Source: a virus
Length of the DNA stretch: 32,460 bases
Virus record (IMG/VR): IMGVR_UViG_3300027816_000278
Location: 1 to 32,460 of that record
Direction: 5' to 3' (one strand)
Position 1 is the first letter of the stretch. Each line of letters opens with the position of its first letter. A model generated the notes under the pieces. It worked only from the letters and a program-made list of their open reading frames with translations. It was not told where the DNA came from and searched no databases. The translations under genes were made by a program, and so were the position numbers. Positions 1 through 32,460 of this stretch are shown piece after piece.

Positions 1-165
1 ACCATCATGCAGGCCGTGCCGACCGCAAGATCCAGCAGGAACTCGCCGATCGCGATGTCGAAGTTGCTCTGCTTCAGCACCGCGAACATCTTGTCGGAGT
101 ATGCGTCGAGGATCGCCTGCGCCTGCTGCGAACGCTCGAGCGGAATCGACGGGCCAGGCTCAAGC
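1..165. repeat. Left copy of the 165-bp end repeat
   Basis: The first 165 bases match the last 165 bases of the window with a single difference (T at 127, C at the equivalent 32422). Both copies lie inside the portal gene, so the repeat marks closure of a circular or circularly permuted molecule. A physical terminal repeat is less likely. The mismatch changes portal codon 106 between Gln (this copy) and Arg (right copy). Confidence 0.95.
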
Positions 166-443
166 CTCGACCACTTGCGCTGGGGCGGGAAGACTACGCT
201 CTGCAGCCTGTTCGCAAACCGTTGGGTGCTATTGATTGCTGTACTGTCGAAGACGCGCTGCATCTTCTTGGTACCCGTGCTGCCGCCTTCCCAGACACCG
301 TACAGTTGGCGCTGTGGGAGCGCGAACTCGTAGGCATCCTGGTAGATGGATTGGAACTCGTCCTTCTTCGTCTGCGCCAGCTGCTGCCGCTTGAGGATCT
401 GCTCTGGCGTCAGCCGCATCCCGCCGCCTTTCTCGTATTCCAT
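1..443 (-). CDS. Portal protein, N-terminal part (continues at 32460-31122)
   Basis: This is the head-tail connector (portal) subunit of a T7-like podovirus. It forms the dodecameric ring at the capsid vertex through which DNA is packaged and ejected. The frame opens at ATG 443, three bases after the stop of the upstream gene and behind a GAGG ribosome site. It runs off the window edge at base 1. Joined to the frame at the other end it gives 538 residues, the length expected for T7-type connectors. The N-terminal third contains the segment PQRKWSRLEPG (about residues 87-97), typical of this family. The gene is not broken: the interruption is only the linearisation point. Residue 106 is Gln here. 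Confidence 0.93.
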   Translation of the reverse strand, partial: MEYEKGGGMRLTPEQILKRQQLAQTKKDEFQSIYQDAYEFALPQRQLYGVWEGGSTGTKKMQRVFDSTAINSTQRFANRLQSVVFPPQRKWSRLEPGPSIPLERSQQAQAILDAYSDKMFAVLKQSNFDIAIGEFLLDLAVGTACMM

Positions 444-446
444 GAC

Positions 447-770
447 TTATGCCTCGGCCTTGTACTTCGCCAGCAGATTCCTGCCCTTCGCGGCCAGACG
501 TTGCGCCGCAGCCTCTGTGCGCGGTGCAGGCTCACCCCAGGCCCGCGCTGCCAGCGCCAGCCTGGTGGGATCACCGTCCTTGTCGACCAGCGGCCCGCTC
601 GGGTTCGTATAGAACCGCGTGAGGAATGAGCCCTTGCGCCTGGCGCGTTGCCCGGTAGGGCTCGAATCCTTCACGCCTGGCTGCAGGTTCTTCGACTCGC
701 CCGTCGACTCGTAATGCCGTCTGCCGGCCTCTGTCAGCCCGCCTTCTGGATCTTTGTAGCGAGCCTTCAT
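447..770 (-). CDS. DUF6321-like small phage protein
   Basis: This is a 107-residue basic protein of unknown function, placed directly before the portal gene. The sequence has the layout remembered for DUF6321: MKARYKDP at the start, then LTEAGRRHY, LQPGV, SSPTGQRARRKGSF, and a later PTRLALAARAW. Such proteins occur beside structural genes in several podoviruses, but no function is established. ATG 770 is chosen because it starts the conserved motif. A TTG at 815 would overlap the previous gene. The ribosome site is weak, so translation may be coupled to the upstream gene ending at 781. Family assignment is from memory of the motif. Confidence 0.75.
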   Translation of the reverse strand: MKARYKDPEGGLTEAGRRHYESTGESKNLQPGVKDSSPTGQRARRKGSFLTRFYTNPSGPLVDKDGDPTRLALAARAWGEPAPRTEAAAQRLAAKGRNLLAKYKAEA

Positions 771-780
771 AGCGATGAAC

Positions 781-1044
781 TTACCGCTGGCCTGGGCCTG
801 CTGCCGCCGCTGCAACCTGCGCCTGGTAAGCCGCGATCACCTCGGGCGTCCACGCTGCCTGGCACTGCGCCACAACCTTCTCAGGTTGCCCGGTCAGATC
901 CTGACCAGGCGTAAGCACCCAGCGTTTGAACTTGCGAGCGAAGAACTCGCCATCCTTGGTGATCGTTGTGGCTTCACGCACCTGGACGATGCCGTTGCCG
1001 ACAATCTCGATGCGATCAACTTCTGTGGTTTCTGCAAGCGACAT
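781..1044 (-). CDS. Small virion-region protein, function unknown
   Basis: This is an 87-residue protein starting at ATG 1044 behind a clear AAGGAG. The first half is likely beta-rich (RIEIVGNGIVQVREATTI). The second half contains LTGQPEKV and TPEVIAAYQAQ followed by an Ala-rich tail. Proteins of this shape often sit next to fibre genes in phages. A role in fibre assembly or as a minor structural protein is possible but is inference from position. It lies between the fibre-like gene ending at 1087 and the DUF6321-like gene. Confidence 0.75.
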   Translation of the reverse strand: MSLAETTEVDRIEIVGNGIVQVREATTITKDGEFFARKFKRWVLTPGQDLTGQPEKVVAQCQAAWTPEVIAAYQAQVAAAAAGPGQR

Positions 1045-1086
1045 GAGTTTCTCCTTTGTGTCCGACCACGCCATCCAGCGTGGTTA

Positions 1087-1743
1087 TCAGATCGAATAGG
1101 TAATTGAAAACATAATATCGCCACTGGCGTCCATTGGAACGGCACTATTGGCACCACCGCCTGTTGGATATTGATACAAAGAAATTGTTGAAGCGCCTGG
1201 TGCACCAAATGCTGTTACGACATTTCCAGCAGTCAACGAAATATTGTGCGGATATCCAATTGCGGCAGTGGGATGCAAAGCGACTTGTGCATTCGATGCG
1301 AATGGAAGACCGCTAATTTCCATGAAACCTGTTCCTGTGTGACCACTCCAAGAAAGATAGCCATACACAGTAACCATCGCGCCGATTTTTACATATCTCG
1401 CGGATTTACTTGAGTATGTTGCACTTCCAGCAGAAGTGGTTCCAGCAATAGCTATCGACGAACTGCAATCGCCTTCCTCGTAGTCATCTAGCGTGTTCGC
1501 ATCGCTCGATGCCGAGGCAGTCGCCGGGAACGAAATTCCAGCACCAGACGCAGCTGGCGTTGCGCCACCCACGCCGATGGTGGCCGGGAACTTCTTCACA
1601 TAGTTCTGAAGCTCTTCAGCGGTGATCTTCTTCGAGCGATCAGCAGCAGCTGCTTCGCTGATGTCAACGATGTAGAGCAGGTCACCCGTGGCAGTGTTTG
1701 CGCCCGTCAGCGACGTGAGCGCGGATACGGCCTTGTCAGTCAT
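1087..1743 (-). CDS. Fibre- or spike-like structural protein
   Basis: This is a 218-residue protein. Its N-terminal 50 residues (ALTSLTGANTATGDLLYIVD, then KKITAEELQNYVKK) match a module that begins many phage fibre or appendage proteins. The remainder is rich in Ser, Thr, Gly and Ala with short beta strands, ending in a probable beta-sandwich (YVKIGAMVTVYGYLSWSG, MEISGLPF). ATG 1743 follows GGAGAG and lies one base after the stop of the upstream gene. The C-terminal half is markedly AT-richer than the genome (about 40-48% GC in blocks counted by hand), as expected for an exchanged receptor-binding tip. Host recognition is inferred, not shown. Confidence 0.7.
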   Translation of the reverse strand: MTDKAVSALTSLTGANTATGDLLYIVDISEAAAADRSKKITAEELQNYVKKFPATIGVGGATPAASGAGISFPATASASSDANTLDDYEEGDCSSSIAIAGTTSAGSATYSSKSARYVKIGAMVTVYGYLSWSGHTGTGFMEISGLPFASNAQVALHPTAAIGYPHNISLTAGNVVTAFGAPGASTISLYQYPTGGGANSAVPMDASGDIMFSITYSI

Positions 1744-1744
1744 T

Positions 1745-2050
1745 TCAACTCTCCAAAAGTAAGAATTCCAAGTCCTCAAGCAGGGCGTCGTATCCGCTCT
1801 CGAGCTCGAGATTGTCGAAGTAGATCTCGTCGTTCTCGAACAGCAGATAAGACATGTCTTCCAGCAGCACGTTGCCACCGCCCTCCAACTCGACGTTGTA
1901 GGAGAGGTAGTCGGTGGTCTCTAGCAGCAGGTATCCCAGATCCTCGAGCAGGATGCCGCCACCGTCTTCCAGCCGCAGTACCGATGGAAACTCAATGCCG
2001 CCCCCAAACCCGCCAAAGTGCGAGAGCTTGAGGTTGATGCCGATGAGCAT
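1745..2050 (-). CDS. Acidic protein of tandem 28-residue LLLED-type repeats
   Basis: This is a 101-residue, very acidic, Leu-rich protein. After a Gly-rich lead it has three tandem repeats starting at residues 27, 55 and 83. The first two are exactly 28 residues, the last is cut after 19. The consensus is LExGxxxLLEDxxYLLLE followed by a variable stretch. The regular Leu/Glu pattern suggests a beta-solenoid or stacked-hairpin fold. A related LLLESG...LLTEDG...MLLEHGG stretch occurs inside tail tubular protein B of this phage, so a structural role is likely. There is no good ribosome site; the ATG follows the preceding stop by one base, suggesting reinitiation. Confidence 0.75.
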   Translation of the reverse strand: MLIGINLKLSHFGGFGGGIEFPSVLRLEDGGGILLEDLGYLLLETTDYLSYNVELEGGGNVLLEDMSYLLFENDEIYFDNLELESGYDALLEDLEFLLLES

Positions 2051-2051
2051 G

Positions 2052-2306
2052 TCAGATCAGCCCGACGATGCTCGTCGCGGTTGTGCCAGTTGACCAGACC
2101 CTCACGGCCATCACCGGAAGGATCGATCCGGCCTGGACAGCATTGAAAGTCGTGGCGTTGCCCAGCGTGTCGGTGATCTTCACGTTGCCAGCACCGCCGA
2201 TGTAGAGCGCCCGCACCGGCGCCGCCAGGTCAGCATCAGCCGGGGAGATTGAGATCGCACCGATGGCGACAGAATCCGGCGTGGTGGGGAAGGGTACTTG
2301 TGCCAT
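2052..2306 (-). CDS. Spike base protein, RCAP_Rcc01079-like (gene transfer agent type)
   Basis: This is an 84-residue protein with the layout recalled for the spike base family of the Rhodobacter gene transfer agent and many phages: an AISISPADADL segment, ALYIGGAGNVKI, an NAVQAGSILPV segment, RVWSTGTTATSIVGL at the end. The family is thought to form the base on which head or tail spikes sit. ATG 2306 follows AGGAAAGTGAC. An in-frame upstream start would overlap the previous gene and is unlikely. Its neighbours are the LLLED repeat protein and a fibre-like protein, consistent with an appendage module. Confidence 0.72.
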   Translation of the reverse strand: MAQVPFPTTPDSVAIGAISISPADADLAAPVRALYIGGAGNVKITDTLGNATTFNAVQAGSILPVMAVRVWSTGTTATSIVGLI

Positions 2307-2307
2307 G

Positions 2308-2466
2308 TCACTTTCCTTTTTGAGCAGCACGCATGTTGTCGACCAGATTCGGGTAGGGCCGGCCTGACTTGCGTGCCATCATCTGTGCGGCCTTCTTCTG
2401 CATCGGAGAAAGCTGCTTCGGTTCGCCTAGACCCTTCGGCCTCGGCTTGTCCCAGACCTCTTTCAT
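2308..2466 (-). CDS. Small basic protein, paralogue of the upstream gene
   Basis: This is a 52-residue basic protein read from ATG 2466, which overlaps the upstream stop (ATGA). Its core QKKAAQMMARKSGRPYPN closely matches QKKVAQMMAQRAGRRKPN in the gene at 2660-2463, so the two look like a tandem duplication. There is no recognised domain. It lies in the block of small genes between the coiled-coil proteins and the spike base protein. Confidence 0.7.
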   Translation of the reverse strand: MKEVWDKPRPKGLGEPKQLSPMQKKAAQMMARKSGRPYPNLVDNMRAAQKGK

Positions 2467-2660
2467 TTCTTCATCCCGTACTCGTCGAGCTCGCTCTCGA
2501 GCTCCGCGGCCATCTTCATCTCGTGCTCGTTAGGCTTACGCCGGCCGGCACGCTGGGCCATCATCTGCGCCACCTTCTTCTGGAAGGCAGTAGCCTTCAT
2601 GGCCTTCATCTCTTCGCCGTGGCCCTTGCCGTTGGATTCGATCTCGATCTCGACCTTCAT
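2463..2660 (-). CDS. Small charged protein, paralogue of the downstream gene
   Basis: This is a 65-residue, highly charged protein starting at ATG 2660, which overlaps the DUF6496-like gene stop (ATGA). It has an acidic start (KVEIEIES), a basic helical middle with QKKVAQMMAQRAGRR, and an acidic tail. It shares its core with the next gene. The function is unknown. A small nucleic-acid-binding or virion-associated protein is possible from its charge pattern, but that is speculation. Confidence 0.72.
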   Translation of the reverse strand: MKVEIEIESNGKGHGEEMKAMKATAFQKKVAQMMAQRAGRRKPNEHEMKMAAELESELDEYGMKK

Positions 2661-2812
2661 TTCTTCCTCGCCATTCCGGCTTCAGACATCGCGATCGCCA
2701 CGGCCTGGTCGCGGCTGGTGACCTTCTGTCCACTGGAACTCTTGAGCTTGCCCGCCGAATACTCTTTCATTACGCGGCGAACCTTCTCTTGCATCTTGTC
2801 TTTCTTTTCCAT
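2657..2812 (-). CDS. DUF6496-like small protein
   Basis: This is a 51-residue protein starting at ATG 2812 behind AGGAG. It contains RRVMKEYSAGKLKSSSGQKV and then SRDQAVAIAMSEAG, the layout of DUF6496: a short helix, a Lys/Ser/Gly turn, and an Ala-rich helix ending in SEA. The family is common in phages and some bacteria and has no known function. The gene overlaps its downstream neighbour by ATGA, so the cluster is translationally coupled. Confidence 0.8.
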   Translation of the reverse strand: MEKKDKMQEKVRRVMKEYSAGKLKSSSGQKVTSRDQAVAIAMSEAGMARKK

Positions 2813-2814
2813 CG

Positions 2815-3411
2815 TCACGCTCCTGCAAGCATGTTGCGGCTGCGACGGGACACCGCCGCCAGGCGGGCAGAGCGACGTTCACCGAGCTCACGCTTCAGAC
2901 CCTGCTCGAGCTCTGCACGGCGGGCCTGGAAGGGCTCATCGCTGAATGCTGCGATTTCAGGCCTAGCAGGCGCTACAGGAGCCGCGGGAGCGGTCTCAGT
3001 GAAGGTCGGCAGCGGCCGGGGTTCGTCGTACTCGTAGGTGCGGGTCTCGTTCGTGTATCCCGCCAGGCCGAACAATCCCCAGCGAGGAACCTTCTCTGTG
3101 TAGGTTCCGATCGCCTTGACGGTCGGGTTGGCGCGAATCTCAGCCAGCTGGGCCTCGTAGGCCTTGAGCCTGCTCTTGTAGGCCTCGGTCGCTGCTTCGT
3201 AGGCTGGGAAGTCCTTGGTCTGGTACTGAGCGAGTGCCGACTCGAATGGCGCCATCTTCTCTTTGACGCCAGCCTGGTAGGTAGTGAATGCTCGTTCCTG
3301 CTCGCCGGTGAGTGCAGCGACCTGCTGTCGGAATTGCTTCGACAGCTGATCGATGCTCGAGGTCTTGCGTGCAAGCCTCATGCGCTCGGTTGGCGTGAAG
3401 GCAGTGGCCAT
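2815..3411 (-). CDS. Coiled-coil probable virion protein
   Basis: This is a 198-residue protein. Residues 15-95 form a long helical, Gln/Glu/Ala-rich region likely to be coiled coil. A Pro-rich linker (about 135-150) follows, then a basic helical tail rich in Arg. The start at ATG 3411 overlaps the upstream stop by one base. No family is recognised. Long helical proteins of this kind between terminase and portal are often minor capsid or internal proteins, but that is only positional inference. Confidence 0.7.
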   Translation of the reverse strand: MATAFTPTERMRLARKTSSIDQLSKQFRQQVAALTGEQERAFTTYQAGVKEKMAPFESALAQYQTKDFPAYEAATEAYKSRLKAYEAQLAEIRANPTVKAIGTYTEKVPRWGLFGLAGYTNETRTYEYDEPRPLPTFTETAPAAPVAPARPEIAAFSDEPFQARRAELEQGLKRELGERRSARLAAVSRRSRNMLAGA

Positions 3412-3857
3412 CAGAGCATCATCCCTGTGCCCAGTTGCGAGGAGGTCACCCCGAGCTCAGGCGTGAGTCGTTCCTGGGAGAGTAGGGAGCGCCTGCCCCC
3501 ACGCGTCCTGGCTCGGATCGCAGAGGCCTCGGCTTGTGCGGCCTTCCTGCGTTCTTCGTCTGCAGCGGCTTGCACCTCGCGGGCTTTGTTCTCCATCGCG
3601 AGCTTGTTTTCTTGATATTGAAGCTGAGAAGCCTGAAAGGCCTGGCGTGCCGTCTCAGCCTGCGATTGGAGTGATGCGGCCTGCTGTCCGTAGGCAGCGG
3701 TCTGTTGAGCGATTGCATTGCGCATCGCTGCGGCATCAGCTTCCTGCTGTTGCAGCTGAACCTGCTGCTGCTCTGCAGCTTGGCGTCGCGATTTGCGTGC
3801 TTCGTTCGCTTGGTAGGCAGTACCCAGCAGAATCGCACCAGCAATCAGAAATGGCAT
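3411..3857 (-). CDS. Membrane-anchored coiled-coil protein
   Basis: This is a 148-residue protein. The first 15 residues are hydrophobic (PFLIAGAILLGTAY) and could be a membrane anchor or a buried helix. Residues 20-115 are a Gln/Ala/Glu-rich coiled coil, and the tail is basic (RARTRGGRRS). The start at ATG 3857 has a strong AGGAG. It resembles in general shape the small internal virion proteins of T7-like phages, which insert into the host envelope. A contribution to the ejection apparatus is therefore possible but unproven. Confidence 0.72.
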   Translation of the reverse strand: MPFLIAGAILLGTAYQANEARKSRRQAAEQQQVQLQQQEADAAAMRNAIAQQTAAYGQQAASLQSQAETARQAFQASQLQYQENKLAMENKAREVQAAADEERRKAAQAEASAIRARTRGGRRSLLSQERLTPELGVTSSQLGTGMML

Positions 3858-3860
3858 CTT

Positions 3861-4187
3861 CTATCTCCTGATCAGCACTTCACCCATGCGCTCCGGGTCT
3901 TGCTCATCGGTAGCGTGGATGCAGAACCAGACCGTGTCTTCCTGCGCTTCGATCCGGTGGTGCTGACCCGCCAGGATCGTGATCACCGCCGGCGCTCGGT
4001 AGCTGCAGACAACACCATCGACCTCCACCGTCACCGCACCGCTCGCCAGAATCGACAGATGGTCGTACTGGTGCGCGTGGGTCACCGCAAAGTGACCCGC
4101 TGGCAGCACCATCTGTCTGGCATACACCCCGTCAGAGAAGTGGTGCTGGATCTTCAGGTCGATGTCGATCGCGCCCATGTCGCGCAT
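3861..4187 (-). CDS. Phage cupin-domain protein
   Basis: This is a 108-residue single-domain cupin. It has cupin-like motifs: LPAGHFAVTHAHQYDHLSIL with His residues placed as metal ligands, a G-A-V-T-V-E-V-D-G strand pair, and PAVITILAGQHHRIEA for the second motif. Proteins of this type recur in podoviruses and other phages near structural genes, and their substrate is unknown. Two starts are possible, ATG 4187 and ATG 4178. Neither has a good ribosome site, which is unusual here and may mean low expression. It stands between the small Cys protein and the coiled-coil genes. Confidence 0.8.
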   Translation of the reverse strand: MRDMGAIDIDLKIQHHFSDGVYARQMVLPAGHFAVTHAHQYDHLSILASGAVTVEVDGVVCSYRAPAVITILAGQHHRIEAQEDTVWFCIHATDEQDPERMGEVLIRR

Positions 4188-4235
4188 TCTAGCGGGGCGC
4201 TTGGCTATTGGAAGGGAGGAGGTATCGCGCCGGTA

Positions 4236-4415
4236 TCACTCGATATTCTTCAGCGTATTCCACTGTTCGAGCGTTACCTCGGTCGTCCAGTCAAACGCTG
4301 GCAGGTGCTCGCACGCTTCCCAGGGTGGGCAGTCACAATCGCTCGATGGCAGCGAGAAATCGGTTCGCTCTGTGACAGGCCACCTGGTTCGCTTGGATGT
4401 CTTGTTGTTACCCAT
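4236..4415 (-). CDS. Small Cys-containing protein, unknown
   Basis: This is a 59-residue protein with a basic start (NNKTSKRTRW) and a middle carrying three close cysteines (DCDCPPWEAC), which could bind a metal. ATG 4415 has a GTGAGG ribosome site five bases upstream. The frame stays open upstream to ATG 4484 and GTG 4547, but these lack good ribosome sites. It is the first gene after the terminase terminator, so it may begin a new transcript. No family is recognised. Confidence 0.6.
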   Translation of the reverse strand: MGNNKTSKRTRWPVTERTDFSLPSSDCDCPPWEACEHLPAFDWTTEVTLEQWNTLKNIE

Positions 4416-4421
4416 ATAAAC

Positions 4422-4554
4422 CTCACCCGAGACGCGGGCCTCAGTTTTCTTCGGCCGGGAGGAGCCTTGCGGTATCCCGGCCATCAGACGCTCTGGTTTA
4501 TCTAGGATGCAGCAGATTGCAACACTGCCGCCCGGTGTTTCTCTCACCCGAGAC
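4422..4554 (-). repeat. Pair of 12-bp direct repeats before the 59-residue gene
   Basis: CTCACCCGAGAC occurs at 4422-4433 and again at 4543-4554 (GTCTCGGGTGAG on the transcribed strand). The promoter-proximal copy lies in untranslated sequence. The other contains the ribosome site of the 59-residue gene. It may be a duplication remnant or a protein-binding or RNA-pairing site. Confidence 0.5.
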
Positions 4555-4656
4555 TTGCGTCAGGAGTGACATGCCCGGCTAACCATGTTTATCCGAGTCG
4601 GTCGCGTCTACCTTCTCGAGGGCTGGGTTATGGCCCCCATCAGCGCGTCGACCAAC

Positions 4657-4730
4657 GAAAAAGCCCTTGCAGCTGCCTCCCGGTCGAAACCCCTCGGAGA
4701 CGACAAGGGGCGGGAAGCATGTGCAAGGGC
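4657..4730 (-). terminator. Rho-independent terminator after the large terminase gene
   Basis: On the minus strand a nested hairpin is formed by GCCCTTGCA (4730-4722) with TGCAAGGGC (4671-4663). Inside it GCTTCCCG (4718-4711) faces CGGGAGGC (4682-4675), with one G-T pair. Inside that AAGGGG/CCCCT (plus strand 4705-4710 and 4690-4694) closes the apex. A run of five T follows immediately. The stem is much longer than a simple terminator. It would separate packaging-gene transcription from the structural block. Confidence 0.75.
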
Positions 4731-4735
4731 TCTGA

Positions 4736-4772
4736 CTACTGTCGGTTTCGACGCCAACGGGGCGTACAGTAG
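4736..4772 (-). other. Second hairpin between terminase stop and terminator
   Basis: CTACTGT (4736-4742) pairs with ACAGTAG (4766-4772), and inside it ACGCC (4751-4755) pairs with GGCGT (4761-4765). It begins 20 bases after the large terminase stop and is followed six bases later by the terminator stem. Together the two structures fill the gap from 4657 to 4772. They could be a stable 3' end, a small RNA, or part of a packaging signal. Confidence 0.6.
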
Positions 4773-4791
4773 CCAAACGGGCCGGATGCTG

Positions 4792-6336
4792 TCAAGCAAA
4801 CACGTCAAAGTCACTGGATGCTGTAGTGGCTTGTATCAGTGGAGCGCCTGCCATGTTGCTCTTTCGCACCATCCGGTTGTACTCGCCACCGCCCAGCATC
4901 AGGTAGCCGAATGAGTCGCCAATGTGCGAGTGCTCATTCTTATTAGGCGTATCCCTGAAGCGTTCCTGGCCAGCGCCGATGCTCACCCGTTTGAAGTGAT
5001 ACCCACCTCCCAGGGCTTTGCGTAGGAGCTTGCAGGAGCGATTGACGATCAACCCTGGCTTACCGTTCACCAGGCGCTGCATGGGCGCTGCAGCGGCTTC
5101 CCTGCGTACCTTGAAGTCGTTGCTGGCAGTGGGTTGTGCTCGTAGGCCGAGTGTCTTCAGGAAGTCGAAGCTGGTGACCTCGTAGATGGCATCCCTGGCC
5201 ATGCCGGCAGGATCCCCCCACAGCATGACCTGGTGGTTTGGATACCGCTGGTTGAGCTCTGCCAGTAGCTGCAGCCCGAACCGCTCGAGGCCCATGTCGA
5301 AGGTGACGATCTCATGGTGGATCAGCCAGCGGCCGTTGGGTAACCGCTGCCCGATGGTGGCTGCAGGGGTCAGACCAAAGTCCAGGCCGATCTGGATCGG
5401 TACGCCAGGCTCGACCTCGGTGTCGCCAGACATGCTGGCATCGTCGTACTCTGGCCAGACGGGCCTGCCTTCTTGGACGTAGGTGTACTGACCAGCGGCA
5501 TAGCAGCGGATCCAGTCCAGGTTCTTGCCTGGCAGCATCTGCGCGTAGTACCCGGCAGGCAGGTTGTTGATGTTCTCTGCCTTCGGGTTGAGCTTCCACC
5601 ACTTGCCTGCAGCAAAGACGTGGTCGTTCGCCTCGGGGTTCTCCGGCAGGTCATCAGCAGGAACCTCGACGACACCGCCTGGCTGCTTCCAAAACTTCCA
5701 CCCCTGTGGCTTTTCCTTCTCGGCCATGTTGTGCCACCAGTGGTCGTCATCCATCGGGTTCGTATCCATCCAGATCCCGTGCCAGGACGCGCCACCATCA
5801 CGCTTCGTGGGATACCTACCAACCCGGTGCGTGAGGCCGTCTATGACCGCTTTGGGGAGCTCTCGGGCCTCGTTGACCCATGCGCCTGTGAGCTCGAGCG
5901 AGAGCAGCTTCCTGACATCCTTCGGCTGATCGAGCGCCAGGAAGATGACCTCACAGTCGATGCCTGCAGCGTCACCGCGGGCGGGCAGTCTGATGTGATG
6001 TGTGATCGGTGGCGTCCAGAGCAGATTGCCAAAGGTCGACTCTGGGAACAGATCCAGCCAGGTCTTGATGGTGGTGGTCTTCAGCATCGGGTAGCTGTTT
6101 CTGACCACGGCCCAGCGCGTGTAGCGGATGTTGTCGATGGGGGAGGGCTTCTGTTTGACGGCCTGGATGAAGATCCTGGCAGCGCAGGCGTAAGACTTCC
6201 CAGAGCCCACTGGCCCCATCATGCCCTGCACGAATGACTTGCTGCTGATGAAGTCAAAGATGGTGGGCGATTCGCTGAAGTCGAGCTTCAGCCCCGTGAC
6301 CGGCACGCTCTTGTCAGAGGCCTGCTTGGTTCTCAC
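4792..6336 (-). CDS. terL: Terminase large subunit
   Basis: This is the 514-residue motor ATPase and nuclease that pumps DNA through the portal and cuts concatemers. The ATPase domain has the Walker A motif GPVGSGKS at residues 41-48 and a Walker-B-like region ending in GAWVNEARELP near 151-161. The nuclease domain shows GLDFGLTPAATI near 317-328 and WGDPAG near 373-378, with the acidic residues expected for the RNase H-like metal site, and a late HSHIGDSFGYL. The start is GTG 6336, overlapping the preceding stop (GTGA). Length and domain order are normal. It closes an operon that begins with the small terminase. Confidence 0.95.
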   Translation of the reverse strand: MRTKQASDKSVPVTGLKLDFSESPTIFDFISSKSFVQGMMGPVGSGKSYACAARIFIQAVKQKPSPIDNIRYTRWAVVRNSYPMLKTTTIKTWLDLFPESTFGNLLWTPPITHHIRLPARGDAAGIDCEVIFLALDQPKDVRKLLSLELTGAWVNEARELPKAVIDGLTHRVGRYPTKRDGGASWHGIWMDTNPMDDDHWWHNMAEKEKPQGWKFWKQPGGVVEVPADDLPENPEANDHVFAAGKWWKLNPKAENINNLPAGYYAQMLPGKNLDWIRCYAAGQYTYVQEGRPVWPEYDDASMSGDTEVEPGVPIQIGLDFGLTPAATIGQRLPNGRWLIHHEIVTFDMGLERFGLQLLAELNQRYPNHQVMLWGDPAGMARDAIYEVTSFDFLKTLGLRAQPTASNDFKVRREAAAAPMQRLVNGKPGLIVNRSCKLLRKALGGGYHFKRVSIGAGQERFRDTPNKNEHSHIGDSFGYLMLGGGEYNRMVRKSNMAGAPLIQATTASSDFDVFA

Positions 6337-6500
6337 TCTGGCCTCGTCTGCACGGCGATCTGGGCCTTGGTGAGTCTCGCCATCACCACTACCTCGTTGC
6401 AGAGCTCACGGGCCTCTGCGTAGCGGTGATCCAGCATGGCGTGCCATATCGCATCAGCCAGGCGCTTCAACTCGGTACATCCTTCAGAGTAGTCAATCAT
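6333..6500 (-). CDS. Tiny helical protein before terL
   Basis: This is a 55-residue protein starting at ATG 6500, which overlaps the previous stop (ATGA), with AGGAAGGAAA as ribosome site. The sequence is nearly all helix (ELKRLADAIWHAML, YAEARELCNEVVVMARL). It has no recognised family. It sits between small genes and terL and overlaps terL's GTG start, so it is part of the same coupled series. Confidence 0.7.
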   Translation of the reverse strand: MIDYSEGCTELKRLADAIWHAMLDHRYAEARELCNEVVVMARLTKAQIAVQTRPE

Positions 6501-6694
6501 GGTTTCCTTCCTGCCATCAGTTGTTCAGCTGCCATCACCAGTTCACGCAGACAGTCCATCGTCACCACGATGCTCTCACCGTCCTGGTCGATCTTAAAGA
6601 ACAGATCCCCATCCATCAGCGACTCTGGATAAATGGAGATGTCTGGCGCAATCCCGTCGCCATTCTCTACTTCCAACATCGTCGGTCTGATCAT
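6497..6694 (-). CDS. Small acidic protein, unknown
   Basis: This is a 65-residue acidic protein from ATG 6694, overlapping the upstream stop by ATGA. The first part is likely beta-strand (DLFFKIDQDGESIVVTM) and the end a helix (LRELVMAAEQLM). The function is unknown. It lies in the coupled run of tiny genes between small and large terminase. Confidence 0.72.
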   Translation of the reverse strand: MIRPTMLEVENGDGIAPDISIYPESLMDGDLFFKIDQDGESIVVTMDCLRELVMAAEQLMAGRKP

Positions 6695-6864
6695 CTCTTC
6701 GCCTCGTAATCAGCGCACTTGCGCTTGTATCCGTAGTCACAGTTGATGGCCTGCCACATGGTCTTCGCCATAAAGAACTTCGGCTTGTGCCCCCTGGCGC
6801 ACACTGACTTCTGATTGATCTTCACGTCCAGGTGTCTGCATTCCGCGCAGTGCCGGGTCTTCAT
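6691..6864 (-). CDS. Small zinc-binding-type protein
   Basis: This is a 57-residue protein with a CxxC near the start (CAEC), then CARG, a Cys in INCDYG and a final KRKCADYEAKR, a spacing compatible with binding one zinc ion. ATG 6864 follows GGAG and overlaps the previous stop. Small Cys-rich proteins with this pattern are common in phage genomes and generally uncharacterised. Whether it touches nucleic acid or protein cannot be told from the sequence. Confidence 0.75.
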   Translation of the reverse strand: MKTRHCAECRHLDVKINQKSVCARGHKPKFFMAKTMWQAINCDYGYKRKCADYEAKR

Positions 6865-7052
6865 CGCTCCAGCCTCCCCTCGGGGTCTCCTTCCCCGTCG
6901 ACCGTCATCCCCTCTGCCGGGCATTCGTATGTACTCCACCGATGCCCACAGTCCATACAATCCCTCAGCCTCCACTTCCATCCGTATCTCGTGTCCCTTC
7001 TCGATTCCTTCACCTTGCTGTTCCAGCTTCCACACTCAGCACATACACTCAC
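6861..7052 (-). CDS. Zinc-ribbon protein, NrdR/Ogr-like fold
   Basis: This is a 63-residue protein with two CxxC pairs (CAEC near residue 4, CMDC near residue 32) separated by a basic stretch (SKVKESRRDTRYGWKWRLRD). The arrangement matches the zinc ribbon at the N-terminus of NrdR and related small regulators. The GTG start at 7052 overlaps the small terminase stop (GTGA) and is preceded by GGGGAG. It may bind nucleic acid, but a DNA target cannot be inferred. Confidence 0.75.
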   Translation of the reverse strand: MSVCAECGSWNSKVKESRRDTRYGWKWRLRDCMDCGHRWSTYECPAEGMTVDGEGDPEGRLER

Positions 7053-7468
7053 GTCTCCCCCCTGGGCGCCACCACATTCACGTCAATCACACTCGGCTTC
7101 TCGTTATCCTCCGGCGCATCCAACAACCCACTGGCCTTCGCCAACAGACGCAGCACCTGAACCTTGTCGAAGAGCTCCAGCTCCAACGTCTGCCCTCCAT
7201 CCTTGTTCTTCGTCACCTTCACGTTCTTGATCGCGTACAGCGCGTGCTGCGGTATCCGACTCGCCGCCTTCACCCGGACATTGCCCTCATCATCCCAATC
7301 CATAATGTCCGTGATCTTCATGTTCGCCATCGCCAACAACTGATACGCCACCGCCTCACGGTTCTGCACAATCGTCGCCGACCGCTCTAACCTCCGCTGC
7401 ACACTCCTCACCCCACCCCAGCCATTCAGGCTAGGCACCTTCTCACTGATCTTCTTCTGCCCAGCCAT
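7049..7468 (-). CDS. terS: Terminase small subunit
   Basis: This is a 139-residue protein with a Terminase_2 (XtmA)-like second half: a helical segment, DEGNVRVKAASRIP, then ALYAIKNVKVTKNKDGG, and FDKVQVLRLLAKASGLLD. In that family the DNA-recognition helices lie at the N-terminus and the later part forms the oligomer. Small terminase recognises the packaging site and regulates the motor. ATG 7468 has a near-perfect AAGGAGG. Position before terL in the same operon, with four tiny genes between, supports the call. The sequence is divergent, so confidence is below that for terL. Confidence 0.75.
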   Translation of the reverse strand: MAGQKKISEKVPSLNGWGGVRSVQRRLERSATIVQNREAVAYQLLAMANMKITDIMDWDDEGNVRVKAASRIPQHALYAIKNVKVTKNKDGGQTLELELFDKVQVLRLLAKASGLLDAPEDNEKPSVIDVNVVAPRGET

Positions 7469-7487
7469 GACCTACCTCCTTCAACCA

Positions 7488-7688
7488 TTACTTTGATCGA
7501 TGCTTCAGCATGGCATCTGCTATTGCATACGCATCAGCAACCAGCATTGCGTCACCCTGCTTTTCCATTGTCTCCAATCCAGACGCACGCCATTGATCGC
7601 ACCAGTTCGCAGACAACAATCCCTGCATTGCCTTGGCGGCAAAGTAGTCGCGCATACTCATCTCATTCACTAACGGCTCTTTTTTCAT
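7488..7688 (-). CDS. Small conserved phage protein (RDYFAAKAM type)
   Basis: This is a 66-residue protein with the motif MRDYFAAKAMQGLL near residue 11 and YAIADAMLKHR at the end. This motif pair is familiar in many unrelated phages, usually in early operons, without a known function. ATG 7688 is preceded by AAGGAGAG. Upstream in-frame starts overlap the neighbouring gene. It ends 20 bases before the small terminase start. Confidence 0.82.
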   Translation of the reverse strand: MKKEPLVNEMSMRDYFAAKAMQGLLSANWCDQWRASGLETMEKQGDAMLVADAYAIADAMLKHRSK

Positions 7689-7699
7689 CACTTCTCTCC

Positions 7700-7945
7700 T
7701 TAAAACGGAATCTGCTCGTCCGTATCCTTCACCGCACTCTGATGCGCCTGCTGCTGATCCACCGGGTTCCCCAGCTGCAGACTGATCCACTCCTCCCCAG
7801 CCTGCGTCTGCTTCCTCCACCCGCTCACATACACCAACACCCCATTCGGCAACATCAACTTCCCAGTCATGTCCGGGCTCCTGTCCGTCTTCTTACTCCG
7901 CGCCCGAAACAACTGACCCTGACCAACCCGCAACTCATACGCCAT
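7700..7945 (-). CDS. Small protein with an SSB-like acidic tail
   Basis: This is an 81-residue, beta-rich protein (LRVGQGQLFRAR, LPNGVLVYVSGW, EEWISLQLG) ending in DTDEQIPF. The tail copies the acidic C-terminal tip of bacterial single-strand DNA-binding proteins (DDDIPF), through which SSB recruits repair and replication enzymes. The body could be a small OB fold, so a phage SSB-like role in replication or recombination is plausible, but no SSB family motif is certain. ATG 7945 is chosen for its ideal distance from AGGAG. ATG 7951 and GTG 7954 are too close to it. Confidence 0.75.
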   Translation of the reverse strand: MAYELRVGQGQLFRARSKKTDRSPDMTGKLMLPNGVLVYVSGWRKQTQAGEEWISLQLGNPVDQQQAHQSAVKDTDEQIPF

Positions 7946-8265
7946 CTTCATCACTCCTCTGTTGTAAAAACATCACCGCGTGCCGTCCTACCGGACAACA
8001 CCCGTCAAAGAAATTGCTGGGAAAATTTTGGAGAGGCCCCCACCGATACGGGTGGAGGGGGAGGGGGCAAGGGTGCCCGTCCCGCGTCGCCGACCGAGGC
8101 ACCACCCCTGCCGGCGCTCCCGATCCGCACCAGGCTCGAGCTCCCGCCCGCTGGGGACACGTCGCCTACCCCCTGCCTGTACAAATCCCAATCGTTCGTC
8201 TGCGTTCTGTACAAACACGAATAGCGGGCCTATACGCTCCGATCGGTGCTGGCGGCTATGTCCGG
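7946..8265. other. Long intergenic gap between initiator candidate and SSB-like gene
   Basis: This is the longest stretch without a convincing gene inside the leftward early operon. It holds a G-rich motif at 8050-8073, two CTGTACAAA direct repeats (8177-8185 and 8207-8215), an AT-rich patch around 8017-8035, and the ribosome site of the SSB-like gene. Open frames on both strands (for example 8214-8005 minus, 69 residues, Pro-rich) lack ribosome sites and look like GC-rich chance frames. It may contain a promoter, a packaging or replication site, or lost genes. No clear terminator hairpin was found. Confidence 0.6.
8050..8073 (+). other. Potential G-quadruplex motif
   Basis: Four G runs (8050-8052, 8057-8061, 8063-8067, 8071-8073) are separated by loops of 4, 1 and 3 bases, which fits the usual G-quadruplex pattern. 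It lies on the non-transcribed strand of the early operon, within a gap with no gene. Folding has not been tested. Confidence 0.6.
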
Positions 8266-9180
8266 TCATCCTGCGCCCCGATCGTCGCCTGTGGGCCGTT
8301 GTAGCGCGTCCTGAAGGCGTCTATCGATCAGGTCGAGCACCGCATCCAGCGTCTTCGCCATCCGCGGAGGCTCGAGCCCCTCGGCCCTGTACCGCGCCTG
8401 AACCTCGTCGATCAGCGCGTCGAGCTCGGCCGCTGTCGTCAGCATCTCAAGCCCTTTAACACTGTCATCATCAATCGTTTCATTAAACCTATCCCTACAG
8501 ACTGCTCTTATGTCTTTAGACTCTTTAGCGCAGTCCTGGCTTGCTGAATGGCCCGTTTCCTCATTTGCTCGTATAACTTGCTCAATGGGCTTCCTCTTCA
8601 TCCCCGCCCGAATGCGTTTGACGGCGATTGTCTCGCCCCCTTCAGGCATCTTGTACGGTGTCTTACTGGCCTGTCCCGCGACGGGTTTGATGACTCCCCG
8701 CAGCAGCTTCTCGATCTTCGCCTTCTGTTCTTCCGGTGACATGTTGGCTTCCTTCTCCTTGATGATCGGTGGCCGGCAGTCTTCAATCGTGCTGGCTACC
8801 GCGATGGCTTCGTCGGCCGTGATGCGCCGATCGAATACGACACGCAACGTGTTGTTGTGACTTCCCCTGAAGCCGCGGTACGCGACCTCGACGTAACCCA
8901 GATCCCGCAAGTTCCTCAGATGCGTGGTGATCACCTGGCGGCTGACCTGGAGCTCCTGCGCCAGGCGCTTCTGCCCAACCCACGTCAGCCCCGCGGCATT
9001 GCAGAACGATGAGAGCCCGACCAGCACGCGGAATGACCCGTCAGTGATCTTCCGGTCGAACACCGCCTGCCGCGGAATCACCACCCACGGGTGCCGCTTG
9101 ACCTCCGCGTCCTTCTGCTTCGGCCGCGGCTTGACCGGCACCGCAACCTCAACCGGCATCAGATCTACTTCGACTTCCAC
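8266..9180 (-). CDS. Winged-helix replication initiator candidate
   Basis: This is a 304-residue protein with an N-terminal helix-turn-helix. After HPWVVIPRQAVFDRKI (about 31-46) comes LVGLSSFCN, then WVGQKRLAQELQVSRQVITTHLRNLRDLGYVE-type winged-helix content, as in phage and plasmid replication initiators. The C-terminal half is helical and charged without a known domain. It is the only initiator candidate, since no phage polymerase, primase or helicase is present. The GTG start at 9180 overlaps the previous gene by 16 bases; ATG 9159 is an alternative. A plain transcription regulator is the main other possibility. Confidence 0.72.
   Translation of the reverse strand: MEVEVDLMPVEVAVPVKPRPKQKDAEVKRHPWVVIPRQAVFDRKITDGSFRVLVGLSSFCNAAGLTWVGQKRLAQELQVSRQVITTHLRNLRDLGYVEVAYRGFRGSHNNTLRVVFDRRITADEAIAVASTIEDCRPPIIKEKEANMSPEEQKAKIEKLLRGVIKPVAGQASKTPYKMPEGGETIAVKRIRAGMKRKPIEQVIRANEETGHSASQDCAKESKDIRAVCRDRFNETIDDDSVKGLEMLTTAAELDALIDEVQARYRAEGLEPPRMAKTLDAVLDLIDRRLQDALQRPTGDDRGAG
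8461..8528. other. AT-rich patch inside the initiator gene (possible origin)
   Basis: Within the initiator candidate, bases 8461-8520 have only 22 G or C out of 60 by hand count, far below the genome. Two TCTTTAG copies follow at 8513-8519 and 8522-8528, nine bases apart. In lambda-like phages the origin lies inside the initiator gene next to an AT-rich stretch, so an origin here is a reasonable guess. No clear iteron array was found. Confidence 0.3.
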
Positions 9181-9383
9181 ATCTTCACCATCAGTGCCCG
9201 CAGCTGGTACGCCGCAACCTCGCCCCTGTGCTTCTGCACCTCGAGCAGGTATCTGGCCTTGGTCATCTTCGTTGACCGGGGGCCGACCTTGTCAGGAAGC
9301 GTCATCGCCCACCTTGCCTCGCACCAGGCTCGGTACGCTTCGCTCTGACTCCCAACCGAGCGGCCATCCGGCAGGTTGATCAC
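9165..9383 (-). CDS. DUF7696-like small phage protein
   Basis: This is a 72-residue frame opening with VINLPDGRSV, followed by SEAYRAWCEARW and QKHRGEVAAYQLRA. This is the layout remembered for DUF7696: an N-terminal INxPDG, a central WCEAR, and a late KRRG-type helix. The function is unknown. The most likely start is GTG 9383, but it has no good ribosome site. The frame remains open far upstream (to GTG 9533), overlapping the zinc-binding gene. It may therefore be translated by coupling or by a frameshift from that gene. Confidence 0.65.
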   Translation of the reverse strand: MINLPDGRSVGSQSEAYRAWCEARWAMTLPDKVGPRSTKMTKARYLLEVQKHRGEVAAYQLRALMVKMWKSK

Positions 9384-9537
9384 CCTGGCGTTGCTGTGCA
9401 CGCTCCCGCATCCGTGACACGCAAGATCCACAGATCCAGCGCCGGTGCAGGCCTCCGTTTCTGATCCTCCAGGCGCCACCGTTGAGGAGCCCGTTTCGCA
9501 TCTGGCAATGACTGCAGAATCTCGTCCCATCACTCAC
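9292..9537 (-). CDS. Small zinc-finger protein
   Basis: This is an 81-residue protein with CSHC near residue 8 and CGSC near residue 36, separated by a basic and aromatic stretch (RIRNGGLHRRW). This type of small zinc-binding protein is common in phages of beta- and gamma-proteobacteria, with unknown function. GTG 9537 overlaps the RusA stop (GTGA) and has GAGG upstream. After about residue 55 the sequence looks less natural, and the same DNA encodes the DUF7696-like protein in another frame. Confidence 0.72.
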   Translation of the reverse strand: MSDGTRFCSHCQMRNGLLNGGAWRIRNGGLHRRWICGSCVSRMRERAQQRQGDQPAGWPLGWESERSVPSLVRGKVGDDAS

Positions 9538-9959
9538 CTAAGCACCTCATGCGCGTAAACCTCCGTTCTCACGTCTGTGCTGTAGGCCTTCTCAACCCTC
9601 AACCTGCAGACCTGCTTGTCGTCCTCGTAGAGCACCCCGTTGCAGGCGTCCAGAACGGCCTTGGCGACGTTGTCGAGATCCGGCTTACCCGGAACCTCAT
9701 CGCCACGCTTTGCGGCCTCCTGGCGGCGTTTAGGCCAGCTGGCAGGGATCGGCGCGAAGATCACGATCCGCACCGACCACGGGTGAGGCGAGGGCAGCAC
9801 ATTGCCCATCGCGTTGTGCGCGGCCTCGGCCACCAGCTTTTCCCAGGCCACCGTCTTGGCTGGCGTGTACATGCGCGGCCTGCCTGCGATCGTACTGACC
9901 CTCGGCCGTCCCTTGCCGACTGCCGGGCCATCGACCGTGAAGTAGACCGCCAGGCTCAC
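9534..9959 (-). CDS. rusA: RusA-type Holliday junction resolvase
   Basis: This is an endonuclease that cuts four-way DNA junctions by paired nicks, used in phage recombination and to clear branches before packaging. The 141-residue protein has the RusA signature KPDLDN (92-97, Asp94 and Asp96), AVLDACNGVLYEDDKQV with further acids (Asp104, Asp113, Asp114), and a conserved GKGRPR near the start. GTG 9959 is chosen because it overlaps the previous stop (GTGA) and has AAGGAA seven bases upstream. GTG 9986 in the same frame lacks this. The enzyme would process junctions produced by the YqaJ/RecT pair on the other strand. Confidence 0.92.
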   Translation of the reverse strand: MSLAVYFTVDGPAVGKGRPRVSTIAGRPRMYTPAKTVAWEKLVAEAAHNAMGNVLPSPHPWSVRIVIFAPIPASWPKRRQEAAKRGDEVPGKPDLDNVAKAVLDACNGVLYEDDKQVCRLRVEKAYSTDVRTEVYAHEVLR

Positions 9960-10258
9960 GCAAAGATTCCTTCGCGCTCGGCCCACTGACTGAGCAGCAC
10001 CAGCTCAACCTCGCGCACCGCTCGCGGATCGGATCCGAGCCCCAACCACTGCGTCAGGACGTGAGCGTCGTAGTCACCCTTCCATTCGACGTGGCAGCTA
10101 TGGTGCAGGGTGCTCTCTCGCGCATAACGAATTTTCCGAACGACATACCGGGTGCCGCCAGGCGTCTCGTGGCACCGCCGGATGAAGACGTATCGCTCGC
10201 CAGTACGCTTCAGGATGAAGACCTGGCCCGGCTGCAGGTTGCGCACTCGCCTGATCAT
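9956..10258 (-). CDS. Unknown protein of the early leftward operon
   Basis: This is a 100-residue protein. The first part looks like a small beta-barrel (LQPGQVFILKRTGERYVFIRR, TRYVVRKIRYARES). The second is mainly helical (DAHVLTQWLGLGSDPRAVREVELVLLSQWAER). No family is recognised. ATG 10258 overlaps the stop of the ribbon-helix-helix gene, so the two are coupled. A toxin paired with that regulator was considered, but the sequence shows no toxin motif. Confidence 0.75.
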   Translation of the reverse strand: MIRRVRNLQPGQVFILKRTGERYVFIRRCHETPGGTRYVVRKIRYARESTLHHSCHVEWKGDYDAHVLTQWLGLGSDPRAVREVELVLLSQWAEREGIFA

Positions 10259-10446
10259 TGCCGGCCAGCCAGCAACCGCTCAATGCGCTGATGCACGTCG
10301 CTGTAGCGGCTCGACAGATGCGTGCGTATGAGCTCATCGATGATGCTGGCCCGACTGCGGCGCTGATCCTCGGCGGCCTTGTCCAGCATCTCCCTGGTGC
10401 TGGGCTTCAGCCTGACCATGAAGGGCTTGTAGGGCTCGATCTCCAT
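10255..10446 (-). CDS. Ribbon-helix-helix (Arc/CopG-like) regulator
   Basis: This is a 63-residue protein and the first gene of the leftward operon. The sequence PFMVRLKPSTREMLDKAAEDQRRS fits a ribbon-helix-helix fold: a short strand (MVRLK), helix A, a turn, then helix B (ASIIDELIRTHLS). Such proteins bind DNA as dimers and commonly repress their own promoter. ATG 10446 has AAGGAAGG five bases upstream; GTG 10485 has no ribosome site and lies within the operator-like repeat. The inverted repeat just upstream (10457-10484) is the natural candidate site. Confidence 0.8.
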   Translation of the reverse strand: MEIEPYKPFMVRLKPSTREMLDKAAEDQRRSRASIIDELIRTHLSSRYSDVHQRIERLLAGRQ

Positions 10447-10456
10447 CGGCCTTCCT

Positions 10457-10484
10457 TGTATCAATGTGATGCCGCGATGATACA
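10457..10484. promoter_or_regulatory. Inverted repeat, likely operator of the leftward operon
   Basis: TGTATCA (10457-10463) and TGATACA (10478-10484) are perfect inverted 7-mers with centres 21 bp apart, two helical turns. The site lies immediately upstream of the ribbon-helix-helix gene and overlaps the possible -10 of its promoter, as expected for autoregulation. Confidence 0.6.
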
Positions 10485-10513
10485 CCCCGAGTGTTGCCTC
10501 AAATGCAACGGAT
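10479..10513 (-). promoter_or_regulatory. Possible leftward early promoter
   Basis: On the minus strand TTGCAT is followed after about 20 bases by TATCAT, which lies within the inverted repeat. The spacing is long, so the -35 match is doubtful. The -10 position fits the operator model. Confidence 0.3.
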
Positions 10514-10549
10514 TAGGGTTTGCCTTACTTGCCACTGGCGTTTGGCTAT

Positions 10550-10579
10550 TTGACAAGTCGAAAAAAACCATGCGAGTAT
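10550..10579 (+). promoter_or_regulatory. Rightward early promoter
   Basis: A perfect TTGACA (10550-10555) is followed after 18 bases by GAGTAT (10574-10579), with an upstream TG (10571-10572) making an extended -10. The gene it would drive starts at 10636. The -35 and following A-tract are part of a 21-bp sequence repeated at 27904-27924. Confidence 0.55.
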
Positions 10580-10591
10580 CTGTCTCAGCGG

Positions 10592-10610
10592 TATCGCAGT
10601 GATATCGCAG
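10592..10610. promoter_or_regulatory. Direct repeats downstream of the rightward promoter
   Basis: TATCGCAG occurs at 10592-10599 and 10603-10610, exactly 11 bp apart, one helical turn, so bound proteins would sit on the same face. The site covers the expected start of the rightward transcript and could be a repressor site. Confidence 0.5.
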
Positions 10611-10635
10611 ACCACCCGGAAAGAGGAGTCTGAAC

Positions 10636-11022
10636 ATGACCAAGCAAGAGCAGCAACTCATCGATGCCATCAAGACGATCCCAGGGTTCAGTGTGATCCC
10701 AGGTCGGAATAGCAGCAATGTCATCGTCGTGCATACCCGTGCAAACGGAGTCAGCCAGAGAAGCGTATGGCTCGACCGCAGCCATACGATTGAAAGCCTG
10801 CAAGAGATCCTCGACAAAGCGATTGCCGAGAGCTTCATCGGCAAGAAAATCGTTCACATGGGTCACGCCTGGGAAGTTATTGGCACCGGCGCACAGCGCG
10901 ACGGCAATACCTTCTGCCATCTGGCGAACCTGTATCAGTTCCGTCAGCAAAAAAACGGTCGCGTGCCAGTTCAGATTGCCGACTGGGTCGACACCGCAGT
11001 GCTCAAAGCGTCAAAGGCCTGA
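10636..11022 (+). CDS. Unknown protein, first gene of the rightward operon
   Basis: This is a 128-residue protein with AGAGGAG before ATG 10636. The N-terminal part (LIDAIKTIPGFSVIPGR) and following strand VIVVHTR resemble in outline a small alpha-beta nucleic-acid-binding fold. A helix (IESLQEILDKAIAES) and a mixed C-terminus (WEVIGTG, LANLYQFRQQ) follow. No family can be named. As the first early gene opposite the regulator it could be a host-takeover or recombination accessory protein, but this rests on position only. Confidence 0.8.
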   Translation: MTKQEQQLIDAIKTIPGFSVIPGRNSSNVIVVHTRANGVSQRSVWLDRSHTIESLQEILDKAIAESFIGKKIVHMGHAWEVIGTGAQRDGNTFCHLANLYQFRQQKNGRVPVQIADWVDTAVLKASKA

Positions 11023-11024
11023 TC

Positions 11025-11147
11025 ATGCGCATCCTGGCCATCCTCGCGTTCATCGCACTCGGCGCCGGCCTCGGCGCCGCCTTCGCCACCGGGTCACCTT
11101 GGGCGCTCGTGCCCGTGCTCCTGCTGGCCCCGTTCGTCATCCGCTGA
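11025..11147 (+). CDS. Small two-helix membrane protein
   Basis: This is a 40-residue, strongly hydrophobic peptide with two segments (LAILAFIALGAGLGAAF and WALVPVLLLAPFVI) joined by a short turn. The start at ATG 11025 is two bases after the previous stop. Good hydrophobic pattern and tight spacing support translation. The function is unknown. Confidence 0.6.
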   Translation: MRILAILAFIALGAGLGAAFATGSPWALVPVLLLAPFVIR

Positions 11148-11168
11148 CCCCAGAAAGAGGGCAACACC

Positions 11169-11816
11169 ATGACCAAGTTCGTCGCCTATTTCCGCGTCTC
11201 CACCGAACGCCAGGGCCAGTCCGGCCTCGGCCTCGAGGCCCAGCAGGCTGCGGTCAAGCAGTACGCTGCAGACATCACCCACTCGTTCACCGAGATCGAG
11301 TCCGGCAAGAACGATGACCGGCCCCAACTGGCCGCAGCCATCGCTATGTGCAAGCGTACCGGCGCCGCCCTGCTGATCGCCAAGATCGATCGCCTGTCCC
11401 GCCAGGCTGCGTTCCTTCTGACGCTCCGCGACTCTGGCGTGCAGATCGTCGCTGCCGACATGCCGCACGCCGGCACCCTTGAGTTCGGCATCCGCGCAGT
11501 GGTCGCCCAGCATGAGCGCGAGGAGATCAGCCGCCGCACAAAAGCCGCCCTGCAGGCCGCGAAGGCCCGTGGCGTGAAGCTCGGGTGCCCGACCCCCGAG
11601 CGCGGCAGCGCCGCCGGTATCGCTGCCATCCAGGCCCGTGCCAGTGCCTACGCTACGCGCCTGGCGCCGATCGTGGCCGACATCAAGCGTGCCGGCTGCA
11701 CCACCCTTCGCGAGATCGCTGCAGCCCTGCAAGCACGCGGTATCGCAACCCCCCGCGGCGGCAGCAATTGGGCGCCGTCGCAAGTTCGCAACCTTCTGGA
11801 GGCCTGCAATGCGTGA
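11169..11816 (+). CDS. Small serine recombinase (resolvase/invertase family)
   Basis: This is a 215-residue serine recombinase. The catalytic N-terminal domain has YFRVSTERQ with Arg9 and nucleophile Ser11, GLEAQ near 21-25, DRPQLAAAI near 50, and KIDRLSR (72-78). A long helix (EREEISRRTKAALQAAKARG) leads to a short C-terminal helix-turn-helix-like region (TTLREIAAALQARGIATPRGG). The protein is far shorter than serine integrases (over 400 residues), so resolution, inversion or a local exchange is more likely than integration. ATG 11169 has GAGGG upstream. The C-terminal end overlaps the next gene by 8 bases. Confidence 0.9.
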   Translation: MTKFVAYFRVSTERQGQSGLGLEAQQAAVKQYAADITHSFTEIESGKNDDRPQLAAAIAMCKRTGAALLIAKIDRLSRQAAFLLTLRDSGVQIVAADMPHAGTLEFGIRAVVAQHEREEISRRTKAALQAAKARGVKLGCPTPERGSAAGIAAIQARASAYATRLAPIVADIKRAGCTTLREIAAALQARGIATPRGGSNWAPSQVRNLLEACNA

Positions 11817-12006
11817 GTCAAAACCACTGTCTAAGGTGCCGATTGGCACCGGCTACCGGCCGGAGCTCCGGCACAAACCAACCTGGGAGGAGCTTGAGAT
11901 CCAGCACTACCTGCTGCGCAAGCCTGGCGGCAAGCGTCGTCTGTCTGACGGGTTCATCGCGGTGTTGTGCATAGTTGGACTCATGCTGCTGGGGCTCATG
12001 CTATGA
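11809..12006 (+). CDS. Small C-terminally membrane-anchored protein
   Basis: This is a 65-residue protein starting at ATG 11809 behind GGAGG and overlapping the recombinase stop. Residues 1-46 are basic and soluble (WEELEIQHYLLRKPGGKRR), and the last 19 (DGFIAVLCIVGLMLLGLML) form one membrane helix. It resembles no known family. Its stop overlaps the next start (ATGA). Confidence 0.75.
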   Translation: MRESKPLSKVPIGTGYRPELRHKPTWEELEIQHYLLRKPGGKRRLSDGFIAVLCIVGLMLLGLML

Positions 12007-12320
12007 GCCTCGACGGTCGGACAATCAAAGAGCAGCAGATGGGCCTGTTCGAGGTGCAGCACGCTGACCTGCTCGAGCGGTGCCGGGCAGCGGCCATCGT
12101 GTTCGCCCGCCAGCACGGTTTCGTCAGTATCAATGAAGTACGCGAGGCCGTCACCCTGCCGCCTGGCATTCACCCTAGCCTGCTGGGCGCGGTCTTCCGC
12201 ACCCGCCAGTTTCGCGCCATCGGATACACCGAGGCGCATCACCCGGCCGCGCACGCTCGAGTCGTGCGGGTCTATGCTTTACAGGAGACGCACGATGGTC
12301 AGCAAAGTAACCCCCGATGA
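12003..12320 (+). CDS. Small helical protein, unknown
   Basis: This is a 105-residue protein from ATG 12003, overlapping the upstream stop. It begins with a charged helix region (IKEQQMGLFEVQHADLLERC). Short helices follow around SINEVREAVTLPPG and LLGAVFRT that could form a winged-helix-like DNA-binding domain, which is speculative. It overlaps the start of the exonuclease gene by 26 bases. Confidence 0.75.
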   Translation: MSLDGRTIKEQQMGLFEVQHADLLERCRAAAIVFARQHGFVSINEVREAVTLPPGIHPSLLGAVFRTRQFRAIGYTEAHHPAAHARVVRVYALQETHDGQQSNPR

Positions 12321-13248
12321 CATGCTCAGCGCCAGCAGATTGCCGGCGCTCATGGGGCTGTCGAAGTACCGTTCGCCGAACGATGAGCTCCAGTACAGCA
12401 TCGGCGCCATGCAGGGCGAGAACGTCCGATCGGATGGCAACGAAGCGATGGCCTGGGGCAATGAGCTCGAGCCCATTATCCTGCGCGAGGCCGCACGCCG
12501 GCTGCGCCTGATCGACCTGGTCACCGATCACCCTGCTGCCCGCTATCACCCCGACGTGCCGCTCTGCTGCAGCCTGGACGGCACCGCTGACGGTGGCGGG
12601 CAGATCATCACCACTGACCCGGACGCCGGGATCTACGTCATCGGCCAGGATCAGATCGAACTTGTAGGCACAGGCGTGCTCGAGGCCAAGCTGACCAGCG
12701 TCAGCCCGGAAGACACGCCAGCCCTGTACCGTGGCCCGATCCAGCTGCAGGCCCAGATGGACATCATCCAGGCCCGCTGGGGCTGCATCGCCGTGCTCTA
12801 TCAGGGCACCGAGCTCCGGCTATTCCTTTTCGCTCCGCACCAGCCGCTCGTCGACCGGATCTATGGCCTGGCCACCGACTTCCAGCGCCGGCTGGATGTC
12901 TGGAAGAAGAAGCAGATCATCGACTGGTATCAGCCGATCAACAGCAAGGATGCCGATCGCATGTTCCCGCAGGCCGATGAAGCATCGATCGATTTGGGCA
13001 GCGAGGGCGAGCGCCTAGCGCGAGAAATTCTCGAGGCCAAGAAGACGATCACCAAGGCATCCGCTGACCAGGAAGAGGCCGAGAAAAAATTGAAGACGAT
13101 GCTGCGCACTGCCAACCGTGGCACCGCCGGCAACCTCGAGATCAAGTGGCCGATGCGCAACTACGCTGCGACGCCGCAAAAAATCGTCCCCGCAAAGGCT
13201 GCGTACAGCGTTCGACAATCCACTTTATCAGTGAAGGAAATGAAATGA
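12295..13248 (+). CDS. YqaJ-family viral exonuclease
   Basis: This is a 317-residue nuclease of the YqaJ/lambda-exonuclease (PD-(D/E)XK) fold, the partner of a RecT-type annealase. It degrades one strand from double-strand ends and leaves 3' tails for annealing. Motifs in order are RLPALMGLSKY (15-25), GNELEP with Glu57 and Glu59, SLDGTAD with Asp95, and LEAK with Glu130 and Lys132, completing the D-ExK site. The C-terminal third is a charged coiled coil. ATG 12295 follows AGGAGA. It overlaps recT by ATGA, the usual operon arrangement. Confidence 0.93.
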   Translation: MVSKVTPDDMLSASRLPALMGLSKYRSPNDELQYSIGAMQGENVRSDGNEAMAWGNELEPIILREAARRLRLIDLVTDHPAARYHPDVPLCCSLDGTADGGGQIITTDPDAGIYVIGQDQIELVGTGVLEAKLTSVSPEDTPALYRGPIQLQAQMDIIQARWGCIAVLYQGTELRLFLFAPHQPLVDRIYGLATDFQRRLDVWKKKQIIDWYQPINSKDADRMFPQADEASIDLGSEGERLAREILEAKKTITKASADQEEAEKKLKTMLRTANRGTAGNLEIKWPMRNYAATPQKIVPAKAAYSVRQSTLSVKEMK

Positions 13249-14348
13249 CACTGACTACCCATCGCGGGTTCGCACCCGCAACCCTGACCGAAGCCATGCA
13301 GTTTAGCGAGCACCTGGCATCGAGCTCGATGGTGCCCAAGGCGTACCAGGGAAAACCCGCAGACATCCTGGTTTGCGTGCAGTGGGGCTATGAGATTGGC
13401 TTGGCCCCGATGCAGGCGCTCCAGAACATCGCAGTCATAAACGGCAAGCCCAGCGTGTACGGTGACGCTGCGCTCGCCCTGGTGCAGGCCTCGCCGCTCT
13501 GCGAGGGCATCGATGAGCACATCGAGAACGAAGGCACCCCGAACCCCAGCGCCGTCTGCATCGCCAGGCGCAAGGGCCGGATGCCGGTGATTGCCAGGTT
13601 CAGTGTCGAGGATGCCAAGAGAGCGGGGCTGTGGGGCAAGGCCGGCCCCTGGCAGTCGTATCCCAAAAGAATGTTACAGATGCGTGCCCGTGGGTTTGCC
13701 CTGCGTGACGCCTTCCCTGACGTGCTGAAGGGCTTGATCACCGCCGAGGAGGCCCAGGACTACCCGGCCGATGAGCCCCGCAAGATGCGCGACATCACGC
13801 CCACGAAGCCGGCCAACCCGCTCGATGCCATCGCCCCGCCGGCGCCGCCACCGCCCGTTGAGGTCGAGCCCGTGGTGCAGACCAGTGACCCGATCGTCAT
13901 CGCCGAGCAGATGGCCGACACGGTGGAGCAGCTGGTCAACCAGGCGCAGGAGGCCGGCATCGAGATCGTCGAGGTCGAGACAATCACCGAGGAGGAGCTC
14001 GAGCGCGAGGCCATCATCGCCGAGTCAGGCAACCCGCCTCGCCACCCAGGTTTCGCGCTGATGGTGCCGGGCAGGGAAGAGCCGCTGGCGTCGTATCCTA
14101 CGATCGAAGGATGGTACGAAGCCTATGAGGCGCTGGCAGACAAGACCGCCAGGGCTGGCCGCGCTGCTGCTCGCACCAGGATGACCAAACTCCGCGAGCT
14201 CCGCGAGGCCAACGAAGGTCAGCTGGGGCGCCTGCCGCTGGCCCTGAAGCCGATTCACATGGCCAAGTACAACCAGCGCCTGGCCGCGCTGGGCGCGACC
14301 CTGACGCCCGAGGAGCGGGCTGCAGAATCAGGCCAGGCTGCTGCCTGA
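13245..14348 (+). CDS. recT: RecT-family single-strand annealing protein
   Basis: This is a 367-residue annealase that coats single-stranded DNA and pairs it with complementary strands, acting with the upstream YqaJ exonuclease. The core KPADILVCVQWGYEIGL, then MQALQNIAVINGKPSVYGDA and later SYPKRMLQMRARGFALRDAFPD are the motifs of the RecT family. Residues from about 190 onwards form a Pro- and Glu-rich linker plus a helical tail, typical of phage versions with an extended C-terminus. ATG 13245 overlaps the exonuclease stop. The 3' end runs 21 bases into the endolysin gene on the other strand. Confidence 0.93.
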   Translation: MTLTTHRGFAPATLTEAMQFSEHLASSSMVPKAYQGKPADILVCVQWGYEIGLAPMQALQNIAVINGKPSVYGDAALALVQASPLCEGIDEHIENEGTPNPSAVCIARRKGRMPVIARFSVEDAKRAGLWGKAGPWQSYPKRMLQMRARGFALRDAFPDVLKGLITAEEAQDYPADEPRKMRDITPTKPANPLDAIAPPAPPPPVEVEPVVQTSDPIVIAEQMADTVEQLVNQAQEAGIEIVEVETITEEELEREAIIAESGNPPRHPGFALMVPGREEPLASYPTIEGWYEAYEALADKTARAGRAAARTRMTKLRELREANEGQLGRLPLALKPIHMAKYNQRLAALGATLTPEERAAESGQAAA

Positions 14349-14861
14349 CCCTTCGGTCATCTTGCCGGCGGCGCTGGCCACCTCGGTCACCCGCCGGCCC
14401 CATCCCTTGCCGAACGTCTCCCAGGTCGGCAGCGCCTGCAGAAACTCCAAACGCTTCGCTTGGTATTTGGACACGATCTCATCAGCAGGCATGGCCGCGA
14501 CAGCCCGCAGCGTGCCAGGCCCGATCACCCCATCATCATCGGCGCCGACCACCTGCTGCAGGAACTTGACCGCACGGCCTGGGCCGCTGTTGATCCCGCA
14601 GTCGAAGACCGCGTAGTCGACACCAGCCGGCAGGTCGTCACCCCGCACCCGATCCCAGTACCGCTGCTTGTAGAGCGGCGCCACCATCTCAGGTGTCAGG
14701 CTGCGCATCTCGGCCTCGTCGACCGGGCGCTTGACCCACTCTTCCCATACGCGCTGCGTCACGCCCCTGTTAGTTCGGCCCCCTGGGTCTTTCGGGTGGT
14801 CAACGTAGCCGCCCTCGTGGTGCAGCACTGCCGCCAGCGCAGACTCGAAGTTCTCTTTCAT
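14328..14861 (-). CDS. Endolysin, GH108-type N-acetylmuramidase
   Basis: This is a 177-residue peptidoglycan hydrolase that cuts the glycan strand at the end of infection. The N-terminal catalytic domain has LHHEGGYVDHPKDPGGRTN, with Glu16 as the probable acid catalyst, and GVTQRVWEEW. The C-terminal part has the PG_binding_3-type sequence GADDDGVIGPGTLRAVAA. There is no signal peptide, so it depends on the holin for release. ATG 14861 overlaps the holin stop (ATGA) and has AAGGCGAAG upstream. The 3' end meets recT head-on. Confidence 0.93.
   Translation of the reverse strand: MKENFESALAAVLHHEGGYVDHPKDPGGRTNRGVTQRVWEEWVKRPVDEAEMRSLTPEMVAPLYKQRYWDRVRGDDLPAGVDYAVFDCGINSGPGRAVKFLQQVVGADDDGVIGPGTLRAVAAMPADEIVSKYQAKRLEFLQALPTWETFGKGWGRRVTEVASAAGKMTEGSGSSLA
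14346..14359. terminator. Small hairpin at the convergence of the two transcripts
   Basis: TGACC (14346-14350) and GGTCA (14355-14359) flank a four-base CTTC loop at the overlap of recT and the endolysin gene. The stem is only 5 bp and has no T-run, so terminator activity is uncertain. Confidence 0.3.
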
Positions 14862-15268
14862 TTCTTCGCCTTCATATCGATGATCTTCTCGAGCGTGCGG
14901 CCGCCAAAGTAGAAGGACATGATCAACATGCCCCACTGACCCAGGAGCTCGACGTAGTTCTCGTTGGTGTTCTTGCCGAACGCGCTCATCATGGCGAAGG
15001 TGAAGTAGCCCGCCAGGATCGCGATCAGCGTCATCGGCCTGATGTTCTTCGATAGCCAGCTGTCGCTGCCCATGTCGGCCTTGAGCCGCTCGGTCAGATT
15101 GTTCTGCTCGAGCTCGAAGAGCTTCGTCTCGTTGGCCATCTTCGCGAGCTCGCCGTCCTGGTGGAGCTTCGCGAGCTCGGCCTGGGCTCTCGCCTTGGCC
15201 TCCGGGTCAGGCAAGACCCTGTCGAGGATCTTGCCGCCTACCTCAAGCAGTGGGCCGAGCGGCAGCAT
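14858..15268 (-). CDS. Holin, three-TM type (gene transfer agent holin family)
   Basis: This is a 136-residue protein with a charged, helical N-terminal half (PDPEAKARAQAELAKLHQDG, then NLTERLKADMGSDSW). KNIRPMTLIAILAGYFTFAMM and a second hydrophobic segment (LLGQWGMLIMSFYFGGRTLEK) follow. This layout is that of the 'holin of 3TMs, for gene-transfer release' family. It would form the inner-membrane hole that releases the endolysin. ATG 15268 has AAGGAG upstream and overlaps the previous gene by 26 bases. It lies directly before the endolysin. Confidence 0.88.
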   Translation of the reverse strand: MLPLGPLLEVGGKILDRVLPDPEAKARAQAELAKLHQDGELAKMANETKLFELEQNNLTERLKADMGSDSWLSKNIRPMTLIAILAGYFTFAMMSAFGKNTNENYVELLGQWGMLIMSFYFGGRTLEKIIDMKAKK

Positions 15269-15533
15269 CGTCCTTCTCCTTGCCTATCATGTTAGCCGCG
15301 GCGTAGGCACCCTTGCGCCCGACGATCCCGCCGACCGCGCCGATACACAAAAGCATCACGTCCTTGAGAATTGCCAGGAAGGCCTGGTCGATCGGGCTGA
15401 TCTTCTCCATGTCGTGCTCGACGAACATCACGCCCAGGATGATGCCGACCACACTGGTCACCAGGATGCCGGTCAGCGCCAGCACGATGATGGCCCAGAC
15501 GCGCACCTCGATCTCTTCTGTCGACATCTTCAT
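15243..15533 (-). CDS. Two-TM membrane protein of the lysis cassette
   Basis: This is a 96-residue membrane protein. The first membrane helix is about residues 12-37 (VWAIIVLALTGILVTSV...), and a second hydrophobic stretch lies near 54-70 (LKDVMLLCIGAVGGIVG). The tail is short and charged. The position directly before the holin suggests a second holin, an antiholin or an accessory. ATG 15533 has GGAGGTGAG and overlaps the micro-ORF stop. No family is recognised. Confidence 0.78.
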   Translation of the reverse strand: MKMSTEEIEVRVWAIIVLALTGILVTSVVGIILGVMFVEHDMEKISPIDQAFLAILKDVMLLCIGAVGGIVGRKGAYAAANMIGKEKDDAAARPTA

Positions 15534-15601
15534 TGGCTCACCTCCGCAAGCGTTGCCATCAGCAACACGATGAAGATCATCAGAAACGCTAGCCATTTCA
15601 T
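15530..15601 (-). CDS. Micro-gene: 23-residue membrane peptide
   Basis: This is a 23-residue peptide, MKWLAFLMIFIVLLMATLAE and three more residues, read from ATG 15601. The start overlaps the upstream stop (ATGA) and the stop overlaps the downstream start (ATGA). This double coupling, together with the hydrophobic character, argues for real translation. It could be a small membrane regulator of lysis. Confidence 0.5.
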   Translation of the reverse strand: MKWLAFLMIFIVLLMATLAEVSQ

Positions 15602-16095
15602 TGCCCTGGCCACGCATCGATGATGTAGTTGACCAGGTGATACAGGATGATCCCGCCGGTACCGACCACGGTGACGATGAGCATCCGCTCCTTGCGCTGC
15701 TTCAGCTTCCGCGCTGCGTCTTCCTCGGCCTTACGCTTGGCTGCGATCTCAGCAGACTTGCGACGCTGCACCACTGCGTTGTGCTCGCGCTGGATCTCAT
15801 CCCAGACATCAGACTGACCTGACCAGACCAGAAACTGCTTGAGCTCCTCGGTCATCTCGCGAACCTTCTTGGCCGCGATGACAGTCTCTAGCGCCTCGCT
15901 CATGGCGCTCTTCTGCTTCTCCGGCGGCAGCTTCGCCCGCTCTTCGGTGCTGGCCTTCTGGATCTGATCCTGGGCATCGAAGAGTTGCATGAACTCGCCA
16001 AGGCATTCCTTGGCATCGCGGCCGACTTGGATCGCCTGCTTGATGCCAGCGACAGCGGCCTGGGCGGCGGCTAGGGCGACCGCAACCTCAACCAT
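15598..16095 (-). CDS. Helical protein with C-terminal membrane anchor
   Basis: This is a 165-residue mostly helical protein. Residues 1-25 are Ala/Val-rich and may be a weak membrane or amphipathic helix. The middle is charged coiled coil (AEIAAKRKAEEDAARKLKQR). The end (MLIVTVVGTGGIILYHLVNY) is a membrane helix. Proteins of this shape sit in lysis cassettes of T7-like phages, so a spanin-like or accessory role is conceivable, but there is no lipobox. ATG 16095 lies one base after the previous stop. Confidence 0.75.
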   Translation of the reverse strand: MVEVAVALAAAQAAVAGIKQAIQVGRDAKECLGEFMQLFDAQDQIQKASTEERAKLPPEKQKSAMSEALETVIAAKKVREMTEELKQFLVWSGQSDVWDEIQREHNAVVQRRKSAEIAAKRKAEEDAARKLKQRKERMLIVTVVGTGGIILYHLVNYIIDAWPGQ

Positions 16096-16096
16096 G

Positions 16097-16261
16097 TCAG
16101 ATCTTCAGCACCAGACTAAGCAGCAGCAGGATGATCGCGCCGGCAGCGCCGATCAGAATGTGCTCGATGCGCTTGAGCCTGGCGTTGATGCCGTCATACC
16201 TGACCGCGCAAACCTCTTCGTGCGTCATTAACCGAGCCTCCACTTCATTTGCCGTCGCCAT
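16097..16261 (-). CDS. XhlA-like small membrane protein
   Basis: This is a 54-residue protein from ATG 16261, with GAGGTGATTG upstream. The first half is soluble and helical (NEVEARLMTHEEVCAVRYDG, INARLKRIEHIL), and the last 18 residues (GAAGAIILLLLSLVLKI) are a membrane helix. This is the shape of the XhlA/hemolysin-like small proteins that accompany holins in many phages. It is the first gene of the lysis cassette. Confidence 0.78.
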   Translation of the reverse strand: MATANEVEARLMTHEEVCAVRYDGINARLKRIEHILIGAAGAIILLLLSLVLKI

Positions 16262-16292
16262 CAATCACCTCATCACGCAGGGCGCTGTTTCG

Positions 16293-16703
16293 TCAAAAAT
16301 AGTCTGCGTATTTTGCCTGGTTCCTCATCATCGTTGGCGTCATCACGTCTTCGATGTATGTCTTGGCAGCACCGGCTGCGAGCGCATATGAGTTGAACTG
16401 AGTCGCACGCAGCGCATCCAGCGCGGTGACTGATCCACTGTTGTCGATGTCACCCAGGCGCCGGCCACTGATCAATTCGTTGAAGATTGTCTTGTGCGGC
16501 TCGATGTTTGCAACCGCATCGGTGATGCCCTGCGCGATCTTTGAATAGCTTGGATACTGCGCAACCAGTTCGTATGTCTGGCCGTTGCTGACGTACAGTT
16601 TTTGCACGCGCCGCCAGCTGGTTCCGTTCCACGCATAGGCGATGTTTGGTTTGACGTAACTGCTGCCATTGCTGACCCACAGGTTGTCGTATGGGTACGG
16701 CAT
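16293..16703 (-). CDS. Virion-associated protein with dockerin/EF-hand loop
   Basis: This is a 136-residue protein directly after the T7-type fibre gene. The first 50 residues are beta-rich with a repeated pattern (NGSSYVK, NGTSWRRVQKLYVSNGQTYE). At residues 85-96 the sequence DIDNSGSVTALD has Asp1, Asp3, Ser5, Gly6 and Asp12 in the order of an EF-hand loop, and it is followed by ALRATQF as in a dockerin repeat. This suggests a bound calcium ion and protein-protein attachment. Only one loop is present, so it is not a full dockerin. ATG 16703 lies one base after the fibre stop. Confidence 0.75.
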   Translation of the reverse strand: MPYPYDNLWVSNGSSYVKPNIAYAWNGTSWRRVQKLYVSNGQTYELVAQYPSYSKIAQGITDAVANIEPHKTIFNELISGRRLGDIDNSGSVTALDALRATQFNSYALAAGAAKTYIEDVMTPTMMRNQAKYADYF

Positions 16704-16704
16704 G

Positions 16705-17616
16705 TCAGACCTTCAGCCAGAGCGTTCCTGACGCAGTCGCAGCCCCAGATGGTTCGCTGGTGCTAACAATTGCCGGCGTCGAGTATGTGATCGAGTCAGA
16801 GCTCACCACCGTGATCTCGTCATTCAGCGAGAGCGCGGATGTGAATGTGATGCTGACGCCGTTTGTTGCGGTGTAATCGTTGGGGTACAGCAGCGCGCCG
16901 TTGACGTACACCTGAACCTGGCCGACTAGGTAGTTGACTGATAGGAGCGTCTGGCCTGCGGTGGCCAGCGATGTCTGCACGATCAAAGCGCCAGTCTTGA
17001 GGATCTGCCAGCCAGTGCTCGTCCGGTACTTGACTACTTGCGACGTGCTGTTGAAGTACAGGTCGCCGTTGACCATCGCCGTGCCATCCGGCCTGGTGGT
17101 CGGGTCTGACGTGTAACTGCCGTAGTAGAGCGTATTCGGGGCGCCGGCTGATGCTGTCGGATTGCCGTTAGCGTCGAAGGATAGGTACTTGTTCGCCCTG
17201 GTCGTGCGACCAGGCAGCGTCATGTTGATGCTGGTCGGGTCTGTCTGCGGTGCCTGCAGCGCACGGCCCAGTCCTTCGGCATTCTGCTGCGCGAAGATCG
17301 TCTGCTGGTCGAGCTCGTCGTTTAAGGTATTGGCGAAAAAATCACCGCCGGTCACGAAGTCGGTGGTGCGGCTGATCGTCCGGTTGCCGACGATCGCGAT
17401 CTGAGTGGCGCCTGTTGGCGTGGCCGTCAACGTCACAAACCCGGTGCCATTGGAGTTGATCGTGACTGTGTAATTCGTGGTCAGTGTCAGTAGCGTGTCG
17501 TCGCGATAGACCGCAATGTCGGTCGCGGCCAATATCTCGAACGTGAAGTTGTACGGGCCGGTGCCGCTTGCCGCGTAGACCACGCGCCTGGTGACGTTGT
17601 TGATTGGGACGCCCAT
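16705..17616 (-). CDS. Tail fibre with T7 gp17-type N-terminal domain
   Basis: This is a 303-residue fibre protein. Residues 1-115 match the T7 gp17 N-terminal tail-attachment domain: NNVTRRVVYAASGTGPYNFTF-type opening, FLxxTDIAVYRDDTLL and later TTDFVTGGDFFANTLNDELDQ. The rest is a short beta-rich shaft and tip, less than half the length of T7 gp17 (about 550 residues). The tip probably carries receptor contact, or serves as an adaptor for other proteins. ATG 17616 has AGGA upstream. It follows the large internal virion gene. Confidence 0.9.
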   Translation of the reverse strand: MGVPINNVTRRVVYAASGTGPYNFTFEILAATDIAVYRDDTLLTLTTNYTVTINSNGTGFVTLTATPTGATQIAIVGNRTISRTTDFVTGGDFFANTLNDELDQQTIFAQQNAEGLGRALQAPQTDPTSINMTLPGRTTRANKYLSFDANGNPTASAGAPNTLYYGSYTSDPTTRPDGTAMVNGDLYFNSTSQVVKYRTSTGWQILKTGALIVQTSLATAGQTLLSVNYLVGQVQVYVNGALLYPNDYTATNGVSITFTSALSLNDEITVVSSDSITYSTPAIVSTSEPSGAATASGTLWLKV

Positions 17617-17636
17617 CGCTCAATCCTCGCTATTGG

Positions 17637-20600
17637 TTACTTGACGTAATTGCCGAGCCTGGCCTGGCGGCGCTGCGCTGCCTCGACGCGCCGCTCGATC
17701 GCCGGCCCGAACTTGCTGTTCATCACCAGATCCTGCTGCGCTGCCTTGACGAAGCTGCTGTACACGTCGCGGATGTTGTTTTGCTGCACGTTTTTTTCGT
17801 CACCGGTAAACCCTGGCGTGTTGTAACGCTCAACAATTGCTTGTTGCAAGTTGATGCTTTTCATCTCTGTCTTGCCGGTCTTCTGATTGATGACTGGCGC
17901 TTCAGTTGTAAGCCGGCCCAGCTGCTTCATCATGTAGGAGTATTCCTCGACCTCCAGCTTGATGTTCACGCCGCCGAGCTCGAGGTTCATGTCCGGCTTC
18001 TTGATCGGCATCCCAAGGCTGATAACGATCTTGTCAGCCGGCCGTTGCTTGGTGGTGCTGTAACGCACGCCGGTCATCGACGCAAGCCAGGGATTGGCCG
18101 GATCGACATCGTTCATCACCTCGCCAAGGTAGTCGTACTGCGGCGGCAGCGACTCACTGAGCACCGGCGTCCTGGCGATGCTGCGGTTCAGCCCCTCGTA
18201 GAATCCCTTGATAACGGTCGGCACGTTGGGTGACTCTGCGGTCATGCGCTTCGTCGGGTCATAGCCGCGCTCGATCATTGCCCTGGCGCTCGAGAAGATC
18301 CCGACCGGCGAACCCTCAACCGTGTACTGAGCTGCAGTTCCAGCCAGTCCGTCGAGCGCATTCTTGAAGGCCTGCTTCGGATTCGGGATCGTGGCGCTGA
18401 ATGCGCCGGCAATCGAACTGATGCCCTGCACGAACGGCATCTGGCCGACGTAGCCATAGAGACCCCAGGCCGCGCCGAGAAGAATCTCGCCGACCTTGTC
18501 CTGATCATCTTCGTAGCGGGCATACTCGACCGCATCAGCAATCATGGCCATCGGTGCGCCAATCGGATCGATGCCACGGAAGGGGACGTACAACCGGCCA
18601 TCCTTTCCGACAGACGGATCGATCCGCATCCCGCGCAGATATTTGACAAAATCTGGATCCCACTCGCCCTCTTGGAAGACGAATGAGTAGGGACGCCAGC
18701 CGCTGTCCAGGTAGACCTTGCGCAGGTTGTTGTCGCCAGGCCCGCCGCCGGTGATCCGGCCATCGGCGACGTAGCTGCCAGCGCCCATCATGATCGCCGT
18801 GCCCATGCCCCACTTGGCTACCGCGAGCTCGCGCTGCGCCCCGCCTGCAGCGAAGTCCTGGCGAAACTGCTTGGACATCGGGGCGAAGGCACTGTGCTGC
18901 ATCCCCTCGCTCACCACCCAGATCGGCGTCTTCACGAACGGCATCACGATCCGGCCCAGCAAATTGTCCTGCGCGAGCTCTTGAATGCGGGCTGCGCTGC
19001 CGGTCAGCTTGCGGCTGAACGTGATCATGTGGCTGAAGTCTTGCGCCAGGGCATCGAGCTCTGCAGGGGGGTCTGAGAGGATCTCGCCCATGCGCTTGAG
19101 ACCCAGCTGCTCGGCCTGCTCTCGCGTGGCGCCGCCTTCGATTGCCGCCCGCTTGGCCTGCTGCTCGGCACGATAGGCCTGGGCATAGAGCTCGGCCCGG
19201 TAGCCCATCGTCTTGAAGACCTCGTCCATCGCCATGATCGGGCGACCGCCCAGCAGCGTGACGAAGTTGGCGTAAGCATTGATGCCCTTGACCAGCGCCT
19301 CTGTCTCGATGCCGTAGTCCTTCGCATCGAAGATATGGTACTGGCCCTCGAGCTTCTTGCCGGCGTCGCTGATGAGCTCGGATCCGGCCCGCATCTCGCG
19401 GGTCGTGCCAGTGCGGAGCGCCGTGCCGGCCAGGCTGAAGCCCTCGCGGATCGCGTGAACCATGCCGGCCACCATCGCCGCAGACTCGCCGAGCTCGACC
19501 TCCGCGCTCATGCCGACCGCACGCTTGGCAGAGCCGCCCAAACCGGCCAGCGCCCTGGTGGCCACCGAGCTCGCCAGGAACGTGGTGTTGCTGGTCAGGT
19601 TGACGACATGCGTACCAATGCCTGACAGCAGGCCATTCTTCCAGGTGCGATCCCACAGATCCGCAATCAGGCCCACCTTGCTGGCCTTGTTCAGCAGACC
19701 CTCGCGGGCACCTTCGTCCTGCAGCTGGACAAACTTCTCGACCAGGATCTTGAGCTCGGGCGCGACCTTCGGATCGGCCAGCATCTGCTTCATCTCGGCA
19801 TCGCCTGGCGCCGGGATCTTCGCGGCCGATGCGTCAGCCAGGATGTCGGCAGCACGCTCCTCGGTCACCTGCAGGCGACCGACCGCAGTGGCCTGCGCGG
19901 CCCGCGTGCGCGACAGCACATAGGCCTCGTTGATCTGGTTCTGCAGGCTCAAGCGATAGAGCAGCTGCGCCTGCAGGTCAGCGTCGTCAGGGTTCAGGTA
20001 GGAGCGCCGCGCCAGGTCGTAGAAGCCCTTGGCATTCTGGTAGCTGGCAAGCCGCAGCCGCACCATGTCGACTGGCAGCTTGCCGTACTGCTCCTTCATG
20101 ATCTGCAGGTCGCCCAGCAGATTGCCGTCGAAGCCCTTGCGCTTGGCCTCGGCGAGCGTCTGCTCCCAGGTCAGGCGCTCAACCTGCAGCCCGCTCGACT
20201 GCGCGAGCGATTCGACCGTCTGCTTGAAGTCTGCAGGCCCATCGATTCGGTTCAGGTTGATCAGCGTCTCGGGAGGAGCGCCGGCAGCGGGCGCCGTTTC
20301 AATCGTTGCTTCGATCTTCTGCAGCTGCTGCGGCAGGTCACCGACCTTCGGCTGCGGCGCAGATACCTGTGGCAGGGCCGTACCGGGCGCAGGAGGCGCT
20401 GCCGTGGTGCCGGGAGGGATAGCGGTAGGGTTGGGCTCGACAGGCGCCTGGATGGCCTTCTTTGCGGCCCGCCCTTCGCCAACCAGTTTGGCGCCGCCAA
20501 CGATGATGTCGCGAAGCCCAGCGACCTGGACGACATTGTCGTCGCCGGTCTCGGCCGGCTCGAACGCGGTGATCGGTTCGTCAGGCTCGGAGCTCGCCAC

Positions 20601-20657
20601 CCGCTCCGGCAGGATCTTGCTGAGTCGCTCTTCGACCGGCTGATTGGAGATGGCCAT
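17637..20657 (-). CDS. Large internal virion (DNA ejection) protein
   Basis: This is a 1006-residue protein equivalent in place and size to T7 gp16. Such proteins leave the capsid first and build the channel carrying DNA across the cell envelope. The N-terminal 180 residues are Pro/Ala-rich and probably flexible. The rest is long and helical, with several Gly/Ala-rich amphipathic or membrane-seeking stretches (WGMGTAIMMGAGSYVADG, LLGAAWGLYGYVGQM). No lysozyme motif was seen in the N-terminus, unlike T7 gp16's transglycosylase. ATG 20657 is chosen for its GGAGCG ribosome site; a GTG three bases upstream is less likely. Confidence 0.85.
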   Translation of the reverse strand: MAISNQPVEERLSKILPERVASSEPDEPITAFEPAETGDDNVVQVAGLRDIIVGGAKLVGEGRAAKKAIQAPVEPNPTAIPPGTTAAPPAPGTALPQVSAPQPKVGDLPQQLQKIEATIETAPAAGAPPETLINLNRIDGPADFKQTVESLAQSSGLQVERLTWEQTLAEAKRKGFDGNLLGDLQIMKEQYGKLPVDMVRLRLASYQNAKGFYDLARRSYLNPDDADLQAQLLYRLSLQNQINEAYVLSRTRAAQATAVGRLQVTEERAADILADASAAKIPAPGDAEMKQMLADPKVAPELKILVEKFVQLQDEGAREGLLNKASKVGLIADLWDRTWKNGLLSGIGTHVVNLTSNTTFLASSVATRALAGLGGSAKRAVGMSAEVELGESAAMVAGMVHAIREGFSLAGTALRTGTTREMRAGSELISDAGKKLEGQYHIFDAKDYGIETEALVKGINAYANFVTLLGGRPIMAMDEVFKTMGYRAELYAQAYRAEQQAKRAAIEGGATREQAEQLGLKRMGEILSDPPAELDALAQDFSHMITFSRKLTGSAARIQELAQDNLLGRIVMPFVKTPIWVVSEGMQHSAFAPMSKQFRQDFAAGGAQRELAVAKWGMGTAIMMGAGSYVADGRITGGGPGDNNLRKVYLDSGWRPYSFVFQEGEWDPDFVKYLRGMRIDPSVGKDGRLYVPFRGIDPIGAPMAMIADAVEYARYEDDQDKVGEILLGAAWGLYGYVGQMPFVQGISSIAGAFSATIPNPKQAFKNALDGLAGTAAQYTVEGSPVGIFSSARAMIERGYDPTKRMTAESPNVPTVIKGFYEGLNRSIARTPVLSESLPPQYDYLGEVMNDVDPANPWLASMTGVRYSTTKQRPADKIVISLGMPIKKPDMNLELGGVNIKLEVEEYSYMMKQLGRLTTEAPVINQKTGKTEMKSINLQQAIVERYNTPGFTGDEKNVQQNNIRDVYSSFVKAAQQDLVMNSKFGPAIERRVEAAQRRQARLGNYVK

Positions 20658-21235
20658 CACTGCGCTCCAGGCTGCGGAGCGCGACCGCCCCGAATTTGCC
20701 GACCGATTTTAGCCGCCGATTTTCCGGTTGCTTTTGCGACATCAATCGCAGTCTTGCCGGCTCCAAATATTTCGCCAACCGTCTCTGACACCTTTGCGCC
20801 CTCGCGCCGGATCTCATCGGTCTCGCCGGCTGGCACCAGCGGGATGCCCAGCGTCTCGTCTAGGAACTTCCTGACATCTTCAGTGGTCGGCAGGATCGTC
20901 TTGCCCTGGGTGCCGCGCAGGAACGCATCAAGCCGGTCTTCGCCTTGCTGCGGGCTGATCGCTGCAGCGATGCCGCGCCCCAAGCTGATCAGATCGCCAG
21001 GCATCCCGATCGTGCCCTGAACGGCACCCTTCGCCAGGCCTGCAGGAACGTCTGCTGCCATCTTGCCGAATGTCGACAGTGGAATGTTCTTGGCATCCGG
21101 CGGCAGCGTGCCGACCGTGGCGCCGAGCGCCGCTTCTTGCAGATCCGGCGCAGCTGCCTCGGGCGGGATCTCCGGGTAGCTACCCTGCAGGTAGTTGTCG
21201 ACGATGCGCTGCTCGAGCGGAGAGTAGGGGGTCAT
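20657..21235 (-). CDS. Internal virion protein (ejection module)
   Basis: This is a 192-residue protein between the two larger ejection proteins. It has an acidic, Pro/Ala-rich start and Gly/Ala-rich amphipathic segments around 55-95 (GLAKGAVQGTIGMPGDL, GRGIAAAIS). The basic tail has KIGRQIRGGRAPQ. The hydrophobic segments and location fit a membrane-acting ejection protein. No family is recognised. ATG 21235 overlaps the upstream stop (ATGA). Confidence 0.75.
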   Translation of the reverse strand: MTPYSPLEQRIVDNYLQGSYPEIPPEAAAPDLQEAALGATVGTLPPDAKNIPLSTFGKMAADVPAGLAKGAVQGTIGMPGDLISLGRGIAAAISPQQGEDRLDAFLRGTQGKTILPTTEDVRKFLDETLGIPLVPAGETDEIRREGAKVSETVGEIFGAGKTAIDVAKATGKSAAKIGRQIRGGRAPQPGAQ

Positions 21236-22983
21236 CGCGATACTCCACGCAAGATGCGCTGATGCCGCTGCAGATAATCAATGTCATCTGGCCGTAGTTT
21301 TCCGTACCGCGTCGCCAGGTCGTCAAGGTTGGTGTTCTCGTCAATCGTGACACCGGCCGGCAGCTTCTTCTCTTTGATCAGATCGGCCACCGTCGATGCG
21401 ATTGCAGTGCGTGCGCGTTCCTTGTTTTTATCAACACGCTCGGTCTGGTTGTACTGCTCCACCGCCTGGCGTGACAGATCCCGGTAAGGCGCCTGTTTCA
21501 AAGATGGATTCTTTAAGCGCCAATCGTTGACCAGCGTGTTGTATATGTTGTCAATCGCTTCCTTCTTGTCGATCTTGAACTGGTCATCCTTGCTGGCAAA
21601 CACACTCTGCACATCAGGAACACCAGCAGACTGACGAATGAATCTCTGGGCTTCGACCTGGTCTTTTTCAGTTCGATTGATCAGCCGCCGATTGAGATCA
21701 AGGAACTGCTGACCGTTCAAACCGGCTCTGTTTGATTCCCTCATCAAGACATCAAAATCGACAATAATTCCATTATCAATCGCGGTCTCAATGGTGGCCT
21801 GATCGTATTTGCTTCCAGGTCGTTGTTGCGGATCTATAACTTTTTCAAGTTGTTCTATACCCATCACGCGAAGCTCGGCCATTGGTCGAGATAGCTCACG
21901 CTTTCTCGCTGGGCTTGTAGCAGGGTCAAAGTACTCTATTGCTAGAGCATTGAATTCTATTTCGCGTCTTCTTTTATCGAGCTTTTCATCATCGTCGCGC
22001 TTGGCGATCCTGGCAGACACTTCGGCGCGGAAGTTCTTGATGATCTCGTTGGTCGCCGCCGGATCCAGCGTCTTGATCGCGTTCATCATCGGCGTGAACT
22101 TGTCATCGAACAGCATCGCGCCAGACCGCAGCGCGTTGATCGTTCGCGTCGTGTCTTGGAAGTAGCGATCGTCCTCCATCAGCTTGGTGGTGATCGCGTT
22201 GACCTGCGCGGCCATGATCGCGTTCTGGATCTTGGTGCTGTACTCGCGCTGAACGGCAACATCGCCGAGCAACATGGCTGCATCGGTCACGTTCTTGCGA
22301 TGCACCTCGGCCCGCTGCAGGAATGTGTCAGGATCTTGCATCGCCTCGGCGAACATGAGGCGCTGCGAGTTGTCCATGTACTGATCGATCTTGATGCGCC
22401 GAATAGACTGTTCGCGCTTCAGCTGCTCCTCGTAGGCAGCATTGACCACAGCATTGCCGTGCGTGGCCATCGTGGCGCGGAACTTGAGCGCGGCCTCCGG
22501 GTCGGCAGAGGCGAGCGCCTTGGCGTACCCGTTGCTGATCGTGGCAATTCTCTGGCTGATCTCTTCGCCGGTGACCTTTCCGGCTTTGACATCGGCCAGC
22601 ATCTTCACCAGTTCGTTCTTGCCCTCCATCTCGAAGTGAGACGCGAGCTCGAAACTGCGGGCCTTGCGCAGAGCCTGGCCAAAGATGCTGCCCTGCAAGC
22701 CAGCATCCATCGGCAGGCCATTCTTGGCCATCTCGATCTGTTCCGGCGTGATCGGGTTGTCTGCAGCGAACTGCATCGCCTCGATCGGCGCCAGGCGCCC
22801 AGCCTCTTGGAATGCGCTTGCGCTCATCCGGTCAAGCATCTGGGCAAGCGTGCCAGCCTGTTGCGCTGCAGCCCTGGCCGCTATTGGTTCGACCTGGCCT
22901 GGGCTGACCTGCGCCATCGGCACGCCGCCCTGCGCCCCGCGCAGCATGATCTGACCGCCTTCGATAACCGGGAGCGTTGCCAT
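21232..22983 (-). CDS. Internal virion protein, gp15-like
   Basis: This is a 583-residue, nearly all-helical protein, placed like T7 gp15, the middle component of the ejection tube. Gln/Ala-rich helices fill the whole length, for example ARAAAQQAGTLAQMLDRM near the start and EQLKREQSIRRIKIDQYMD in the middle. It lacks membrane segments. A 500-bp stretch (about 21500-22000) is AT-richer (22 of 60 G or C at 21721-21780), suggesting exchange within the gene. ATG 22983 overlaps the previous stop. Confidence 0.8.
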   Translation of the reverse strand: MATLPVIEGGQIMLRGAQGGVPMAQVSPGQVEPIAARAAAQQAGTLAQMLDRMSASAFQEAGRLAPIEAMQFAADNPITPEQIEMAKNGLPMDAGLQGSIFGQALRKARSFELASHFEMEGKNELVKMLADVKAGKVTGEEISQRIATISNGYAKALASADPEAALKFRATMATHGNAVVNAAYEEQLKREQSIRRIKIDQYMDNSQRLMFAEAMQDPDTFLQRAEVHRKNVTDAAMLLGDVAVQREYSTKIQNAIMAAQVNAITTKLMEDDRYFQDTTRTINALRSGAMLFDDKFTPMMNAIKTLDPAATNEIIKNFRAEVSARIAKRDDDEKLDKRRREIEFNALAIEYFDPATSPARKRELSRPMAELRVMGIEQLEKVIDPQQRPGSKYDQATIETAIDNGIIVDFDVLMRESNRAGLNGQQFLDLNRRLINRTEKDQVEAQRFIRQSAGVPDVQSVFASKDDQFKIDKKEAIDNIYNTLVNDWRLKNPSLKQAPYRDLSRQAVEQYNQTERVDKNKERARTAIASTVADLIKEKKLPAGVTIDENTNLDDLATRYGKLRPDDIDYLQRHQRILRGVSR

Positions 22984-23639
22984 CAGACTGTCCTTGCAAA
23001 CCTGGTGCCGCCCTCGAGCAGCGTAGCCCCGGCCATCAATCCACCGGTGCGGCGCGTGATCGCTGCTGCAGACTCAAGACCGCCGGCAGCACGCTTGGCC
23101 TGGAACATGTTCAGATAGTTCTGGTATTCGGTCGACTGCAGCATGGCCGTCGCATCCTCGAACCCGAGCACGCGAGCGGTCAGCGCATTCAGATCGGCAA
23201 TGCCGACATCGCGCATGGTCGCCGCCACGTTCTCGATCTGGACGCCCGCTGCGCTGCCTTCGCCGAACGCCACGCCTGCAGCAGCTGCTCGAGCTCGAGC
23301 TGCAGCATTGGCACGGCGCATGTTCTTGAGCAAGGTGTTGCCAGCGATCTGGTAGTTCTGGGCCTCCATCTCGGCCCGCTTGAGCGCCCGACCAGCCTGC
23401 ACCTGGGCATAGGTCTCGGCCATCTCGGCGCGAACCTCGGCCACCGCGAGCGTGTCGCGGGCCTGCACCAGGTAGGCGGTCTGCTGGTTGATGGCCTGCG
23501 CCATCTGGGCCTGCGCCGCACCATAGGCACCGATGAGCCCGGCTGCGGCGTTCATCTGTCCCGCGCTCACGTTGAAGCCTCCGGCTGCAGCTGGTGCCAC
23601 GCCGGCGCCTGGATCGTATCCTCCTGCTTCGGCTGCCAT
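22983..23639 (-). CDS. Internal virion protein, gp14-like
   Basis: This is a 218-residue Ala-rich helical protein in the place of T7 gp14, which forms the outer-membrane part of the ejection channel. After a Gly/Ala-rich start comes a long coiled-coil helix region (about 35-110), then a Gly/Ala turn (AAAAGVAFGEGSAAGV) and a second helical part. ATG 23639 lies one base after the tail tubular B stop and has AGGAACCTGAC as ribosome site. The longer frame to 23675 overlaps that gene and is less likely. Confidence 0.8.
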   Translation of the reverse strand: MAAEAGGYDPGAGVAPAAAGGFNVSAGQMNAAAGLIGAYGAAQAQMAQAINQQTAYLVQARDTLAVAEVRAEMAETYAQVQAGRALKRAEMEAQNYQIAGNTLLKNMRRANAAARARAAAAGVAFGEGSAAGVQIENVAATMRDVGIADLNALTARVLGFEDATAMLQSTEYQNYLNMFQAKRAAGGLESAAAITRRTGGLMAGATLLEGGTRFARTV

Positions 23640-23640
23640 G

Positions 23641-25923
23641 TCAGGTTCCTGAGTAGACCGCGATGCGGTAGTCAAGACCGAGCAGCGTCATCTTGAGCGG
23701 CAGGGTCTGCTCGATCTCGATGGCCTGTTCGCGGTCGTAGCCCAGCACGCCGTTCACGCGCTTGATGCCGGTAAAGGTTGGAACCGGCTCATCCAGCAGC
23801 GGGTTGTCCATCAGCCGGAACGCGACCGGCTGGTCATTGATCACAAGCTCCTGAGTCTCTGACACGATCGCGTTGATCTCGACGATCCGCTTCTTGAAGC
23901 TGATGCGCGACCCGGTCTGCAGTTGGATCTCTGCCGGCATCGTCTTGCAGTAGACCGTGAAGGGCAGGCCGACCTCGTAGGTGTAGACCGATGCCCGGTC
24001 GAACGTCACGGTGCCAGCGGCGCTCACTTCCTCGTCGCCCTGCGGCACCCCGTCGCAGATCACGTTGACGATCTCATTGATCATCGGCAGACCAGACGCG
24101 CCAGATGCAGCGCCGCCGGTGACCGCGCAGTCGGTGTACAGGTTGTCGTCGAAGAGCTCGACGAAATACTTCGGCCCACCATGCTCGAGCAGCATCGGCT
24201 CACCGTCCTCGGTCAGCAGGTGACTGCCGCTCTCAAGCAGCAGGTCTGCAGCCGCGATGCGCCTGGTCACCGTGTAGATGTCGGTCACGTCGATGCCGAC
24301 ATCGATGAAGTCGCCAGTGGTGATGTACTCGGATGGCGCAGTGATCTGCTGGCTGCGCATGACGCTGAACGCTGCCATGCTGCCGTCGTCGGTGTTGGTG
24401 ATCAGCAGCAGGTCACCTTCCTCGGTGCTGGTCGCCCTGCGCATGGCGATCCGCTGCGGCCCCTTCAAAAGGTGGCCAGACAGCAGCGAGATCCTCTGGG
24501 TGATGTACGTCAGCTGCGTGTCGTTGAAAACGAACTCGTTGAGCGACTTGCCCTGGCGCTGGATGTAGACCGATCCCGACTCGAGCGCCTGCACCCGCGT
24601 GCCAGGCTTGATGCCGTTCTTGCTCACGTTCTTGAACGTGAACGTCAGCGGCGTGATTGGATCGCTTCCCTGCTGCGGGACATAGAACTCGCCGCCGGTC
24701 GTGAACACCTGGAAGTCGCGGCCGCTGATGATGTCGGTGATGACGTTCAGGTCGTTGGTGTCGAGCGTGGCCTCGAGCGCGTCATCGTCCAGGTTCTCGG
24801 TCGGGACGAAGTCATAGAAGAGGCCGATCTTCGAACCCCAGATGGTGCTCGGCCGAGACTTGCTGCCGCCAAAGTACAGGCGCCCCTCGTGGAACGTAAC
24901 CGTGCGCGGCCATCCCTTGTCTGAGCTCCAGACATCCACATACCCGTGCTCGAGCTCCCAGCGGCCAGCATCGATCGCGCTGGCGTTGAAGAATGGGTAC
25001 TCGGTCACCGCCTCGACCACCGTGCTCGAGACGTAACGCAGGATCCTGGCGCGGCCCTGCGGGCTGGCGTTGACGTACTGGTTGACCGACTGCGTCGTCC
25101 AGGTCGTGATCTCGTAGTTGCTGGTGGCATCAGGCGCCGTCGTCCAGGCTTCGGCAACCGTCGCGACTTTGGTGCTGCCGACATAGTCCTCGATCAGCCT
25201 GATCTGGCCCGAACCCGTGCCGCTGGTGATCGTGACGTACATGCCGTTGTAGACATCGTCGGTGGCGCTCGCGGTCGACTTCAGCGTGATCGTGGTCGTC
25301 GATCCGGCCTGCGCTGCGCCACTGTCGTGGTGAGTCGTCGAGGCCGTCAGCGTGATGTTGCCGCTCACCGCGCTTGGCGTGAGCGTCGAACCGTTGTTCG
25401 TATGGAAGTCGATGTTGAAGGCGTACTTCGGGATCGAGTCGAACGTAATCGTCGTGGCCGTCCAGGCCGTGTCGCTGGTGCGCGTGATCCGCACCGGCTG
25501 CAGATCCGGGTGGACAACGATCAGCGTGTCAGCCGACTGTGTCCAACACATGTCGTCGACAATGCTGCTGCCAATGCTGGTCGTCAGGTAGTTATTGCCG
25601 CTGCCGTTGATGTTGGTCTGCACCACGCCGTTCTTGATGATGTACATGCGGTTGTGCGTGAACACCAGCATGTAGGAGTCATCGACCGAGAACTGGAACG
25701 GCACCAGGCGCACGCCGTTGCCGGCGCTGCTCGCCCCGCTGTTGGGGAGCTCGAGGATGTACTTGGTGCCTGGCCGGCGCTTCAACCCACCCTGGGGCTG
25801 GATCAGCACATTGGTAGCCTTGGCCAGCGCGTTGTTGTAGGCCTGCAGATCAACCCGTGCACGCAGCAGCGGATCGAGCTCACCCGTCGAGAAGTTGCTC
25901 TGCAGTTCGACAAATCGCGGCAC
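23641..25923 (-). CDS. Tail tubular protein B (nozzle)
   Basis: This is a 760-residue tail nozzle protein equivalent to T7 gp12. Six copies close the tail tip and hold fibres. Early motifs are FSTGELDPLLRARVDLQAYNNALAKATN-like sequence and QGGLKRRPGTKY. The middle carries a large beta-rich insertion. GRDFQVFTTGGEFYVP and LSGHLLKGPQRIAMRRATS mark the conserved C-terminal half. Around residues 556-577 it holds an LLLESG/LLTEDG/MLLEHGG insertion like the repeats of the 101-residue protein. The start is GTG 25923, one base after the tail A stop, with GAGGTACTGAC upstream. Confidence 0.92.
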   Translation of the reverse strand: MPRFVELQSNFSTGELDPLLRARVDLQAYNNALAKATNVLIQPQGGLKRRPGTKYILELPNSGASSAGNGVRLVPFQFSVDDSYMLVFTHNRMYIIKNGVVQTNINGSGNNYLTTSIGSSIVDDMCWTQSADTLIVVHPDLQPVRITRTSDTAWTATTITFDSIPKYAFNIDFHTNNGSTLTPSAVSGNITLTASTTHHDSGAAQAGSTTTITLKSTASATDDVYNGMYVTITSGTGSGQIRLIEDYVGSTKVATVAEAWTTAPDATSNYEITTWTTQSVNQYVNASPQGRARILRYVSSTVVEAVTEYPFFNASAIDAGRWELEHGYVDVWSSDKGWPRTVTFHEGRLYFGGSKSRPSTIWGSKIGLFYDFVPTENLDDDALEATLDTNDLNVITDIISGRDFQVFTTGGEFYVPQQGSDPITPLTFTFKNVSKNGIKPGTRVQALESGSVYIQRQGKSLNEFVFNDTQLTYITQRISLLSGHLLKGPQRIAMRRATSTEEGDLLLITNTDDGSMAAFSVMRSQQITAPSEYITTGDFIDVGIDVTDIYTVTRRIAAADLLLESGSHLLTEDGEPMLLEHGGPKYFVELFDDNLYTDCAVTGGAASGASGLPMINEIVNVICDGVPQGDEEVSAAGTVTFDRASVYTYEVGLPFTVYCKTMPAEIQLQTGSRISFKKRIVEINAIVSETQELVINDQPVAFRLMDNPLLDEPVPTFTGIKRVNGVLGYDREQAIEIEQTLPLKMTLLGLDYRIAVYSGT

Positions 25924-25924
25924 G

Positions 25925-26539
25925 TCAGTACCTCACGGCCACTAGTGTGTAGTCTTCAATCACCCGGCTCGGGTTGCCCTGCGCATCCATCTGCGTGGCC
26001 TGCCGGAAGTACCCGCCGCGCATGTTCTCAGCCGGGTCACCCAGCGCCACCCGCTGCCAGCGCAGCGACTTGTCGGCCTGCTCGGTGATCGCCTCGGCAA
26101 TGTGCCAGGCCATCTGGTACTTGAGCAGCTGCACGAAATACTGCGGCATCGCGTACTCGGGCACGCTGTACTGGTAGTCGATATAGACCGCTGGCAGGTT
26201 GGTCAGCAGCTGGTCGCCCTGGATCTCCCAGTCCTTCTGGACGGGTGAGCCCACATTGGCGCTTGCGTAGACCGCGAGCGGGTTGCCCAGCCGATCGCCA
26301 GGCAGTTGGTATGCGTAGCGCCAGACGCTGCTGGGTGCGGTCACCAGCTGCGCGAGCGCAATCTTCTTCACCGAGAAGCTCCACCGATACATCGTCAGCG
26401 TCGTGTCTCGGACATTGGGGTAGAGCCGGTCACAGACCGAACTCGCATCGGTGCCGTCGTTGAAGCTGGTGATCGCCCGTGCGCCCAGCAGCAGCAGCGC
26501 GTCCGAACAGATCCTGACTCCTGTGTCACCTGCAGCCAT
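25925..26539 (-). CDS. Tail tubular protein A (gatekeeper/adaptor)
   Basis: This is a 204-residue adaptor equivalent to T7 gp11, the ring between portal and nozzle. Typical motifs are CSDALLLLGARAITSFNDGTDASSVCDRLYP, of which the start is ICSDALLLLG. RDTTLTMYRWSFSVKK and a late YFVQLLKYQMAWHIAE are also present. ATG 26539 has GAGGGG upstream and lies just after a hairpin that may attenuate transcription. It overlaps nothing; the nozzle gene follows one base after its stop. Confidence 0.93.
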   Translation of the reverse strand: MAAGDTGVRICSDALLLLGARAITSFNDGTDASSVCDRLYPNVRDTTLTMYRWSFSVKKIALAQLVTAPSSVWRYAYQLPGDRLGNPLAVYASANVGSPVQKDWEIQGDQLLTNLPAVYIDYQYSVPEYAMPQYFVQLLKYQMAWHIAEAITEQADKSLRWQRVALGDPAENMRGGYFRQATQMDAQGNPSRVIEDYTLVAVRY

Positions 26540-26559
26540 TGCGGCCCCTCAATGTGAAA

Positions 26560-26594
26560 ATGGCCAGCCGCTGTCTAAGACAGAAGCTGGCCAT
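26560..26594 (-). terminator. Hairpin between head and tail genes (attenuator-type)
   Basis: On the minus strand ATGGCCAGC and GCTGGCCAT (plus strand 26586-26594 and 26560-26568) pair over 9 bp, with an inner CTGTC/GACAG stem (26571-26575, 26579-26583). A short T run follows. It lies between the head decoration gene and tail A and probably lowers readthrough into the tail genes. Confidence 0.7.
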
Positions 26595-26611
26595 CCAACA
26601 GACACCCTCGC

Positions 26612-26890
26612 TTAGTCGCCGTCAGTAGCCGACAACGTGGTGCCATCCGTTACGTCCACCACGCCAGAAGAGTTGGAGACGACATACACCAGAGTGACAA
26701 CGGCGGTCGAACCCGTCGAAGTCACGCAGTGGATGATGTCGCCAACCTCGAGCGTGTTGGCAATCGAGTTGAAGTACCCCGACGTGTTGACATCCGCAAT
26801 TGCGTCTGCGGTTTTGTAGCCATACATCGACGGAGCGTTGCCGCGCTTGGACGCGGAATAAGTGGTGAAACCAGCGGAATCGAATGCCAT
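26612..26890 (-). CDS. Head decoration/cement protein candidate
   Basis: This is a 92-residue, beta-rich protein directly after the major capsid gene. Sequence features are YGYKTADAIADVNTSGYFNSIA, VGDIIHCVTSTGSTAVVTLVYVVSN-type strands, and a DGTTLSATDGD tail. This family is widespread next to phage major capsid genes. The Bbp16 cement protein of BPP-1 occupies the same place, but sequence relation could not be tested. ATG 26890 has AAGGAGAAC upstream. Confidence 0.75.
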   Translation of the reverse strand: MAFDSAGFTTYSASKRGNAPSMYGYKTADAIADVNTSGYFNSIANTLEVGDIIHCVTSTGSTAVVTLVYVVSNSSGVVDVTDGTTLSATDGD

Positions 26891-26901
26891 GTCAGTTCTC
26901 C

Positions 26902-27741
26902 TTACTCGCGGCAGGTGATCTGGACAATGCCCTCGGCATCGATCGCAACCGCATTCGCCGAGAACACTTCATTGACCAGCCAGCTGGTCTTCTCGGGGAT
27001 GTAGTTGATCTCGGTGCGCATGGCGATGCCTTCGCCGTAGCCGATCGCCTGCTGATGGAACGCGAAGACCTTGCGGTCACTCGAACCATCAATCGGCAGA
27101 CCGCCTTCCGAGCGATCACCAATGACGTGGAACGTGAAGCCCAGGAACGTGTTGAGCTCGCCCTGAACCAGCGCCTTCACGCTGTTGAAGTCGCTCGACG
27201 TGACCGAGGTCTCCGACAGCAGGTTGGCCAGGTTGTTGGCGTGGATCACGATGTGGCGACCATCGGGCGGCACGTTGCTCTTGTCGAGCAGGCGCTTCGC
27301 ATCGCGCAGCTTGGCCATGTTCAGGTTGGTGTTCGAGCCGCCGATGCTGTTCGCAACGGTGAGACCCGTGCTCGAGTTGACCAGCGCGTCGATGATCATC
27401 TGATCCTGACGGCGACCAACGGCAGCGGCCACAACCTGCACAAGCTCCTGGCGCTCGTCGAAGTTGACCTTGGCCTGGCTGAAGATGTCGCTGTACTCAG
27501 CGGCATTCCAGTCCTGCAGGGTCAGCGTGACCTGCGAGAAGCTCGCGTTGATGGGGGTGACATCGGTCTGGGGCACGCGCAGGGTAGCGGTACCGCGACC
27601 AACTTTTGGGAACTTGACGGTAGAACCTTCGACTCCACGACGCGCCCGGACGGCCCCGACAAGCATCGCCTTACCTTGATAGGCTTGCTTGACCTCTGCG
27701 TCGAAGAGGGTCACGAAGGCATTGGAAAGACCAATACTCAT
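26902..27741 (-). CDS. Major capsid protein
   Basis: This is a 279-residue capsid subunit. The HK97-like plan is seen in VGAVRARRGVEGSTVKFPKVG with strands, a helix with FDERQELVQVVAAAVGRRQDQMIIDAL (spine helix region), RHIVIHANNLANLL (A-domain) and a late IAMRTEINYIPEKTSWLV. It is shorter than T7 gp10 and closer to the Bbp17-type capsid of BPP-1 and relatives. ATG 27741 has a GAGG ribosome site and its own promoter 140 bases upstream, which fits the need for high expression. Confidence 0.9.
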   Translation of the reverse strand: MSIGLSNAFVTLFDAEVKQAYQGKAMLVGAVRARRGVEGSTVKFPKVGRGTATLRVPQTDVTPINASFSQVTLTLQDWNAAEYSDIFSQAKVNFDERQELVQVVAAAVGRRQDQMIIDALVNSSTGLTVANSIGGSNTNLNMAKLRDAKRLLDKSNVPPDGRHIVIHANNLANLLSETSVTSSDFNSVKALVQGELNTFLGFTFHVIGDRSEGGLPIDGSSDRKVFAFHQQAIGYGEGIAMRTEINYIPEKTSWLVNEVFSANAVAIDAEGIVQITCRE

Positions 27742-27880
27742 GATGTACCTCGTTCAGTTGATGGTGGGGTTTCGCGCCGGTGAGCCTGGGAATCCAGGGC
27801 CGAATGCTTGCTGGTTGCGCCAGCCACTCGTCAGCTACCGCTGCGGCAAGGGTCGGGTAAACCCGGTGGGCCTTGCGCGG

Positions 27881-27910
27881 ATTCTAAATCCCAATCTAAC
27901 CGATTGACAA
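27881..27910 (-). promoter_or_regulatory. Capsid-operon promoter
   Basis: On the minus strand TTGTCA (27910-27905) is followed after 18 bases by TAGAAT (27886-27881), each one base from the sigma70 consensus. It lies directly after the scaffold terminator and before the capsid gene, leaving a leader of about 130 bases. The leader contains a small CGGGT-AA-ACCCG hairpin (27854-27865). Confidence 0.7.
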
Positions 27911-27924
27911 GTGGACAAAAAACA
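27904..27924. repeat. Copy of the 21-bp sequence shared with the early promoter
   Basis: TTGACAAGTGG plus a following A-tract here matches the sequence at 10550-10570 in 18 of 21 positions. It overlaps the -35 of the capsid promoter and the end of the scaffold terminator. Confidence 0.6.
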
Positions 27925-27942
27925 GCCCGCATTGCGCGGGCT
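27915..27942 (-). terminator. Rho-independent terminator after the scaffold gene
   Basis: On the minus strand AGCCCGC (27942-27936), a 5-base loop and GCGGGCT (27930-27924) form a perfect stem, followed by G and six T. It stops transcription of the portal-scaffold operon, and the capsid promoter starts right after it. Confidence 0.85.
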
Positions 27943-27973
27943 GAAAGGCTTCACCGGAGGAGACAGGGAGCAA

Positions 27974-28744
27974 TCACTGTATCACTGCCTTAAACAGGCG
28001 CTCAACCTTCTGCCTGTAGGCCGGATCGGTCTTGTAGCGCGGATCGCCGACCATCTGGTAGAGCTCCTCCTTGGTGGGCGCTCCCTCGATCGGGGAGGTC
28101 TCAATCGGCAGGCGCCCCTCATAGGCTTCGCGGATCTTCATCAGAGCCCGCAGACCCTGGGCGGTGCCGCCCATGATCTTGAACTCCTCGAAATCCTCTT
28201 TGCCCCAGACACCCTTGTTGACCAGGCCTCGAGCCCAGTCAACCATGCCATTGACCATCGCATTGGCATTCGGCCCGAGCTTCTTCATCTCGGCAGCGGG
28301 GTCGATCCGCTCGCCTTCCATGAGCTCGCCGGCCTTGGTGCGCAGCCTGGTCGCCAGGTCGTCGAACTGAGCCTGGCTGAGTCCGTTGTCCTTCGCGAAC
28401 GCTGCAAGCTCCTGCGCCATCGGGTTCTCGGCAGCGGTGTCGCCGAATGAGCCCATGTTGTAGTTGCCATCAGCCGGCGCGTTGTGGTGTCCCTTGCTGA
28501 TCTTCGCCCGCAGGTCGCGCCATGACTTGGCGATGCCTTCCAGGTCTGGCTCGTTGGCGTCCTTCTTCCAGAAGTTCTCCGGCCAGTATTCAGGACGCTC
28601 AAGCGGATCTTCTGGCTCACTGCCAGGTTCAACCGCTTTGTGGGGGATAGCCGCCGTTATCGGGTCGGCTGGTTTGGTGCTGTCTTCTACGGTGACGCTA
28701 TCGAGTAAGCCGGAAGATCCGGGCTCGTTGGTCGCTTCTGTCAC
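27974..28744 (-). CDS. Scaffolding protein candidate
   Basis: This is a 256-residue acidic, helical protein with a disordered, Pro/Glu-rich start (about 1-70), a WPENFWKKD motif near 54-62, a helical middle, and a helix-rich, positively charged C-terminus (DPAYRQKVERLFKAV). Scaffolds of podoviruses guide capsid assembly through such a C-terminal domain and are then lost. Position directly before the major capsid gene is the main evidence. GTG 28744 has GAGGAA and overlaps the Bbp19-like gene stop. Confidence 0.72.
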   Translation of the reverse strand: MTEATNEPGSSGLLDSVTVEDSTKPADPITAAIPHKAVEPGSEPEDPLERPEYWPENFWKKDANEPDLEGIAKSWRDLRAKISKGHHNAPADGNYNMGSFGDTAAENPMAQELAAFAKDNGLSQAQFDDLATRLRTKAGELMEGERIDPAAEMKKLGPNANAMVNGMVDWARGLVNKGVWGKEDFEEFKIMGGTAQGLRALMKIREAYEGRLPIETSPIEGAPTKEELYQMVGDPRYKTDPAYRQKVERLFKAVIQ

Positions 28745-29001
28745 AGGTTCCTCGCTCGTCTGATCCGCGCCATGATGTCCCGCACGACAGCACGCTGACC
28801 GTCAGCGTAGAAGGCGTGCGAGGGGTCGGTGCCGGGCACGGCGATCGGCACGTCAACGTACATGGCCCGCATCCAGGCGAGCAGCTTCATTCCATCTTCG
28901 GTTCCAAGCACCCGCAGCATTAAACGATCGGCGTCATCCCGCTGCTGGTTGGCGTCGCGGATGTCTGGGAGCTCGATAGCCTCAAGATCGTCCCAACTCA
29001 T
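28741..29001 (-). CDS. Bbp19-family protein
   Basis: This is an 86-residue protein with the layout recalled for Bordetella phage BPP-1 Bbp19: DANQQRDDADRLMLRVLGTEDGMKLL-type helix, W near 43, a PGTDPSHAFYADGQR segment and a terminal helix (VVRDIMARIRRA). Its function is unknown; it is regularly found near scaffold genes. ATG 29001 overlaps the upstream stop and has AGAGGAG upstream. Confidence 0.82.
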   Translation of the reverse strand: MSWDDLEAIELPDIRDANQQRDDADRLMLRVLGTEDGMKLLAWMRAMYVDVPIAVPGTDPSHAFYADGQRAVVRDIMARIRRARNL

Positions 29002-29222
29002 TCCGTCGACTCCTCTGGCGACTGTACAGGCGCAGGTTGTTCAACCCATACCTGCCGCCAAACACCATCAACCAATTCCGGCTCTTGCTCTACAGCAACC
29101 ATACCTGGCGTTCTCGGCATTGGCGTCGGCAACACCAGCGGAATCCCGGCATCATGCAGAGCCTGGACGTTGACGTTAGCAGGAATGCTGCCATCAGGAT
29201 TAAGTAGGAATTGCTTTGGCAT
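28998..29222 (-). CDS. Small fibre-associated protein
   Basis: This is a 74-residue protein from ATG 29222, two bases after the stop of the collagen-like fibre gene. It opens with PKQFLLNPDGSIPANVNVQ and has a Pro-rich middle (LPTPMPRTPGMVAVEQEPEL) and VDGVWRQVWVEQP. The Pro-rich strand and W-x-x-x-W pattern recur in small proteins encoded after phage fibres, some of which are fibre chaperones. A chaperone role is inferred. There is no Shine-Dalgarno, so translation is probably coupled. Confidence 0.72.
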   Translation of the reverse strand: MPKQFLLNPDGSIPANVNVQALHDAGIPLVLPTPMPRTPGMVAVEQEPELVDGVWRQVWVEQPAPVQSPEESTE

Positions 29223-29224
29223 GA

Positions 29225-31129
29225 TCAGAAGAATGTGATTACCCGGCAATAACCATTGCCACCGTTGCCACCAGCGCCGGAGTTGACTGCGTGACCAGCA
29301 CCGCCGCCGCCACCGCCGCCTCCGGGGTATCCGCCGTTCCCACCAGCGCCAGCGGTGGTCGTTCCTGATCCACCGGCACCACCGCCATCACCACCTACAA
29401 AATAGGTGGTTGCGTTAGATCCATTTCCCCCACTGGCATTAGCGAATCCAAACGCGCCCCCACCACCAGTGGTGGCTGTTGAAGAAGTCAAAAGTGAACC
29501 ACCTTTCCCACCGGCTTGTCCGTTTGTAGCTGTAGTGCTCGCTGCGCCAAAACCAGCCGCTCCTGCACCACCTCCTGGCCTATATCCTCCGCGACTACCA
29601 GATGTTCCATTATTTGAAGTTCCTGCTCCACCTGATGCCGATAAGTTATTGCTACCAGAAGCCAATTCTGCGAGACCGCCACCGCCATTTCCGGCTCCCC
29701 CAGATGTACTACTTCCGCCACTGCCCGATGTTCCTGGTCTAGCTGAACCCCATGAACCGAACGATGTTATGGTTCCATCGGTTCCGTTACTTCCATTGGT
29801 ATCGTCCGCAGTTTGTGCTGCGCCACCTGTGCCGCCAGCACCAACCGTCACCGTCTCAGTAGCTCCGAGAGCAGATGCCGGAATCCATAACTCTGTTCTT
29901 CCTCCAGCACCCCCACCGCCACCGCCAAAGGCGGCAGTAGCAGATGACCCGGATGCCCTTCGCCTCCCAGACGCACCGCCACCACCACCACCAAACATCA
30001 ACACATAAACCAGCTTAGCTCCCGCTGGCTTAGTCCAAGTAGATGTGCCTGTACTTGTAAATTCTTGGATGTCTGCACTAGATATTCCGCCGCCACTCGC
30101 CGCAGCCCATGCGACACCAGCAGCAGCAGACGAATCAGCAGTCAGCACAAATCCATTGGTGCCAGCAGCAACACGCACATTGTCTGTGCCGTTGTGAGCA
30201 ATCAAATCACCCTTACTCGTTGTCGGCGCAAGCGCATCAAACGCATCAGTTTGTGTTGTCTGTCCTGTGCCACCGTTAGCAATAGCAACAGTGCCGGTGA
30301 CGTTCGCAGCCGTTCCTGTTGTGTTCTGATTCAACGTCGGAATATCAGCGGCGACAATCGCTCTAAACGTCGGAACACCTGCCGTGCCATTAGGAGCGGC
30401 CAGGACAAAGTTGGCCGTCTTGCTGGCATACGGGTTTTGTGTGTCGCCGTAATTGCCTGCCAGGCTAATGACTGGCGTTGCGCCGCCAGATGAAACGATA
30501 GGCGCAGTCCCGCTAACAGATGTCACGCCACCGCCAGCCACCCAGGCCAACGAAGTGCCATCTGTGCCAATAACCTTGCCGGCGTTCGATGCCTGTTGTT
30601 TGACAAGATCGCCAACCTCAACCAGCTGCGCTTGGCGATCAAATAGTTTGTCATCTCGACCGCCGCCACCGCCGCCGGTCGGCATGATGATCCACTCGCC
30701 CCATTGGCCTGGCGCTTTCTCGAAGCGCAGCATGAGACCTTTCTTCTCATGCTTTGGCATCGGGCCGATCGGGCCTGCTGGGCCTTCTGGCCCTCGTGGC
30801 CCTGGCGGGCCATCCTCACCCTGGTAGCCTTTCTCGCCTTGCGGCCCCGCTGGGCCAACCAGCCCCTGTGGCCCCGTTGGGCCTACAGGGCCAGGGACAC
30901 CTCGCTCGCCTTGTAAACCTCGCGGCCCAACCGGCCCTTGTGGGCCTCGCAGTCCTGTGTCGCCTTTCTCGCCCTGTGGGCCTGGTACTGGGACAGTCTT
31001 TAGCAGAATCTGACCAGGATCGCCCTTCTCGCCCTTCTCACCTTTCGGCCCTTGCTTTGCCTGATCGCGAGCTTGCCTGGCTAGATCCAGTGCTTTTGCC
31101 GCTGCGGCACGGGCGACATCATCACGCAT
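29225..31129 (-). CDS. Collagen-like and polyglycine tail fibre/adhesin
   Basis: This is a 634-residue fibre of three parts. After a helical start, residues 27-39 and 50-122 are Gly-X-Y collagen triplets (5 and 25 glycines) rich in GPQ, GEK and GPP. Residues about 215-345 are beta-structured with [18 protein letters not shown] and [15 protein letters not shown], common in fibre shafts. From about 365 a [15 protein letters not shown] strand leads into a Gly-rich domain with many GGGG runs ending in YCRVITFF, resembling polyglycine-sandwich adhesin tips such as S16 gp38. ATG 31129 overlaps the portal stop and has GGAGG upstream. The C-terminal DNA is AT-richer than average. Confidence 0.85.
30757..31051 (-). 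repeat. Collagen-type Gly-X-Y coding repeats
   Basis: This is a stretch of 9-bp-periodic sequence encoding about 30 Gly-X-Y triplets in two blocks separated by ILLKTVPVP. The glycine codons repeat every third codon without break from residue 50 to 122. Variation in number would be expected by recombination between repeats. Confidence 0.9.
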
Positions 31130-32460
31130 TGAGCGCCTCCATTAGGCGCTGATCGACGTTCTGGCCTTCTGGTACGCCAGCGGCCTGCATCATTGCGTTC
31201 TGCATTGCCATCGCTTCCATCTGCCGGTTCTGGGCCTCTTCCATGAGCACGGCACGCTCCTCGCGGCTGTTGCGCACGCTGGATGGCACGCCGAGCTTGT
31301 CGCCGATGTAGTCGACCGCTGCGTCAGTCTTGAGCGCCAGCTGGCCGTCAGGGCCGAACCCTTGCATCAGCTGCGCGTACTGCAGGATCGCGTTGACCTC
31401 TTCCATGTTCTGGGCCATCGCGAGCGGGGCCACCGGCACCACCTTGACCTCGAGCCCGTTGACCCGGAGCGGCAGGTCGATCATGCCGCGCTCGTCCATG
31501 ACCTCGAGGATCTTGGCCACCAGCGGGATCATCGTCTCGTTGATGAGGCGGCCGAACGCGCTGCCCAGGTTCTGCGCGAGCTCCTTCATCCGCTCGACGA
31601 TCTCGGTGGCAGACCTGGCGCTCATGTTGTCAGGCGGCAGCGACTCATCCAGCAAGATCCGCTTGATGCTGGCCGTCAGGTCGTTGATCACCAGCTGGCT
31701 GACGTTGAAGTCGCCGGCACGGGTAAGGGGCTGCAGGCTGGCACCCTGGGGGCCACCGTTGCGGGCAACCGGGATGATGGCGCCAGGCACGATCTTGACC
31801 GTGTTGGGGTTCAGCACGCCATCGTCGGCAGCGGTATAGACACCGGCCACCGCAAGCGAAGCATTCTTCAGCAGGAGCTCTTTGGTCTTGTTGAGCGTCT
31901 TGATGTCGGGCAGCGCCGTGATCAGCGGGCCTCGACCGTAGATTTCGCCAGCGACCTTCATGTAGCGCGAGATCACCCAGGGCGAGGTTTTGCGGCGCCG
32001 GTAGACGATCTCGGTCTTGGTCAGCTTGTCGATGACGTGATAGCAGTAGTCACCACGCTTGTAGTCGTGGATGGTTGCCTCGATGAGCTCGATGTCATCG
32101 GTCGGCTTCTGCTCGATCCGGCGTGCGAGCTCCTCGCTGATCTTTGCATCCGGCCACTGGCGCTGGATCGACTCGCCCTTCATCCGCATCCGGCGATAGA
32201 CGTTGTCGACCTGGCCGTTGGCGCCTTCCTCGTAGCAGACCAGGAAGAGCGGCACCGGCACAAAGTTGATCGGCGTCACGTCGTCACCAGGCTGCACCAT
32301 CATGCAGGCCGTGCCGACCGCAAGATCCAGCAGGAACTCGCCGATCGCGATGTCGAAGTTGCTCTGCTTCAGCACCGCGAACATCTTGTCGGAGTATGCG
32401 TCGAGGATCGCCTGCGCCTGCCGCGAACGCTCGAGCGGAATCGACGGGCCAGGCTCAAGC
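31122..32460 (-). CDS. Portal protein, C-terminal part (continues from 443-1)
   Basis: These are the remaining residues of the portal, continuing from the fragment at 1-443. Residue 119 is encoded at 32384, giving a total of 538. Motifs include [40 protein letters not shown] and later [21 protein letters not shown], the last being a strong T7-connector-type signature. The stop at 31122 overlaps the collagen fibre start by 8 bases. Residue 106 is Arg in this copy and Gln in the other. Confidence 0.93.
32296..32460. repeat. Right copy of the 165-bp end repeat
   Basis: This matches bases 1-165 with one mismatch (C here at 32422). See the left copy. Joining the ends at this overlap restores the portal reading frame. 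Confidence 0.95.

Follow-up and report, generated by a model that had tools for sequence, protein, structure and literature searches.

In the branched receptor-binding-protein systems of Klebsiella phages, anchor domains or conserved peptides reportedly join a fibre to another part of the tail; we know of no three-unit repeat or residue code in these systems. A structurally described case is that of phage SU10 (structure named as PDB 7Z47), in which a "short tail fibre dock loop" of the nozzle protein gp17 holds a trimer of the fibre protein gp16, with Trp839, Trp847 and Trp857 of the loop forming a quasi-threefold array that fibre residues 23-25 clamp, according to the available part of the report (PMC9509320). 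We confirmed the three Trp and the fibre residues in the SU10 sequences. The docking principle is known already, once, by structure, from that part of the SU10 report, and the available part of the report on phage A-1(L) (PMC10966104) holds no comparable element.

Here, we describe a short Leu/Glu repeat that is probably a docking socket for a trimeric tail fibre, matched to it by a residue code. The repeat was studied in the window, i.e., the whole stretch of DNA analysed (32,460 bases), which is an uncultivated podovirus-like genome record. Judged by the nozzle protein (49% identity), its closest named relative is Methylophilales phage MEP301. The minus strand carries most of the structural genes, and pieces of the portal gene are present at both ends (an N-terminal ORF at 3-443 and the C-terminal part at 31122-32459, with a PHROG 332 match at 31122-32384), so that the record is a permuted or circular genome. 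The gene block of the repeat protein, hereafter P0001, sits between the terminase large subunit gene (4792-6336) and the portal. The features considered are the following:

1087..1743, minus strand: appendage (fibre-like) protein with the N-terminal anchor 'MTDKAVSALTSLTGANTATGDLLYIVDISE', directly downstream of P0001
1745..2050, minus strand: P0001, 101 aa, a Gly-rich N-terminus followed by three LLLExG modules
1751..1810, minus strand: P0001 module 3, residues 81-100, L-type (third profile domain, 7.5 bits)
1835..1894, minus strand: P0001 module 2, residues 53-72, L-type (A5 profile E 4.9e-4 at 1835-1888)
1919..1978, minus strand: P0001 module 1, residues 25-44, L-type (A5 profile E 0.018 at 1919-1972)
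2052..2306, minus strand: 84-aa protein directly upstream of P0001, in the same gained block (PHROG 12296 "tail fiber protein")
23641..25923, minus strand: P0002, nozzle / tail tubular protein B (PHROG 376, E 5e-112; PDB 8ck1 "Tail Nozzle", E 1.5e-38)
24184..24243, minus strand: nozzle LLLExG module, about residues 561-580 (A5 profile, 30 sequences, E = 6.3e-7)

In both SU10 and P0002, a nozzle loop carries three units in a row that resemble each other and are spaced by 8-10 residues. The SU10 dock, as far as the available part of its report goes, is made of Trp and hydrophobic contacts and has no LLExG motif, whereas the modules of P0001 and P0002 all lack Trp. Also unlike what that part describes for SU10, the putative socket has a charge code here, and it is found both as a separate protein with three sockets and as a tag at the C-terminus of unrelated proteins. 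The insert carrying the units lies ~180 residues before the C-terminus of the 760-residue P0002 (the model of which is of low confidence), compared to ~150 residues before that of the 1005-residue protein in SU10, where the dock loop belongs to propeller blade 1, ahead of the C-terminal platform part. With respect to the T7 gp12-like nozzle family (PHROG 376; PDB 8ck1), P0002 matches along its length and differs in a 23-residue insert. Neither gp17 nor gp16 scored with our module and anchor profiles, so we say that the loop would work like that of SU10, and membership of one family is not implied; the profile comparison of the nozzle with gp17 was also unsuccessful (A4 against gp17, probability 0.1). 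The Klebsiella branched systems, by their description, likewise link fibre to tail part by short sequence elements. In the literature searched, we found no description of the sequence family or of how widely it occurs, of the stand-alone and C-terminal forms or of the residue code, and no paper on the module was among the matches listed for the motif strings.

The minus-strand ORF at 1745-2050 encodes 101 aa, and its translation is as described in the earlier note. Its self-identity at lag 28 is high (z = 7.15; the maximum over lags 1-44 was reached in 0 of 5000 shuffles), and that at lag 8 is also elevated (z = 3.65), which indicates that each 28-residue copy is itself composed of about three 8-residue units. 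More precisely, a copy comprises one 20-residue module (three x-LLE-x-G-xx units) and a linker. The tandem 28-residue register proposed earlier, with starts at residues 27, 55 and 83, was recovered by the profile, but the third copy has only 19 residues. Identity among the copies is 14/28, 12/19 and 10/19 in protein and 55/84, 35/57 and 34/57 in DNA, so that the duplication is old. The first strands of the modules carry R or E where L is usual (LRLE, VELE, LELE). Orthologues of P0001 were found in 21 further IMG/VR loci and in the fragment L008, and dN/dS against four orthologues was 0.12-0.14, which indicates purifying selection; thus, P0001 is a gene and not a chance ORF. The orthologue in L009 is shorter by one unit (73 aa). 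A PDB search with P0001 gave nothing significant, and tblastn of P0001 and a multi-module protein against 50,697 phage records, with the low-complexity filter on, gave no match.

P0002 is a member of the T7 gp12-like nozzle family, with PHROG 376 homology over residues 5-756. Its module (LLLESGSH-LLTEDGEPM-LLEHGG) sits in the 23-residue loop insert, between "TDIYTVT" and "KYFVEL". The insert is present in the window and in 11 of 80 related viral loci, where this region has a length of 66 residues, versus 43 in the 69 loci and in MEP301, which are without it. AlphaFold2 reached a pLDDT of 31.9 on P0001 (ten sequences) and of 32.5 on the nozzle (30 sequences), the latter being confident at about residues 198-277 only; we base no claim on these models. 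Residues 198-277, approximately, form a second insert relative to MEP301, in which most 10-residue blocks have pLDDT 75-90.

The earlier note had reported an echo of the repeat in tail protein B. To this regard, a profile of 94 viral modules, none of them from the window, scored P0001 at 19.1 bits (E 3.2e-5, at residues 27-44, 55-72 and 83-100) and P0002 at 13.2 bits for its best domain (E 0.0022). The next best ORF of the window reached 2.7 bits, i.e., no third protein was found, and noise was at most 2.8 bits in reversed ORFs and 5.1 bits in 20 shuffled sets. The echo is real: the same module is recognized in both proteins by a profile that contains no window sequence.

In 18 records of this phage family, the nozzle module was accompanied by both P0001 and the anchor in six, and none of the three was present in the other twelve; this co-occurrence may derive from a single gain in one clade. 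The six carriers fall into two clades: in one, the nozzle module is strong and those of P0001 are weaker, and in the other the situation is reversed (nozzle copy 14.4 bits, partial; P0001 25.2 and 19.6 bits), as if docking were shifting between the nozzle and P0001.

The earlier note suggested looking for the repeat in other phages, and in IMG/VR the module is common; it ends small proteins or neck proteins, or sits within loops of tail proteins. The strict three-unit DNA pattern occurs there in at least 120 stretches; among the matches listed, 120 were stop-free, with the module at the protein end in 76, internal in 28 and near the N-terminus in 16. The module positions left free by the search pattern are conserved too. 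Carriers include lambda FII-like head-tail attachment proteins (PF05354), tail protein L (PF05100) and gp10-like stabilisation proteins (PF11134). Of 102 distinct runs, 96 contained three units and six contained two, and none had more (three being required by the searches); this near-fixed number fits a trimeric partner. In a 257-Gb cellular genome collection, 53 stretches matched, mostly other low-complexity repeats, and true copies were rare. No curated Pfam family covers the module in the proteins scanned, and a PDB search with the module profile gave nothing significant. The matches in L140, L145, L192, L207 and L218, being low-complexity or out of frame, were excluded from the profile and from the pairing tests described below, while L348 was added to the module set by hand.

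We also considered whether two modules per genome are a general rule. Nearly all of 38 records have one strict array, G029 having a second place and G014 a terminal copy. With the A5 profile, applied to 31 records (the window and two near relatives being left aside), a second module elsewhere was found in G012, G047, G029 and, weakly, G036, where G012 and G047 belong to one phage family. The rule was rejected, as few of the 31 records have a second module. The phages of G047 and G012 carry the module in tail protein L and, among their structural genes (L346 and L347, respectively), also have a putative ORF of 33 residues with a motif of the LLxE type. As in P0001, small proteins with three three-unit modules in tandem are present in L213 (three arrays) and L224 (arrays of LRLQDG and LLLEDG units).

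After a gene that ends in the module, the next gene mostly starts within a few bases, and its product starts with MADxKISxL..., a fibre-type N-terminus; in the window, the appendage gene 1087-1743 starts 2 nt past the stop of P0001. We built an anchor profile from 18 training sequences, taken from half of the C-terminal-module loci. An anchor was detected directly downstream of the module in 29/38 held-out loci and in 28/38 loci of the training half, and in 1/35 loci where the module is internal or N-terminal. In the 76 C-terminal-module loci (677 kb), 56 of the 62 anchor ORFs start between -70 and +120 nt from the stop of the module gene, an interval in which about 0.7 would be expected by random placement (our arithmetic); 20 of the 76 modules have no profile-detected anchor downstream. 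For the window region, five orthologues of 1087-1743 are recognised by the anchor profile (E 2e-4 to 3e-3), and the window's own copy, 88-93% identical to the orthologues in the anchor region, fails the 0.01 cut-off of the profile search.

Starting from the anchors, the reverse survey found a module in the adjacent upstream gene of 13/98 and anywhere in the locus sequence available in 19/98. The module is thus recognisable near few anchors, and most of them must use other or diverged sockets. When ten anchor proteins were compared with PHROGs, several of them had tail-fibre or minor-tail matches, outside the anchor; Pfam on the anchor itself in 16 anchor proteins gave nothing, and a PDB search with the anchor gave no hit. 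The orthologue of 1087-1743 in L009 ends in a Peptidase_S74 domain (E 5.3e-17), a C-terminal chaperone domain known from trimeric fibres, while the window protein has a different C-terminus with no Pfam match. Relatives lacking the socket have sequence that resembles 1087-1743 and 781-1044 far downstream of the nozzle gene (L039 at 11735, L042 at 11449 and L045 at 19154), where it adjoins, or is part of, a long fibre gene with an N-terminus of another type.

A further line of evidence comes from covariation between module and anchor. In R-type modules, each unit starts with Arg (RLLE). Among the 86 C-terminal rows, 65 were aligned and 21 were dropped, the downstream start being not KxSxL-like or outside -10..+40 nt. 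One anchor column held Glu in 14/14 rows with RLLE-type modules and in 0/51 rows with other modules (Fisher 1.6e-14), and in 9/9 versus 0/34 once anchors more than 50% identical were removed. With the 51 non-R modules, the residues at this column were Y (17), P (16), A (8), V (3), T (3) and one each of R, L, I and S. In an unbiased scan over 540 pairs of positions, module positions 0, 16 and 8 against the Glu column were at the top (z 16.6, 14.0 and 13.2), followed by a pair with z 5.7. Positions 0, 8 and 16 are equivalent sites in the three units, and their joint covariation with a single anchor column is expected if a three-unit chain docks a homotrimer. Six of the 14 R-type pairs came from a scan made after the hypothesis had been recorded, and all six have Glu. 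R-type carriers fall in 10 of the 43 carrier clusters, and no cluster contains both types. Fibres that are related to each other beyond the anchor include some of either type, each with the matching residue. Where the module and anchor genes lie apart, Glu was found in 3/3 R-type and in 0/11 other cases, as read by eye. R-type carriers without an adjoining anchor are L158, L165, L217, L353, L358 and L360. In the window, the corresponding residue is the following:

1672..1674, minus strand: Tyr24 of the 1087-1743 anchor, judged by eye to be the covarying column; Y as seen with L-type modules

Column letters in the 98-anchor survey are approximate, as the automatic reading took Glu for Asp in some anchors; the five anchors concerned were inspected. 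A distinct anchor subfamily, "TDL(V/I)EISESNG", with an apparent Glu at the coding column, occurs in L412, L419, L446, L455 and L457, for which no R-type or recognisable LLLExG module was found in the locus sequence available.

On the docking reading, one module of three 8-residue units (x-L-L-E-x-G-x-x) would offer a pseudo-threefold face on a single chain, and the three identical N-termini of a fibre trimer would grip it, one unit per chain. Each unit would place its first residue (L/I/V or R) opposite a fibre residue near position 24 (Y/P/A and others, or E, respectively). In this phage, the docked fibre would be the product of 1087-1743, with three sockets per P0001 and one per nozzle subunit. 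From the sequence comparisons, we infer a physical contact between socket and fibre, a 3:3 geometry and the presence of P0001 in the virion, where P0001 and the nozzle loop would act as parallel docks or P0001 would bridge nozzle and fibre. The earlier proposal that the shared motif is an interaction module is strongly supported, with the evidence pointing to P0001 and the nozzle both socketing the anchor of 1087-1743, rather than to P0001 binding the nozzle. Since both would be sockets for a third protein, they can be seen as alternative or parallel docks; only in this sense does the proposed docking mimicry hold, and not as one protein mimicking the other.

Among the other explanations, the one that survives best, although we consider it unlikely, is that P0001 is no virion protein but a chaperone that would fold or hold the N-terminus of the fibre and pass it to the nozzle loop, whose module P0001 would mimic. 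This would suit a small protein with three sockets on one chain, encoded directly ahead of the fibre gene, in a phage whose nozzle already has its own socket. However, elsewhere the module belongs to recognised structural proteins (PF05354, PF05100 and PF11134), and the clade in which the weaker nozzle copy is accompanied by stronger P0001 modules fits P0001 as a lasting dock. Still less credit can be given to a direct binding of the P0001 and nozzle modules to each other by beta-strand addition, with P0001 as a minor virion protein attached to the nozzle and the neighbouring fibre incidental: both proteins have the same module and were gained together, but in other phages it usually occupies a single place per genome, its partners are anchor genes and not further module genes, and it shows covariation with the anchor. 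A generic Leu/Glu beta-turn repeat, easily arising and without a specific partner, is a very improbable reading of the module, because, despite its simple composition and the lack of a curated Pfam family in the proteins scanned, its free pattern positions are conserved, it keeps to three units, the cellular collection contains few true copies, and the specific anchor pairing and covariation already contradict this reading.

Extending the docking reading beyond this phage, LLLExG could be a portable, charge-coded plug system of many unrelated tailed phages, with R/E and L/non-E as orthogonal codes and with P0001-like proteins multiplying the fibres; we give this broader proposal even chances. 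If true, a 20-residue plug on almost any neck or tail protein would recruit any trimeric fibre with a matching anchor, and small multi-socket proteins like P0001 would let more fibres attach at each point. For host-range evolution, the way in which fibres are attached to virions, and swapped between unrelated ones, is a central question that is still open. A readable socket code would make it possible to predict from sequence which fibre pairs with which virion protein, and such a short socket would give functions to many unannotated small proteins with a C-terminal module.

Two other genes of the window were recorded. A collagen-repeat fibre protein is encoded at 29225-31129. Its gene lies between those of the portal and the scaffold, as also in L019, and no similar gene was found at that place in the close relatives L021 and L022. 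A RecE-like exonuclease gene (PHROG 434, E 3.1e-30) is on the plus strand at 12133-13248.
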